Source of the DNA: an alpha proteobacterium AAP81b
GTDB taxonomy: Bacteria > Pseudomonadota > Alphaproteobacteria > Sphingomonadales > Sphingomonadaceae
Direction of reading: 5' to 3'
NCBI GenBank assembly: GCA_001295935.1
Contig: LJHX01000032.1
Span: 1-40,868, forward strand
DNA length: 40,868 nt
Shown here: piece by piece, positions 1-40,868 of the stretch
How positions within the stretch are numbered: the stretch's first letter is position 1
Layout of the letters: the number at the start of each line of letters is the position of its first letter
Made by a program: the position numbers and the translations under genes
The notes under the pieces: model-generated
The model's input: the letters and a program-made list of their open reading frames with translations, nothing else
The model's database searches: none
Told to the model about the DNA's origin: nothing

Positions 1-112
1 CCCTCCCGCTCGCGGGAGGGGTCGGGGGTGGGAAGGGTTTCGGTTTCGGCGGTGGTCTCGGTGAGGGCGGGCTCATTCCCTCCCCCAGCCCCTCCCGCGA
101 GCGGGAGGGGAG
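1..112. repeat. Palindromic repeat inside bchB, translated in frame
   Basis: Two inverted arms (1-36 and 74-112), each carrying its own small palindrome CCCTCCCGC/GCGGGAGGG, surround a variable centre. About 3 nt of the outer arm lie outside the window. Read in the bchB frame it encodes [12 protein letters not shown], a variable centre, then [13 protein letters not shown] second copy sits in sufS at 15147-15258. The insertion falls in the linker between the BchB catalytic domain and its expected C-terminal domain, where extra residues should be tolerated. Confidence 0.88.
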
Positions 113-1454
113 CGGCCGGCGCGGCGGCGCCATGGCCGCCCAGATGGCTCGCGCCGGCCGCATCCGAAAACTCGAAATCGTCGCGGAACATCGTCAGCAG
201 ATGCTCCTCGAGGCCCATCACCAGCGGGTGCACCCAGGTATCGAACAGCACATTGGCGCCTTCGAAGCCCATCTGCGGGCTGTGACGCGCGGGGAAATCC
301 TGGACGTGCACCGGCGCCGAGATCACCGCGCAGGGGATGCGCAGGCGCTTGGCGATGTGGCGCTCCATCTGGGTGCCGAGCACCAGTTCACACGCTGACG
401 CGGCGATGGCGTCCTCGACGGCGAGATAATCGTCGGTGATCAGCGGCTCGACGCCATATTTGGCGGCCGCCGTACGGATGTCGCGGGCGAATTCGCGGTT
501 GTAGCAGCCAAGGCCGACGACCTTGAAGCCGAGTTCCTCCGAGGCGACGCGCGCCGCGGCGACGGCATGGGTCGCGTCGCCGAAGATGAAGACGCGCTTG
601 GCGGTAAGGTAGGTCGAATCGACCGAGCGCGACCACCAGGGCAGGCGGCCCGAGTCGGGATCGGCGGGAACGGCGATGCCGGCGGCGGCACAGACTTCGG
701 CGATGAACTCGCGCGTTGCGCCGACGCCGATCGGCACGGTCGTCACCGTCTTCTGGCAGAAGGTCTTCTCCAGCCAGCGCGCCGCTTCCAAGCCGGTTTC
801 GGGGTAGAGGACGATGTTGAAATCGGCCTCGCCCAGCCCGGCGAGATCGGCGGGCGAGGCGCCGAGCGGCGCCGTCACCGCGACATCGACGCCGAGGCCC
901 GCGAGCAGCCGGGTAATTTCCGAAACATCATCGCGGTGGCGGAAGCCGAGCGCTGTCGGCCCGAGCAGATTGGCGCGCGGCCGCCGGCCATCGCGCGGAC
1001 CCGGCCGCCGCGCCGGATCGGCGAGCGCGCGGACGAGACGATAGAAGGTCTCCGACGCCCCCCAGCTTTCCTTGCGGCTGTAGCTCGGCAGGTCGAGGGC
1101 GATCACCGGGCAGTCGAGCCCCATCGTCGCCGCCAGCCCGGCGGGATCGTCCTGAATCAGCTCGGCGGTGCACGATGCGCCGACGATGATCGCCTGCGGG
1201 CGGAAGCGCTCGGCGGCATCGCGGACGGCGGTCTTGAACAGTTCGGCGGTATCGCCGCCAAGGTCGCGCGCCTGGAAGGTCGTGTAGGTCACCGGCGGGC
1301 GGGCGCCGCGGCGCTCGATCATCGTGAACAGCAGGTCGGCATAGGTGTCGCCCTGCGGCGCGTGCAGCACATAGTGCAGCCCGGTCATGCCGGTGGCGAC
1401 GCGCATCGCCCCGACGTGCGGCGGTCCTTCATAGGTCCAGACGGTCAGTTGCAT
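1..1454 (-). CDS. bchB: Light-independent protochlorophyllide reductase subunit B (3' end outside window)
   Basis: BchB pairs with BchN to form the NB component of dark-operative protochlorophyllide reductase, which reduces ring D of protochlorophyllide with electrons from BchL. The ATG at 1454 begins [18 protein letters not shown], two bases after the bchN stop. Asp36 (in APQGD) and Cys95 (in VGASC) match the residues known to bind the shared 4Fe-4S cluster and take part in catalysis. The nitrogenase-like domain ends near residue 430 with DDFEFSD. The frame then stays open through a palindromic repeat (from about residue 448) to the window edge at residue 484. The usual C-terminal DPOR domain must therefore lie beyond the window. 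Co-transcription with bchF and bchN is very likely. Confidence 0.96.
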
Positions 1455-1456
1455 TG

Positions 1457-3219
<1,763 letters not shown>

Positions 3220-3237
3220 TGTCACTCCCCGACGTGA

Positions 3238-3293
3238 AACCTATCACCCGGCGGGAGAGTGTCAACCGCGCTTTACGTCAATGCGAATTGACA
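3238..3293. promoter_or_regulatory. bchF promoter with tandem PpsR-type operators in the bchF/ppaA divergent region
   Basis: On the minus strand there is a -35 TTGACA (3265-3260) and a possible -10 TAGGTT (3243-3238), 16 nt apart, placing the start of transcription near 3231. Two 18-bp sequences that each differ by one base from TGT-N12-ACA overlap by 2 bp: 3260-3277 (TGT-N12-ACG) and 3276-3293 (CGT-N12-ACA). The -35 hexamer is itself a PpsR half-site, so bound repressor would block it. The plus-strand TTGACA at 3288-3293 could serve ppaA, but I see no good matching -10. Confidence 0.65.
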
Positions 3294-3426
3294 AAGCGCC
3301 GCGGCACTATCAGTCTTTCGATTTGCGAGACGTCGCGAAATCGCGTTATCCTCGCGATATTGGGGATTCCTACTCCCGGAAAGCCGGAAGTTCGAAGCCA
3401 GTCGCGCAAGACGACGGGGGTCGAGA

Positions 3427-4323
3427 ATGGCATCAGTGCTGGAGATTGTCGCCGAAGCCCGCAACGCGGCAACGCGCAGTTGGGACCGCGCCCGCCGTGC
3501 CGCCCTCGGTGCTCCGGTGGCGCCGCGCGCAACTGCCAATCCCGATGTCCTCGCCCGGCTGATCGAAGCCGATATCGTGCCGCGCCTGCTGCTCGCCCAC
3601 CGCGGCACCGAACCGCGTACCACGGTCGTCGATCCCGGCATCATCGCCCCGAGCGTCGCCGACCAGTTCGCCGCCGCGACGCTGGAGGAAGAGGTCGGGC
3701 CGCTGCTCGCCCGGATCGAGGCGCTCATCGCCGCCGGCATCGAGGTCGAGACGATCTATCTTCACCTGCTTGCCCCCGCCGCCCGCCGCCTCGGCGAGAT
3801 GTGGGAAGACGACAGCTGCGATTTCGTCGATGTCACCATGGGGCTGTGGCGGTTGCAGGAACTGGTCCACGCTCTGGGCTCGCTGGCGCCGGGTCGCGGC
3901 GGTACCGACGGCCTGGCCCGGCGCGCGCTGCTCGCGCCGGCCCCGGGCGAGCAGCACAGCCTTGGCGCCATATTGGTGGAGGAATTCTTCCGCCGCGCCG
4001 GCTGGCAGACGTGGAGCGCGCCAACGCTCGATGAAGACGAATTGCTGTCGCTCGTCGCCGGGCGCGGCTTCGATGTCATCGGGCTCTCGGTCGCCGCCGA
4101 TCGCAATCTCGCCGGGCTGACGCGCACCATCGCCCAGATCCGTCGCGCTTCACGCAACCCCGATCTTGTCGTTCTCGTCGGCGGTCGGCCGTTCGTCGAA
4201 ACGCCGCAATTGGCGACCGAAGTCGGTGCCGACGGCACCGCCGCCGACGGCCGCCTTGCCGTGGCGATGGCCGAAAGCCTCTTGACGAAACGGCTGCGAG
4301 CGGGAGTTACGCACGCCAACTGA
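3427..4323 (+). CDS. ppaA: PpaA/AerR-type cobalamin-binding antirepressor
   Basis: PpaA/AerR proteins bind B12 and modulate the repressor PpsR/CrtJ in response to light or redox state. The 298-residue protein has the helical B12-cap signature (LLAPAARRLGEMWEDDSCDF, residues about 114-133, then VDVTMGLWRLQ). The family motif APGEQHSLG with His177, the likely cobalt ligand, follows, and then a Rossmann-type B12 domain to the C-terminus. The ATG at 3427 follows a G-rich ribosome site (GGGGG near 3416-3420). It lies directly upstream of ppsR, the classic pairing, and divergently from bchF. Confidence 0.93.
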   Translation: MASVLEIVAEARNAATRSWDRARRAALGAPVAPRATANPDVLARLIEADIVPRLLLAHRGTEPRTTVVDPGIIAPSVADQFAAATLEEEVGPLLARIEALIAAGIEVETIYLHLLAPAARRLGEMWEDDSCDFVDVTMGLWRLQELVHALGSLAPGRGGTDGLARRALLAPAPGEQHSLGAILVEEFFRRAGWQTWSAPTLDEDELLSLVAGRGFDVIGLSVAADRNLAGLTRTIAQIRRASRNPDLVVLVGGRPFVETPQLATEVGADGTAADGRLAVAMAESLLTKRLRAGVTHAN

Positions 4324-4382
4324 TTTTTTGTGCGGCGCAACGTCGCGATACCGGTTCCGGAAAGGGGCGTTTCGCCAAGACA

Positions 4383-5792
4383 ATGGATGCGCGCCCCCCC
4401 CGAGCCGATCGACTGGCCGATCGCCGCACCGCTGTCGCGGTCGGTACGCTCGTCGAATTGCCGCCGCGCGTCGCCAACGAGGCACTGGCTGCTGCCTGCG
4501 ACCTGATGCTGGCGATCGATTCGGGCGGCGTTATCCGCGATATCCGCCTCGGCGCCGACGATCTTGCCGGGCTCGGCATCGAAACCTGGCTGGGGCGGCC
4601 ATTCGGCGAAACGGTCGGCGCTGAAAGCCGCGGCAAGGCCGAGGAGCTGCTCGCCGGCACCAGTGACCCCGGACGCTGGCGCCAGGTCAATCATCCAATC
4701 GCCGGCGGCGAGGTGCCGATTCGCTATCTGATGCTCGATGGCACCGGCGACGAGCGGCTGGCGATCGGTCGCGACATGCGCGCTGCCGCGGCACTGCAGC
4801 AACGGCTGTTGCGCGCCCAACAGGCGATGGAGCGCGATTCGCTGCGCCTGCGCCAGCTCGAGGCGCGCTATCGGCTGTTGTTCGAAAGCGCCAGCGAAGC
4901 GATCCTTGTCGTCGACACGGCGAGCCGCCGCATCACCGATGCCAACCCCGCGGCGCGGCGGCTCGCCGGCGGCGGCGGCCTCGATGGCCAGCCGTTCGTC
5001 ACCATCGTCCACGCCGACGATCGCGATGCCGCGACCGCGCTGCTCGGCGCCGTTGCCGCCGCCGAACAGCGCCACCCCGGCCGCATTCGCCTTGCCGATG
5101 GCGAGGCGGCGCTGATGTCGGCGACGCTGTTTCGCCAGGATCGCGCCGCCCAGCTGCTCGTCCGCCTGCGCCCGCTCGCCGCCGAGATCGAGGGCCCTCG
5201 CGACCGGCCGCTGAGCGAAGTCCTCGAGCGGATGCCCGACGCCTTTGTGCTCACCGACCGCGACCTTGCGGTGCTGGCCTGCAATGCTGCCTTCCTCGAT
5301 CTCGTCGCCGAGGCACGCGACGCCGATGTCACTGGCGCGCCGCTGCCGCGCTGGCTCGGCCGGCCGGGGATCGATGTCGGCCTGCTCGAGGCGCAGCTGC
5401 GCGAGCATGGCGCGGTCAGCAATTTTTCGACCATCGTCCGCCCGCGCCACGGCGCCGACCTCGACGTCGAGGTGTCGGCGGTCAAATCCGCCGACGCCGA
5501 CGGCATTCGCCATGGTTTCACCATCCGCCCCGTCCAACCGCTGGCGGCGCGCGGTGCCGGCATTGCCCAGCCGCGCTCGGTCGAGCAATTGACCGAACTT
5601 GTCGGCCGCGTGTCGCTCAAGGAAATCGTCCGCGAATCGACCGACCTTATCGAGCGTCTCTGCATCGAAGCAGCGCTCGCCTATACCGACGACAACCGCG
5701 CTTCGGCCGCCGAAATCCTCGGCCTGTCACGCCAGAGCCTCTATTCGAAACTCCACCGCCACGGCCTCGGCAATCTCGGCGACGGCGAGTAG
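4383..5792 (+). CDS. ppsR: PpsR/CrtJ transcriptional repressor of photosynthesis genes
   Basis: PpsR represses bch, crt and puc genes by binding pairs of TGT-N12-ACA sites. The 469 residues show an N-terminal domain (about 30-130), a glutamine-rich coiled linker (about 137-160), two PAS domains (about 162-265 and 278-385) and a Fis-type helix-turn-helix (about 420-462, ending EILGLSRQSLYSKLHRHGL). Cys427 in IERLCIEA corresponds to the reactive HTH cysteine of Rhodobacter PpsR (C424). The other cysteines are Cys39 and Cys300. No cysteine is present in the first PAS domain, where Rhodobacter has C251. It follows ppaA by 59 nt. Confidence 0.95.
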   Translation: MDARPPRADRLADRRTAVAVGTLVELPPRVANEALAAACDLMLAIDSGGVIRDIRLGADDLAGLGIETWLGRPFGETVGAESRGKAEELLAGTSDPGRWRQVNHPIAGGEVPIRYLMLDGTGDERLAIGRDMRAAAALQQRLLRAQQAMERDSLRLRQLEARYRLLFESASEAILVVDTASRRITDANPAARRLAGGGGLDGQPFVTIVHADDRDAATALLGAVAAAEQRHPGRIRLADGEAALMSATLFRQDRAAQLLVRLRPLAAEIEGPRDRPLSEVLERMPDAFVLTDRDLAVLACNAAFLDLVAEARDADVTGAPLPRWLGRPGIDVGLLEAQLREHGAVSNFSTIVRPRHGADLDVEVSAVKSADADGIRHGFTIRPVQPLAARGAGIAQPRSVEQLTELVGRVSLKEIVRESTDLIERLCIEAALAYTDDNRASAAEILGLSRQSLYSKLHRHGLGNLGDGE

Positions 5793-5846
5793 CGCTGCAT
5801 CGTCAGCACGATTGCGCTAGGTCAGCCACATTTCCGCCCAATCTGA

Positions 5847-5878
5847 TTGACGCCCTCAACTGTCAAGCATAGCTTACA
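5847..5878 (+). promoter_or_regulatory. bchG promoter overlapped by a perfect PpsR site
   Basis: A perfect TGT-N12-ACA palindrome (5861-5878) ends 3 nt before the bchG ATG. A -35-like TTGACG (5847-5852) and a -10-like TAGCTT (5870-5875) are 17 nt apart, so the -10 lies inside the operator. The predicted start of transcription falls on or next to the ATG at 5882, and no ribosome-binding sequence is visible before it. The mRNA may therefore be leaderless. The operator is a direct sequence match; the promoter hexamers are inferred. Confidence 0.7.
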
Positions 5879-5881
5879 GTT

Positions 5882-6784
5882 ATGACCGGCGCTTCCCTCG
5901 CGATTCCGCCCCGGCGGCTGCCGGCGCTGCGCGATGTCGTCGTCCTATTGAAGCCCGTCACCTGGTTCCCGCCGATGTGGGCCTTCATGTGCGGCGTCGT
6001 CTCGTCGGGGGTGCCGGTCGCCGAACGCGCCGGCTTTCTGGTCGCCGGCATGATCCTCGCGGGGCCGCTCGTCTGCGGTACCAGCCAGGCGGTCAACGAC
6101 TGGTTCGACCGCCATGTCGATGCGATCAACGAGCCCGACCGCCCGATTCCATCGGGGCGCATTCCCGGCCGCTGGGGGCTGTGGATTGCCTGCATCGGCA
6201 CGATCCTGTCACTGATTGTCGGCTGGACGATCGGCGTCTGGGTCGGTGCGGCGACCGTGCTCGGGCTGATCCTCGCCTGGGCTTACAGTGCGCCACCATT
6301 CCGCGCCAAGGCCAACGGCTGGGTCGGTCCCGGGCTCTGCGCTGCCGCCTATGAGGGGCTGACCTGGTTCACCGGCGCCGCGGTGATGTCGGGCGGGCTG
6401 CCGGCGCCGGCGATCCTTCTCGTGTTGGCGCTCTACGCCGCCGGCGCCGATGGCATCATGGTATTGAATGACTTCAAGGCGGTCGAGGGCGACCGCCTCA
6501 GCGGCCTGCGCTCGCGCCCGGTGATCCTCGGCGAACGCCGCGCGGCGCTGCTTGCCTGCCTGACGATGGCGCTGCCGCAGGCGGTGGTCGTCGGACTGCT
6601 CGCAATGTGGGGCGCGCCGATCTACGCCGCGATCGTCGCGGTGCTGCTGCTGGCACAACTGGCGCTGATGCCGCGGCTGGTGCGCAATCCCGCCGCCGAG
6701 GCGCCGCGCTACAACGCCACCGGCACCTCGCTCTACGTTCTCGGCATGCTCGCCGGGTCGTTCGGCCTGCGGGCGATCGCATGA
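5882..6784 (+). CDS. bchG: Bacteriochlorophyll synthase (geranylgeranyl/phytyl transferase)
   Basis: BchG esterifies bacteriochlorophyllide a with geranylgeranyl or phytyl diphosphate in the inner membrane. The 300-residue polytopic protein belongs to the UbiA prenyltransferase superfamily. It has the aspartate-rich motif NDWFDRHVD (72-80), continuing into AINEPDRPIPSGRI, and a second motif NDFKAVEGD (196-204). About eight or nine hydrophobic helices are visible. Its stop overlaps the next start as ATGA, so it is translationally coupled to the PucC-like gene. Transcription probably starts at or beside its own ATG under PpsR control. Confidence 0.96.
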   Translation: MTGASLAIPPRRLPALRDVVVLLKPVTWFPPMWAFMCGVVSSGVPVAERAGFLVAGMILAGPLVCGTSQAVNDWFDRHVDAINEPDRPIPSGRIPGRWGLWIACIGTILSLIVGWTIGVWVGAATVLGLILAWAYSAPPFRAKANGWVGPGLCAAAYEGLTWFTGAAVMSGGLPAPAILLVLALYAAGADGIMVLNDFKAVEGDRLSGLRSRPVILGERRAALLACLTMALPQAVVVGLLAMWGAPIYAAIVAVLLLAQLALMPRLVRNPAAEAPRYNATGTSLYVLGMLAGSFGLRAIA

Positions 6785-8091
6785 CGCCCGCGGCGCCGCT
6801 CGGCTGGCTCGGCATTGCCCGGCTGGGGCTGGTGCAGGCGGCGATCGGCGCCATCGTCATGCTGGCGACGTCGCTGCTCAACCGCGTCATGGTCGTCGAA
6901 TATGCCCTGCCCGCGGCGCTGCCGGCGGGGCTCGTCGCCTTTCACTATATGGTCCAGCTCGGCCGGCCGGGCTTTGGGCATGGTTCCGATCGTGGCTGGC
7001 GGCGGACGCCGTGGATCATCGGCGGCATGGCGGTGCTGGCAGCGGGCGCGATCCTCGCGGCACGCACCACGGTGCTTTTGGCGAGTGCCTTCCCGCTGGC
7101 GATCGCGCTCAGCATCCTTGCCTATGCGATGATCGGTGCCGGGGTCGGCGCGGCGGGCACCAGTCTGCTGGCCCTGCTCGCCAGCCGCACCGCGCCGGCG
7201 CGGCGCCCGGCGGCGGCATCGCTGACCTGGATCATGATGATCGTCGGCATCGTCGTCACCGCCGGGGTCGCCGGAAAGCTGCTCGATCCCTTCTCGCCCG
7301 AGCGCCTGGTAAGCGTCGCCACCGGCGCCGCGCTGACGGCGTTCGCCGCCGCCTGCCTCGGCGTTGTCGGGGTCGAGCGCGGCGCCGAGAACCCGCGCCC
7401 CGCGCAAGCAACGATCGCCTTCCGTGCGGCACTGGCGGCGATCTGGGCCGACCCGCTTACCCGGCGCTTCACGCTGTTCGTCTTCGTCGCGATGCTCGCC
7501 TATGCGACGCAGGACCTGATCCTCGAACCCTTCGCCGGGCTGGTCTTCGGCCTGACCCCGGGCGAATCGACGTCGCTTTCGGGCGTCCAGCACCAGGGCG
7601 TGCTGCTCGGCATGATCCTCGTCGGCATTGGCGGCCATGGCTTCGCGCGCGGCAGCGCCTTCCGGCTGCGGCCATGGATCGTCGGCGGCTGTCTCGCCTC
7701 GGCGGCAGCGCTCGCCGCGCTGGCCTTTGCCGCCGGCCATTCGCGCGGCTGGCCGCTGGCGCCGACGGTCTTCGCGCTCGGCTTCGCCAATGGCGTCTTC
7801 GCTGTCGCGGCGATCGGCGCGATGCTCGATCTCGCCGGTCGCGACGGCGCCGGCCAGGAAGGCATCCGCATGGGGCTGTGGGGCGCGGCGCAGGCCGCTG
7901 CCTTCGGGCTCGGGGGGCTGTTCGGCGCCAGCGCCGTCGATATCGGCCGCGCCGCGCTGCATGCCGACGCCCAGGCCTTCGCCCTCGTCTTTATTCTCGA
8001 GGCGGCGATGTTCGTCGCCGCCGCCGCCATCGCCGCGCGCCTCGGCACCGCGCCATCAGCCCATCGTCACCCGCAGGAGGCACTCGCATGA
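6781..8091 (+). CDS. PucC/LhaA-family (BCD) membrane transporter, Bch2/ORF428-like
   Basis: This 436-residue protein has about 12 transmembrane helices and belongs to the bacteriochlorophyll delivery (BCD, PucC/LhaA) branch of the major facilitator superfamily. Typical segments are RVMVVEYALPAALPAGLVA, GFGHGSDRGWRRTPWIIGG, and YATQDLILEPFAGLVFGLTPGES broken across helix 7. Members help assemble light-harvesting complexes. Its position between bchG and bchP matches ORF428/bch2 of Rhodobacter. It overlaps bchG by 4 nt and bchP by 4 nt (ATGA at both ends). Its exact substrate cannot be read from sequence. Confidence 0.92.
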   Translation: MTPAAPLGWLGIARLGLVQAAIGAIVMLATSLLNRVMVVEYALPAALPAGLVAFHYMVQLGRPGFGHGSDRGWRRTPWIIGGMAVLAAGAILAARTTVLLASAFPLAIALSILAYAMIGAGVGAAGTSLLALLASRTAPARRPAAASLTWIMMIVGIVVTAGVAGKLLDPFSPERLVSVATGAALTAFAAACLGVVGVERGAENPRPAQATIAFRAALAAIWADPLTRRFTLFVFVAMLAYATQDLILEPFAGLVFGLTPGESTSLSGVQHQGVLLGMILVGIGGHGFARGSAFRLRPWIVGGCLASAAALAALAFAAGHSRGWPLAPTVFALGFANGVFAVAAIGAMLDLAGRDGAGQEGIRMGLWGAAQAAAFGLGGLFGASAVDIGRAALHADAQAFALVFILEAAMFVAAAAIAARLGTAPSAHRHPQEALA

Positions 8092-9323
8092 CCGGACACG
8101 AAAACTTCGACGCCGTCGTCGTCGGCGGCGGCCCGTCGGGGGCGACCGCCGCCGACGACCTCGCCCGCGCCGGCTTCAAGGTGCTGCTGCTCGATCGCGC
8201 CGGGCGCATCAAGCCGTGCGGCGGCGCCGTGCCGCCGCGGCTGCTGAAGGATTTTGACGTGCCGCTCGACCAGCTTTGCGCCACGGCGAACGAAGCGCGG
8301 ATGATCGCGCCGTCGGGAATGATGGTCGACATGCCGGTCAGCGCCGGTGCCGCCGGCGGCTTTGTCGGCATGGTCGATCGCGACGTTTTCGACGAATGGC
8401 TGCGCGCCCGCGCCGCCAGCCATGGCGCCGAGCGCCGTGCCGGCACCTTCGAGACGCTGGCACGCGACGCCGATGGCACCGCGGTGATCGAATATCGCCC
8501 CAAGGGCGCGGCGCGCGGCGGCGAGCCGATGCGCGTTCGGGCCAAGGTCGTCCTCGGCTGCGACGGCGGCAATTCGGCGGTGGCGCGTGCGGCACTGCCC
8601 GAGCCGGCGCCAAAGTTCGTCGCCGCCTACCATGAAGTCATCGATTCGCCGCCTGAGGGCGTCAACGGCTTTGCCGGCGGCCGCTGCGACGTCTTCTACC
8701 AGGGCAAGCTGTCGCCCGACTTTTACGCCTGGATCTTCCCGCACGGCGGCAAGACCAGCGTCGGCGTCGGCAGCGCCAAGAAGGGCTTCGAGCTGCGCAA
8801 GGCCGTGGCGCAGCTGCGCGCCGAAACCGGGCTCGACGCCTGCCACACCGTCCGTGTCGAAGGCGCGCCGATCCCGCTGAAGCCGCGCAAGCGCTGGGAC
8901 AATGGCCGCGATGTCGTCGTCGCCGGTGATGCCGCGGGCGTCGTCGCGCCGGCGTCGGGCGAGGGCATCTATTATGCGATGACCGCCGGGCGCCTCGCCG
9001 CCGAATCGGCAATGGCGTTCCTCAAGACCGGCAATGCCGCCGAGCTGAAGACCGCGCGCAAGCGCTTCATGAAGGCGCACGGCCAGGTCTTCCGCGTCCT
9101 CGGCATCATGCAGTGGTTCTGGTATTCGAACGACAATATGCGCGAACGCTTCGTCAAGCTGTGCCGCGATCCCGATGTCCAGCAGCTGACCTGGGAAGCC
9201 TATATGAACAAGGAACTCGTCCGGCGGAAGCCGATGGCGCACGTCCGGGTGTTCATCAAGGACACCCGCCAGCTGATCGGCGCGCTGTTCACCGGCCGCC
9301 GCCAGCCGGAAGCCCGGGCGTGA
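8088..9323 (+). CDS. bchP: Geranylgeranyl diphosphate / geranylgeranyl-bacteriochlorophyll reductase
   Basis: BchP reduces the geranylgeranyl tail of bacteriochlorophyll a to phytyl in three steps. The 411-residue FAD-dependent oxidoreductase starts MTGHENFDAVVVGGGPSGAT with the dinucleotide-binding GxGxxG variant at 13-18. It has the family motif RIKPCGGAVPPRLL near residue 40 and the second FAD motif VVVAGDAAGVVAPASGEGIY near 280. It overlaps the PucC-like gene (ATGA) and tspO (GTGA), so bchG, the PucC-like gene, bchP and tspO form one coupled unit. Confidence 0.96.
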   Translation: MTGHENFDAVVVGGGPSGATAADDLARAGFKVLLLDRAGRIKPCGGAVPPRLLKDFDVPLDQLCATANEARMIAPSGMMVDMPVSAGAAGGFVGMVDRDVFDEWLRARAASHGAERRAGTFETLARDADGTAVIEYRPKGAARGGEPMRVRAKVVLGCDGGNSAVARAALPEPAPKFVAAYHEVIDSPPEGVNGFAGGRCDVFYQGKLSPDFYAWIFPHGGKTSVGVGSAKKGFELRKAVAQLRAETGLDACHTVRVEGAPIPLKPRKRWDNGRDVVVAGDAAGVVAPASGEGIYYAMTAGRLAAESAMAFLKTGNAAELKTARKRFMKAHGQVFRVLGIMQWFWYSNDNMRERFVKLCRDPDVQQLTWEAYMNKELVRRKPMAHVRVFIKDTRQLIGALFTGRRQPEARA

Positions 9324-9814
9324 GCCGCACCGATGTGGCGATGAAGGCCGGGCGCTGGCTGCTGCCGGCGACAGTAGCGGCAATCGTCACCAGCTTCATT
9401 GCCATCATCGGCGCGACGATCACCGACATCGGCCCCTGGTACCAGGGGCTCGCCAAGCCAAGCTGGGCGCCGCCCGACATGCTCTACGGCCCGGCGTGGA
9501 CACTGATCTTCGGCCTCGCGGCGATTTCGGCGACGACGGCGTGGATGGCGGCGCCCAATCGCGCCGCCGCCGAGACCATCCTTGGCCTCTTCGCGCTCAA
9601 CGGCACGCTCAACCTGTTGTGGAGCTTCCTGTTCTTCCGCCTGCACCGCCCCGACCTCGCCGCGATCGAGGTCTGGCTGTTCTGGGCGTCGATCGCCGCG
9701 CTGATCATCGTGCTGCGGCGCTATTCGCGCACCGCGGCACTGTTGCTGCTGCCCTATCTCGTCTGGGTCGGCTTTGCAGCGATGCTCAACCAGGCCGTCG
9801 TCGCGCTCAATTAG
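9320..9814 (+). CDS. tspO: TspO/MBR-family tryptophan-rich sensory protein
   Basis: TspO proteins are outer-membrane-associated porphyrin/isoprenoid-binding proteins with five helices. In Rhodobacter, TspO (CrtK) tunes photosynthesis gene expression with oxygen. The 164-residue protein shows the family motifs WYQGLAKPSWAPPDMLYGPA and LNLLWSFLFFRLHRP. The GTG at 9320 is chosen because it overlaps the bchP stop (GTGA); an ATG lies 7 codons further on. Its TAG stop is formed by the left TA and first G of the repeat element that begins here. Its position at the end of the bchG-bchP unit fits a role in tetrapyrrole control. Confidence 0.93.
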   Translation: MSRTDVAMKAGRWLLPATVAAIVTSFIAIIGATITDIGPWYQGLAKPSWAPPDMLYGPAWTLIFGLAAISATTAWMAAPNRAAAETILGLFALNGTLNLLWSFLFFRLHRPDLAAIEVWLFWASIAALIIVLRRYSRTAALLLLPYLVWVGFAAMLNQAVVALN

Positions 9815-10082
9815 GGTCAGGACCTGTTAAATCCATGCCCCGTCATTGCCCGTACAAGGCAAATGGCTAGGCGCGGGACCGCGGGCGGGGCGTTGCCCCC
9901 CGCCAAGGGACCGCAACGACGCCATTTGCCTTGCACGGGCAACCCGAAGGGCGGCCCGGAACGGCCCGGCACAGCGCTCGCGGCGCTTGGGCGGTAGCGC
10001 CGCTACCGCCGCTGCGCTTGCTCACTCGTGCCGGGCCGCTCCGGGCCGTGCCGGGGCATGGATTTAACAGGTCCTGACCCTA
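9812..10082. mobile_element. MITE-like palindromic element with TA duplication
   Basis: A 267-bp element (9814-10080) is flanked by TA on both sides (9812-9813 and 10081-10082). Its ends are perfect inverted repeats of about 30 nt, beginning GGGTCAGGACCTGTTAAATC. A second nested pair, CCCGTACAAGGCAAATGG and the complement of CCATTTGCCTTGCACGGG, differs at one base. Third arms (GGCCCGGCAC/GTGCCGGGCC) lie further in. There is no transposase. TA target duplication and short terminal repeats fit a non-autonomous derivative of an IS630/Tc1-mariner-type element, but that assignment is an inference. Confidence 0.85.
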
Positions 10083-10167
10083 GGGCTCGGGGCCGGCGCC
10101 GCCCGCCGCAAGCCCGTCCCCCTTCACCGGGGCTTCACGCTTTTTGTCGCAATCATACAATCGCCGC

Positions 10168-10288
10168 CGGCCACCGCCGGCTAGAGAAGCATCGCGACCC
10201 GAGGGGAGCCCACCACCGGCAACCGGTTGGCGGCGGGTATCCTCACGACCTTCAGGCCCGGCGGCCGTCCCGCCGCCGGGTCCTTTTT
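10168..10288 (+). ncRNA. Candidate structured small RNA or leader of unknown class
   Basis: No gene covers 10083-10370. A possible -10 TACAAT (10156-10161) would start transcription near 10168; the -35 is weak. The following ~120 nt contains a hairpin GCCGGC-CACC-GCCGGC near the start and a longer interrupted stem (GAGG..CCTC outer pair, GCCC..GGGT, and an inner ACCGG-CAA-CCGGT loop, about 10200-10243). It ends in a strong terminator. I do not recognise a known family; it lacks 4.5S, RNase P, TPP and cobalamin hallmarks. It could be a free small RNA or an attenuator for the AraC gene downstream. Confidence 0.42.
10257..10288 (+). terminator. Strong intrinsic terminator
   Basis: CCCGGCGGC (10257-10265) and GCCGCCGGG (10272-10280) form a perfect 9-bp stem with a 6-nt loop. 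It is followed by TCCTTTTT. It closes the candidate small RNA and stands 82 nt before the AraC-type gene. Confidence 0.8.
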
Positions 10289-10370
10289 GCGTTGTTGCTG
10301 GCACCTTTCCCAGATTGACCTCGGCGGCGGCGTCGCCGACATAGCGGCGGGGGCCGCAAGGAAAGGGGCG

Positions 10371-11219
10371 ATGGTCAGCATCCGCTATTTCGCGCCCGCG
10401 GCCCCGCTACGCGCGCTGCTGTCCTCCTATTATTGGTTCGAGGCGCCGGGGCCGGTGTTTTCCGACCTGATGCGCGCCGAGCTGCCGCAGATCCGAATCA
10501 TCGTCGAAGGCCGCGCGCTCAATCACTTCGCCACCGGCATCGTCCGCGCCTCGGGGGCGGCGCATCTGCAGGGGCCGACGAGCGGGCCGGTGCGCTTCAC
10601 CGCCAGCGGCCGGCTGCTGGTGTTCGGCATCGGGGTGCTGCCGCTTGGCTGGGCAACGCTGGTCGCCGCCCCGGCCGACCAGCTTGCCGACGACATGGTC
10701 GATCTGCGCGGGCTGGCAGGCGCCGAGGTCGATGCGCTGGTCGATGGCCTCGCCACGGCGCGCTGCGATGCCGCGCGGGTGGCGGCCGCGGATCGCTTCT
10801 TTCTTGGCTGGCTGGCGCGTTCGGCGACGGCGCCGTGCTGGTTCACCGGGCTTGCCGATGCCTGGCTGACGGGCGCCGCGGCACCTTCCGTCGATGCGCT
10901 GGTGGCGGCGTCGGGGATGTCGGCGCGGTCGGTCGAGCGGCTGGCGCAGCGCGTCTATGGCGCGTCGCCGCGGCTGCTGGCGCGCAAATATCGAGCGCTG
11001 GGGGCGGCGGTGCGCCTCGGCAATGGCGAGGCCGAAGGCTGGGCGGAGCTGATCGACGATGGGCTGTTCTATGACCAGGCGCATCTGATCCGCGAGTTCC
11101 GCCAGTTCATCGGCATGACCCCGGCGCAATTCCTCAGCGGCGCCGCGGCGGTGACGCGGCTGACCATCGCCCGCAAACGGCTGATGCCCGACCTGCCGAA
11201 ACTGGCGCTGTTCAGCTGA
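10371..11219 (+). CDS. AraC-family transcriptional regulator
   Basis: The 282-residue protein has an N-terminal effector-type domain of unknown ligand (about 1-150) and a C-terminal AraC/XylS DNA-binding region (about 165-265). The latter includes VDALVAASGMSARSVERLAQ as first helix-turn-helix and YDQAHLIREFRQFIGMTPAQF as second. The ATG at 10371 follows a strong GGAAAGGGG ribosome site. It stands alone between the terminator and the SUF promoter, so its targets cannot be inferred from context. Control of the neighbouring small RNA or of itself is possible. Confidence 0.85.
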   Translation: MVSIRYFAPAAPLRALLSSYYWFEAPGPVFSDLMRAELPQIRIIVEGRALNHFATGIVRASGAAHLQGPTSGPVRFTASGRLLVFGIGVLPLGWATLVAAPADQLADDMVDLRGLAGAEVDALVDGLATARCDAARVAAADRFFLGWLARSATAPCWFTGLADAWLTGAAAPSVDALVAASGMSARSVERLAQRVYGASPRLLARKYRALGAAVRLGNGEAEGWAELIDDGLFYDQAHLIREFRQFIGMTPAQFLSGAAAVTRLTIARKRLMPDLPKLALFS

Positions 11220-11228
11220 AGGCGTTGC

Positions 11229-11258
11229 TTGACACTCGCGGGGCGGCGCCCACATAAG
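11229..11258 (+). promoter_or_regulatory. SUF operon promoter
   Basis: A consensus -35 TTGACA (11229-11234) and a -10-like CATAAG (11253-11258) are 18 nt apart, just after the AraC gene. The spacer holds the GC palindrome GGGCGGCGCCC, which may be an operator. The predicted start is near 11265, about 35 nt before the Rrf2-type regulator gene. Confidence 0.6.
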
Positions 11259-11298
11259 CCGGACGAAATCGCTCCGCTTTGAAGGCTGCCCCGCTGCC

Positions 11299-11754
11299 GT
11301 GATCCGACTGACCAACCTTGCCGATTACGCCGTGGTGGTGATGACCGCCGCCGCGCGCGCGCCGGGCGAGCGGCTGTCGGCGGCGCGCGTCGCCGAGGTG
11401 ACGGCGATTCCGGCGCCGACGGTGGCCAAGCTGATGGGAACATTGGCGCGTGGCGGCCTGCTGGTGGCATCGCGCGGCGTGGCCGGCGGTTTCTGCCTGG
11501 TGCGCCCGGCAAGCGAGATTTCAGTCGCGGCGATCGTCGAGGCGGTCGATGGCCCGATCGCGCTGACGCATTGCGCCGGCGGCGACGCCAGCGACTGCGC
11601 CATCGAGGGCCAGTGCGGGGTGCGCGGCCATTGGGGGCCGATCAACGCCGCGGTGCGCGCCGCGCTTGCCGCGGTCAGCCTGGCCGATCTGATCAAGCCT
11701 GCGGCGACAGCACGGCTTGCGTCCGCGCTCCCCGCCGATGAGGTGCACGCATGA
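11299..11754 (+). CDS. Rrf2-family Fe-S regulator of the SUF operon
   Basis: This 151-residue protein belongs to the Rrf2/IscR family, which senses Fe-S status and controls cluster assembly genes. It has a winged helix ([20 protein letters not shown], then [16 protein letters not shown]) and a cluster-binding region with Cys92, Cys100 and Cys106 in [16 protein letters not shown], spaced as in IscR-like proteins. The start is GTG at 11299. The stop overlaps sufB (ATGA). As first gene of the operon with cluster-ligand cysteines, it probably autoregulates SUF expression. Confidence 0.93.
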
Positions 11755-13253
11755 CCGACCAGTCCGCCGCCATTGCCGCCGAGCCCGAAATCCAAGACGC
11801 CGCCGCGCGCGCCGCGGTCGACGATCTCGCCACCTATAAATGGGGCTTCGTCAGCGACATCGAATCGGAGATGGCGCCCAAGGGCCTCAACGAGGACACC
11901 GTCCGCTATATCTCGGCCAAGAAGGGCGAGCCCGAATGGCTGCTCGATTGGCGGCTGAAGGCCTATCGCCGCTGGCTGACGATGACGGCGCCCGATTGGG
12001 CCAAGCTCGATCTGAAGCCGATCGACTATCAGGACGCCTATTATTACGCCGCCCCCAAGGCCAAGCCGACGATCGGCTCCTTGGACGAGCTCGATCCCGA
12101 GATTCGCCGTACCTATGAAAAGCTCGGCATCCCGATCGAGGAGCAGAAGATGCTCGCCGGGGTTGAGGGCGCGCGCCGCGTCGCGGTCGATGCGGTGTTC
12201 GACAGCGTTTCGGTGGCGACGACCTTTCGCGCCGAGCTCGAAAAGGCCGGGGTGATTTTCCGCTCGATCAGCGAGGCGGTGAAGGAGTACCCTGAGCTGG
12301 TGAAGAAGTGGCTCGGCAGCGTCGTGCCGGTGCAGGACAATTTCTTCGCCTGCCTGAACAGCGCGGTCTTTTCGGATGGTACCTTCGTTTACATTCCCGA
12401 GGGCGTCCGCTGTCCGATGGAGCTTTCGACATATTTCCGCATCAACGCCGCCAACACCGGCCAGTTCGAACGCACGCTGATCGTCGCCGACAAGGGCAGC
12501 TACGTCTCCTATCTCGAAGGCTGCACCGCGCCGATGCGCGACGAGAACCAGCTCCACGCCGCGGTCGTCGAGCTGGTCGCGCTCGATGACGCCGAGATCA
12601 AATATTCGACCGTGCAGAACTGGTATCCCGGCGACGCCAATGGCCTGGGCGGTATCTATAATTTCGTGACGAAGCGCGCCAACTGCCTCGGCAAGCGCAG
12701 CAAGGTCAGCTGGACGCAGGTCGAGACGGGGTCGGCGATCACCTGGAAATATCCCTCGTGCGTGCTGTCGGGCGAGGGCTCGGTCGGCGAATTCTATTCG
12801 GTGGCGGTGACCAACAACCGCCAGCAGGCCGATACCGGCACCAAGATGATCCATCTCGGCCGCGGCACGCGCTCGACGATCGTTTCGAAGGGCATTTCGG
12901 CGGGGCGCAGCCAAGGCACCTATCGCGGCCTCGTCCGCGTCGCCGCCAGCGCGGAGGGCGCGCGCAACCACACCCAGTGCGATTCGCTGCTGCTCGGCGC
13001 CGAGTGCGGTGCACATACGGTGCCCTATATCGAAGTGCGCAACCCCTCGGCGCAGGTCGAGCATGAAGCGACGACGAGCCGGATCAGCGACGACCAGCTG
13101 TTCTACGCCCAGTCGCGCGGCCTCGATACCGAGGCGGCGGTTGGCCTGATCGTCAACGGCTTCTGCCGCGAGGTGCTCCAGCAGCTGCCGATGGAGTTCG
13201 CCGTCGAAGCGCAGAAGCTGCTCGGGATCAGCCTCGAGGGCTCGGTCGGATGA
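11751..13253 (+). CDS. sufB: Fe-S cluster assembly scaffold SufB
   Basis: SufB is the core scaffold of the SufBCD complex, where nascent Fe-S clusters are built using sulfur from SufS. The 500-residue protein has the family hallmarks [60 protein letters not shown] and the late motif [20 protein letters not shown]. Its length is typical of the long SufB form. It is translationally coupled to the Rrf2 regulator upstream and to a small lipoprotein gene downstream (ATGA at both junctions). Confidence 0.98.
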
Positions 13254-13663
13254 AGCGCGTCGCCCTGCTCGCCGCGCTCGCCCTCGCCGCCTGCGACGCG
13301 CCGGCGCCGCGTGTCGACACCGCCGGCGCCACGGCGCGCGCCGAAGTCGACCGGCTGACCAAGACCTACACGGAGTGCATCGAAGGCCATGCCGCGGCGA
13401 TGCCGGTTGCCGACGATACCGCCGGCGCGCTGGCCGACACCATCGTCAAGAGCTGCCGTCCGGCGCGCAACGCGCTTTTCGCCAAGGTCGCCGACTTCGA
13501 TCGCCTCGGCCATCCGACGCACTCGCGCGAAATGGCCGAGGCCGTCGCCCAGGCGTCGGTCGCCACCCTCGACGACGCGCTGCGCCAGACGACCGTCGTC
13601 ACCATCATCAAACGCCAGCAGGGCATCGGCGACGCGCCGGCGACCCCGGGAACCAGGATCTGA
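13250..13663 (+). CDS. Predicted lipoprotein of unknown function within the suf operon
   Basis: The 137-residue product starts [15 protein letters not shown], a lipoprotein signal peptide with lipobox LAAC and lipidated Cys15. The mature part is mostly helical, with two further cysteines (in TECIEG and KSCRPA) that could form a disulfide. I do not recognise the family. It overlaps sufB (ATGA) and sufC (TGATG), so it is made together with the scaffold proteins although it should be exported to the cell envelope. Its function is unknown. Confidence 0.82.
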
Positions 13664-14403
13664 TGCTGATCATCGACGACCTCCACGCCGAAATCGACGG
13701 CAAGGCGATCCTCAAGGGCCTGTCGCTGACGGTGAACGCCGGCGAGGTCCATGCCATCATGGGTCCCAATGGCGCCGGCAAGTCGACTTTGTCCTATGTC
13801 CTCGCCGGGCGCGCCGGCTATGCCGTCACCGGCGGGTCGGTGACCTTCCTGGGGCGTGACCTGCTGGCGCTCCAACCCCATGAGCGCGCCGCCGCGGGCG
13901 TGTTCCTCGGACTGCAATATCCCGTCGAGATTCCGGGCGTTTCCAACCTCAACTTCCTGCGCACCGCCTTGAATGCCCAGCGCGGCCAGCGCGGCGAGGC
14001 GGAAGCCTCGGGCGCCGAGTTCATGAAGCTGGTCAAGGCCGTCGCCGCGGACCTCGGCCTGCCCTATGAGATGCTCAAGCGCTCGGTGAACCAGGGCTTT
14101 TCGGGCGGCGAGAAAAAGCGCAATGAAATGGTCCAGATGGCGGTGCTGCAACCGCGGCTGGCGGTGCTCGACGAGACCGATTCGGGGCTCGACATCGACG
14201 CGCTGCGGGTGGTCTCGGAAGGCATCAACCGGATGCGCGGCCCCGAGCGCGCCACCTTGCTGATCACGCACTACCAGCGGCTGCTCGACTATGTCGTGCC
14301 GGACTTCGTCCATGTCCTCGTCGGCGGGCGCATCGTCCGCTCGGGCGGCGCCGAGCTGGCGCATGTTCTCGAGCGCGACGGCTATGTGAGCATCGCGGCG
14401 TGA
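13663..14403 (+). CDS. sufC: Fe-S assembly ATPase SufC
   Basis: SufC is the ABC-type ATPase that drives conformational change in SufBCD. The 246 residues contain Walker A GPNGAGKST (34-42), the SufC-specific Q-loop region GLQYPVEIPGV, the signature SGGEKKRNE (147-155), Walker B LAVLDE (166-171) and the family motif TDSGLDIDAL. The ATG at 13663 shares one base with the preceding lipoprotein's stop (TGATG). The stop overlaps the sufD GTG. Confidence 0.98.
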   Translation: MLIIDDLHAEIDGKAILKGLSLTVNAGEVHAIMGPNGAGKSTLSYVLAGRAGYAVTGGSVTFLGRDLLALQPHERAAAGVFLGLQYPVEIPGVSNLNFLRTALNAQRGQRGEAEASGAEFMKLVKAVAADLGLPYEMLKRSVNQGFSGGEKKRNEMVQMAVLQPRLAVLDETDSGLDIDALRVVSEGINRMRGPERATLLITHYQRLLDYVVPDFVHVLVGGRIVRSGGAELAHVLERDGYVSIAA

Positions 14404-15131
14404 GCGCGCTTCCCACCCGCCGCGACGAGGCCTGGCGCTACAGCGACCTCGCCGCCGCCGCCAGCGTCTGGCCGGTGCCGGCCGCCGAGACGGTCACCGT
14501 CGCCGCCGGCGAAAGCCTGGCGCGGACGCTGATCCTCGACGCCCCCGACGACGCCATCGTCATCCACGATTATGCGATCACCGTCGCAGCCGGGGCGAGC
14601 CTCGACTTCCGCATCCTCAACGCCGGCGGCCGCTATGGCCGGGTGGCGCTCGATGTCACCCTCCACGCCGGCGCGCGCTTCGATCTCGGCGGCGTCATCA
14701 TCGGCCGCGGCGCCACCAATCGCGAGATCGTCACCACCGTCCGCCACGCCGGGCCGGGCGCCGTCAGCCGCCAGGTGGTGCGCTGCGTCGCCGGCGACAC
14801 CGCGACGACGACCTATCTCGGAAAGGTCGCGGTGGCGCGCGAGGGCCAGCAGACCGATGCGGCGCAGTCGTTCAAGGCATTGCTGCTCGATCGCGGCGCT
14901 ACCGCCAACGCCAAGCCCGAGCTCGAAATCTTCGCCGATGATGTGAAGTGCGCCCATGGCGCGACGGTCGGCGAGCTCGACGCCAATGCGTTGTTCTACC
15001 TCGAAAGCCGCGGCGTGCCGCCGGCGGCGGCGCGGGCGCTGCTGACGCGGGCGTTCCTGTCGGATGCCTTCGAAGGCCTCGCTGACGACGCGCGCGACGC
15101 GCTGGAAGCCCGGCTGGAGGCGCTGCTGTGA
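14400..15131 (+). CDS. sufD: Fe-S assembly protein SufD, short form
   Basis: SufD partners SufB in the SufBCD scaffold complex and is needed for iron acquisition. At 243 residues it is far shorter than the ~420-residue enterobacterial protein and lacks most of the N-terminal part. It keeps the beta-helix core and the conserved end DDVKCAHGATVGELDANALF and YLESRGV, including the Cys and His positions implicated in cluster formation. The GTG start at 14400 overlaps the sufC stop (GTGA). The stop overlaps the sufS GTG in the same way. Confidence 0.94.
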   Translation: MSALPTRRDEAWRYSDLAAAASVWPVPAAETVTVAAGESLARTLILDAPDDAIVIHDYAITVAAGASLDFRILNAGGRYGRVALDVTLHAGARFDLGGVIIGRGATNREIVTTVRHAGPGAVSRQVVRCVAGDTATTTYLGKVAVAREGQQTDAAQSFKALLLDRGATANAKPELEIFADDVKCAHGATVGELDANALFYLESRGVPPAAARALLTRAFLSDAFEGLADDARDALEARLEALL

Positions 15132-16444
15132 GCGACACCCTTACTTCTCCCCTCCCGCTTGCGGGAGGGGTCGGGGGAGGGAATGCCCTCGCCGCCAACA
15201 CGGATTTTGCCGGGAAGGGACTTCCCTCCCCCAGCCCCTCCAGCAAGCGGGAGGGGAGCAAGGGTGACTTCCCCGGCCTCGCCGGCGATTGGGCCTATCT
15301 CGACACCGCCGCCACCGCGCAGAAGCCGCAGGCCGTCATAGACGCGATCGCCCGCGCCTATGGGCCGGACTATGCCACCGTTCACCGCGGCGTCTACGAA
15401 CGCTCGGCGACGATGACCTTGCGCTTCGAGGAAGCCCGCGCCCGCGTCGCTGCCTTCATCGGTGCCGCGTCGCCCTACGAGATCGTCTTCACCCGCGGCG
15501 CCACCGAAGGCATCAACCTCGTCGCGCAGAGCTGGGGGCAGCGGCTGCAGCCCGGCGACCGCATCCTGCTCTCGGCGCTCGAACATCACAGCAACATCGT
15601 CCCCTGGCAGCTGCTCCGCGACCGCACCGGCATCGAGATCGACGTCGCGCCGCTGACCGACGACGGCCGCATCGACGAGGCCGCGCTCGTCGCGATGATC
15701 GGCCCGCGCACCCGGCTGGTGGCAATCGCCCATGTCTCGAACGTGCTGGGCAGCGTCGTCGATATCGCCACCATCGCCGCCGCGGCGCACGCCCAGGGGG
15801 CGTTGCTGCTCGTCGACGGCTGCCAGGCGGCACCGCGCCTCGCCCTCGACATGCAGGCGCTCGGCGCCGATTTCTATGTCTTCTCGGGCCACAAGCTCTA
15901 TGGCCCGACCGGCATCGGCGTGCTCTGGGGCCGTGCCGAGCTGCTCGCCTCGATGCCGCCGTGGCAGGGCGGCGGCGCGATGATCGAGACGGTCAGCTTC
16001 TTGTCCACCACCTATGCCCCGCCGCCGCAGCGCTTCGAGGCCGGCACGCCGCATATCGCCGGCGCCATCGGCCTTGCCGCGGCGATCGACTATGTCGAGG
16101 GCATCGGCCTCGCCGCCATCCATGCCCATGAAACGACCCTCGTCGCCGCGGCGCGCGAGGCACTCGGGCGCATCAATTCGGTGCGGCTGTTCGGCCCGGC
16201 CGACTCGGCCGGCATCCTCAGCTTCGCCATCGAGGGGGTGCATCCCCATGATATCGGCACCATATTGGATGAAAGCGGCGTCGCCATTCGCGCCGGGCAT
16301 CATTGCGCCCAGCCGCTGATGGCGGTGCTCGGCGTGCCGGCGACGGCGCGGGCGAGCTTCGGCATTTATAACGACCTGTCGGATGTCGAGCGCCTTGCCG
16401 CCGGCATCGCCCGCGTCACACGCATTTTCGGGGTGGAAGCATGA
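15128..16444 (+). CDS. sufS: Cysteine desulfurase SufS with an in-frame palindromic insertion
   Basis: SufS takes sulfur from cysteine with PLP and passes it to the scaffold. The 438 residues include His153 (LEHHSN), the PLP lysine Lys256 (FSGHKLYGPTG) and the catalytic Cys393 (RAGHHCAQP). The N-terminus is odd. Residues about 7-44 are encoded by a palindromic repeat that places [12 protein letters not shown] and LPSPSPSSKREG before the normal beginning DFPGLAGDWAYLDTAATAQKP split here across residue 47 onward. All catalytic residues are intact, so the enzyme should work. Its GTG start overlaps sufD, which argues against starting translation after the insertion. Confidence 0.95.
   Translation: MSDTLTSPLPLAGGVGGGNALAANTDFAGKGLPSPSPSSKREGSKGDFPGLAGDWAYLDTAATAQKPQAVIDAIARAYGPDYATVHRGVYERSATMTLRFEEARARVAAFIGAASPYEIVFTRGATEGINLVAQSWGQRLQPGDRILLSALEHHSNIVPWQLLRDRTGIEIDVAPLTDDGRIDEAALVAMIGPRTRLVAIAHVSNVLGSVVDIATIAAAAHAQGALLLVDGCQAAPRLALDMQALGADFYVFSGHKLYGPTGIGVLWGRAELLASMPPWQGGGAMIETVSFLSTTYAPPPQRFEAGTPHIAGAIGLAAAIDYVEGIGLAAIHAHETTLVAAAREALGRINSVRLFGPADSAGILSFAIEGVHPHDIGTILDESGVAIRAGHHCAQPLMAVLGVPATARASFGIYNDLSDVERLAAGIARVTRIFGVEA
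15147..15258. repeat. Palindromic repeat inside sufS, translated in frame
   Basis: The arms 15147-15182 and 15219-15258 are inverted copies of each other. Each contains its own small palindrome (CCCTCCCGCTTGCGGGAGGG on the left; the right has one changed base). It matches the bchB copy at 1-112 in both arms, while the centre differs. It supplies SufS residues about 7-44. The antisense strand also reads PLPLAGG-type peptide, as expected from the symmetry. Confidence 0.9.
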
Positions 16445-16923
16445 ACGACCAGCCACGCAAGTTCGAGATCGAGGAAGTCGCCGAGGCGCGCGAGGTGCCC
16501 CGCGCGCCGCCGCCGCGCGCTCTCGCCGAGGTCGATGGCGACGTCGAAGGCCGCCACCCCGATTATCTCGAAGGCTTTCTGAAACCCCCGGCAGTGGTGG
16601 GCAACCCCGCCGAAGCCCCCGGCGGCGACACCTATGAAGCCGTGATCGCCGCGCTGCGTGACATTTTCGATCCCGAGATCCCGGTCAACATCTATGACAT
16701 GGGGCTGATCTACGGTGTCGAAATCACCGGCGGCCACGCCAATGTGACGATGACCCTGACGACGCCGCACTGCCCGGTCGCCGAGACCATGCCCGCCGAG
16801 GTCGAGATGCGCGTCTCCAGCGTCCCCGGCATCGCGACAGCCGACATCAACCTTGTCTGGGATCCGCCGTGGGACCCCGGCAAGATGAGCGACGAAGCCA
16901 AGCTCGAAATGGGAATGCTGTGA
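16441..16923 (+). CDS. sufT: SUF-associated Fe-S maturation protein SufT (MIP18/DUF59 family)
   Basis: SufT is an auxiliary Fe-S maturation factor of the MIP18/DUF59 family, often encoded in SUF operons. The 160 residues have a charged, proline-rich N-terminal extension (about 1-62). The DUF59 domain follows, with IFDPEIPVNIYDMGLIYGV, the conserved Cys in LTTPHCPVAE, and the typical C-terminal WDPPWDPGKMSDEAKLEMGM split from LVW. It overlaps sufS (ATGA) and sufA (TGATG). Confidence 0.93.
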   Translation: MNDQPRKFEIEEVAEAREVPRAPPPRALAEVDGDVEGRHPDYLEGFLKPPAVVGNPAEAPGGDTYEAVIAALRDIFDPEIPVNIYDMGLIYGVEITGGHANVTMTLTTPHCPVAETMPAEVEMRVSSVPGIATADINLVWDPPWDPGKMSDEAKLEMGML

Positions 16924-17282
16924 TGGAGACGACGACATTGCGCCGCCCGCGCCCGGCGCCGATCACCGTCACCGAGGACGCGGCGCGCCGCATCGCCGAG
17001 ATCATCGCCAAGGCGCCGACGCCGGCCGCCGGCGTCCGGCTGACGACGCCCAAGCGCGGCTGTTCGGGGCTCGCCTACAGCCTCGACTATGTCGCCGACG
17101 CCAAGCCGGGCGACGAAGCGGTGGTGACGCCAGGCGGCACGCTGTTCATCGACGGCGGCAGCCTGATGTATCTGATCGGCAGCCGCATGGACTGGAAGGA
17201 AGACGATTTCGCCGCGGGCTTCGTCTTCGAAAACCCCAACGCCAAGGGCAGCTGCGGCTGCGGCGAGAGTTTTACCGTTTGA
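16923..17282 (+). CDS. sufA: A-type Fe-S carrier SufA/IscA-like
   Basis: A-type carriers accept Fe-S clusters from the scaffold and deliver them to apo-proteins. The 119-residue protein has the three invariant cysteines Cys47 (KRGCSGLAY), Cys111 and Cys113 (GSCGCGESF) and the motif GGTLFIDGGSLMYLIGS. The ATG at 16923 shares its first base with the sufT stop. An upstream in-frame ATG would run into sufT in another frame and is unlikely. The stop overlaps the next lipoprotein start. Confidence 0.95.
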   Translation: METTTLRRPRPAPITVTEDAARRIAEIIAKAPTPAAGVRLTTPKRGCSGLAYSLDYVADAKPGDEAVVTPGGTLFIDGGSLMYLIGSRMDWKEDDFAAGFVFENPNAKGSCGCGESFTV

Positions 17283-17560
17283 ACCGCCGCTGGCGGGCGG
17301 CGGCGCCTTTGTTGCTCGGCCTCGCCCTGCCGGGCTGCGTCGCCTCGGCGATCGCCGGCGCGACGGTCGCCGCCGTCAAGGCGCCCTTCAAGGTCGGCGG
17401 CGCCGTCATCGACGCGACGACGACAAGCCGCGCCGAAGCCGACCGCAACCGCGGCCGCGCGCTGCGCAAGCAGGAGGAAGCGGCAGCGCGCGAGGCGAAG
17501 CGCACCAGGCGCGCCGCCGAACGCTTCGCGCGGCGTGACGCTGAAACCGCACCGCGCTGA
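17279..17560 (+). CDS. Small predicted lipoprotein at the end of the suf operon
   Basis: The start is TTG at 17279, overlapping the sufA stop as TTGA. The 93-residue product has an arginine-rich N-terminus, a hydrophobic stretch and lipobox ALPGC with Cys20. A short glycine/alanine-rich region follows, then a highly charged Arg/Glu-rich helix (about 50-93, likely coiled coil). I do not recognise the family. It is the second lipoprotein in the operon. The next gene starts 6 nt later. Confidence 0.7.
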   Translation: MNRRWRAAAPLLLGLALPGCVASAIAGATVAAVKAPFKVGGAVIDATTTSRAEADRNRGRALRKQEEAAAREAKRTRRAAERFARRDAETAPR

Positions 17561-17566
17561 CCGCCG

Positions 17567-18781
17567 ATGGCCCAGAACTTTCCTGACACGCGCGCCGCGG
17601 CGCAGGCGCAGCTCGCCGCCTTCCTGCCGCAGGCCGGCGAGGACTATGCGCGCTGGCGCAACCATCACGATCGCGATGGCATGCCGACGACGTCGCGCCT
17701 GTCACCGGCGATCCGCCGCCGGCTGATCAGCGAAGCCGAAGTCTGCGCCGCGGTCACCGCGCATCACGGCGCCGAAGTGGCAGCGAAGTTCATCGATGAA
17801 GTCTGCTGGCGGAGCTATTGGGTTGGGTGGCTCCAGGGCCGGCCGGAAATCTGGCAGCGCTGGCGCGACGATGTCGCAAGCCTGACCGCCACGCTCGCCA
17901 CCGACGCCGACCTCGCGGCGCGCCACGCCGCCGCGCTCGCCGGGCGGACCGGCATCGATTGCTTCGACGCCTGGGCCGCCGAGCTCGCCACCACCGGCTG
18001 GCTGCACAATCACGCGCGCATGAACTTCGCCAGCATCTGGGTTTTCACCCTCGGCCTCCCTTGGCAGCTCGGCGCCGAGCTGTTCTGGCGGCGGTTGCTG
18101 GATGCTTGCCCCGCAAGCAACACGCTTTCGTGGCGCTGGGTGGCGGGGCTGCACACGCCGGGCAAGACCTATCTCGCCGACGCCGAGACGATCCGCGCCA
18201 TGTCAGGCGGGCGCTTCGCCCTCACGGCGCCGCTGGCGACGGTCGCGACGGTGCCCCCCGATGACGGCAACCCGGCGCCGGTCATGATCGCGGCGCCCGA
18301 TCGCGTCGACGACGACGCCCGCACCGGGCTGCTGATCATGTCGAGCGACTACAGCCTCGAAACCCTCGCCCTGCCACGCCTCGCCGCGGTCGCCGCCCCC
18401 GCCACCGTCAGCGCCGATCTGTCGCCGCGCCGCGCCGCCTATGGCGAAGCCGCCCGCGCCGACGCGCTCGCCCGCGCCGCGCTCCGCGCCGGCATCGCCC
18501 CCGATCGCCTCGACAACGACCGCCTGACCGAGGCAACCCGCGTCTGGGCCGCCCGCCACCGCCTGGCGCAGATCGTCACCGCCGACGCCCCCATCGGCCC
18601 GATCGCGGCGCGCCTCGATCGCTTGGCGCCGGCGCTCGCCGCCGATGGCGTTCGGCTGGTCCGCCTGCGCCGCGCCTGGGACGACCTCGCCTGGGCTCAC
18701 GCCGACAAGGGCTTCTTCGGCTTTCGCAAGGCGATCCCGGCGCTACTGGCGCTGCCGGTCGGGGCGGTTTCCCTATCCTAA
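17567..18781 (+). CDS. Photolyase/cryptochrome-like FAD-binding protein with unusual domain order
   Basis: Residues about 25-205 match the FAD-binding helical domain of DNA photolyases and cryptochromes: TTSRLSPAIRRRLISEAEV, FIDEVCWRSYWVGWLQGR, the hallmark GWLHNHARMNFAS (144-156) and the segment SNTLSWRWVAGLHTPGKTY. In photolyases this domain is C-terminal to an alpha/beta antenna domain. Here it comes first, and a different alpha/beta-looking region (about 225-404) follows. The 404-residue protein therefore lacks the normal N-terminal antenna domain. It starts 6 nt after the suf lipoprotein gene and may be co-transcribed. Repair, photosensory and redox roles are all possible. Confidence 0.85.
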   Translation: MAQNFPDTRAAAQAQLAAFLPQAGEDYARWRNHHDRDGMPTTSRLSPAIRRRLISEAEVCAAVTAHHGAEVAAKFIDEVCWRSYWVGWLQGRPEIWQRWRDDVASLTATLATDADLAARHAAALAGRTGIDCFDAWAAELATTGWLHNHARMNFASIWVFTLGLPWQLGAELFWRRLLDACPASNTLSWRWVAGLHTPGKTYLADAETIRAMSGGRFALTAPLATVATVPPDDGNPAPVMIAAPDRVDDDARTGLLIMSSDYSLETLALPRLAAVAAPATVSADLSPRRAAYGEAARADALARAALRAGIAPDRLDNDRLTEATRVWAARHRLAQIVTADAPIGPIAARLDRLAPALAADGVRLVRLRRAWDDLAWAHADKGFFGFRKAIPALLALPVGAVSLS

Positions 18782-18796
18782 AGTATCAAGAGATTA

Positions 18797-18898
18797 TGCC
18801 TCCGGCGGGCAGGGCCTGAGGCCCTGCACCCACTCTTGTTGGTCCCGACCTCATGCTGGAAAGGCGGCGGCTCAAGGAAAGCGGGTCAAGGGGCTCAT
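18797..18898. repeat. Intergenic repeat, family A, right arm truncated
   Basis: It begins GCCTCCGGCGGGCAGGGCCT and contains the palindrome GCAGGGCCT-GA-GGCCCTGC reading on to ACCCAC. It ends GGGTCAAGGGGCTCAT. It is the same family as the next element but lacks the last part of the right arm. Together with the next two elements it fills the gap between the photolyase-like gene and sixA, which holds no gene. Confidence 0.6.
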
Positions 18899-18936
18899 AC
18901 CAAGTCCCATTAACGATAACCGACTCAAGAAGAATA

Positions 18937-19055
18937 GCCTCCGGCGGCAAGGAGCTGAGCCCCTGGACCCACTTTCCTTAAGTTGTTGCTTTCGCAGCAT
19001 GAGGGCGGCGCCAATAAAGGTGGGTCAAGGGGCTCAGCTCCTTGCCGCCGGAGGC
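18937..19055. repeat. Intergenic inverted repeat with 36-bp arms
   Basis: The left arm 18937-18972 (GCCTCCGGCGGCAAGGAGCT...) and right arm 19020-19055 are complementary at 35 of 36 positions around a 47-nt centre. The RNA could fold into a very long hairpin. There is no T-run, so a simple terminator role is not evident. Family relation to 18797-18898 is clear from the shared arm sequence. Confidence 0.85.
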
Positions 19056-19072
19056 CATACTTCCTTCGCTCC

Positions 19073-19262
19073 TAGAGCGGCTTCCAACCAACTTGAATCA
19101 CCGTCATCGCCCTGCGGGCGCCCGCTTCGCGGCGGGGCGCTTTTGCGCCGCGGCAGCGTCGCTCATCGGTTACGATGCTGAAGCATCGCGCCCTCCTCGC
19201 TCCTCACCGCGACCCAGTATCGCTGCCGTGCCGATGATCCAACTTGATCGGAAACCGCTCTA
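19073..19262. repeat. TAGAGCGG-type repeat element, complete copy
   Basis: A 190-bp element whose ends are imperfect inverted repeats (TAGAGCGGCTTCC left; complement of TAGAGCGGTTTCC right), continuing with partly matching CAACTTGAATCA-like sequence. Inside are hairpins near 19110-19140 and CGATGC-TGAA-GCATCG near 19172. The right end supplies the TAG stop of sixA on the minus strand. A partial second copy starts at 40811. It looks like a non-autonomous mobile or REP-like sequence. Confidence 0.75.
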
Positions 19263-19808
19263 ATCGTCGGGCCCAAGTGATGGATCGAGATCGCGCGGCC
19301 GGATGAAGTGGCGCAGCACGGCGCGGCCGCCGTCGACCTGGGCCCAGCGGTCGACGGCGAGGTCGAGATGGGCGAGCGTCGCGGTCGGGTATTTGGCTTC
19401 GGCTTCGACGCGCAGCGTGTCGCCCGGGGGCACGAGTTCGAGCAGCAGGTCCTCGAGGCCGGGGTTGTGGCCGACAAGCAGGGCATGGCGGCAACCCTCG
19501 GCGAAGCCGGCGCAGAGTTCGGTCAGGGTCGCCGACGACGACAGGTAGATTCGCTGTTCGTAGATCGGCGCCAGGCGGGCCTTCAGTCCAGCTTCGACGC
19601 CGTCGATGGTCTGGCGGACGCGGACGGCGGGCGAGGCGGCGACGTGATCGAAGTCGGGCATGTCGCCGCGGTCGCGCGCCGCCTTGAGCCATTGGCCGAT
19701 GCGCAGCGCGGCGCGGCGGCCGCGGTCGTTCAAGGGCCGATCGAAGTCGCGCAGCAGCGGGTCGTCATAGCCCGATTTGGCGTGGCGCAGCAGGGTGAGG
19801 GTCTTCAC
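19260..19808 (-). CDS. sixA: SixA-like histidine phosphatase
   Basis: This 182-residue protein belongs to the histidine phosphatase superfamily, SixA branch, which dephosphorylates phosphohistidine on phosphotransfer domains. The catalytic motif is LLRHAKS with Arg8 and His9. The second catalytic His114 is in LLVGHNPGLEDLLLEL. RQTIDGVEAGL lies between them. The GTG start at 19808 overlaps the helicase stop (GTGA), so the two genes form an operon with the helicase first. The TAG stop lies in the terminal repeat of the adjacent element. Confidence 0.9.
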   Translation of the reverse strand: MKTLTLLRHAKSGYDDPLLRDFDRPLNDRGRRAALRIGQWLKAARDRGDMPDFDHVAASPAVRVRQTIDGVEAGLKARLAPIYEQRIYLSSSATLTELCAGFAEGCRHALLVGHNPGLEDLLLELVPPGDTLRVEAEAKYPTATLAHLDLAVDRWAQVDGGRAVLRHFIRPRDLDPSLGPDD

Positions 19809-22561
19809 GGCCGCTCCTCGGTGCTCGGCACGGGCGATGTGGCGCCATCGCCCGCCGCCGCGACACCATGACCCGGCGCGCCCCGCTTGGCAAAGCCATG
19901 CTGCAAGGATGTGACAGCCTCGGCCAAGGGCAGCCGCTCGATCGGCGTTCCGGGTGGAAAGGCGGCGAGCAGCCGCGACGGCACGGCGGGGCCGATCAGC
20001 ACGAAGGCGCCGGCGTCGTCGGCGCGGCGGATCAGCCGCCCGAAGGCCTGCGCCAGCCGCCCCATGACGACACGATCGTCATACGCCGCGCCATTGCCGA
20101 AAGCAGCGCGCCGCGCGGCGTGGAGCACCGTCGGCCGCGGCCAGGGCACCCCCTCCATCACCACCAGCCGCAGCGAATCGCCGGGCACATCGACGCCGTC
20201 GCGCAGCGCGTCGGTGCCGAGCAGTGAGGCGCGCGGCTCGGCGCGGAAGATGTCGACGAGGGTGCCCGTCTCGATCGGATCAACATGCTGGGCGTAGAGC
20301 GGCAGCCCGGCGCGTGCCAAGGGGTCGGCGATGCGGGCATGGACGGCGCGCAGCCGGGCGATCGCGGTGAACAGCCCCAGGGTACCGCCGCCTGCCGCCT
20401 CGATCAGCGCGCGATAGGCATGGGCGAGGCCGGCCATGTCGCCGCGCTTGATGTCGGTGACGATGATGACGCGCGCCCGCGCCGCATAGTCGAAGGGGCT
20501 CGGCGCGGCGAAGGTCACCGGCGGGCGCGGCAGATGGGTGGCGCCGGTGCGCGCCGCGGCGTCGTCCCATTCCTCGCCATCCGCTCGCCCGCGCAAGGTC
20601 GCCGAGGTGACCAGCACCCCATGCGCCGGCGCCAGCACGGCACGCGCGAAGGGCGCCATCGGATCGAGCCAATGGCGGTGGATGCCGATGTCGATCTCGC
20701 GCGCGTCGATCCGCGCCAGCGCGAACCAGTCGACAAAGGCGGGGTCGGCGGCGCCGCCGAGGCGCGCCAGCAGCTGCATCCAGGCGGCGAGCGTCTCGGC
20801 ACGCAGCCGCAGCCCCGCGGCGGCACCCTCGCAGCGCGCCCGCGCCGCGCCGTCAAGCCAGTCGGGGGGATCGTCGAGCAGCGCCGCCAGCCGCGCGTCG
20901 AGCGCCAGCATCGGCCCCGCCAGCCGACCGAGCGCCGTCGCCGCACCGGCGGCGGCGTCGATCACCGCCGGGAGCACCTCGGCGACTTCGGTTTCGAGGC
21001 CATAGCCGCTGTCGGCCTCGCTGCTGGCGCGCGCCAGCACCTGCGCGCGAACCGCGGCGAACAGCGCCTCGACCGCCCCCTCGGGGGCGCCGGCGACGAT
21101 CCGTCCGAGCCAGCCCTCCTGGGGCAACACCCGCGCCGCGGCACCGACGACGCCGATCGCCGCGGCGACCTCGGCGTCATAGCTGGCGACGTCGGACAAC
21201 CGCGCGGCGAGGCCCCGCCGCCGGCCGCGCGTCGCGCGATCGGGGCCGAGCAGCCAGTTCCTCAGCTCGACCGCCTCGCGGCCGGTCAGCTCGACGGCGA
21301 AGGTGGCGTCGGCGGCATCGAAGAGGTGATGGCCTTCGTCGAAGACCAGCCGCGTCATGCCGGCGCCCTCGGCACGGCCGCGGACGGCGTTGATCATGAC
21401 GAGCGCGTGGTTGGCGATGACGAGGTCGGCATGTTCGGAGGCGCGCGCGGCGCGTTCGATGAAGCAGCTGCGATAATGCGGGCAGCCGGCGTAGATGCAT
21501 TCGCCGCGCCGGTCGGTCAGCCCTGAGAAGCTGGTGCGGCCGAACAGCGCCGGCAACCAGCCGGGCAAGTCGCCGCCGACCATGTCGCCGTCGCGGCTGT
21601 ACTCGGCCCAGCGCGCCGCGATCGCCGCGAAAACCGCGCCGCGGCCGGCGAACCCGCCCTGCAGCGCGTCCTCCAGGTTCAAGAGACACAGGTAATTCTC
21701 GCGCCCCTTGCGGACGACAACCCGCGCGCGCTTGTCGGCGGGGTCGGGAAAGGCGCGCGCGCTTTCCTGGTCGAGCTGGCGTTGCAGCGCCTTGGTGTAG
21801 GTCGAGAGCCACACCGCGCCCTCGGCGGCCGTCGCCCAGGCGGTCGCCGGGGCGAGATAGCCGAGGGTCTTGCCGATGCCGGTGCCGGCTTCGGCGAGCA
21901 CCATTGTCGGCGCGCCGGCGGCGGCGCGCGGGCCGAAGGCGGCGCTGACGGCGCGGGCATAGGCGTGCTGGCCGATGCGCTGCTCGGCGCCGGGGCCGAG
22001 GAGTTCACCGAGCCGCGCCTCGGCGGCGTCGGCGGTCAGCGCCACGGTGCGCGGCGCCGGGCGCGGCGGCGCCTCCTCCCATTTCGGCAGCATGGTGAAC
22101 AGGCTGCGCTCGGGGGGATGCGGCTTGGGCAGATTGGGGGCGAGCAGCGGCGCCCAGCTCCAGCGGTGGCGGATGAGGCTCTGCAACACCCCCCAGGCGC
22201 CGTGGCGCTGCGGCCAATTGTCGTCGCCGAGGCTCGCCAGCAGCGCCGCGGCGGCGCGGCCGAGGAAGCCAGTGTCGCTATCGGCGGCCGGCGCGGCGAT
22301 ATCGAGCGCGGCGGCGAGCCCGCGCGGCGTCGGCACGGCGAAGCGCGCCGGATGGACGAAGGCGAACAACTCCAAGAGGTCGAGCCCCGACAGTTCGGGA
22401 TAGCCGAGCCGGCTGGCGACGACGGGGGCATTGAGCAGCAGGTGCGGCGTGTCGGCGGCACGGCGGATCGCCTCGCCGCGGCTGACGGCGCGGGGGCCAC
22501 CGCCGTCGCCGCCGCCGATCCAGACGCCGGCATGGGTGGCGATCAGTGCCGGCAGGATCAC
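19805..22561 (-). CDS. DinG/XPD-family ATP-dependent DNA helicase with Fe-S cluster
   Basis: This superfamily 2 helicase probably unwinds DNA or R-loop structures during repair. The 918 residues carry Walker A AEAGTGIGKT (223-232), four cysteines spaced as in XPD/DinG cluster proteins (Cys292, 355, 360 and 366, in NYLC and GECIYAGCPHYRSC), the DEGH box FDEGHHLF (408 on), and helicase motif GTDALRDGVDVPGDSLRLVV split near the C-terminus. About 160 residues precede the helicase core. The start is GTG at 22561. The frame stays open much further upstream, but that stretch is antisense to lysK and is not real. The protein would need clusters from the SUF machinery. Confidence 0.9.
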   Translation of the reverse strand: MILPALIATHAGVWIGGGDGGGPRAVSRGEAIRRAADTPHLLLNAPVVASRLGYPELSGLDLLELFAFVHPARFAVPTPRGLAAALDIAAPAADSDTGFLGRAAAALLASLGDDNWPQRHGAWGVLQSLIRHRWSWAPLLAPNLPKPHPPERSLFTMLPKWEEAPPRPAPRTVALTADAAEARLGELLGPGAEQRIGQHAYARAVSAAFGPRAAAGAPTMVLAEAGTGIGKTLGYLAPATAWATAAEGAVWLSTYTKALQRQLDQESARAFPDPADKRARVVVRKGRENYLCLLNLEDALQGGFAGRGAVFAAIAARWAEYSRDGDMVGGDLPGWLPALFGRTSFSGLTDRRGECIYAGCPHYRSCFIERAARASEHADLVIANHALVMINAVRGRAEGAGMTRLVFDEGHHLFDAADATFAVELTGREAVELRNWLLGPDRATRGRRRGLAARLSDVASYDAEVAAAIGVVGAAARVLPQEGWLGRIVAGAPEGAVEALFAAVRAQVLARASSEADSGYGLETEVAEVLPAVIDAAAGAATALGRLAGPMLALDARLAALLDDPPDWLDGAARARCEGAAAGLRLRAETLAAWMQLLARLGGAADPAFVDWFALARIDAREIDIGIHRHWLDPMAPFARAVLAPAHGVLVTSATLRGRADGEEWDDAAARTGATHLPRPPVTFAAPSPFDYAARARVIIVTDIKRGDMAGLAHAYRALIEAAGGGTLGLFTAIARLRAVHARIADPLARAGLPLYAQHVDPIETGTLVDIFRAEPRASLLGTDALRDGVDVPGDSLRLVVMEGVPWPRPTVLHAARRAAFGNGAAYDDRVVMGRLAQAFGRLIRRADDAGAFVLIGPAVPSRLLAAFPPGTPIERLPLAEAVTSLQHGFAKRGAPGHGVAAAGDGATSPVPSTEERP

Positions 22562-22574
22562 GCGTGCGTCGGGG

Positions 22575-22611
22575 GCGGTTGCACCGCACGCGCCATAAGC
22601 GGTTGCACCGC
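22575..22611. promoter_or_regulatory. Twin palindromes between helicase gene and lysK
   Basis: The 13-bp palindrome GCGGTTGCACCGC occurs twice, identically, at 22575-22587 and 22599-22611, 24 bp apart. Both copies lie in the 96-bp divergent gap between the helicase start and lysK. This is a plausible operator pair for an unknown dimeric regulator. The function is inferred from position and symmetry only. Confidence 0.45.
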
Positions 22612-22657
22612 ATCGGAGGAGCCGCCACAGATCATATGACAGGAATATACGGAACAG

Positions 22658-24274
22658 ATGAGCAACGCCACCGCCTTGAACCCTGAAGACCTCGTTGCCG
22701 TCGCGCGCGACAACAAGGCCTGGCCCTTCGAAGAGGCGCGCAAACTGATCGCGCGCTACCCGCAAGGCTTCCCCGCGCACGGCGTGTTGTTCGAAACCGG
22801 CTATGGCCCGTCGGGGTTGCCGCACATCGGCACCTTCGGCGAAGTGGTGCGGACGACGATGGTGCGCCGTGCCTTCGAAGCGATGTGCCCCGGCGTGCCG
22901 ACGCGGCTGATCGCCTTCAGCGACGACATGGACGGCCTCAGGAAGGTTCCCGACGGCATCCCCAACCCCGAGCTGCTGCGCGCCGCGCTGGGCAAGCCGT
23001 TGACGCAGGTGCCCGATCCCTTCGGCACCCATCAAAGCTTCGGTGCCCACAACAACGCCCGGCTGCAGGCGTTTCTCGATGGCTTCGGCTTCGAATATGA
23101 ATTCCTGTCGTCGACCGATTGCTATCGCTCGGGGCGTTTCGACGCGACCCTGCTCGACATTCTGGCGCATTATGACGCCGTCATCGACGTCATCCTGCCG
23201 ACATTGGGCCCCGAGCGCCGTGCCACCTATTCGCCCTTCCTGCCGATCGACCCCGACAGCGGCATCGTCCTGCAGGTGCCAATCGTCGCCTTCGACGTCG
23301 CTGCCGGCACCGTCAGCTATGTCCGCCCGGGGACCAACGAGACCGTCACCGTTCCGGTCACCGGCGGCGCATGCAAGCTGCAATGGAAGGTCGATTGGGC
23401 GATGCGCTGGGTGGCGCTCGGCGTTGATTACGAGATGGCCGGCAAGGACCTGATCGATTCGGTGATGCTGTCCGGCCGCATCACCCGCGTTCTCGGCAAG
23501 GAACCGCCGGCGGGGTTCAATTATGAGCTTTTCCTCGATGCCGAGGGGGCGAAGATCTCCAAGTCGAAGGGCAATGGCCTGACCATCGACGAATGGCTCG
23601 AATACGGCCCGCCCGAAAGCCTGGCGCTCTACATGTTCCAGTCGCCGCGCAAGGCGAAGCGGCTGCATTTCGACGTCATCCCGCGCGCTATCGAGGAATA
23701 TGCCGATTTCCTCGGCCGCTATGGCGAGCAGCCCCCCGAGCAGCGCCTGGGCAATCCCGTCCACCATATCCACGAAGGCGCGCCGCCGGCGGCCGACCTG
23801 CCGGTCAGCTTCTCGCTGCTGTTGAACCTCGCCTCGGTCGCGGCCACCGACGATCCGGCGCGGCTGTGGGGTTTCGTCAGTCGCCATGCCCCCGACGCCT
23901 CGCCGGCGACGCACCCGCTGCTCGATCGCCTCGTGCGCCACGCCGCGCGCTACGCCCGTGACTTCGTCATCCCGACGCTCAAGCGCCGCGCGCCCGACGC
24001 CCGCGAGGCAGCGGCACTCGCCGATCTCGACGCGCGGCTGGCGGCGCTCGGCGAAACCGCCGATGCGGAGGCTTTCCAGTTCGAGGTCTATGAGGCCGGC
24101 AAGGCAGCGGGCTTCGAAAATCTGCGCGACTGGTTCAAGGCGCTCTACGAAATCCTCATCGGCTCGTCGCAGGGGCCGCGGATGGGATCGTTCATCGCCC
24201 TTTACGGGTTGGCACAGACCCGGGTGCTGATCGCCAGCGCACTCGCGACGTCATTATCGCAGGAGACCCCATGA
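22658..24274 (+). CDS. lysK: Class I lysyl-tRNA synthetase
   Basis: LysK charges tRNA-Lys. This is the archaeal-type class I enzyme common in Alphaproteobacteria, unrelated to class II LysS. The 538-residue protein has the HIGH-type motif GPSGLPHIGTF (PHIG at 55-58) and the KMSKS-type motif KISKS (299-303) followed by KGNGLTIDEWLEYGP. The C-terminal helical anticodon region ends at MGSFIALYGLAQTRVLI. Its length is normal. The stop overlaps the next gene (ATGA). Confidence 0.96.
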   Translation: MSNATALNPEDLVAVARDNKAWPFEEARKLIARYPQGFPAHGVLFETGYGPSGLPHIGTFGEVVRTTMVRRAFEAMCPGVPTRLIAFSDDMDGLRKVPDGIPNPELLRAALGKPLTQVPDPFGTHQSFGAHNNARLQAFLDGFGFEYEFLSSTDCYRSGRFDATLLDILAHYDAVIDVILPTLGPERRATYSPFLPIDPDSGIVLQVPIVAFDVAAGTVSYVRPGTNETVTVPVTGGACKLQWKVDWAMRWVALGVDYEMAGKDLIDSVMLSGRITRVLGKEPPAGFNYELFLDAEGAKISKSKGNGLTIDEWLEYGPPESLALYMFQSPRKAKRLHFDVIPRAIEEYADFLGRYGEQPPEQRLGNPVHHIHEGAPPAADLPVSFSLLLNLASVAATDDPARLWGFVSRHAPDASPATHPLLDRLVRHAARYARDFVIPTLKRRAPDAREAAALADLDARLAALGETADAEAFQFEVYEAGKAAGFENLRDWFKALYEILIGSSQGPRMGSFIALYGLAQTRVLIASALATSLSQETP

Positions 24275-25026
24275 AGCCCGTCATCGCCCTGCTGCTGTTC
24301 GGCCTCGCGACCCCGGCTTTCGCCGATGCTGTCGCGTCGTTCCGCGACGGGCGTTTTCTCGCGGCGGCGCAGCAGGGCCGCGCCGAAGCCACCGCCGAAA
24401 GTCTCGAAATCGCCGGCCGCGCGACGCTGACGATCGCCTGCTACGAAACCCGCGACCGGGCGCGCGCGCTCGAGCTGCTCAGCGTCGCCGACCGCGATTT
24501 TGACGCAGCGCTCGCCAAGGAGCCGACCAACCTCCGCGCCCGCATGCAGAAGGCGCTGGCGCTCGGCTATCGCGCCAAGCTGACCAAATCGCCCGGCCTG
24601 GCGCGCGAAACCCGCCGCACCTTCGAGGCGCTACGCGCCGCCAATCCCAATTATGCCATCGCCGCGGCGGCGATCGGCGGCTGGCACGGCGGGTCGATCG
24701 CGACGCTCGGCAGCTTCCTTGCCGGAACCGTGCTCGGTGCCAAGGCAAACGCTGTCGATCCGGCCTTCCAGGCGGCGATGCGGCTCGAGCCGACCAGCCC
24801 CGTGCACCGCGTCTTCTACGCCCATGTCCTGCTCGACCTCGATCGCAACAATGCGCCGAAAGCGACGCAATTGCTGACCGGCATCGACCGCCTGCCGACG
24901 CACGACGGCTTCGAGGCGCTGCTCAAGGCGCAGGGCATCGCGCTGCTGGCCACCTTGCGCGCCGGCGATGCCCGCGCCGCGCAGGCGCTGGCACGGCGCC
25001 AGCAGCCCTTCGGGACGATCGGTTAA
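24271..25026 (+). CDS. Exported protein with TPR-like repeats
   Basis: The 251-residue product begins MKPVIALLLFGLATPAFADA, a clear Sec signal peptide with cleavage after AFA. The mature part is alanine-rich and helical, with TPR-like pairs (RALELLSVADRDFDAALAKE and FQAAMRLEPTSPVHRVFYAH). A glycine-rich patch (GGWHGGSIATLGSFLAG) lies in the middle. It is coupled to lysK by ATGA. I do not recognise a specific family; a periplasmic protein-interaction role is likely. Confidence 0.82.
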   Translation: MKPVIALLLFGLATPAFADAVASFRDGRFLAAAQQGRAEATAESLEIAGRATLTIACYETRDRARALELLSVADRDFDAALAKEPTNLRARMQKALALGYRAKLTKSPGLARETRRTFEALRAANPNYAIAAAAIGGWHGGSIATLGSFLAGTVLGAKANAVDPAFQAAMRLEPTSPVHRVFYAHVLLDLDRNNAPKATQLLTGIDRLPTHDGFEALLKAQGIALLATLRAGDARAAQALARRQQPFGTIG

Positions 25027-25097
25027 GCGGGCGCCACCCTCTCCTCCAACGGTCATGCCAGCGCACACGCGCATGACCGGGAAACAACTGGGGGGTC

Positions 25098-25256
25098 CTA
25101 AACCCGCACGCGGCCGAGGCTTGCCGCCGTCTCTCCCGGCACCGTCGCCGTTGCCCGGTCGATCGCCGCGCCGGCGGTGAAGCCGTGAACGATCGTCGAC
25201 AGCACAATGGTAAAAGCGGTGATTGCCCAAAGCTGCGTCGCATCGAGCATGGTCAT
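25098..25256 (-). pseudogene. Out-of-frame C-terminal piece of the cation/proton antiporter
   Basis: This 52-codon stretch starts at ATG 25256 and reads MTMLDATQLWAITAFTIVLS then a hydrophobic run into HGFTAGAAIDRA. That is the last transmembrane helix and tail expected at the end of NhaP-type antiporters. The main reading frame stops at TGA 25255-25253, overlapping this ATG. A one-base shift in GCCACATGACC would rejoin the two parts. It may be a disrupted gene end, a sequencing error, or a coupled separate peptide. Confidence 0.7.
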
Positions 25257-26368
25257 GTGGCTGAGGCCACATAGGACAAATAGTAGATCGAGCCGATGCC
25301 GCGGATGCCATAGAAGGCGACGACCAGCCGCTTGCGCCGACGCAGGTCGCTGCCGGCCAGCGCCAGCAGCCCGACCGCCGGCCGCACCACCAGCACCAGC
25401 GCGAGACCGATCGCCGCGCCGGCGACATCGAGATTGGCAAGCAGCCGCGGCGCCGCGGCGCCGAGCGCCAGCAGCAGCGCGGTCAGCGCGCGTTCGATCG
25501 ATTCGGCGAAATCATGGAGGCGCCGGTTGAAATGATGGTGCGCCTCGCCGCGGCGCAGGACGATGCCACTGACAAAGGCGGCGATGAAGCCATAGCCCTG
25601 GATGACTTCGGTGAGGCCATAGCTTGCCAGCGCGCCGGCGAGGGCGACGATCCCTGCCTCACTTCCCGAAAGCGCGTTGCCGCGCGGCCAGGTGAACAGC
25701 AGCCGCGCCAGCAGCCAGCCACAGGCGACGCCGCCGGCAATGCCGAGCGCCACCTTGAGCAGCAGATCATGCCAGGCCCAGCCGAGCAGCAACGGCACAT
25801 CGACCAGCCCGGCAGCAGCAATCGCCAGCGCCAGATGGACGAAGGGAAAGGCCAGGCCGTCGTTCAGACCGGCTTCGGCCGTCAGCGCGAAGCGTACCGG
25901 ATGTTCGCCGCCTTCGAGCGGCGGCCCGACCTGGACGTCGCTGGCCAGTACCGGGTCGGTCGGCGCCAGCAACGCGCCGAGCAGCAGCGCGCCGGCGAGC
26001 GTCAGCCCGCCGAGCCACCAGCCGATGAAGGCGATCGCCGCGATCGTCAGCGGCATGGCGATCAACAGCAGCCGCGCCGTCGGGCGCCAGCGCCGGAAGG
26101 TCGCCAGGCTGTCGATGCGCAGCCCGACGCCGAACAGCCCGATAACGACACAGACTTCGCTTGCCCATTCCCAGGGCCGCGGATCGGCGACGGGATCGGG
26201 CGCCGCCGGCATCCCGGGGATGAGGAAGACCAGCGCGCCGGCGCCGATCAGCAGCGCCGAACCGGCGGGCTCGAGGCCCGAGAACAGCCGTGGCAGCCAG
26301 TTCGCCAGGATGATGGCGACGCCGATCCCGACCAGCAACAGGATGTGGGGGGCGGTGGGCGCGACCAT
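25253..26368 (-). CDS. Cation:proton antiporter (NhaP-like), C-terminus frameshifted
   Basis: The 371-residue membrane protein has about 11 hydrophobic helices and belongs to the CPA1/CPA2 sodium/proton antiporter superfamily. Hallmarks are LLGALLAPTDPVLASDVQVG, the conserved acidic stretch TAEAGLNDGLAFPFVHLALA and the late motif YGIRGIGSIYYLSYV. It exchanges cations for protons across the inner membrane. The ATG at 26368 follows GGGAG. The frame stops right after YYLSYVASAT. The missing last helix is encoded in another frame at 25098-25256, so the protein as read lacks its end. Confidence 0.88.
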   Translation of the reverse strand: MVAPTAPHILLLVGIGVAIILANWLPRLFSGLEPAGSALLIGAGALVFLIPGMPAAPDPVADPRPWEWASEVCVVIGLFGVGLRIDSLATFRRWRPTARLLLIAMPLTIAAIAFIGWWLGGLTLAGALLLGALLAPTDPVLASDVQVGPPLEGGEHPVRFALTAEAGLNDGLAFPFVHLALAIAAAGLVDVPLLLGWAWHDLLLKVALGIAGGVACGWLLARLLFTWPRGNALSGSEAGIVALAGALASYGLTEVIQGYGFIAAFVSGIVLRRGEAHHHFNRRLHDFAESIERALTALLLALGAAAPRLLANLDVAGAAIGLALVLVVRPAVGLLALAGSDLRRRKRLVVAFYGIRGIGSIYYLSYVASAT

Positions 26369-26403
26369 GCTCTCCCAAGCCGCCGCGCGCCGGCGCGTTC
26401 CCG

Positions 26404-26985
26404 TCAGCCGATCGAATAGTGGATCGGCTTGAAGCTGCCGTTGTTGCTGTCGGGCGCCGAACAGGCGGTCAGGCCGATGACGAGGTCCATCTCGGCCTCG
26501 AGCACCAGCCGATCGCCGGCGCGGCTTTTCGGCGGCAGCACTTTCAGCGCGCCGCTGTCGCCATCGACGGCGACGTTCATGAAAATGTTGAAGGCGACCG
26601 GGATGCGGTCGGCGCCGATGCCCCAGGGCGCCAGCGCCGCGACGAGATTGCCGAAGCAGCCGCGATGGGGCTGGTCGTCACCATAGAGGATGCGAAAGGT
26701 ATCGGGCGAGCACGGCGTCAGCAGGAAGTCGTGGCGGCCGACCGTGTCCTCGACCAGCCGCAGCATGATGTTGGAACGGTTCGACCAGATCGGATCGGGC
26801 ACTGTCAGGAAGATCCGCGACAGATAGTCGAGGCTACGACCGGACGAGATCGCCTCGTCGGTGTCATGGCGGTTGAAGGCAAGGAGGTCCGCGACCTGCT
26901 CGCCCTCGGGGTCGATCACCGTCAGCCGCTGGCCCTTGGCAAGCTCGAAGGCCACCCCCGACCGCGGCGCAATCTCATGCCGCAT
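26404..26985 (-). CDS. DUF1989 urea carboxylase-associated family protein
   Basis: The 193-residue protein matches the DUF1989 family, which is linked to urea carboxylase and guanidine metabolism. Typical stretches are FELAKGQRLTVIDPEGEQVA, SNIMLRLVEDTVGRHDFLLT, PHRGCFGNLVAAL and FNIFMNVAVDGDSGALKVLP. Conserved Cys and His residues (CSPDTF, HRGCF, LTACSAPD) could bind a metal, but the catalytic activity of the family is unclear. The start at 26985 (MRHEIAPRSG) fits the family N-terminus. It overlaps the upstream GntA-like gene by 11 nt, so the two form one transcription and translation unit. Confidence 0.85.
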   Translation of the reverse strand: MRHEIAPRSGVAFELAKGQRLTVIDPEGEQVADLLAFNRHDTDEAISSGRSLDYLSRIFLTVPDPIWSNRSNIMLRLVEDTVGRHDFLLTPCSPDTFRILYGDDQPHRGCFGNLVAALAPWGIGADRIPVAFNIFMNVAVDGDSGALKVLPPKSRAGDRLVLEAEMDLVIGLTACSAPDSNNGSFKPIHYSIG

Positions 26986-27667
26986 CGCGGGCGCCCCCGC
27001 CGCGGCCGGCATAGGGGCATTGCCAGTCGTTGCCCACCGCCCGCCCGCTGTACTGGCGCGCTTCGCTGTTGTCGCCATGGCGCGCCAGCATCGGGTTTAT
27101 CGACCCGGACAATGCTTCGTCGCGCGCGAGAATCGCCGAGCGCAGCGGTTCGTAGCGGTTCTGGCTGCGCAGCTGTTCGAACTGGTCGTGAAGGTTGAAG
27201 ACCAGCGCCGGCCGCGCGAAGCGCCGCGCCGGGCGGCTGGCGCCGGGGTGCAAGCCAACGACGAAGAAGGCCTCGCCGCCGAAGCTCAGCGAGAAGTGCG
27301 GATCGCCGGGATCGTCGCTGACGCGGGTGTCGCGCGGGTTCCACATCCACAGATCGTCCTTGTCGGTAAGGCTCTGGACGCGCTCCCAAAGATGGGTCTC
27401 GAAACTCGCCTCGTCGAGGTCGTCGGGGCCTTCGAAGATCACCACCAAGGTCTGGAACAGCGCCGGATCGACCTTCCAGCCGCCGGCGAGTGCGATCAGT
27501 TCGGGCAGGATGCGCAGATCGTCCCACGCCGAGGCGAGATCGCGCGCCACCAGAATGCGCATGCCGCCGCGCTGCAACGCCGCCTTGGCGCCGACACAGG
27601 GAAAGGCAGGATCGCGGACGAAGTCGCGGAAGGCGACGGCAAGGGGATGCTCGGCGTCGGGGGTCAT
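26975..27667 (-). CDS. GntA-like heme-dependent N-hydroxylase (YqcI/YcgG family)
   Basis: Members of this family include GntA, the heme enzyme that N-hydroxylates a guanidino compound in guanitoxin synthesis. The 230-residue protein carries the family segments AFPCVGAKAALQRGGMRILV (21-40), WMWNPRDTRVSDDPGDPHFS (108-126 region), FFVVGLHPGASRPARRF and LVFNLHDQFEQLR, with conserved Cys24 and several His residues. The natural substrate here is unknown; the rest of the guanitoxin pathway is not present in the window. The start is ATG at 27667. It overlaps the DUF1989 gene, suggesting paired action on a guanidino or urea-type substrate. Confidence 0.82.
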   Translation of the reverse strand: MTPDAEHPLAVAFRDFVRDPAFPCVGAKAALQRGGMRILVARDLASAWDDLRILPELIALAGGWKVDPALFQTLVVIFEGPDDLDEASFETHLWERVQSLTDKDDLWMWNPRDTRVSDDPGDPHFSLSFGGEAFFVVGLHPGASRPARRFARPALVFNLHDQFEQLRSQNRYEPLRSAILARDEALSGSINPMLARHGDNSEARQYSGRAVGNDWQCPYAGRGGGARDAA

Positions 27668-27805
27668 CGGAGGCACCCTGCATTGGAAAAGAGACGACGA
27701 GCGCAAACCCCTGCGCTTTGCCAGCGTTCCGCCGCGTGGCAGCACGCCGCAGCGCGAGCGGCGCAATGGCTTGCCAAGGCAGCGCTTTGCGGGAAGGGGG
27801 GCGGC

Positions 27806-29230
27806 ATGGCCTCCCCCGCTGCTGTGCTGTCTTCCGCCCCCGCCTGGCGCGTCTCGCCCGGCGTGCTCGTCGCGCTGCTTGCCGCGCTTGGCTTTGCCGG
27901 CTGGGCGGCCTTCGAACCGCGGCTGTTCAATGATGGCGATACCGGCTGGCATCTCGCCACGGCGCGCTGGATGTTCGCCAACGGCCGGGTGCCAACCAGC
28001 GATCCCTTCTCCTGGACGGCGCTTGGCAAGCCCTGGCAGGCACATGAATGGCTCGCCGAAGTGCTGCTCGGGCTCGGCGAGCGCGTCGGCGGCTGGCGCG
28101 GCGTCGCACTGGTGCCGGGGCTGGCCATCGGCGCGATGGTGGCGATCGTCGGCGCCGAGGCGGCGCGCTGGCTCGATTGGCGCAAGGTGATCATCGCGCT
28201 AACGCTGCTGGTCGGCGCGTTGCTGCCCTTCTGTCTTGCCCGCCCGCATGTCATCGCCTGGCCGCTGCTCGCCGGCTGGACGGTGCTGCTGCTGCGGGCG
28301 CGTGAGGGGGGCCACGCGCCACCGCTCGCCGCGGCGCTGGTCATGCTGGTCTGGGCCAATCTCCATGCCAGCTGGCTGCTCGGGCTCGGCATCGCCGGGG
28401 TGTTCGGGCTGGAGGCGCTGGTCGCCGGCCCCGATCGCCGCGGCGTGCTGATCGACTGGGGCAGCTTCGGGCTGCTCAGCGGCCTCGCCGTGCTGCTGAC
28501 GCCGCAAGGCTTCGAGGGCGTGACCTTTCCCTTCTATGTCAGCGGCATGCAGGCGCTCAATATCATCGCCGAATGGCGGCCGACGTCGTTCGTCCGTTAT
28601 CCCGCGTTTGAGGCGTGGCTGCTGGCGCTGGTCGCCGTCGCACTGTGGCGCGGCGTGCGGGTGCCCGTGCTCCGGCTGGCGCTGATTGTCGGGCTGATGC
28701 ACCTGGCGTTCCAGCACGAACGCCACCAGGCGGTGCTGGTCATCGTCGCGACGCTGCTGATGGTACGGCCGATTGGCGAGGGTTTTGGCCGCCCGGCGCC
28801 GGTCGCGTCGCTGCCGCTTGGCTGGCTGCCGCCGCTCCTGCTGGCGGGGCTGATCGCGATGCGACTGGCGATCCCCACCCACCGCCCCGAAACGCGTGCC
28901 AATCCGGCGCGCGCCATCGCCGCGGTGCCGGCGAGCTTGCGCGCCGCGCATGTCTTCAACAGCTACTCGATCGGTGGCACGTTGATCTTCCACGGCATCC
29001 GGCCCTTCGTCGACGGCCGCGCCGATCTCTATGGCGACGCGCTGGTCAAGGATTTCTGGGCGATGCACCAGGGCGACATGCCGCGCTTCCGCAGCGTCGC
29101 CGCTGCGCGCGACATTCGCTGGACGATCCTCGAGCGCAAGGCGCCGCTCGCCCGCGCCCTCGACCGCGAGCCGGGGTGGAAGCGCCTCTACGCCGACCGC
29201 TTCGCCGTCGTTCACGTTCGGCAGCGGTGA
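27806..29230 (+). CDS. Polytopic membrane protein, possible GT-C-type glycosyltransferase
   Basis: The 474 residues contain about 10-12 hydrophobic helices. A loop after the first helix reads FNDGDTGWHLATARWMFANG and WTALGKPWQAHEWLAEVLLG, resembling the acidic first loop of GT-C glycosyltransferase-like membrane proteins. A soluble C-terminal domain begins near residue 370. I cannot assign a substrate. The ATG at 27806 follows a strong GGAAGGGGG site. The stop shares a base with the siroheme synthase start (TGATG). The 138-nt gap upstream, divergent from the GntA-like gene, shows no clear promoter motif. Confidence 0.78.
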   Translation: MASPAAVLSSAPAWRVSPGVLVALLAALGFAGWAAFEPRLFNDGDTGWHLATARWMFANGRVPTSDPFSWTALGKPWQAHEWLAEVLLGLGERVGGWRGVALVPGLAIGAMVAIVGAEAARWLDWRKVIIALTLLVGALLPFCLARPHVIAWPLLAGWTVLLLRAREGGHAPPLAAALVMLVWANLHASWLLGLGIAGVFGLEALVAGPDRRGVLIDWGSFGLLSGLAVLLTPQGFEGVTFPFYVSGMQALNIIAEWRPTSFVRYPAFEAWLLALVAVALWRGVRVPVLRLALIVGLMHLAFQHERHQAVLVIVATLLMVRPIGEGFGRPAPVASLPLGWLPPLLLAGLIAMRLAIPTHRPETRANPARAIAAVPASLRAAHVFNSYSIGGTLIFHGIRPFVDGRADLYGDALVKDFWAMHQGDMPRFRSVAAARDIRWTILERKAPLARALDREPGWKRLYADRFAVVHVRQR

Positions 29231-30003
29231 TGGACAGTCTGCCGCTCTTCCTGACGCTGCGCGGCCGCGAGGTCATCGTCCTCGGCGATGGCGAAGCCGC
29301 TGCCGCCAAGGCGCGCCTGGTCACCGCGGCGGGCGGTATCGTCGCCGACGAGACCGCGCCGGCGCCGGCACTGGCCTTTGTCGCGATCGATGACGAGGCG
29401 GAGGCGCACGCCGCCGCCGCCCGGTTGCGGGCGCGCGGCCTACTCGTCAACGTCGTCGACCGCCCGGCGATGAGCGACTTTCTGATGGGGTCGATCGTCG
29501 ATCGCTCGCCGGTTGTCGTCGCCATTTCGACCGGCGGCGCCACCGCCAGCCTGGCGCGCGCGCTGCGCACCCGGCTGGAAGCGCTGCTGCCGGCGTCGCT
29601 CGGCGACCTCGCCCGCGCCATCGCCGGCGCACGCGACGCCGCCGCGGCGCGCCATCCGACCGTCGCCGACCGCCGCCGGCTGTGGGAGCGCGCGCTTGCC
29701 GAAGGCGCGGCGCTCGATCCGCTGCGGCCGCTGGTTGATGCGGAGGCCGCCGTCACGGCGGCGCTGGCAGGGTCGTCAGCGGCGGCCGCCGAACTGGCGG
29801 TCATTGCGGTCACGTCGCCCGACCCCGGTGAGCTGACGCTCAACCAATTGGCGCGCCTCGGCCGCTGCGATGCGCTTGTCGTCGAAGGCGCGGTGGCGGA
29901 AGCGGTAGTGGCGCGTGCCCGCCGTGATGCCGTTCGGCTCACGGTGCGGCCCGATCCGCTGCCGCCGGGGCTGACCATGGTGCTGCTGGCCAGCAAAATC
30001 TAG
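29230..30003 (+). CDS. Precorrin-2 dehydrogenase/sirohydrochlorin ferrochelatase (Met8-like)
   Basis: This enzyme oxidises precorrin-2 and inserts iron to make siroheme, the cofactor of sulfite and nitrite reductases. It corresponds to the N-terminal half of CysG. The 257 residues start MDSLPLFLTLRGREVIVLGD with the NAD-binding GDGEAAAAKA (19-28), followed by VVAISTGGATASLARALRTR and a C-terminal helical extension. The uroporphyrinogen methyltransferase half is absent as a full domain. The C-terminal ~60 residues keep a SAM-methyltransferase-like start (ELAVIAVTSPDPGELTLNQL), perhaps a remnant. Confidence 0.85.
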   Translation: MDSLPLFLTLRGREVIVLGDGEAAAAKARLVTAAGGIVADETAPAPALAFVAIDDEAEAHAAAARLRARGLLVNVVDRPAMSDFLMGSIVDRSPVVVAISTGGATASLARALRTRLEALLPASLGDLARAIAGARDAAAARHPTVADRRRLWERALAEGAALDPLRPLVDAEAAVTAALAGSSAAAAELAVIAVTSPDPGELTLNQLARLGRCDALVVEGAVAEAVVARARRDAVRLTVRPDPLPPGLTMVLLASKI

Positions 30004-30088
30004 TCGACCGCCGCAACCCGGTCCTGCCTGACGTGCCTCGACTTCGCTCGGCATGAGCGGACGAGTGATGCGTTTCGGCGGCTTCAGG
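30004..30088. repeat. REP-like intergenic sequence between convergent genes
   Basis: The 85-nt gap between the convergent siroheme synthase and prs genes contains GTGCCTCGACTTCGCTCGGC followed by ATGAGCGG. This resembles REP sequences common in sphingomonad intergenic regions. It could help end transcription from both sides. Only one copy is in the window, so the repeat status rests on general knowledge. Confidence 0.35.
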
Positions 30089-31024
30089 TCAGTCGAAGAG
30101 CGAACTCACCGAGCTTTCCTCGCTCGTCCGCCGCATCGCCTCGGCGAGCAGCGGGGCGATGGTGATCCGCCGGATCTTCTTCGCTTGGCGGACGGCGTCG
30201 ACCGCGGCGATGGTGTCGGTGATGACAAGCTCGGTCAGCGCCGAGCCGTCGACGCGCGCCACCGCGCCCCCCGACAGCACGGCGTGGGTGACATAGGCCG
30301 TGGCGCTCGTCGCGCCGGCTTCGAGCAACGCCGCGGCGGCGTTGCACAAAGTGCCGGCCGAATCGACGATGTCGTCGACGAGGACGCAGGTCTTGCCGAC
30401 GACATCGCCGATGATGTTCATCACTTCGGATTCACCGGCGCGCTCGCGGCGCTTGTCGACGATGGCGAGCGGGGCGTTGCCGAGGCGCCGCGCCAGCGCC
30501 CGGGCGCGGACGACGCCGCCAACATCGGGCGAGACGACGGTAAGATTATCACGCGGCAGCCGCGCCTCGATATCGGCCGCCATCACCGGCGCGGCGAACA
30601 GATTGTCGGTCGGGATATCGAAAAAGCCCTGGATCTGCCCGGCGTGGAGATCGATCGACAGCACGCGGTCCGCGCCGGCGCCGGTGATCAGATTGGCGAC
30701 GAGCTTGGCCGAGATCGGCGTCCGCGACCCCGATTTGCGGTCCTGCCGGGCATAGCCGAAATAGGGGACGACGGCGGTAATCCGCTTCGCCGAGGCGCGG
30801 CGCAGCGCATCGATGCAGATCAGCAGTTCCATGAGGTTATCATTGGCCGGCGCCGCCGTCGGCTGGACGACGAAGACATCTTCGCCGCGGACATTTTCGT
30901 GGATTTCGACGAAGATTTCCTCGTCGGCGAAGCGCCGCACCGAGGCCTTGGTCAGGGGTATCTCGAGATAGTCGGCGATCGCCTGGGCAAGCTCGGGATT
31001 GCCGTTGCCGGCCAGAATTTTCAT
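30089..31024 (-). CDS. prs: Ribose-phosphate pyrophosphokinase
   Basis: Prs makes phosphoribosyl pyrophosphate from ribose 5-phosphate and ATP for nucleotide, His and Trp synthesis. The 311 residues begin [20 protein letters not shown] and contain [20 protein letters not shown], the metal-binding [13 protein letters not shown], the flexible-loop [13 protein letters not shown] and the PRPP-binding [18 protein letters not shown]. Its length is normal. It is last of four genes on the minus strand (trmB, accA, mutT, prs). Confidence 0.97.
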
Positions 31025-31077
31025 CCCAGAACCTTCATTTGACCGGACCCCTGTTCGCGCCGCGCATAGCGGTGCTG

Positions 31078-31491
31078 TCACGGCCTCGCAATAGTTGTGC
31101 ACGCCTTTAGCGCCGTGACGATCGGCAGGTCGGCAGGCGGCATCGGCAGTGTCGCCAGCGCGTCGATGGCGACCCAGCGTAGCGCCTGGCCCTCGCGGCC
31201 GTGCGGCTCGCCCTGCCAGTACGCGATGCGCCAGCACGGCATCAGCAGGTGGAAATCGGGGTAGGCGTGGCTGGCGAAAGTGAAGGGGGCCAGATCGGCT
31301 GCGGCGACCGTGATCCCGAGTTCCTCGCCGAGTTCGCGGACCAACGCCGCCTCGGGCGCTTCGCCAGGCTCGACCTTGCCGCCGGGGAATTCCCACAGCC
31401 CGGCCAGAGACTTGCCGGGCGGCCGCTGCGCCATCAGCACCCGCTCCGCGGGGTCGGTCAGAATGGCGGCGGCAACGAGGATCAGCCGCAT
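31078..31491 (-). CDS. mutT: Nudix hydrolase, MutT-like (8-oxo-dGTP diphosphatase)
   Basis: The 137-residue protein has a complete Nudix box, G-x5-E-x7-REUxEExGU, in [20 protein letters not shown] followed by ELGI. The MutT-type entry [20 protein letters not shown] and [16 protein letters not shown] precede it. It probably hydrolyses oxidised dGTP so it is not used in replication. It lies between accA and prs, with 54 nt to prs. Confidence 0.9.
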
Positions 31492-31525
31492 CGGCGCGCG
31501 CCAGTGGTGACCGTCGGCGCAAGCG

Positions 31526-32476
31526 TCAGAGGGCGCGCCCCATCTCGACGAACTTCGATCGCCGTGCCCGGCGCAGGCTGGCGGCGTCGTGCGCCAGCAG
31601 CGGCTGCAGGGCGTTGGCGATGCCCATGGTCAGCGAGGCGACCGCCGCCGCGGGATCGCGATGGGCGCCGCCCAGCGGTTCCGAAACGATGGTATCGATG
31701 ACGCCGAGCGCCTTGAGGTCGCCGGCGGTGACCTTCATCGCCTCGGCGGCCTCGGGGGCGTGGTTGGCCGCCTTGTCGGCGGTGCGCCACAGGATCGACG
31801 CACATCCTTCGGGCGAAATCACCGCATAAACAGCATGTTCGAACATGATGACCTTGTCGGCGGCAGCAAGCGCGACGGCGCCGCCCGAGCCGCCCTCGCC
31901 GGTGATCGCGGCGATGATCGGTACCGGCGCGGCGAGGCACGCCGCGGTCGATTGGGCGATCGCCTCGGCAACGCCGCGCTCCTCGCTGTCGAGCCCGGGA
32001 TAGGCGCCGGCGGTGTCGATCAAGGTGACGATCGGCACGTTGAAGCGCCCGGCGAGTTCGACAAGGCGAACCGCCTTGCGATAGCCTTCGGGGCGCCCCA
32101 TGCCGAAGCTGTGCTTGACGCGGCTGGCGACGTCGCGGCCCTTTTCATGGCCGATGACCATCAGGGGGATGCCGAGGCCGCGCAGGCGGCCGAGACCGCC
32201 GACGATGGCGTGATCCTCACCAAAGGCGCGATCGCCGGCCAGCGGCGTGAAGTCCTCGACCAGCGCATGGACGATATCGCCGAAGTGCGGGCGATCGGGA
32301 TGGCGGGCGACCTGCGTCTTCTGCCAGGGGCTTAATCTTGCATAGGTTTCTGCCAGAAGCCGGCGCGCGGCGCCCTCGGCGTGGCGGGCGCCGGCCTCGT
32401 CGCCGGAGGCGCGATAATCCCGGGCGCGATCGAGGATCGTCGCGACCGGCTTTTCGAAGTCGAGGAAGGTCGTCAT
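31526..32476 (-). CDS. accA: Acetyl-CoA carboxylase carboxyltransferase subunit alpha
   Basis: AccA with AccD transfers the carboxyl group from biotin to acetyl-CoA to give malonyl-CoA, the first step of fatty acid synthesis. The 316 residues show FLDFEKPVATI near the start, LMVIGHEKGRDVASRVKHSF, GMGRPEGYRKAVRLVELAGR, the active-site stretch TLIDTAGAYPGLDSEERGVA and GEGGSGGAVALAAAD. The ATG at 32476 is preferred over a TTG three codons upstream. Confidence 0.97.
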   Translation of the reverse strand: MTTFLDFEKPVATILDRARDYRASGDEAGARHAEGAARRLLAETYARLSPWQKTQVARHPDRPHFGDIVHALVEDFTPLAGDRAFGEDHAIVGGLGRLRGLGIPLMVIGHEKGRDVASRVKHSFGMGRPEGYRKAVRLVELAGRFNVPIVTLIDTAGAYPGLDSEERGVAEAIAQSTAACLAAPVPIIAAITGEGGSGGAVALAAADKVIMFEHAVYAVISPEGCASILWRTADKAANHAPEAAEAMKVTAGDLKALGVIDTIVSEPLGGAHRDPAAAVASLTMGIANALQPLLAHDAASLRRARRSKFVEMGRAL

Positions 32477-32514
32477 CGGCGGCAAGGCCTAGGCGGTGAC
32501 GGCGCCACGGTCAA

Positions 32515-33264
32515 TCAGACGCGCCGGAAGCGGAAGTACCAGACCTCATGGCCGTCCTTCAGCGCCTTCTGCTCGTAGCGCGTCGGCGGCCAATCGGGGG
32601 GGCGCGTCTGCCAATCCACCGGCCCTTCGGCAAGCCATTCGAAATCCTGGCGTTTCGCCATCTGCATCAGCGCCCAGCGGCAATAGATCGGGTGGTCGGT
32701 GCCCAGCCGGAACTCGCCGCCGGGGCGCAGCGCGCGGGCGATCAGGTCGAGCGGCCCCGGGTTGACGAAGCGCCGCTTCGAATGCCGCGCCTTGGGCCAA
32801 GGGTCGGGGTGGAGCAGGAAAATTCGGTCACAGGAACCGGCGGGGAGTCGTTCGAGAACCTCAAGGGCATCGCCATTGTGCAATCGGACATTGGCAAGGG
32901 CCGCCGCCTCGATCGCCATCACCGCGCCGACGACACCGTCGATGAACGGCTCGCAGCCGATGATTCCGACTTGCGGGTTGGCCGCCGCCTGGGCCGCCAT
33001 ATGCTCGCCGCGGCCGAAGCCGATCTCGACCCACAAAGGCCGGTCGTCGCCGAACAGCGCCGCCGCCGACAGCGCGCCCGCCGCCGGCACCTCCAGCCGC
33101 GGCAGCCATTCCTCGAGCAGCGCCGCCTGGCCGACGCGCAGCTTGTGGCCCTGGCGCCGGCCATAGAGGCGGCGCATGGTCAGCGGGTCGGAGGTCAGGG
33201 CGTTGGCGGGCACGCGCGGCGCATAGGCATTGCCTGACGCTTTGGGAAGCTTGACCCTGCGCAA
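32515..33264 (-). CDS. trmB: tRNA (guanine-N7-)-methyltransferase
   Basis: TrmB methylates G46 in the variable loop of tRNAs using SAM. The 249-residue protein includes RRLYGRRQGHKLRVGQ, the SAM-binding VEIGFGRGEHMAAQAAANP, IFLLHPDPWPKARHSKRRFV and the C-terminal RPPDWPPTRYEQKAL. The start used is TTG at 33264, since no ATG precedes the conserved region; a GTG about 16 codons further in is also possible. The divergent monooxygenase gene starts 59 nt away. Confidence 0.92.
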   Translation of the reverse strand: MRRVKLPKASGNAYAPRVPANALTSDPLTMRRLYGRRQGHKLRVGQAALLEEWLPRLEVPAAGALSAAALFGDDRPLWVEIGFGRGEHMAAQAAANPQVGIIGCEPFIDGVVGAVMAIEAAALANVRLHNGDALEVLERLPAGSCDRIFLLHPDPWPKARHSKRRFVNPGPLDLIARALRPGGEFRLGTDHPIYCRWALMQMAKRQDFEWLAEGPVDWQTRPPDWPPTRYEQKALKDGHEVWYFRFRRV

Positions 33265-33323
33265 GGCGCTGCGCAGTTTCGCCGGGTACTTTCGCGCTGC
33301 TTCGCCGAAGGGGAGACTCGTCC

Positions 33324-34850
33324 ATGTCCGACACCGCCACCCTCGACCGTCCGATGGCCGACGCCACGACCGAGCATTTCGACGTCCTCGTCGTCGGTGC
33401 CGGCATCTCCGGCCTCAGTGCGCTCTGGCACCTCCAGCAGCGCCTGCCCGGCAGCCGCTTCGTCGCGCTGGAGAAGGAGCCGAGCTATGGCGGCACGTGG
33501 CTCACCCATAAGTTCCCCGGCATCCGCTCGGACAGCGACCTCTACACCTTCGGCTTCGCCTTCAAGCCGTGGATCGGCCCGCCGATCGCCACCGCCGCCG
33601 AGATCCAGAAATATCTCGGCGAGATGATCGACGAGAACAACCTCGCTCCCCACATCCGCTACAACCACACGATCACCAGCGCCGCATGGTCGTCGGACAC
33701 CTCGACCTGGACGGTACACGCGACAGTCGCAGGCGAGGAAAAGGTCTTCACCGCCAATTTCCTCTACATGGCGCAGGGCTATTACAAGCACCGCAAGGGC
33801 TATTGGCCGAATTGGCCGGGCATGGCCGACTTCAAGGGCCCGATCGTCCACACCGAGGAATGGGACGAGAGCATCGACTATGCCGGCAGCCAAGTCGTCG
33901 TCATCGGCTCGGGCGCCACCACCGCGACCGTCGTTCCCGAAATGGCCAAGACCGCGGCGAAGGTCACCATCGTCCAGCGCTCGCCGACCTATTTCTTCCC
34001 GGCGCCCAATGTCGACGAGACCGCCGACATGCTGCGTACCTTGGGCGTCGATGAAACCTGGGTCCATGAAATCGCACGCCGCAAGAAGAACTTCGACCAG
34101 CACGACATCGTCCGGCGCTGCAACGAGGAGCCCGAGGCGGTCCGCGCCGAACTGCTCGGCGCTGTCGAGGCGCTGCTGCCCCAAGGCGTCGACATGAAAC
34201 ATTTCACGCCGAGCTATCGCCCCTGGCGCCAGCGCCTTGCCTTTGTCCCCGACGGTGACCTGTTCGCCGCGATGCGCGACGGCAAGGCCGATATCACCAC
34301 GGGCGAAATCGAGACCTTCACCGAAACCGGCCTCAAGCTGACCAGCGGCGAAACGGTCGACGCCGACCTGATCGTCGCCGCCACCGGCTTCGACCTGTGC
34401 ATTCTCGGCGATATTGCCTTCACCATCGATGGCGCGCCGCTTCGCTTGTCGGACACCGTCACCTATCGCGGCATGATGTTCACGGGCGTCCCCAACCTCG
34501 TCTGGGTGTTCGGCTATTTCCGCGCCAGCTGGACGCTGCGCGCCGACATGGTCGCCGAATTCACCTGCCGGATGATCAAGCACATGCGCGCCAAGGGCGT
34601 CGCCTCGGTGACGCCGCAGCTGCGCCCCGAGGACCACAACATGCCGCTGACCTCGTGGATCGACCCCGAGGACTTCAACCCCAATTATGTCCTGCGCAGC
34701 CTGCACCTGCTGCCCAGGCGCGGCGACAAGCGCGACTGGATGCACACCCAGGATTATTGGCGCGAGAAGGACGAATTCCCGCTGATCGACCTCGACGGCG
34801 CCGAGTTCCGCTATGGCGGCAGCGAGGCGACGGCGCTGGCGGCGGAGTAA
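33324..34850 (+). CDS. FAD-dependent monooxygenase, Baeyer-Villiger/class B type
   Basis: Class B flavin monooxygenases use NADPH and O2 to oxygenate ketones or heteroatoms. The 508 residues have the FAD motif GAGISG (25-30), the fingerprint F-x-G-x3-H-x3-W-D (residues 170-181, FKGPIVHTEEWD) and the NADPH motif GSGATT (195-200). Typical context stretches are YGGTWLTHKFPGIRSDSDLY and ATGFDL. The substrate is unknown; ketones, amines and sulfides are all used by the family. It is convergent with the nitrilase gene and divergent from trmB. Confidence 0.93.
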   Translation: MSDTATLDRPMADATTEHFDVLVVGAGISGLSALWHLQQRLPGSRFVALEKEPSYGGTWLTHKFPGIRSDSDLYTFGFAFKPWIGPPIATAAEIQKYLGEMIDENNLAPHIRYNHTITSAAWSSDTSTWTVHATVAGEEKVFTANFLYMAQGYYKHRKGYWPNWPGMADFKGPIVHTEEWDESIDYAGSQVVVIGSGATTATVVPEMAKTAAKVTIVQRSPTYFFPAPNVDETADMLRTLGVDETWVHEIARRKKNFDQHDIVRRCNEEPEAVRAELLGAVEALLPQGVDMKHFTPSYRPWRQRLAFVPDGDLFAAMRDGKADITTGEIETFTETGLKLTSGETVDADLIVAATGFDLCILGDIAFTIDGAPLRLSDTVTYRGMMFTGVPNLVWVFGYFRASWTLRADMVAEFTCRMIKHMRAKGVASVTPQLRPEDHNMPLTSWIDPEDFNPNYVLRSLHLLPRRGDKRDWMHTQDYWREKDEFPLIDLDGAEFRYGGSEATALAAE

Positions 34851-34851
34851 G

Positions 34852-34876
34852 GACGGCGTCAGCGATCGCCGCCGTC
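34852..34876. terminator. Possible bidirectional hairpin between convergent genes
   Basis: GACGGCG (34852-34858) and CGCCGTC (34870-34876) form a 7-bp stem with an 11-nt loop in the 24-nt gap between the monooxygenase and nitrilase genes. It runs into the nitrilase stop. No T-run follows on either strand, so termination is only suggested. Confidence 0.3.
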
Positions 34877-35816
34877 AGTCCTTGAAGTCGGCGATGCCCT
34901 GCCGCCGCCGATCGACGTGCAGTTGCAGGACATCGGGGCGTGAATAATGCCCGCTGATGTCGAAATCATGCCGGGCACGGGCGACGGCGCGCGGATCGAG
35001 GTCGGCGACGAGCAGCGCTTCGCCGGCGGTCGGCGCGATCAGCCATTCGCCATCAGGGCCGGCAAGGCACGAGCCGCCATCGGCGAGCACCTCGGGCGCG
35101 CTCGCCAGCATCGCCGCCATCGGGTGATCGGCCGGTACGTCGGCGCGCGTCAGCAGCCCCGACACCGAGGCGCCATAGCCGCGGCTTTCGAGCGCCAGCA
35201 CCGGCGTCAGCCGCTCGGTATTGCGCCGCGACCCCGGCCATAGCGCGACGAGCAGGTCCATCCCCTGGGCGTGGAGCGCGGCGCGTGCCAGCGGCAGCCA
35301 GTTTTCGTAGCAGTTGAGCGCGCCGAGCGTGAACGCCCCCGCCGGGTGAACAACAAGGCCATGGCCATCGCCCGGCGACCAGACCAGCCGTTCCTCATAG
35401 GTCGGCACCAGCTTGCGGTGGACCGACAGCACACCGCCGTCGCCGCCGATGATGACGCGGCTGCAATAAAGGCTGTGGCCGCCGCGATCGGCGGGGCGCT
35501 CGATGATGCCGAGCACCACCATGATGCCGTGGCGCGCCGCCGCGGCGCAGACCGAAGCGAGATCGCCGGCGTCGATGTCGACCGCCTGTTCGGCATAGGC
35601 GGCAAACATCTCGCGCTGCAGCCCTGAATCGAAGCGTGCGCCGTCGGTCAGCTCGACCCAGAAGGGATAGCCCGGCACCAGCGCTTCGCCGAAGGCGACC
35701 AGCCCGCAGCCGCGCGCCGCGGCGGAATCGATGCTCGCCACGACCTTGGCCAGGGTCGCGGCGCGGTCGATCCAGACGGGGGTGATCTGGGCAAGGCCGA
35801 GGGTCAGGCTGGGCAT
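34875..35816 (-). CDS. Nitrilase-superfamily carbon-nitrogen hydrolase
   Basis: The 313-residue protein has the catalytic triad of the nitrilase superfamily: Glu44 in FGEALVPGYPFW, Lys135 in HRKLVPTYEERLVW and Cys169 in NCYENWLPLARAA. The motif around Cys (ALNCYEN) and the phrase YPFWVEL match true nitrilases that turn nitriles into carboxylic acids, rather than amidases. It lies 20 nt downstream of a chlorite-dismutase-fold gene on the same strand, so the two probably form an operon. Confidence 0.9.
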   Translation of the reverse strand: MPSLTLGLAQITPVWIDRAATLAKVVASIDSAAARGCGLVAFGEALVPGYPFWVELTDGARFDSGLQREMFAAYAEQAVDIDAGDLASVCAAAARHGIMVVLGIIERPADRGGHSLYCSRVIIGGDGGVLSVHRKLVPTYEERLVWSPGDGHGLVVHPAGAFTLGALNCYENWLPLARAALHAQGMDLLVALWPGSRRNTERLTPVLALESRGYGASVSGLLTRADVPADHPMAAMLASAPEVLADGGSCLAGPDGEWLIAPTAGEALLVADLDPRAVARARHDFDISGHYSRPDVLQLHVDRRRQGIADFKD

Positions 35817-35836
35817 CGCGACATCCTGCGCTGCGA

Positions 35837-36406
35837 TCAGACGCGCGTCAGCCGGATATCGACTTCGCGGTCAACAAACGCCCATTCCGGCGTGGCGCGC
35901 AGCCGGGCAAGCATCGCGTCGAAGGCCGGCGTTTCCTCGGGCGCGAACTCGAACCAGGTGAGGAAGTCGAAGGCTTCGCCGAGGTCGCGGCTGTGGTGGA
36001 GGCGCCGCGCGACGCCGGGCAGATAGTCGAGCCCGATGGCGATATGGCGCGACTGGGCTTCGAACACCGCCCGCCGCTCGTCCTGCGCCATCGCCCACCA
36101 GGCCGGCGACTTGGTGATCGGGATCAGCGCCGCGCAGCTGGCGGCGGGGCGGCCGAGCCCGGCCTGGCGCGCGATCAGCGCCTCCGATTCGCGACGTTTG
36201 GTATAGCGCAGATTGCTGGTGAAGCCCTGCAAGCGCCAGCCATCGGCCGGCGGCGGTCCATCGTCGGCCCTGGCGTCACGCACGGCAACGAACGCCGCAT
36301 CGGGCAAGCTGGCGCCGATCACCGGCATGATCGCATCGACGCGCCACTGGCCCGCGGCGCCGCCGTCAAAGGCGACCGGCAAGGGGGCGGCATTGGAACC
36401 CGGCAT
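35837..36406 (-). CDS. Chlorite-dismutase-family heme protein
   Basis: The 189-residue protein matches the chlorite dismutase family of dimeric alpha/beta-barrel heme proteins: LQGFTSNLRYTKRRESEALI, ITKSPAWWAMAQDERRAVFE, SRHIAIGLDYLPGVARRLHH, SRDLGEAFDFLTWFEFAPEE. It is one-domain sized, shorter than true chlorite dismutases. Its activity is unknown. The start at 36406 (MPGSNAAPLPVAFDGG) gives the family's usual length. Aldoxime dehydratases share this fold and are sometimes encoded next to nitrilases, as here, but that link is only a hypothesis. Confidence 0.8.
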   Translation of the reverse strand: MPGSNAAPLPVAFDGGAAGQWRVDAIMPVIGASLPDAAFVAVRDARADDGPPPADGWRLQGFTSNLRYTKRRESEALIARQAGLGRPAASCAALIPITKSPAWWAMAQDERRAVFEAQSRHIAIGLDYLPGVARRLHHSRDLGEAFDFLTWFEFAPEETPAFDAMLARLRATPEWAFVDREVDIRLTRV

Positions 36407-36507
36407 GGCGGCGAGCTTGCCCGATCGTGCCGTCGCTGCAAACCACCGCGCCGATACCGCCGCAAGAAAGCGATGATCGACCGAACCTATCACAACTGCG
36501 GTAAATT

Positions 36508-36534
36508 TGTGGCCAAAATTGTCGCAACGCCACA
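36508..36534. promoter_or_regulatory. Inverted repeat in the divergent region before the nitronate monooxygenase gene
   Basis: TGTGGC (36508-36513) and GCCACA (36529-36534) are inverted copies 15 nt apart, in an A/T-richer patch. They lie within the 207-nt gap (36407-36613) between the heme-protein gene and the divergent oxidase gene. A shared operator is possible. No confident -35/-10 pair was found in this gap. Confidence 0.25.
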
Positions 36535-36613
36535 TTTGCTTGCGCGTTGGGCGCTACGGGGCGCATTAGGGTTTTTCGCGCGGGGCGGGGGCCAGCGCAA
36601 TGATCGGAGCAGC

Positions 36614-38032
36614 ATGCTGAGCGGGTTGAGGGCGATTGCCATGGGTGGCCGCGAGGTCTGGCCGCTGGTCGAGGGCGGCAAGGGCGTTGCCGCGACCAAT
36701 CACCTGTCGTCGGGCGCCTGGGCGCTTGCCGGCGGCGTCGGCACGATCAGCGCCGTCAACGCCGACAGCTATGATCCGACCGGGCGCATCATCCCGCAGA
36801 TCTACCGTGCGCTCAGCCGCCGCGATCGCCATGAGGAACTGATCAGCTACGCCATCGATGGCGCCGTCAGCCAAGTGCAGCGCGCCTATGACATGGCGGC
36901 AAGCGAACTGTCGCGCGGGATCGGCGCGCTCAATATCAATGTCTTGTGGGAAATGGGCGGCGCCCAGCGGGTGCTCCATGGCGTGCTCGAACGCACCCGC
37001 GGCCTGGTCAACGGCGTCACCTGCGGCGCCGGCATGCCCTACAAATTGTCCGAAATCGCCGGACAATATGGCGTGCATTATTATCCGATCATCAGCTCGG
37101 CGCGCGCCTTCCGGGCGCTGTGGAAGCGCGCCTATTCGCGCGCCGCCGAATGGCTCGGCGCGGTGGTTTACGAGGACCCCTGGCTCGCCGGCGGCCACAA
37201 TGGCCTCAGCAACGCCGAGGATCCGCGCGTGCCGCAGGACCCCTATCCGCGCGTCAAGGAACTGCGCGCCGTGATGCGCGAATCGGGCATCCCCGATTCG
37301 ACGCCGATCGTCATGGCGGGCGGCGTCTGGCGGCTCGACGAATGGACCGACTGGATCGACAACCCCGAACTCGGCCAGATCGTCTTCCAGTTCGGCACGC
37401 GCCCGCTGTTGACCCAGGAAAGCCCGATCCCCGAAGCCTGGAAGCAGCGCCTGCTTACCCTCGAAAAGGGCGATATCCTGCTCCACAAATTCTCGCCGAC
37501 GGGGTTCTATTCGAGCGCGGTGCGCAACGCCTTCCTGCGGCATCTCGAGGCACGCTCGGAGCGCCAGGTGGCCTTTTCGGCGACGGCGACCGGCGACCAC
37601 CAGTTCCTGCTCGACGTCGGCGTCGGCCGGAAGAATTACTACGTCACCCGCGACGATCTGCTGCGCGCCCGCCAATGGCACGGACTGGGCTTCACCGAGG
37701 CGCTCAAGACCCCCGACAATACGCTGGTTTTCGTGGCGCCGGAGGACAAGGCGGCGATCCGCCAGGACCAGGCCGATTGCATGGGCTGCCTGTCGCAATG
37801 CGGCTTTTCGAGCTGGGCCGACAATGCGACGAACTCGACCGGCCGCCTCGCCGATCCGCGCAGCTTCTGCATCCAGAAGACGCTGCAGGACATCGTCCAT
37901 GGCGGCGATACCGAGCAGAATCTGATGTTCGGCGGCCATTCGGCCTATCGCTTCGCCAAGGACCCCTTTTACTCCAACGGCTTTGTGCCGACCGTCCGGC
38001 AGCTCGTCGATCGCATCCTGACCGGCGCCTGA
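36614..38032 (+). CDS. Nitronate monooxygenase-like FMN oxidoreductase
   Basis: The 472-residue protein belongs to the 2-nitropropane dioxygenase/nitronate monooxygenase superfamily of FMN TIM-barrel enzymes. Features include LWEMGGAQRVLHGVLERTRG, TCGAGMPYKLSEIAGQYGVH, YEDPWLAGGHNGLS and VMAGGVWRLDEWTDWIDNPE. A cysteine-rich stretch DCMGCLSQCGFSSW near residue 396 might bind metal or form disulfides. It is longer than classic nitronate monooxygenases (about 330-380). The ATG at 36614 follows GGAGCAG. The true substrate is unknown. Confidence 0.82.
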   Translation: MLSGLRAIAMGGREVWPLVEGGKGVAATNHLSSGAWALAGGVGTISAVNADSYDPTGRIIPQIYRALSRRDRHEELISYAIDGAVSQVQRAYDMAASELSRGIGALNINVLWEMGGAQRVLHGVLERTRGLVNGVTCGAGMPYKLSEIAGQYGVHYYPIISSARAFRALWKRAYSRAAEWLGAVVYEDPWLAGGHNGLSNAEDPRVPQDPYPRVKELRAVMRESGIPDSTPIVMAGGVWRLDEWTDWIDNPELGQIVFQFGTRPLLTQESPIPEAWKQRLLTLEKGDILLHKFSPTGFYSSAVRNAFLRHLEARSERQVAFSATATGDHQFLLDVGVGRKNYYVTRDDLLRARQWHGLGFTEALKTPDNTLVFVAPEDKAAIRQDQADCMGCLSQCGFSSWADNATNSTGRLADPRSFCIQKTLQDIVHGGDTEQNLMFGGHSAYRFAKDPFYSNGFVPTVRQLVDRILTGA

Positions 38033-38040
38033 GCGCGCCT

Positions 38041-38066
38041 GTAACCGCCGGCGGCCCGCCGCCGAA
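38041..38066 (+). promoter_or_regulatory. SigF-type ECF promoter
   Basis: GTAACC (38041-38046) and CGAA (38063-38066) are separated by exactly 16 nt. As I recall it, this is the consensus described for Caulobacter SigF promoters. It lies in front of a SigF-like sigma factor and NrsF-like anti-sigma pair, so it probably drives their autoregulated expression. The spacer is a GC-rich palindrome that could also end transcription from the upstream gene. Confidence 0.65.
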
Positions 38067-38180
38067 TGACCGGGTACCAGCAGCGCCCGGGGCCCGAAAC
38101 GCATGATTGCGGCAAGGATTGAAAGAACACCGCCCCGGCTCGCGCTTGTCGTCGCGGCGCCGCCGGTTAGGGTGGCGGCG

Positions 38181-38720
38181 ATGACCAGCGCGACCGACGA
38201 CATCTGGGGCCGGCTGATGGCCGCCGCCCAGCGCGGCGAGGCGGCGCCCTATCGCCGCCTGCTCGGCGAGCTTCGCCCCTGGCTGGTGCGCTATTTCGGC
38301 CGTCGCCTGCCGCCTTCGCAGGTCGAGGACGCCGTGCAGGAAACGCTGATGGCGATCCATGCCAAGCGCCACACCTATGACCCTGATCGCCTGTTCGGCC
38401 CCTGGCTGGCGGGAATCGCGCGCTACAAATGGATCGACCGGCTGCGCGGCCAGGCGCGCCACGCCGCCGACGAACTTCCCGAAAGCCTTGCCGTCGACGA
38501 CCATGAAAGCAGCGTGACGAGCGCCCATGTGCTGACGGCGCTGCTCGCCACGCTGAAGCCGGCGCAGGCCGAGGTCATCCGCCTCGTCAAGCTAGACGGT
38601 CTCAGCATCGAGGAAGCGGCGGCGCGCACCGGCCAGTCCGAATCGCTCGTCAAGGTCAATATCCATCGCGGCCTCGGCCACCTTGCCCGTGTTCTGGAAG
38701 CCCAAGCCGATGCCGACTGA
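38181..38720 (+). CDS. ECF sigma factor (SigF-like)
   Basis: The 179-residue protein has sigma region 2 (APYRRLLGELRPWLVRYFGR, QVEDAVQETLMAIHAKRHTY, IARYKWIDRLRG) and region 4 with helix-turn-helix LDGLSIEEAAARTGQSESLV. It directs RNA polymerase to stress promoters; SigF homologues in Caulobacter respond to heavy metals. The ATG at 38181 follows AGGGTGG and matches the family start. An in-frame ATG at 38103 would add 26 residues of unlikely sequence. It overlaps the anti-sigma gene by 11 nt. Confidence 0.9.
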   Translation: MTSATDDIWGRLMAAAQRGEAAPYRRLLGELRPWLVRYFGRRLPPSQVEDAVQETLMAIHAKRHTYDPDRLFGPWLAGIARYKWIDRLRGQARHAADELPESLAVDDHESSVTSAHVLTALLATLKPAQAEVIRLVKLDGLSIEEAAARTGQSESLVKVNIHRGLGHLARVLEAQADAD

Positions 38721-39378
38721 CTTTCATCGCGCCGACCCGCTGATCGATGCGCTGGTCGCCGATCTGGCGCCGGTGCGCCCGCGCCGCTGGTGGCGCGAGG
38801 CGGCGTTGCTCGCTGGCGCCGTCGTCGTCGAGGCGTTCATGGTCGCCGAGATTTTCGGCATGCGCCCGACGACCGCAGACGCGCTGATGGCGCCGGCCTT
38901 CATGTGGAAGACCGCCAGCCTGACGCTCGTCGCCATCATCGGCGCCGCGGCGGCGCTGCTGTCGCTCGACCCGGCGGTGACCGGCGGCCGGCGCATCCGC
39001 TGGCTGTGGGGCGCGCTGGCGCTGCTGCTGCCGGTGGCGCTGGCGGCGGGCTGGCTGATCGATGCCGGGGCGGCCGGCAGCGAGGCGCTGCTGCACCGGC
39101 TCGACTGGCGCGCCGGGCTCGGCTGCGTCCGCCACGTCGTCATGACGGCGCTGCCGATGCTGCTGGTGCTTGCCGTCGTCATCCGCCGCGGCGCGCCGAC
39201 CAACCCCGAGCGCACCGCCGCCGCCGCCGGCCTGGCCGCGGCGGGGCTCAGCGCCGCGGGGTTCGTGCTCAGCTGCCCGCACGACGATCCGCTCTATGTC
39301 GCGGTCTGGTACGGGTTGGCGGTGGCGCTGATCACCGGCGTCAGTCGGCTGTTGCTGCCGCGGCTGATCCGCTGGTAG
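38710..39378 (+). CDS. NrsF-type membrane anti-sigma factor (DUF1109)
   Basis: The 222-residue protein has six predicted transmembrane helices and a short cytosolic N-terminus (ADPLIDALVADLAPVRPRRW) that would hold the sigma factor. NrsF in Caulobacter uses conserved cysteines in the membrane to sense metal or oxidants. Here cysteines lie in GLGCVRHVVM and VLSCPHDDP, the expected positions. The start at 38710 overlaps the sigma gene, so the pair is made together under the SigF-type promoter. Confidence 0.88.
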   Translation: MPTDFHRADPLIDALVADLAPVRPRRWWREAALLAGAVVVEAFMVAEIFGMRPTTADALMAPAFMWKTASLTLVAIIGAAAALLSLDPAVTGGRRIRWLWGALALLLPVALAAGWLIDAGAAGSEALLHRLDWRAGLGCVRHVVMTALPMLLVLAVVIRRGAPTNPERTAAAAGLAAAGLSAAGFVLSCPHDDPLYVAVWYGLAVALITGVSRLLLPRLIRW

Positions 39379-39382
39379 GTTC

Positions 39383-40294
39383 ATGGCCGAAATGTTGCAG
39401 GCAGATTTCAACCTCGGGACAGGTGCGCCCCTCGTCAGCCCCGATCACTGGGCAGCGGCGATCGTTGCAACCCCACCGCCGCCGCAGCGGCTCGACGGCG
39501 GCGCGCTGCGCCAATTCCGCGACACCGGCGCGGTCATGGAACAGCCGCCGCTCGACCATCACTACATTGCCATGCATCTGGGCGGCGCCAAGGGCGTGCG
39601 GCGCGATGGCGACGGCGCCGCGGTCGATACCGAGGTGGCGCTGGGGTCGCTGACCATTGTGCCGGCGGGGGCGGCCTTCCGCTGGCAGACCCGGGGCCCG
39701 ATCGATTATGCCCATCTCTATATCGCGCCGCGCCGGCTCGCGCAGACGGTGCGCGACACCTTCGACCGCGATCCGGCAGCCGTCGTGCCGCTGCCGACGA
39801 TCGGCTGGCGCGACCCGCTGGTCGGCGCACTGCTCATGGCAATGCTCGATCCGGGGCTCGACGGCGCCAGCGACGGCCGGCTGGCGCGCGAAAGCTGGTT
39901 CGAGGCGCTGCTGGTCCGGCTGGTGCAGTCGGGATCGACCCTGGTTCCGGGCAGCGACCGCGCCCGCAACGCGCTGGCGCCGCGCACCCTGGCGCGATTG
40001 AAGGCCTATATCGACGCGCATCTCGCCGAGGCGGTGACGCTCGACGCGCTGGCGGCGGTGGCGGGGCTGAGCCGCTACCATCTCTGCCGCAGCTTTCGCG
40101 AGGCGACCGGGCTGCCGCCGCACGCCTATCTCACGCGCGCCCGCATCGCCGCGGCGCGGCGGCTGCTGCGCACGACGCCGCTGCCGATTGCCGAGATCGC
40201 CCGGGCGTGCGGCTTCGCCAGCCCCAACCAGTTCGCGACGAGTTTTCGCAAGCATGTCGGGGTGACGCCGACGACGTTCCGGCGGGACGGTTGA
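39383..40294 (+). CDS. AraC-family transcriptional regulator
   Basis: The 303-residue protein has a cupin-like N-terminal sensor domain (HHYIAMHLGGAKGVRR and GSLTIVPAGAAFRWQTRG) and a C-terminal AraC DNA-binding region. The two helix-turn-helix units are VTLDALAAVAGLSRYHLCRS and PIAEIARACGFASPNQFATS, ending FRKHVGVTPTTFRRD. It starts 4 nt after the NrsF stop on the same strand, so read-through from the SigF unit is possible. Its target is unknown; the flanking genes give no strong clue. Confidence 0.92.
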   Translation: MAEMLQADFNLGTGAPLVSPDHWAAAIVATPPPPQRLDGGALRQFRDTGAVMEQPPLDHHYIAMHLGGAKGVRRDGDGAAVDTEVALGSLTIVPAGAAFRWQTRGPIDYAHLYIAPRRLAQTVRDTFDRDPAAVVPLPTIGWRDPLVGALLMAMLDPGLDGASDGRLARESWFEALLVRLVQSGSTLVPGSDRARNALAPRTLARLKAYIDAHLAEAVTLDALAAVAGLSRYHLCRSFREATGLPPHAYLTRARIAAARRLLRTTPLPIAEIARACGFASPNQFATSFRKHVGVTPTTFRRDG

Positions 40295-40437
40295 GGGGCG
40301 GGTTTCGGCGGAAGACCGTCGAAGCAGGCGGTTCTTTCGGGTTGCCAACCAGTCTTTTCAATGGCTGGTTGCGCCCACTTGCAGACGTTCAGCAGGCAAT
40401 ACAGTTTCACTGAAAGTGGACATAAGGATGCTGCGGT

Positions 40438-40803
40438 ATGCTTGCGCGAGATGGCAACGAACATCCCGTACCGTCAGAGTTGCATGCCACCTTCCATGAC
40501 ATCGCAGCCGCCTTTGCGGCGGGAGACTACGCCCTGAGCAATCACGCCGTTACTGGCGTGCGCGCGGTCGATCTTTCGATAGCAAAGTCGATTGCTGAGA
40601 GCGTCTCGGCTTATGGTGTCAGCCTGGCTCCCCTACACGCCGCCGCATGGCGCCATGCCGTCTATCGCTGGATGGACGGCTATTGGCGGGTGCTGGTCGA
40701 TCTGACGACGGAACGAGAGGAGGTGAGCGACTTGACGCTACACGCCAAGCTCCACGACACCGAGCCGCTGACGCTCGAGGTCGAGTCGGTTCATGTCCCA
40801 TAA
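40438..40803 (+). CDS. Small DUF7668-like protein
   Basis: The 121-residue acidic protein resembles a small family with the core YRWMDGYWRVLVDLTTEREE and SDLTLHAKLHD. I cannot assign a function. Its coding sequence and the 143-nt gap before it (40295-40437) are visibly less GC-rich than the rest of the window. The gap holds small hairpins (AACCAG..CTGGTT near 40348-40371) but no gene. Lower GC and a flanking repeat hint at later acquisition. Confidence 0.65.
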   Translation: MLARDGNEHPVPSELHATFHDIAAAFAAGDYALSNHAVTGVRAVDLSIAKSIAESVSAYGVSLAPLHAAAWRHAVYRWMDGYWRVLVDLTTEREEVSDLTLHAKLHDTEPLTLEVESVHVP

Positions 40804-40810
40804 TCGACTT

Positions 40811-40868
40811 TAGAGCGGCTTTCACGGTTGTTGAATCGCCGTCATCGCCCTTCGGGCGACCGCTTCGC
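40811..40868. repeat. TAGAGCGG-type repeat element, cut by the window edge
   Basis: TAGAGCGGCTTTC at 40811 begins 58 nt that closely match the start of the complete element at 19073, including TTGAATC, CCGTCATCGCCCT, CGGGCG and CCGCTTCGC. The rest lies beyond the window. It begins 8 nt after the preceding gene. Confidence 0.75.

Follow-up and report, generated by a model that had tools for sequence, protein, structure and literature searches.

The window, meaning the whole 40,868-nt stretch analyzed here, corresponds to contig C134, one of the 207 contigs of this genome, and starts within a repeat. On the minus strand, bchB occupies positions 3-1454 (ATG at 1452-1454), giving 484 residues up to the contig end. 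An open frame at 1457-2833, also on the minus strand, adjoins it; we read this frame as bchN from its position and length. A palindromic element covers positions 1-112 in the bchB orientation (minus strand). Three of its nucleotides are lost at the contig end, and together with contig C110 it measures ~115 nt. Its anatomy is that of two inverted GC-rich arms (~34 nt) flanking a centre of ~40 nt that is unlike the centres of other copies. The arm read first in bchB lies at 76-112 (inverted- and direct-repeat matches), the arm read second at 1-34 (inverted-repeat match), and the centre, 45 nt long in this copy, at 33-77, none of the three being assigned to a strand; positions 1-34 and 76-109 are 91% complementary over 34 nt. 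A preliminary description of this DNA had claimed that arms and centre all stay open in the bchB frame. Translation bears this out: no stop interrupts both arms and the 45-nt centre up to the window edge.

The arms belong to a repeat family that is spread through the genome. Its unit is a pair of inverted arms, CTCCCCTCCCGCNNGCGGGAGGGGYYGGGGGWGGG and its reverse complement, mostly ~71 nt apart around an unrelated centre. A genome-wide arm search, which the preliminary description had suggested, returned 69 half-elements at three or fewer mismatches (0 in the reversed control), some of them in genes and in frame, and 103 palindromes were found at two or fewer mismatches (1 in the reversed control). 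Both bchB arms fit the pattern with 0 mismatches. Among the matches listed we count 67 sites, a set that may miss palindromes without an inner arm on late contigs, that includes both pieces of the bchB copy (C134 and C110) and in which the site on C75 (3 mismatches) may be chance. Sixteen of the 67 lie at contig ends, and some may therefore be fragments of the same copy. Single arms are common, and in one subtype the arm is longer and includes another small palindrome. The arms are uniform (72 arms, 89% alike on average over 29 nt), and they are spaced 68-74 nt apart in 9 of the 13 pairs in which both are clean. In these 13 pairs, a small sample, the left arm matches the right arm of its element no better than shuffled arms match each other. 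Among 28 centres extracted from the genome (27-85 nt long, 18 of them 36-45; the coaBC centre still includes part of an arm), none is shared above chance, the best pair score, 24, falling within the range of maxima (18-26) obtained from 40 shuffled sets; the bchB centre resembles none of the other 27 above chance.

The window holds further repeats. Two 41-nt inverted repeats at 9812-9852 and 10042-10082, which begin TAGGGTCAGGACC, are 93% complementary and 189 nt apart; the pair looks like a small IS or MITE. A 47-nt inverted repeat (18929-18975 and 19017-19063, 91% complementary, 41 nt between arms) is a palindrome different from the bchB element and sits just before a 58-nt repeat at 19073-19130, whose 83% identical partner at 40811-40868 is the other contig end. 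C134 thus has repeats at both ends, and we read both ends as repeat breaks.

Does bchB continue beyond the break? The insert had been placed between the catalytic core and an expected C-terminal domain. Searching the same genome with PF08369 (PCP_red), we found a match at C110:38-172 and a weaker one in a gene that matches BchZ; a BchB search of the genome gave one match at E 1e-60. The last 30 nt of C134, read on the minus strand, equal the first 30 nt of C110, and the joined frame runs through PCP_red (7.7e-21) to a stop directly after YHAR. A bchH-like frame, read by eye, comes after PCP_red on C110. Among the contig ends examined, C12 (28 nt) and C90 (27 nt) also overlap C134. Because they do, and because the 30-nt overlap is repeat DNA, we argue the join from gene content and not from overlap alone: among the overlapping contigs, only C110 supplies the missing domain and the bchH-like frame. 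Given the join, with this short overlap of repeat DNA and the gene content as its basis, bchB would run through the repeat into its C-terminal domain, the insert would lie where the preliminary description put it, and no stop or frameshift, which we looked for just past the window edge, follows.

A mis-assembly, with the contig ending in a repeat and the real bchB either intact without the element or joined elsewhere, would suit the 16 sites at contig ends and a join that falls inside the repeat. We nevertheless consider it very improbable. C134 itself contains the core-side arm and the entire centre, both in frame, and the other arm, at the start of C110, shares the frame of PCP_red. Moreover, the copies in sufS, uvrA and coaBC each lie within single contigs, and so do arms found at the corresponding bchB linker of other species, among them Sandarakinorhabdus sp. 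AAP62 (L140).

The preliminary description had also noted the peptide signature of the bchB copy in SufS, in the same frame, and we confirmed the sufS copy in frame. sufS (15128-16444, plus strand, GTG start at 15128) contains this second copy in its N-terminus, near the start, at 15147-15258 (plus strand, 112 nt, by repeat match and translation), and the sufS-frame reading of it includes PSPSPSSKREGS. By eye, no in-frame ATG, GTG or TTG lies between the copy and the conserved SufS start. Hence, the sufS copy must be translated too.

How many copies are translated? Codon-score frame calls at the 67 sites were too noisy in this GC-rich DNA, and our census rests on family matches and start codons. 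We chose 41 frames crossing a site and scanned 40 with Pfam. Twenty-nine matched a family, the 11 without a match were left out and the two-copy uvrA was added, which gave 31 copy-frame pairs. Domain bounds were set by hand for uvrA (borne out, 48-1023), for glyS (a guess, and not counted clear) and for the dapF start. Conserved sequence lies on both sides of the copy in 5 of the 31 pairs: uvrA, coaBC (between its two domains), dnaX (in the linker preceding the C-terminal domain), ligD (between the ligase and polymerase parts) and sucB (between the lipoyl and E3-binding domains). The copy precedes the conserved part, with no later start codon, in 6 pairs. Two of these were counted clear, the N-terminus of ligD and a DUF885 gene whose copy lies just past a signal-peptide-like start; we excluded a periplasmic binding protein, astB and a PDH E2 (contig ends or unsure starts) and a match to 'NAD-GH', which we take to be a doubtful family. 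In 4 pairs the copy lies after the conserved part: the one at the C-terminus of uvrA was counted clear, and those in glyS, an EgtB-like gene (at a contig end) and a uroporphyrinogen methyltransferase are probably translated at the C-terminal side. A start codon lies between copy and domain in 16 pairs, and nothing demands that those copies be translated. Clear in-frame translated sites number at least 10 of the 67 (bchB, sufS, two in uvrA, coaBC, dnaX, two in ligD, sucB and the DUF885 gene), a lower bound because the remaining sites are unclassified. The two ligD pieces sit on two contigs and may or may not be one gene. Copies lie in genes and outside them, many outside, by a count that is not a full census.

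Some of these frames contain other unusual stretches. Between the 3'-phosphoesterase and ligase parts of the ligD frame on C163 lies a second repeat-like peptide, NDVTPANAGAH...GPRVRGGDE, in the same frame, and a GPRVRGGD-like stretch resembling it occurs near the end of another frame (L026); the two are possibly another protein-coding palindrome family. In glyS (C47), which has an arm near its C-terminus, the part that follows residue 170 is a poor fit to the GlyS family (the match is split in 3) and is perhaps another insert.

Neither arm contains a stop codon in any of its three frames, yet the frames are not used evenly. The left arms of clear copies read LPSRLREG (4) or PLPLAGG (5), and none of the 9 reads PPACGRGRG, an absence with a chance of 0.026 if frames were equal. 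This third reading is also absent from ~10 copies in relatives (by eye, and not independent), and it does occur in frames upstream of start codons. With arms that are stop-free in all three frames, the bias hints at selection against the Cys/Arg-rich reading.

We then compared the bchB linker across orthologues. From 116 sequences (this one, 35 from genome searches and 80 from named genomes), we removed 7 duplicates and 2 without a readable C-terminus (L154 and L163) and kept 107. In 8 of the 107, the linker contains an arm within 4 edits, the others having one at 7-8 edits or none; 99 show no clear arm. The preliminary description had allowed that close relatives might all share the segment as an ancestral linker. 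In the alignment, close relatives have other linkers here, most without repeat homology. Arm reading frames differ among the orthologues: PLPLAGG here, another reading in AAP62. The solved BchB chains 9buo, 8vqi and 3aek align across the linker. Core and C-terminal domain are separated by 68 residues here. In 19 genus members that lack the element the distance is 46-67 residues, with a median of 54; G006, one of the 19, reaches 67 with no arm at all, and in the arm-bearing G013 the distance is 53. Since the native linker is hypervariable, the net gain in bchB is only ~14 residues; the figure of at least 37 added residues given earlier is the length of the repeat.

Perhaps, then, this is an ordinary ancestral bchB linker that looks repetitive by accident? 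The linker is indeed hypervariable and Ala/Pro-rich in the aligned orthologues. However, both arms match the genome-wide pattern perfectly, and the element-free G017 shares the bchB flanking peptide without the arms; an ancestral linker is hardly credible. On a quick bchB tree of 61 rows, which excludes duplicates and most sequences from beyond the family, the arm label changes 7 times, at least 4 of these being forced by well-supported branches, with gains and losses indistinguishable, and it clusters like shuffled labels (125 of 500 as low). With at least 4 forced changes on the tree, the same bchB linker seems to have been hit repeatedly. In one of the two sequences set aside, the bchB of Sphingomonas sp. 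PAMC 26605 (L154), the frame stops soon after an arm-like APLPQAGGEIG, and the C-terminal domain is lost or out of frame; this bchB may be broken by an insert, or the assembly may be at fault.

Relatives of uvrA, coaBC and sufS were taken from searches of 60 genomes each, and the counts that follow are among the matches listed. The uvrA stretch between two conserved blocks is 47 residues long here and 10-17 residues in 16 element-free genus members; in the nearest protein, that of G013 (95-96% identical), it is 15. G018 and G011 have arms of their own at the same place, a single one in G011. Outside the genus, the stretch is 29-51 residues in 11 genomes, most without clear arms, so a long linker there needs no element; two uvrA sequences from outside the genus (L219 and L221) look repeat-like by eye. 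The coaBC linker is 62 residues here against 22-32 in 19 element-free genus members; that of G023 is 48 residues, with arms. Arms or remnants in sufS were seen by eye in G013 and G018 as well. The absence of the element from uvrA and coaBC of genus members points to insertion as the origin of both copies, as judged from these alignments. The coaBC linker of a further genome (G033) contains VRAEPVEALPSS...STSSGRTGVSG, which resembles an in-frame copy of still another repeat family.

The element is confined largely to one family. Of 118 genomes, this one among them, 42 contain half-elements. All 42 belong to the family of the window, which the named relatives suggest is Sphingomonadaceae; the 47 genomes from the order's other families contain 0. 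Per genome, the genus ranges from 0 to 104 half-elements (49 in G013, 104 in G015), with three genus members showing 0; G018 and G020 are likewise arm-rich. A class survey allowing 2 mismatches found them in 3 of 289 genomes (own included), all of this family, a fourth genome of the family having none. A plasmid collection of 72,556 records yielded 17 matches, 8 from Sphingomonas, 6 from Sphingobium and 1 each from Sphingopyxis, Novosphingobium and Qipengyuania. We take Qipengyuania to belong to a neighbouring family, following NCBI; its match means that the NCBI family limit is not strict.

The hairpin itself might be what is kept: it could tune bchB/bchH expression, protect mRNA or bind a protein, with translation a by-product. 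In the bchB mRNA sense the element RNA is predicted to fold very stably (-75.4 kcal/mol, z = -7.3, 0 of 200 shuffles as low), the arms are alike where the centres are not, and the 16 copies with a later start codon can sit in 5' leaders. A function of this kind is nonetheless improbable, given the 99 bchB orthologues with no clear arm, the copies in unrelated genes and the three genus members without half-elements. Nor does any Rfam family reach its gathering score in the window, a result on which we also rejected a known RNA family for the element. We conclude that the element is likely a small, non-autonomous, hairpin-forming mobile repeat of one alphaproteobacterial family, among the genomes sampled, that is tolerated and translated in linkers.

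Which known repeats does it resemble? A literature search that included the element's own DNA and peptide letters returned no recognised description, subscription journals being mostly outside its scope. The preliminary description likened the element to Rickettsia palindromic elements. PMC2229807 describes these as 105-146 bp long, occurring both intergenically and as in-frame fusions within conserved protein genes, with a long stem-loop fold and a proposed neutral or slightly harmful effect; they are said to encode a conserved peptide (PMC10969869). The likeness holds for a palindromic element (~115 nt in bchB, 112 nt in sufS) that is genome-wide, in frame in genes and variable between lineages. 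It is qualified by the many copies outside genes, and the present element belongs to another lineage, is conserved in its arms only, uses several reading frames and has no conserved peptide. Given the GC-rich arms, sequence homology is unlikely, and we treat the element as an analogue, inferring kinship neither way.

REPINs offer a second comparison. One group is described with a 71-bp distance and an inverted pair of short palindromes around a less conserved spacer (PMC3116915), and PMC2817692 describes inter-REP segments without homology and defines the REP head as GT(A/G)G. Our element likewise has an inverted GC-rich pair that forms a hairpin at similarly regular spacing. Unlike REPs, it has no GT(A/G)G head directly before the palindrome (by eye, both strands), GTGG occurring a few bases after the palindrome in variants with T; unlike REPINs, it is not accompanied in this genome by a RAYT (Y1 transposase); and unlike REPs, extragenic by name, at least the ten sites above are translated. 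The Caulobacter CIR is also an alphaproteobacterial repeat with stem-loops at both sides, but PMC2229807 reports multiple stops in all six frames and describes it as not found in genes, whereas the arms here are open in all frames. The MITE-like ERIC and 107-bp Correia/NEMIS repeats are reported as fused in frame inside genes (PMC2229807); compared by description alone, they share in-frame fusion and differ in hosts. The element combines the habit of Rickettsia palindromic elements with the anatomy of REPINs, and lacks both the REP head and a RAYT.

If the element is a non-autonomous mobile repeat, it would move by means of a putative enzyme. A copy landing in a gene would survive only at harmless places, such as inter-domain linkers and termini, and with the frame kept, which is easy given arms that are stop-free in every frame. 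In bchB, the element fills the linker between core and C-terminal domain and is read as a flexible Pro/Gly/Arg/Glu stretch, and the peptide would be present in the mature protein. Such inserts would presumably be neutral selfish DNA. We considered a RAYT as the mover and rejected it: at E 0.01, Y1_Tnp (PF01797) has 0 matches in this genome, and among 15 other genus genomes only G009 has one, with none in G013 or G015 despite their 49 and 104 half-elements. A RAYT might have been lost after the element had spread.

Unshared centres, together with unmatched arms within one element, are not predicted by a simple unit-copying transposon. The mobile unit might instead be a single arm (~36 nt), a second, inverted arm making the pair and the centre being trapped host DNA. 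Lone arms do exist, for example in uvrA of G011 and as a lone right arm in sucB here, and the centres and arms behave as such a unit would have them. We find it doubtful all the same, because the spacing of pairs is tight and because the centres did not match native linkers. When 12 centres or linker remains were permuted against element-free linkers, none of the 12 tests reached p 0.05; native linker as the source of the centres, an idea prompted by resemblances in bchB and in uvrA of G018 (EGAT), is therefore not supported. By eye, the coaBC centre is 13-14 residues where relatives have ~4-5. We also put forward, as a speculation that is itself unlikely, that the arms spread without the centre, each insertion gaining a fresh centre of ~40 nt at a near-fixed arm distance without a RAYT; such a centre could be host DNA caught between the arms or could be newly made. 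If true, repeats would here move in a hitherto unknown way, and essential enzymes would acquire new in-frame linker peptides from them, the linkers of bchB, uvrA and coaBC being hit repeatedly.

For annotators, peptides like PLPLAGGxGGG or PSPSRKREGS can be repeat DNA rather than domains. Rickettsia and Wolbachia are host-bound bacteria with reduced genomes. In-frame repeats in conserved proteins are, as PMC2229807 presents them, known above all from the former and reported in the latter. Here, a sphingomonad that has photosynthesis genes and a genome of 3.45 Mb shows the same in-frame habit, with uvrA, dnaX, coaBC and bchB among the genes affected. Many element-free relatives are available for comparison, which makes the neutrality of the inserts and the nature of their mover testable.
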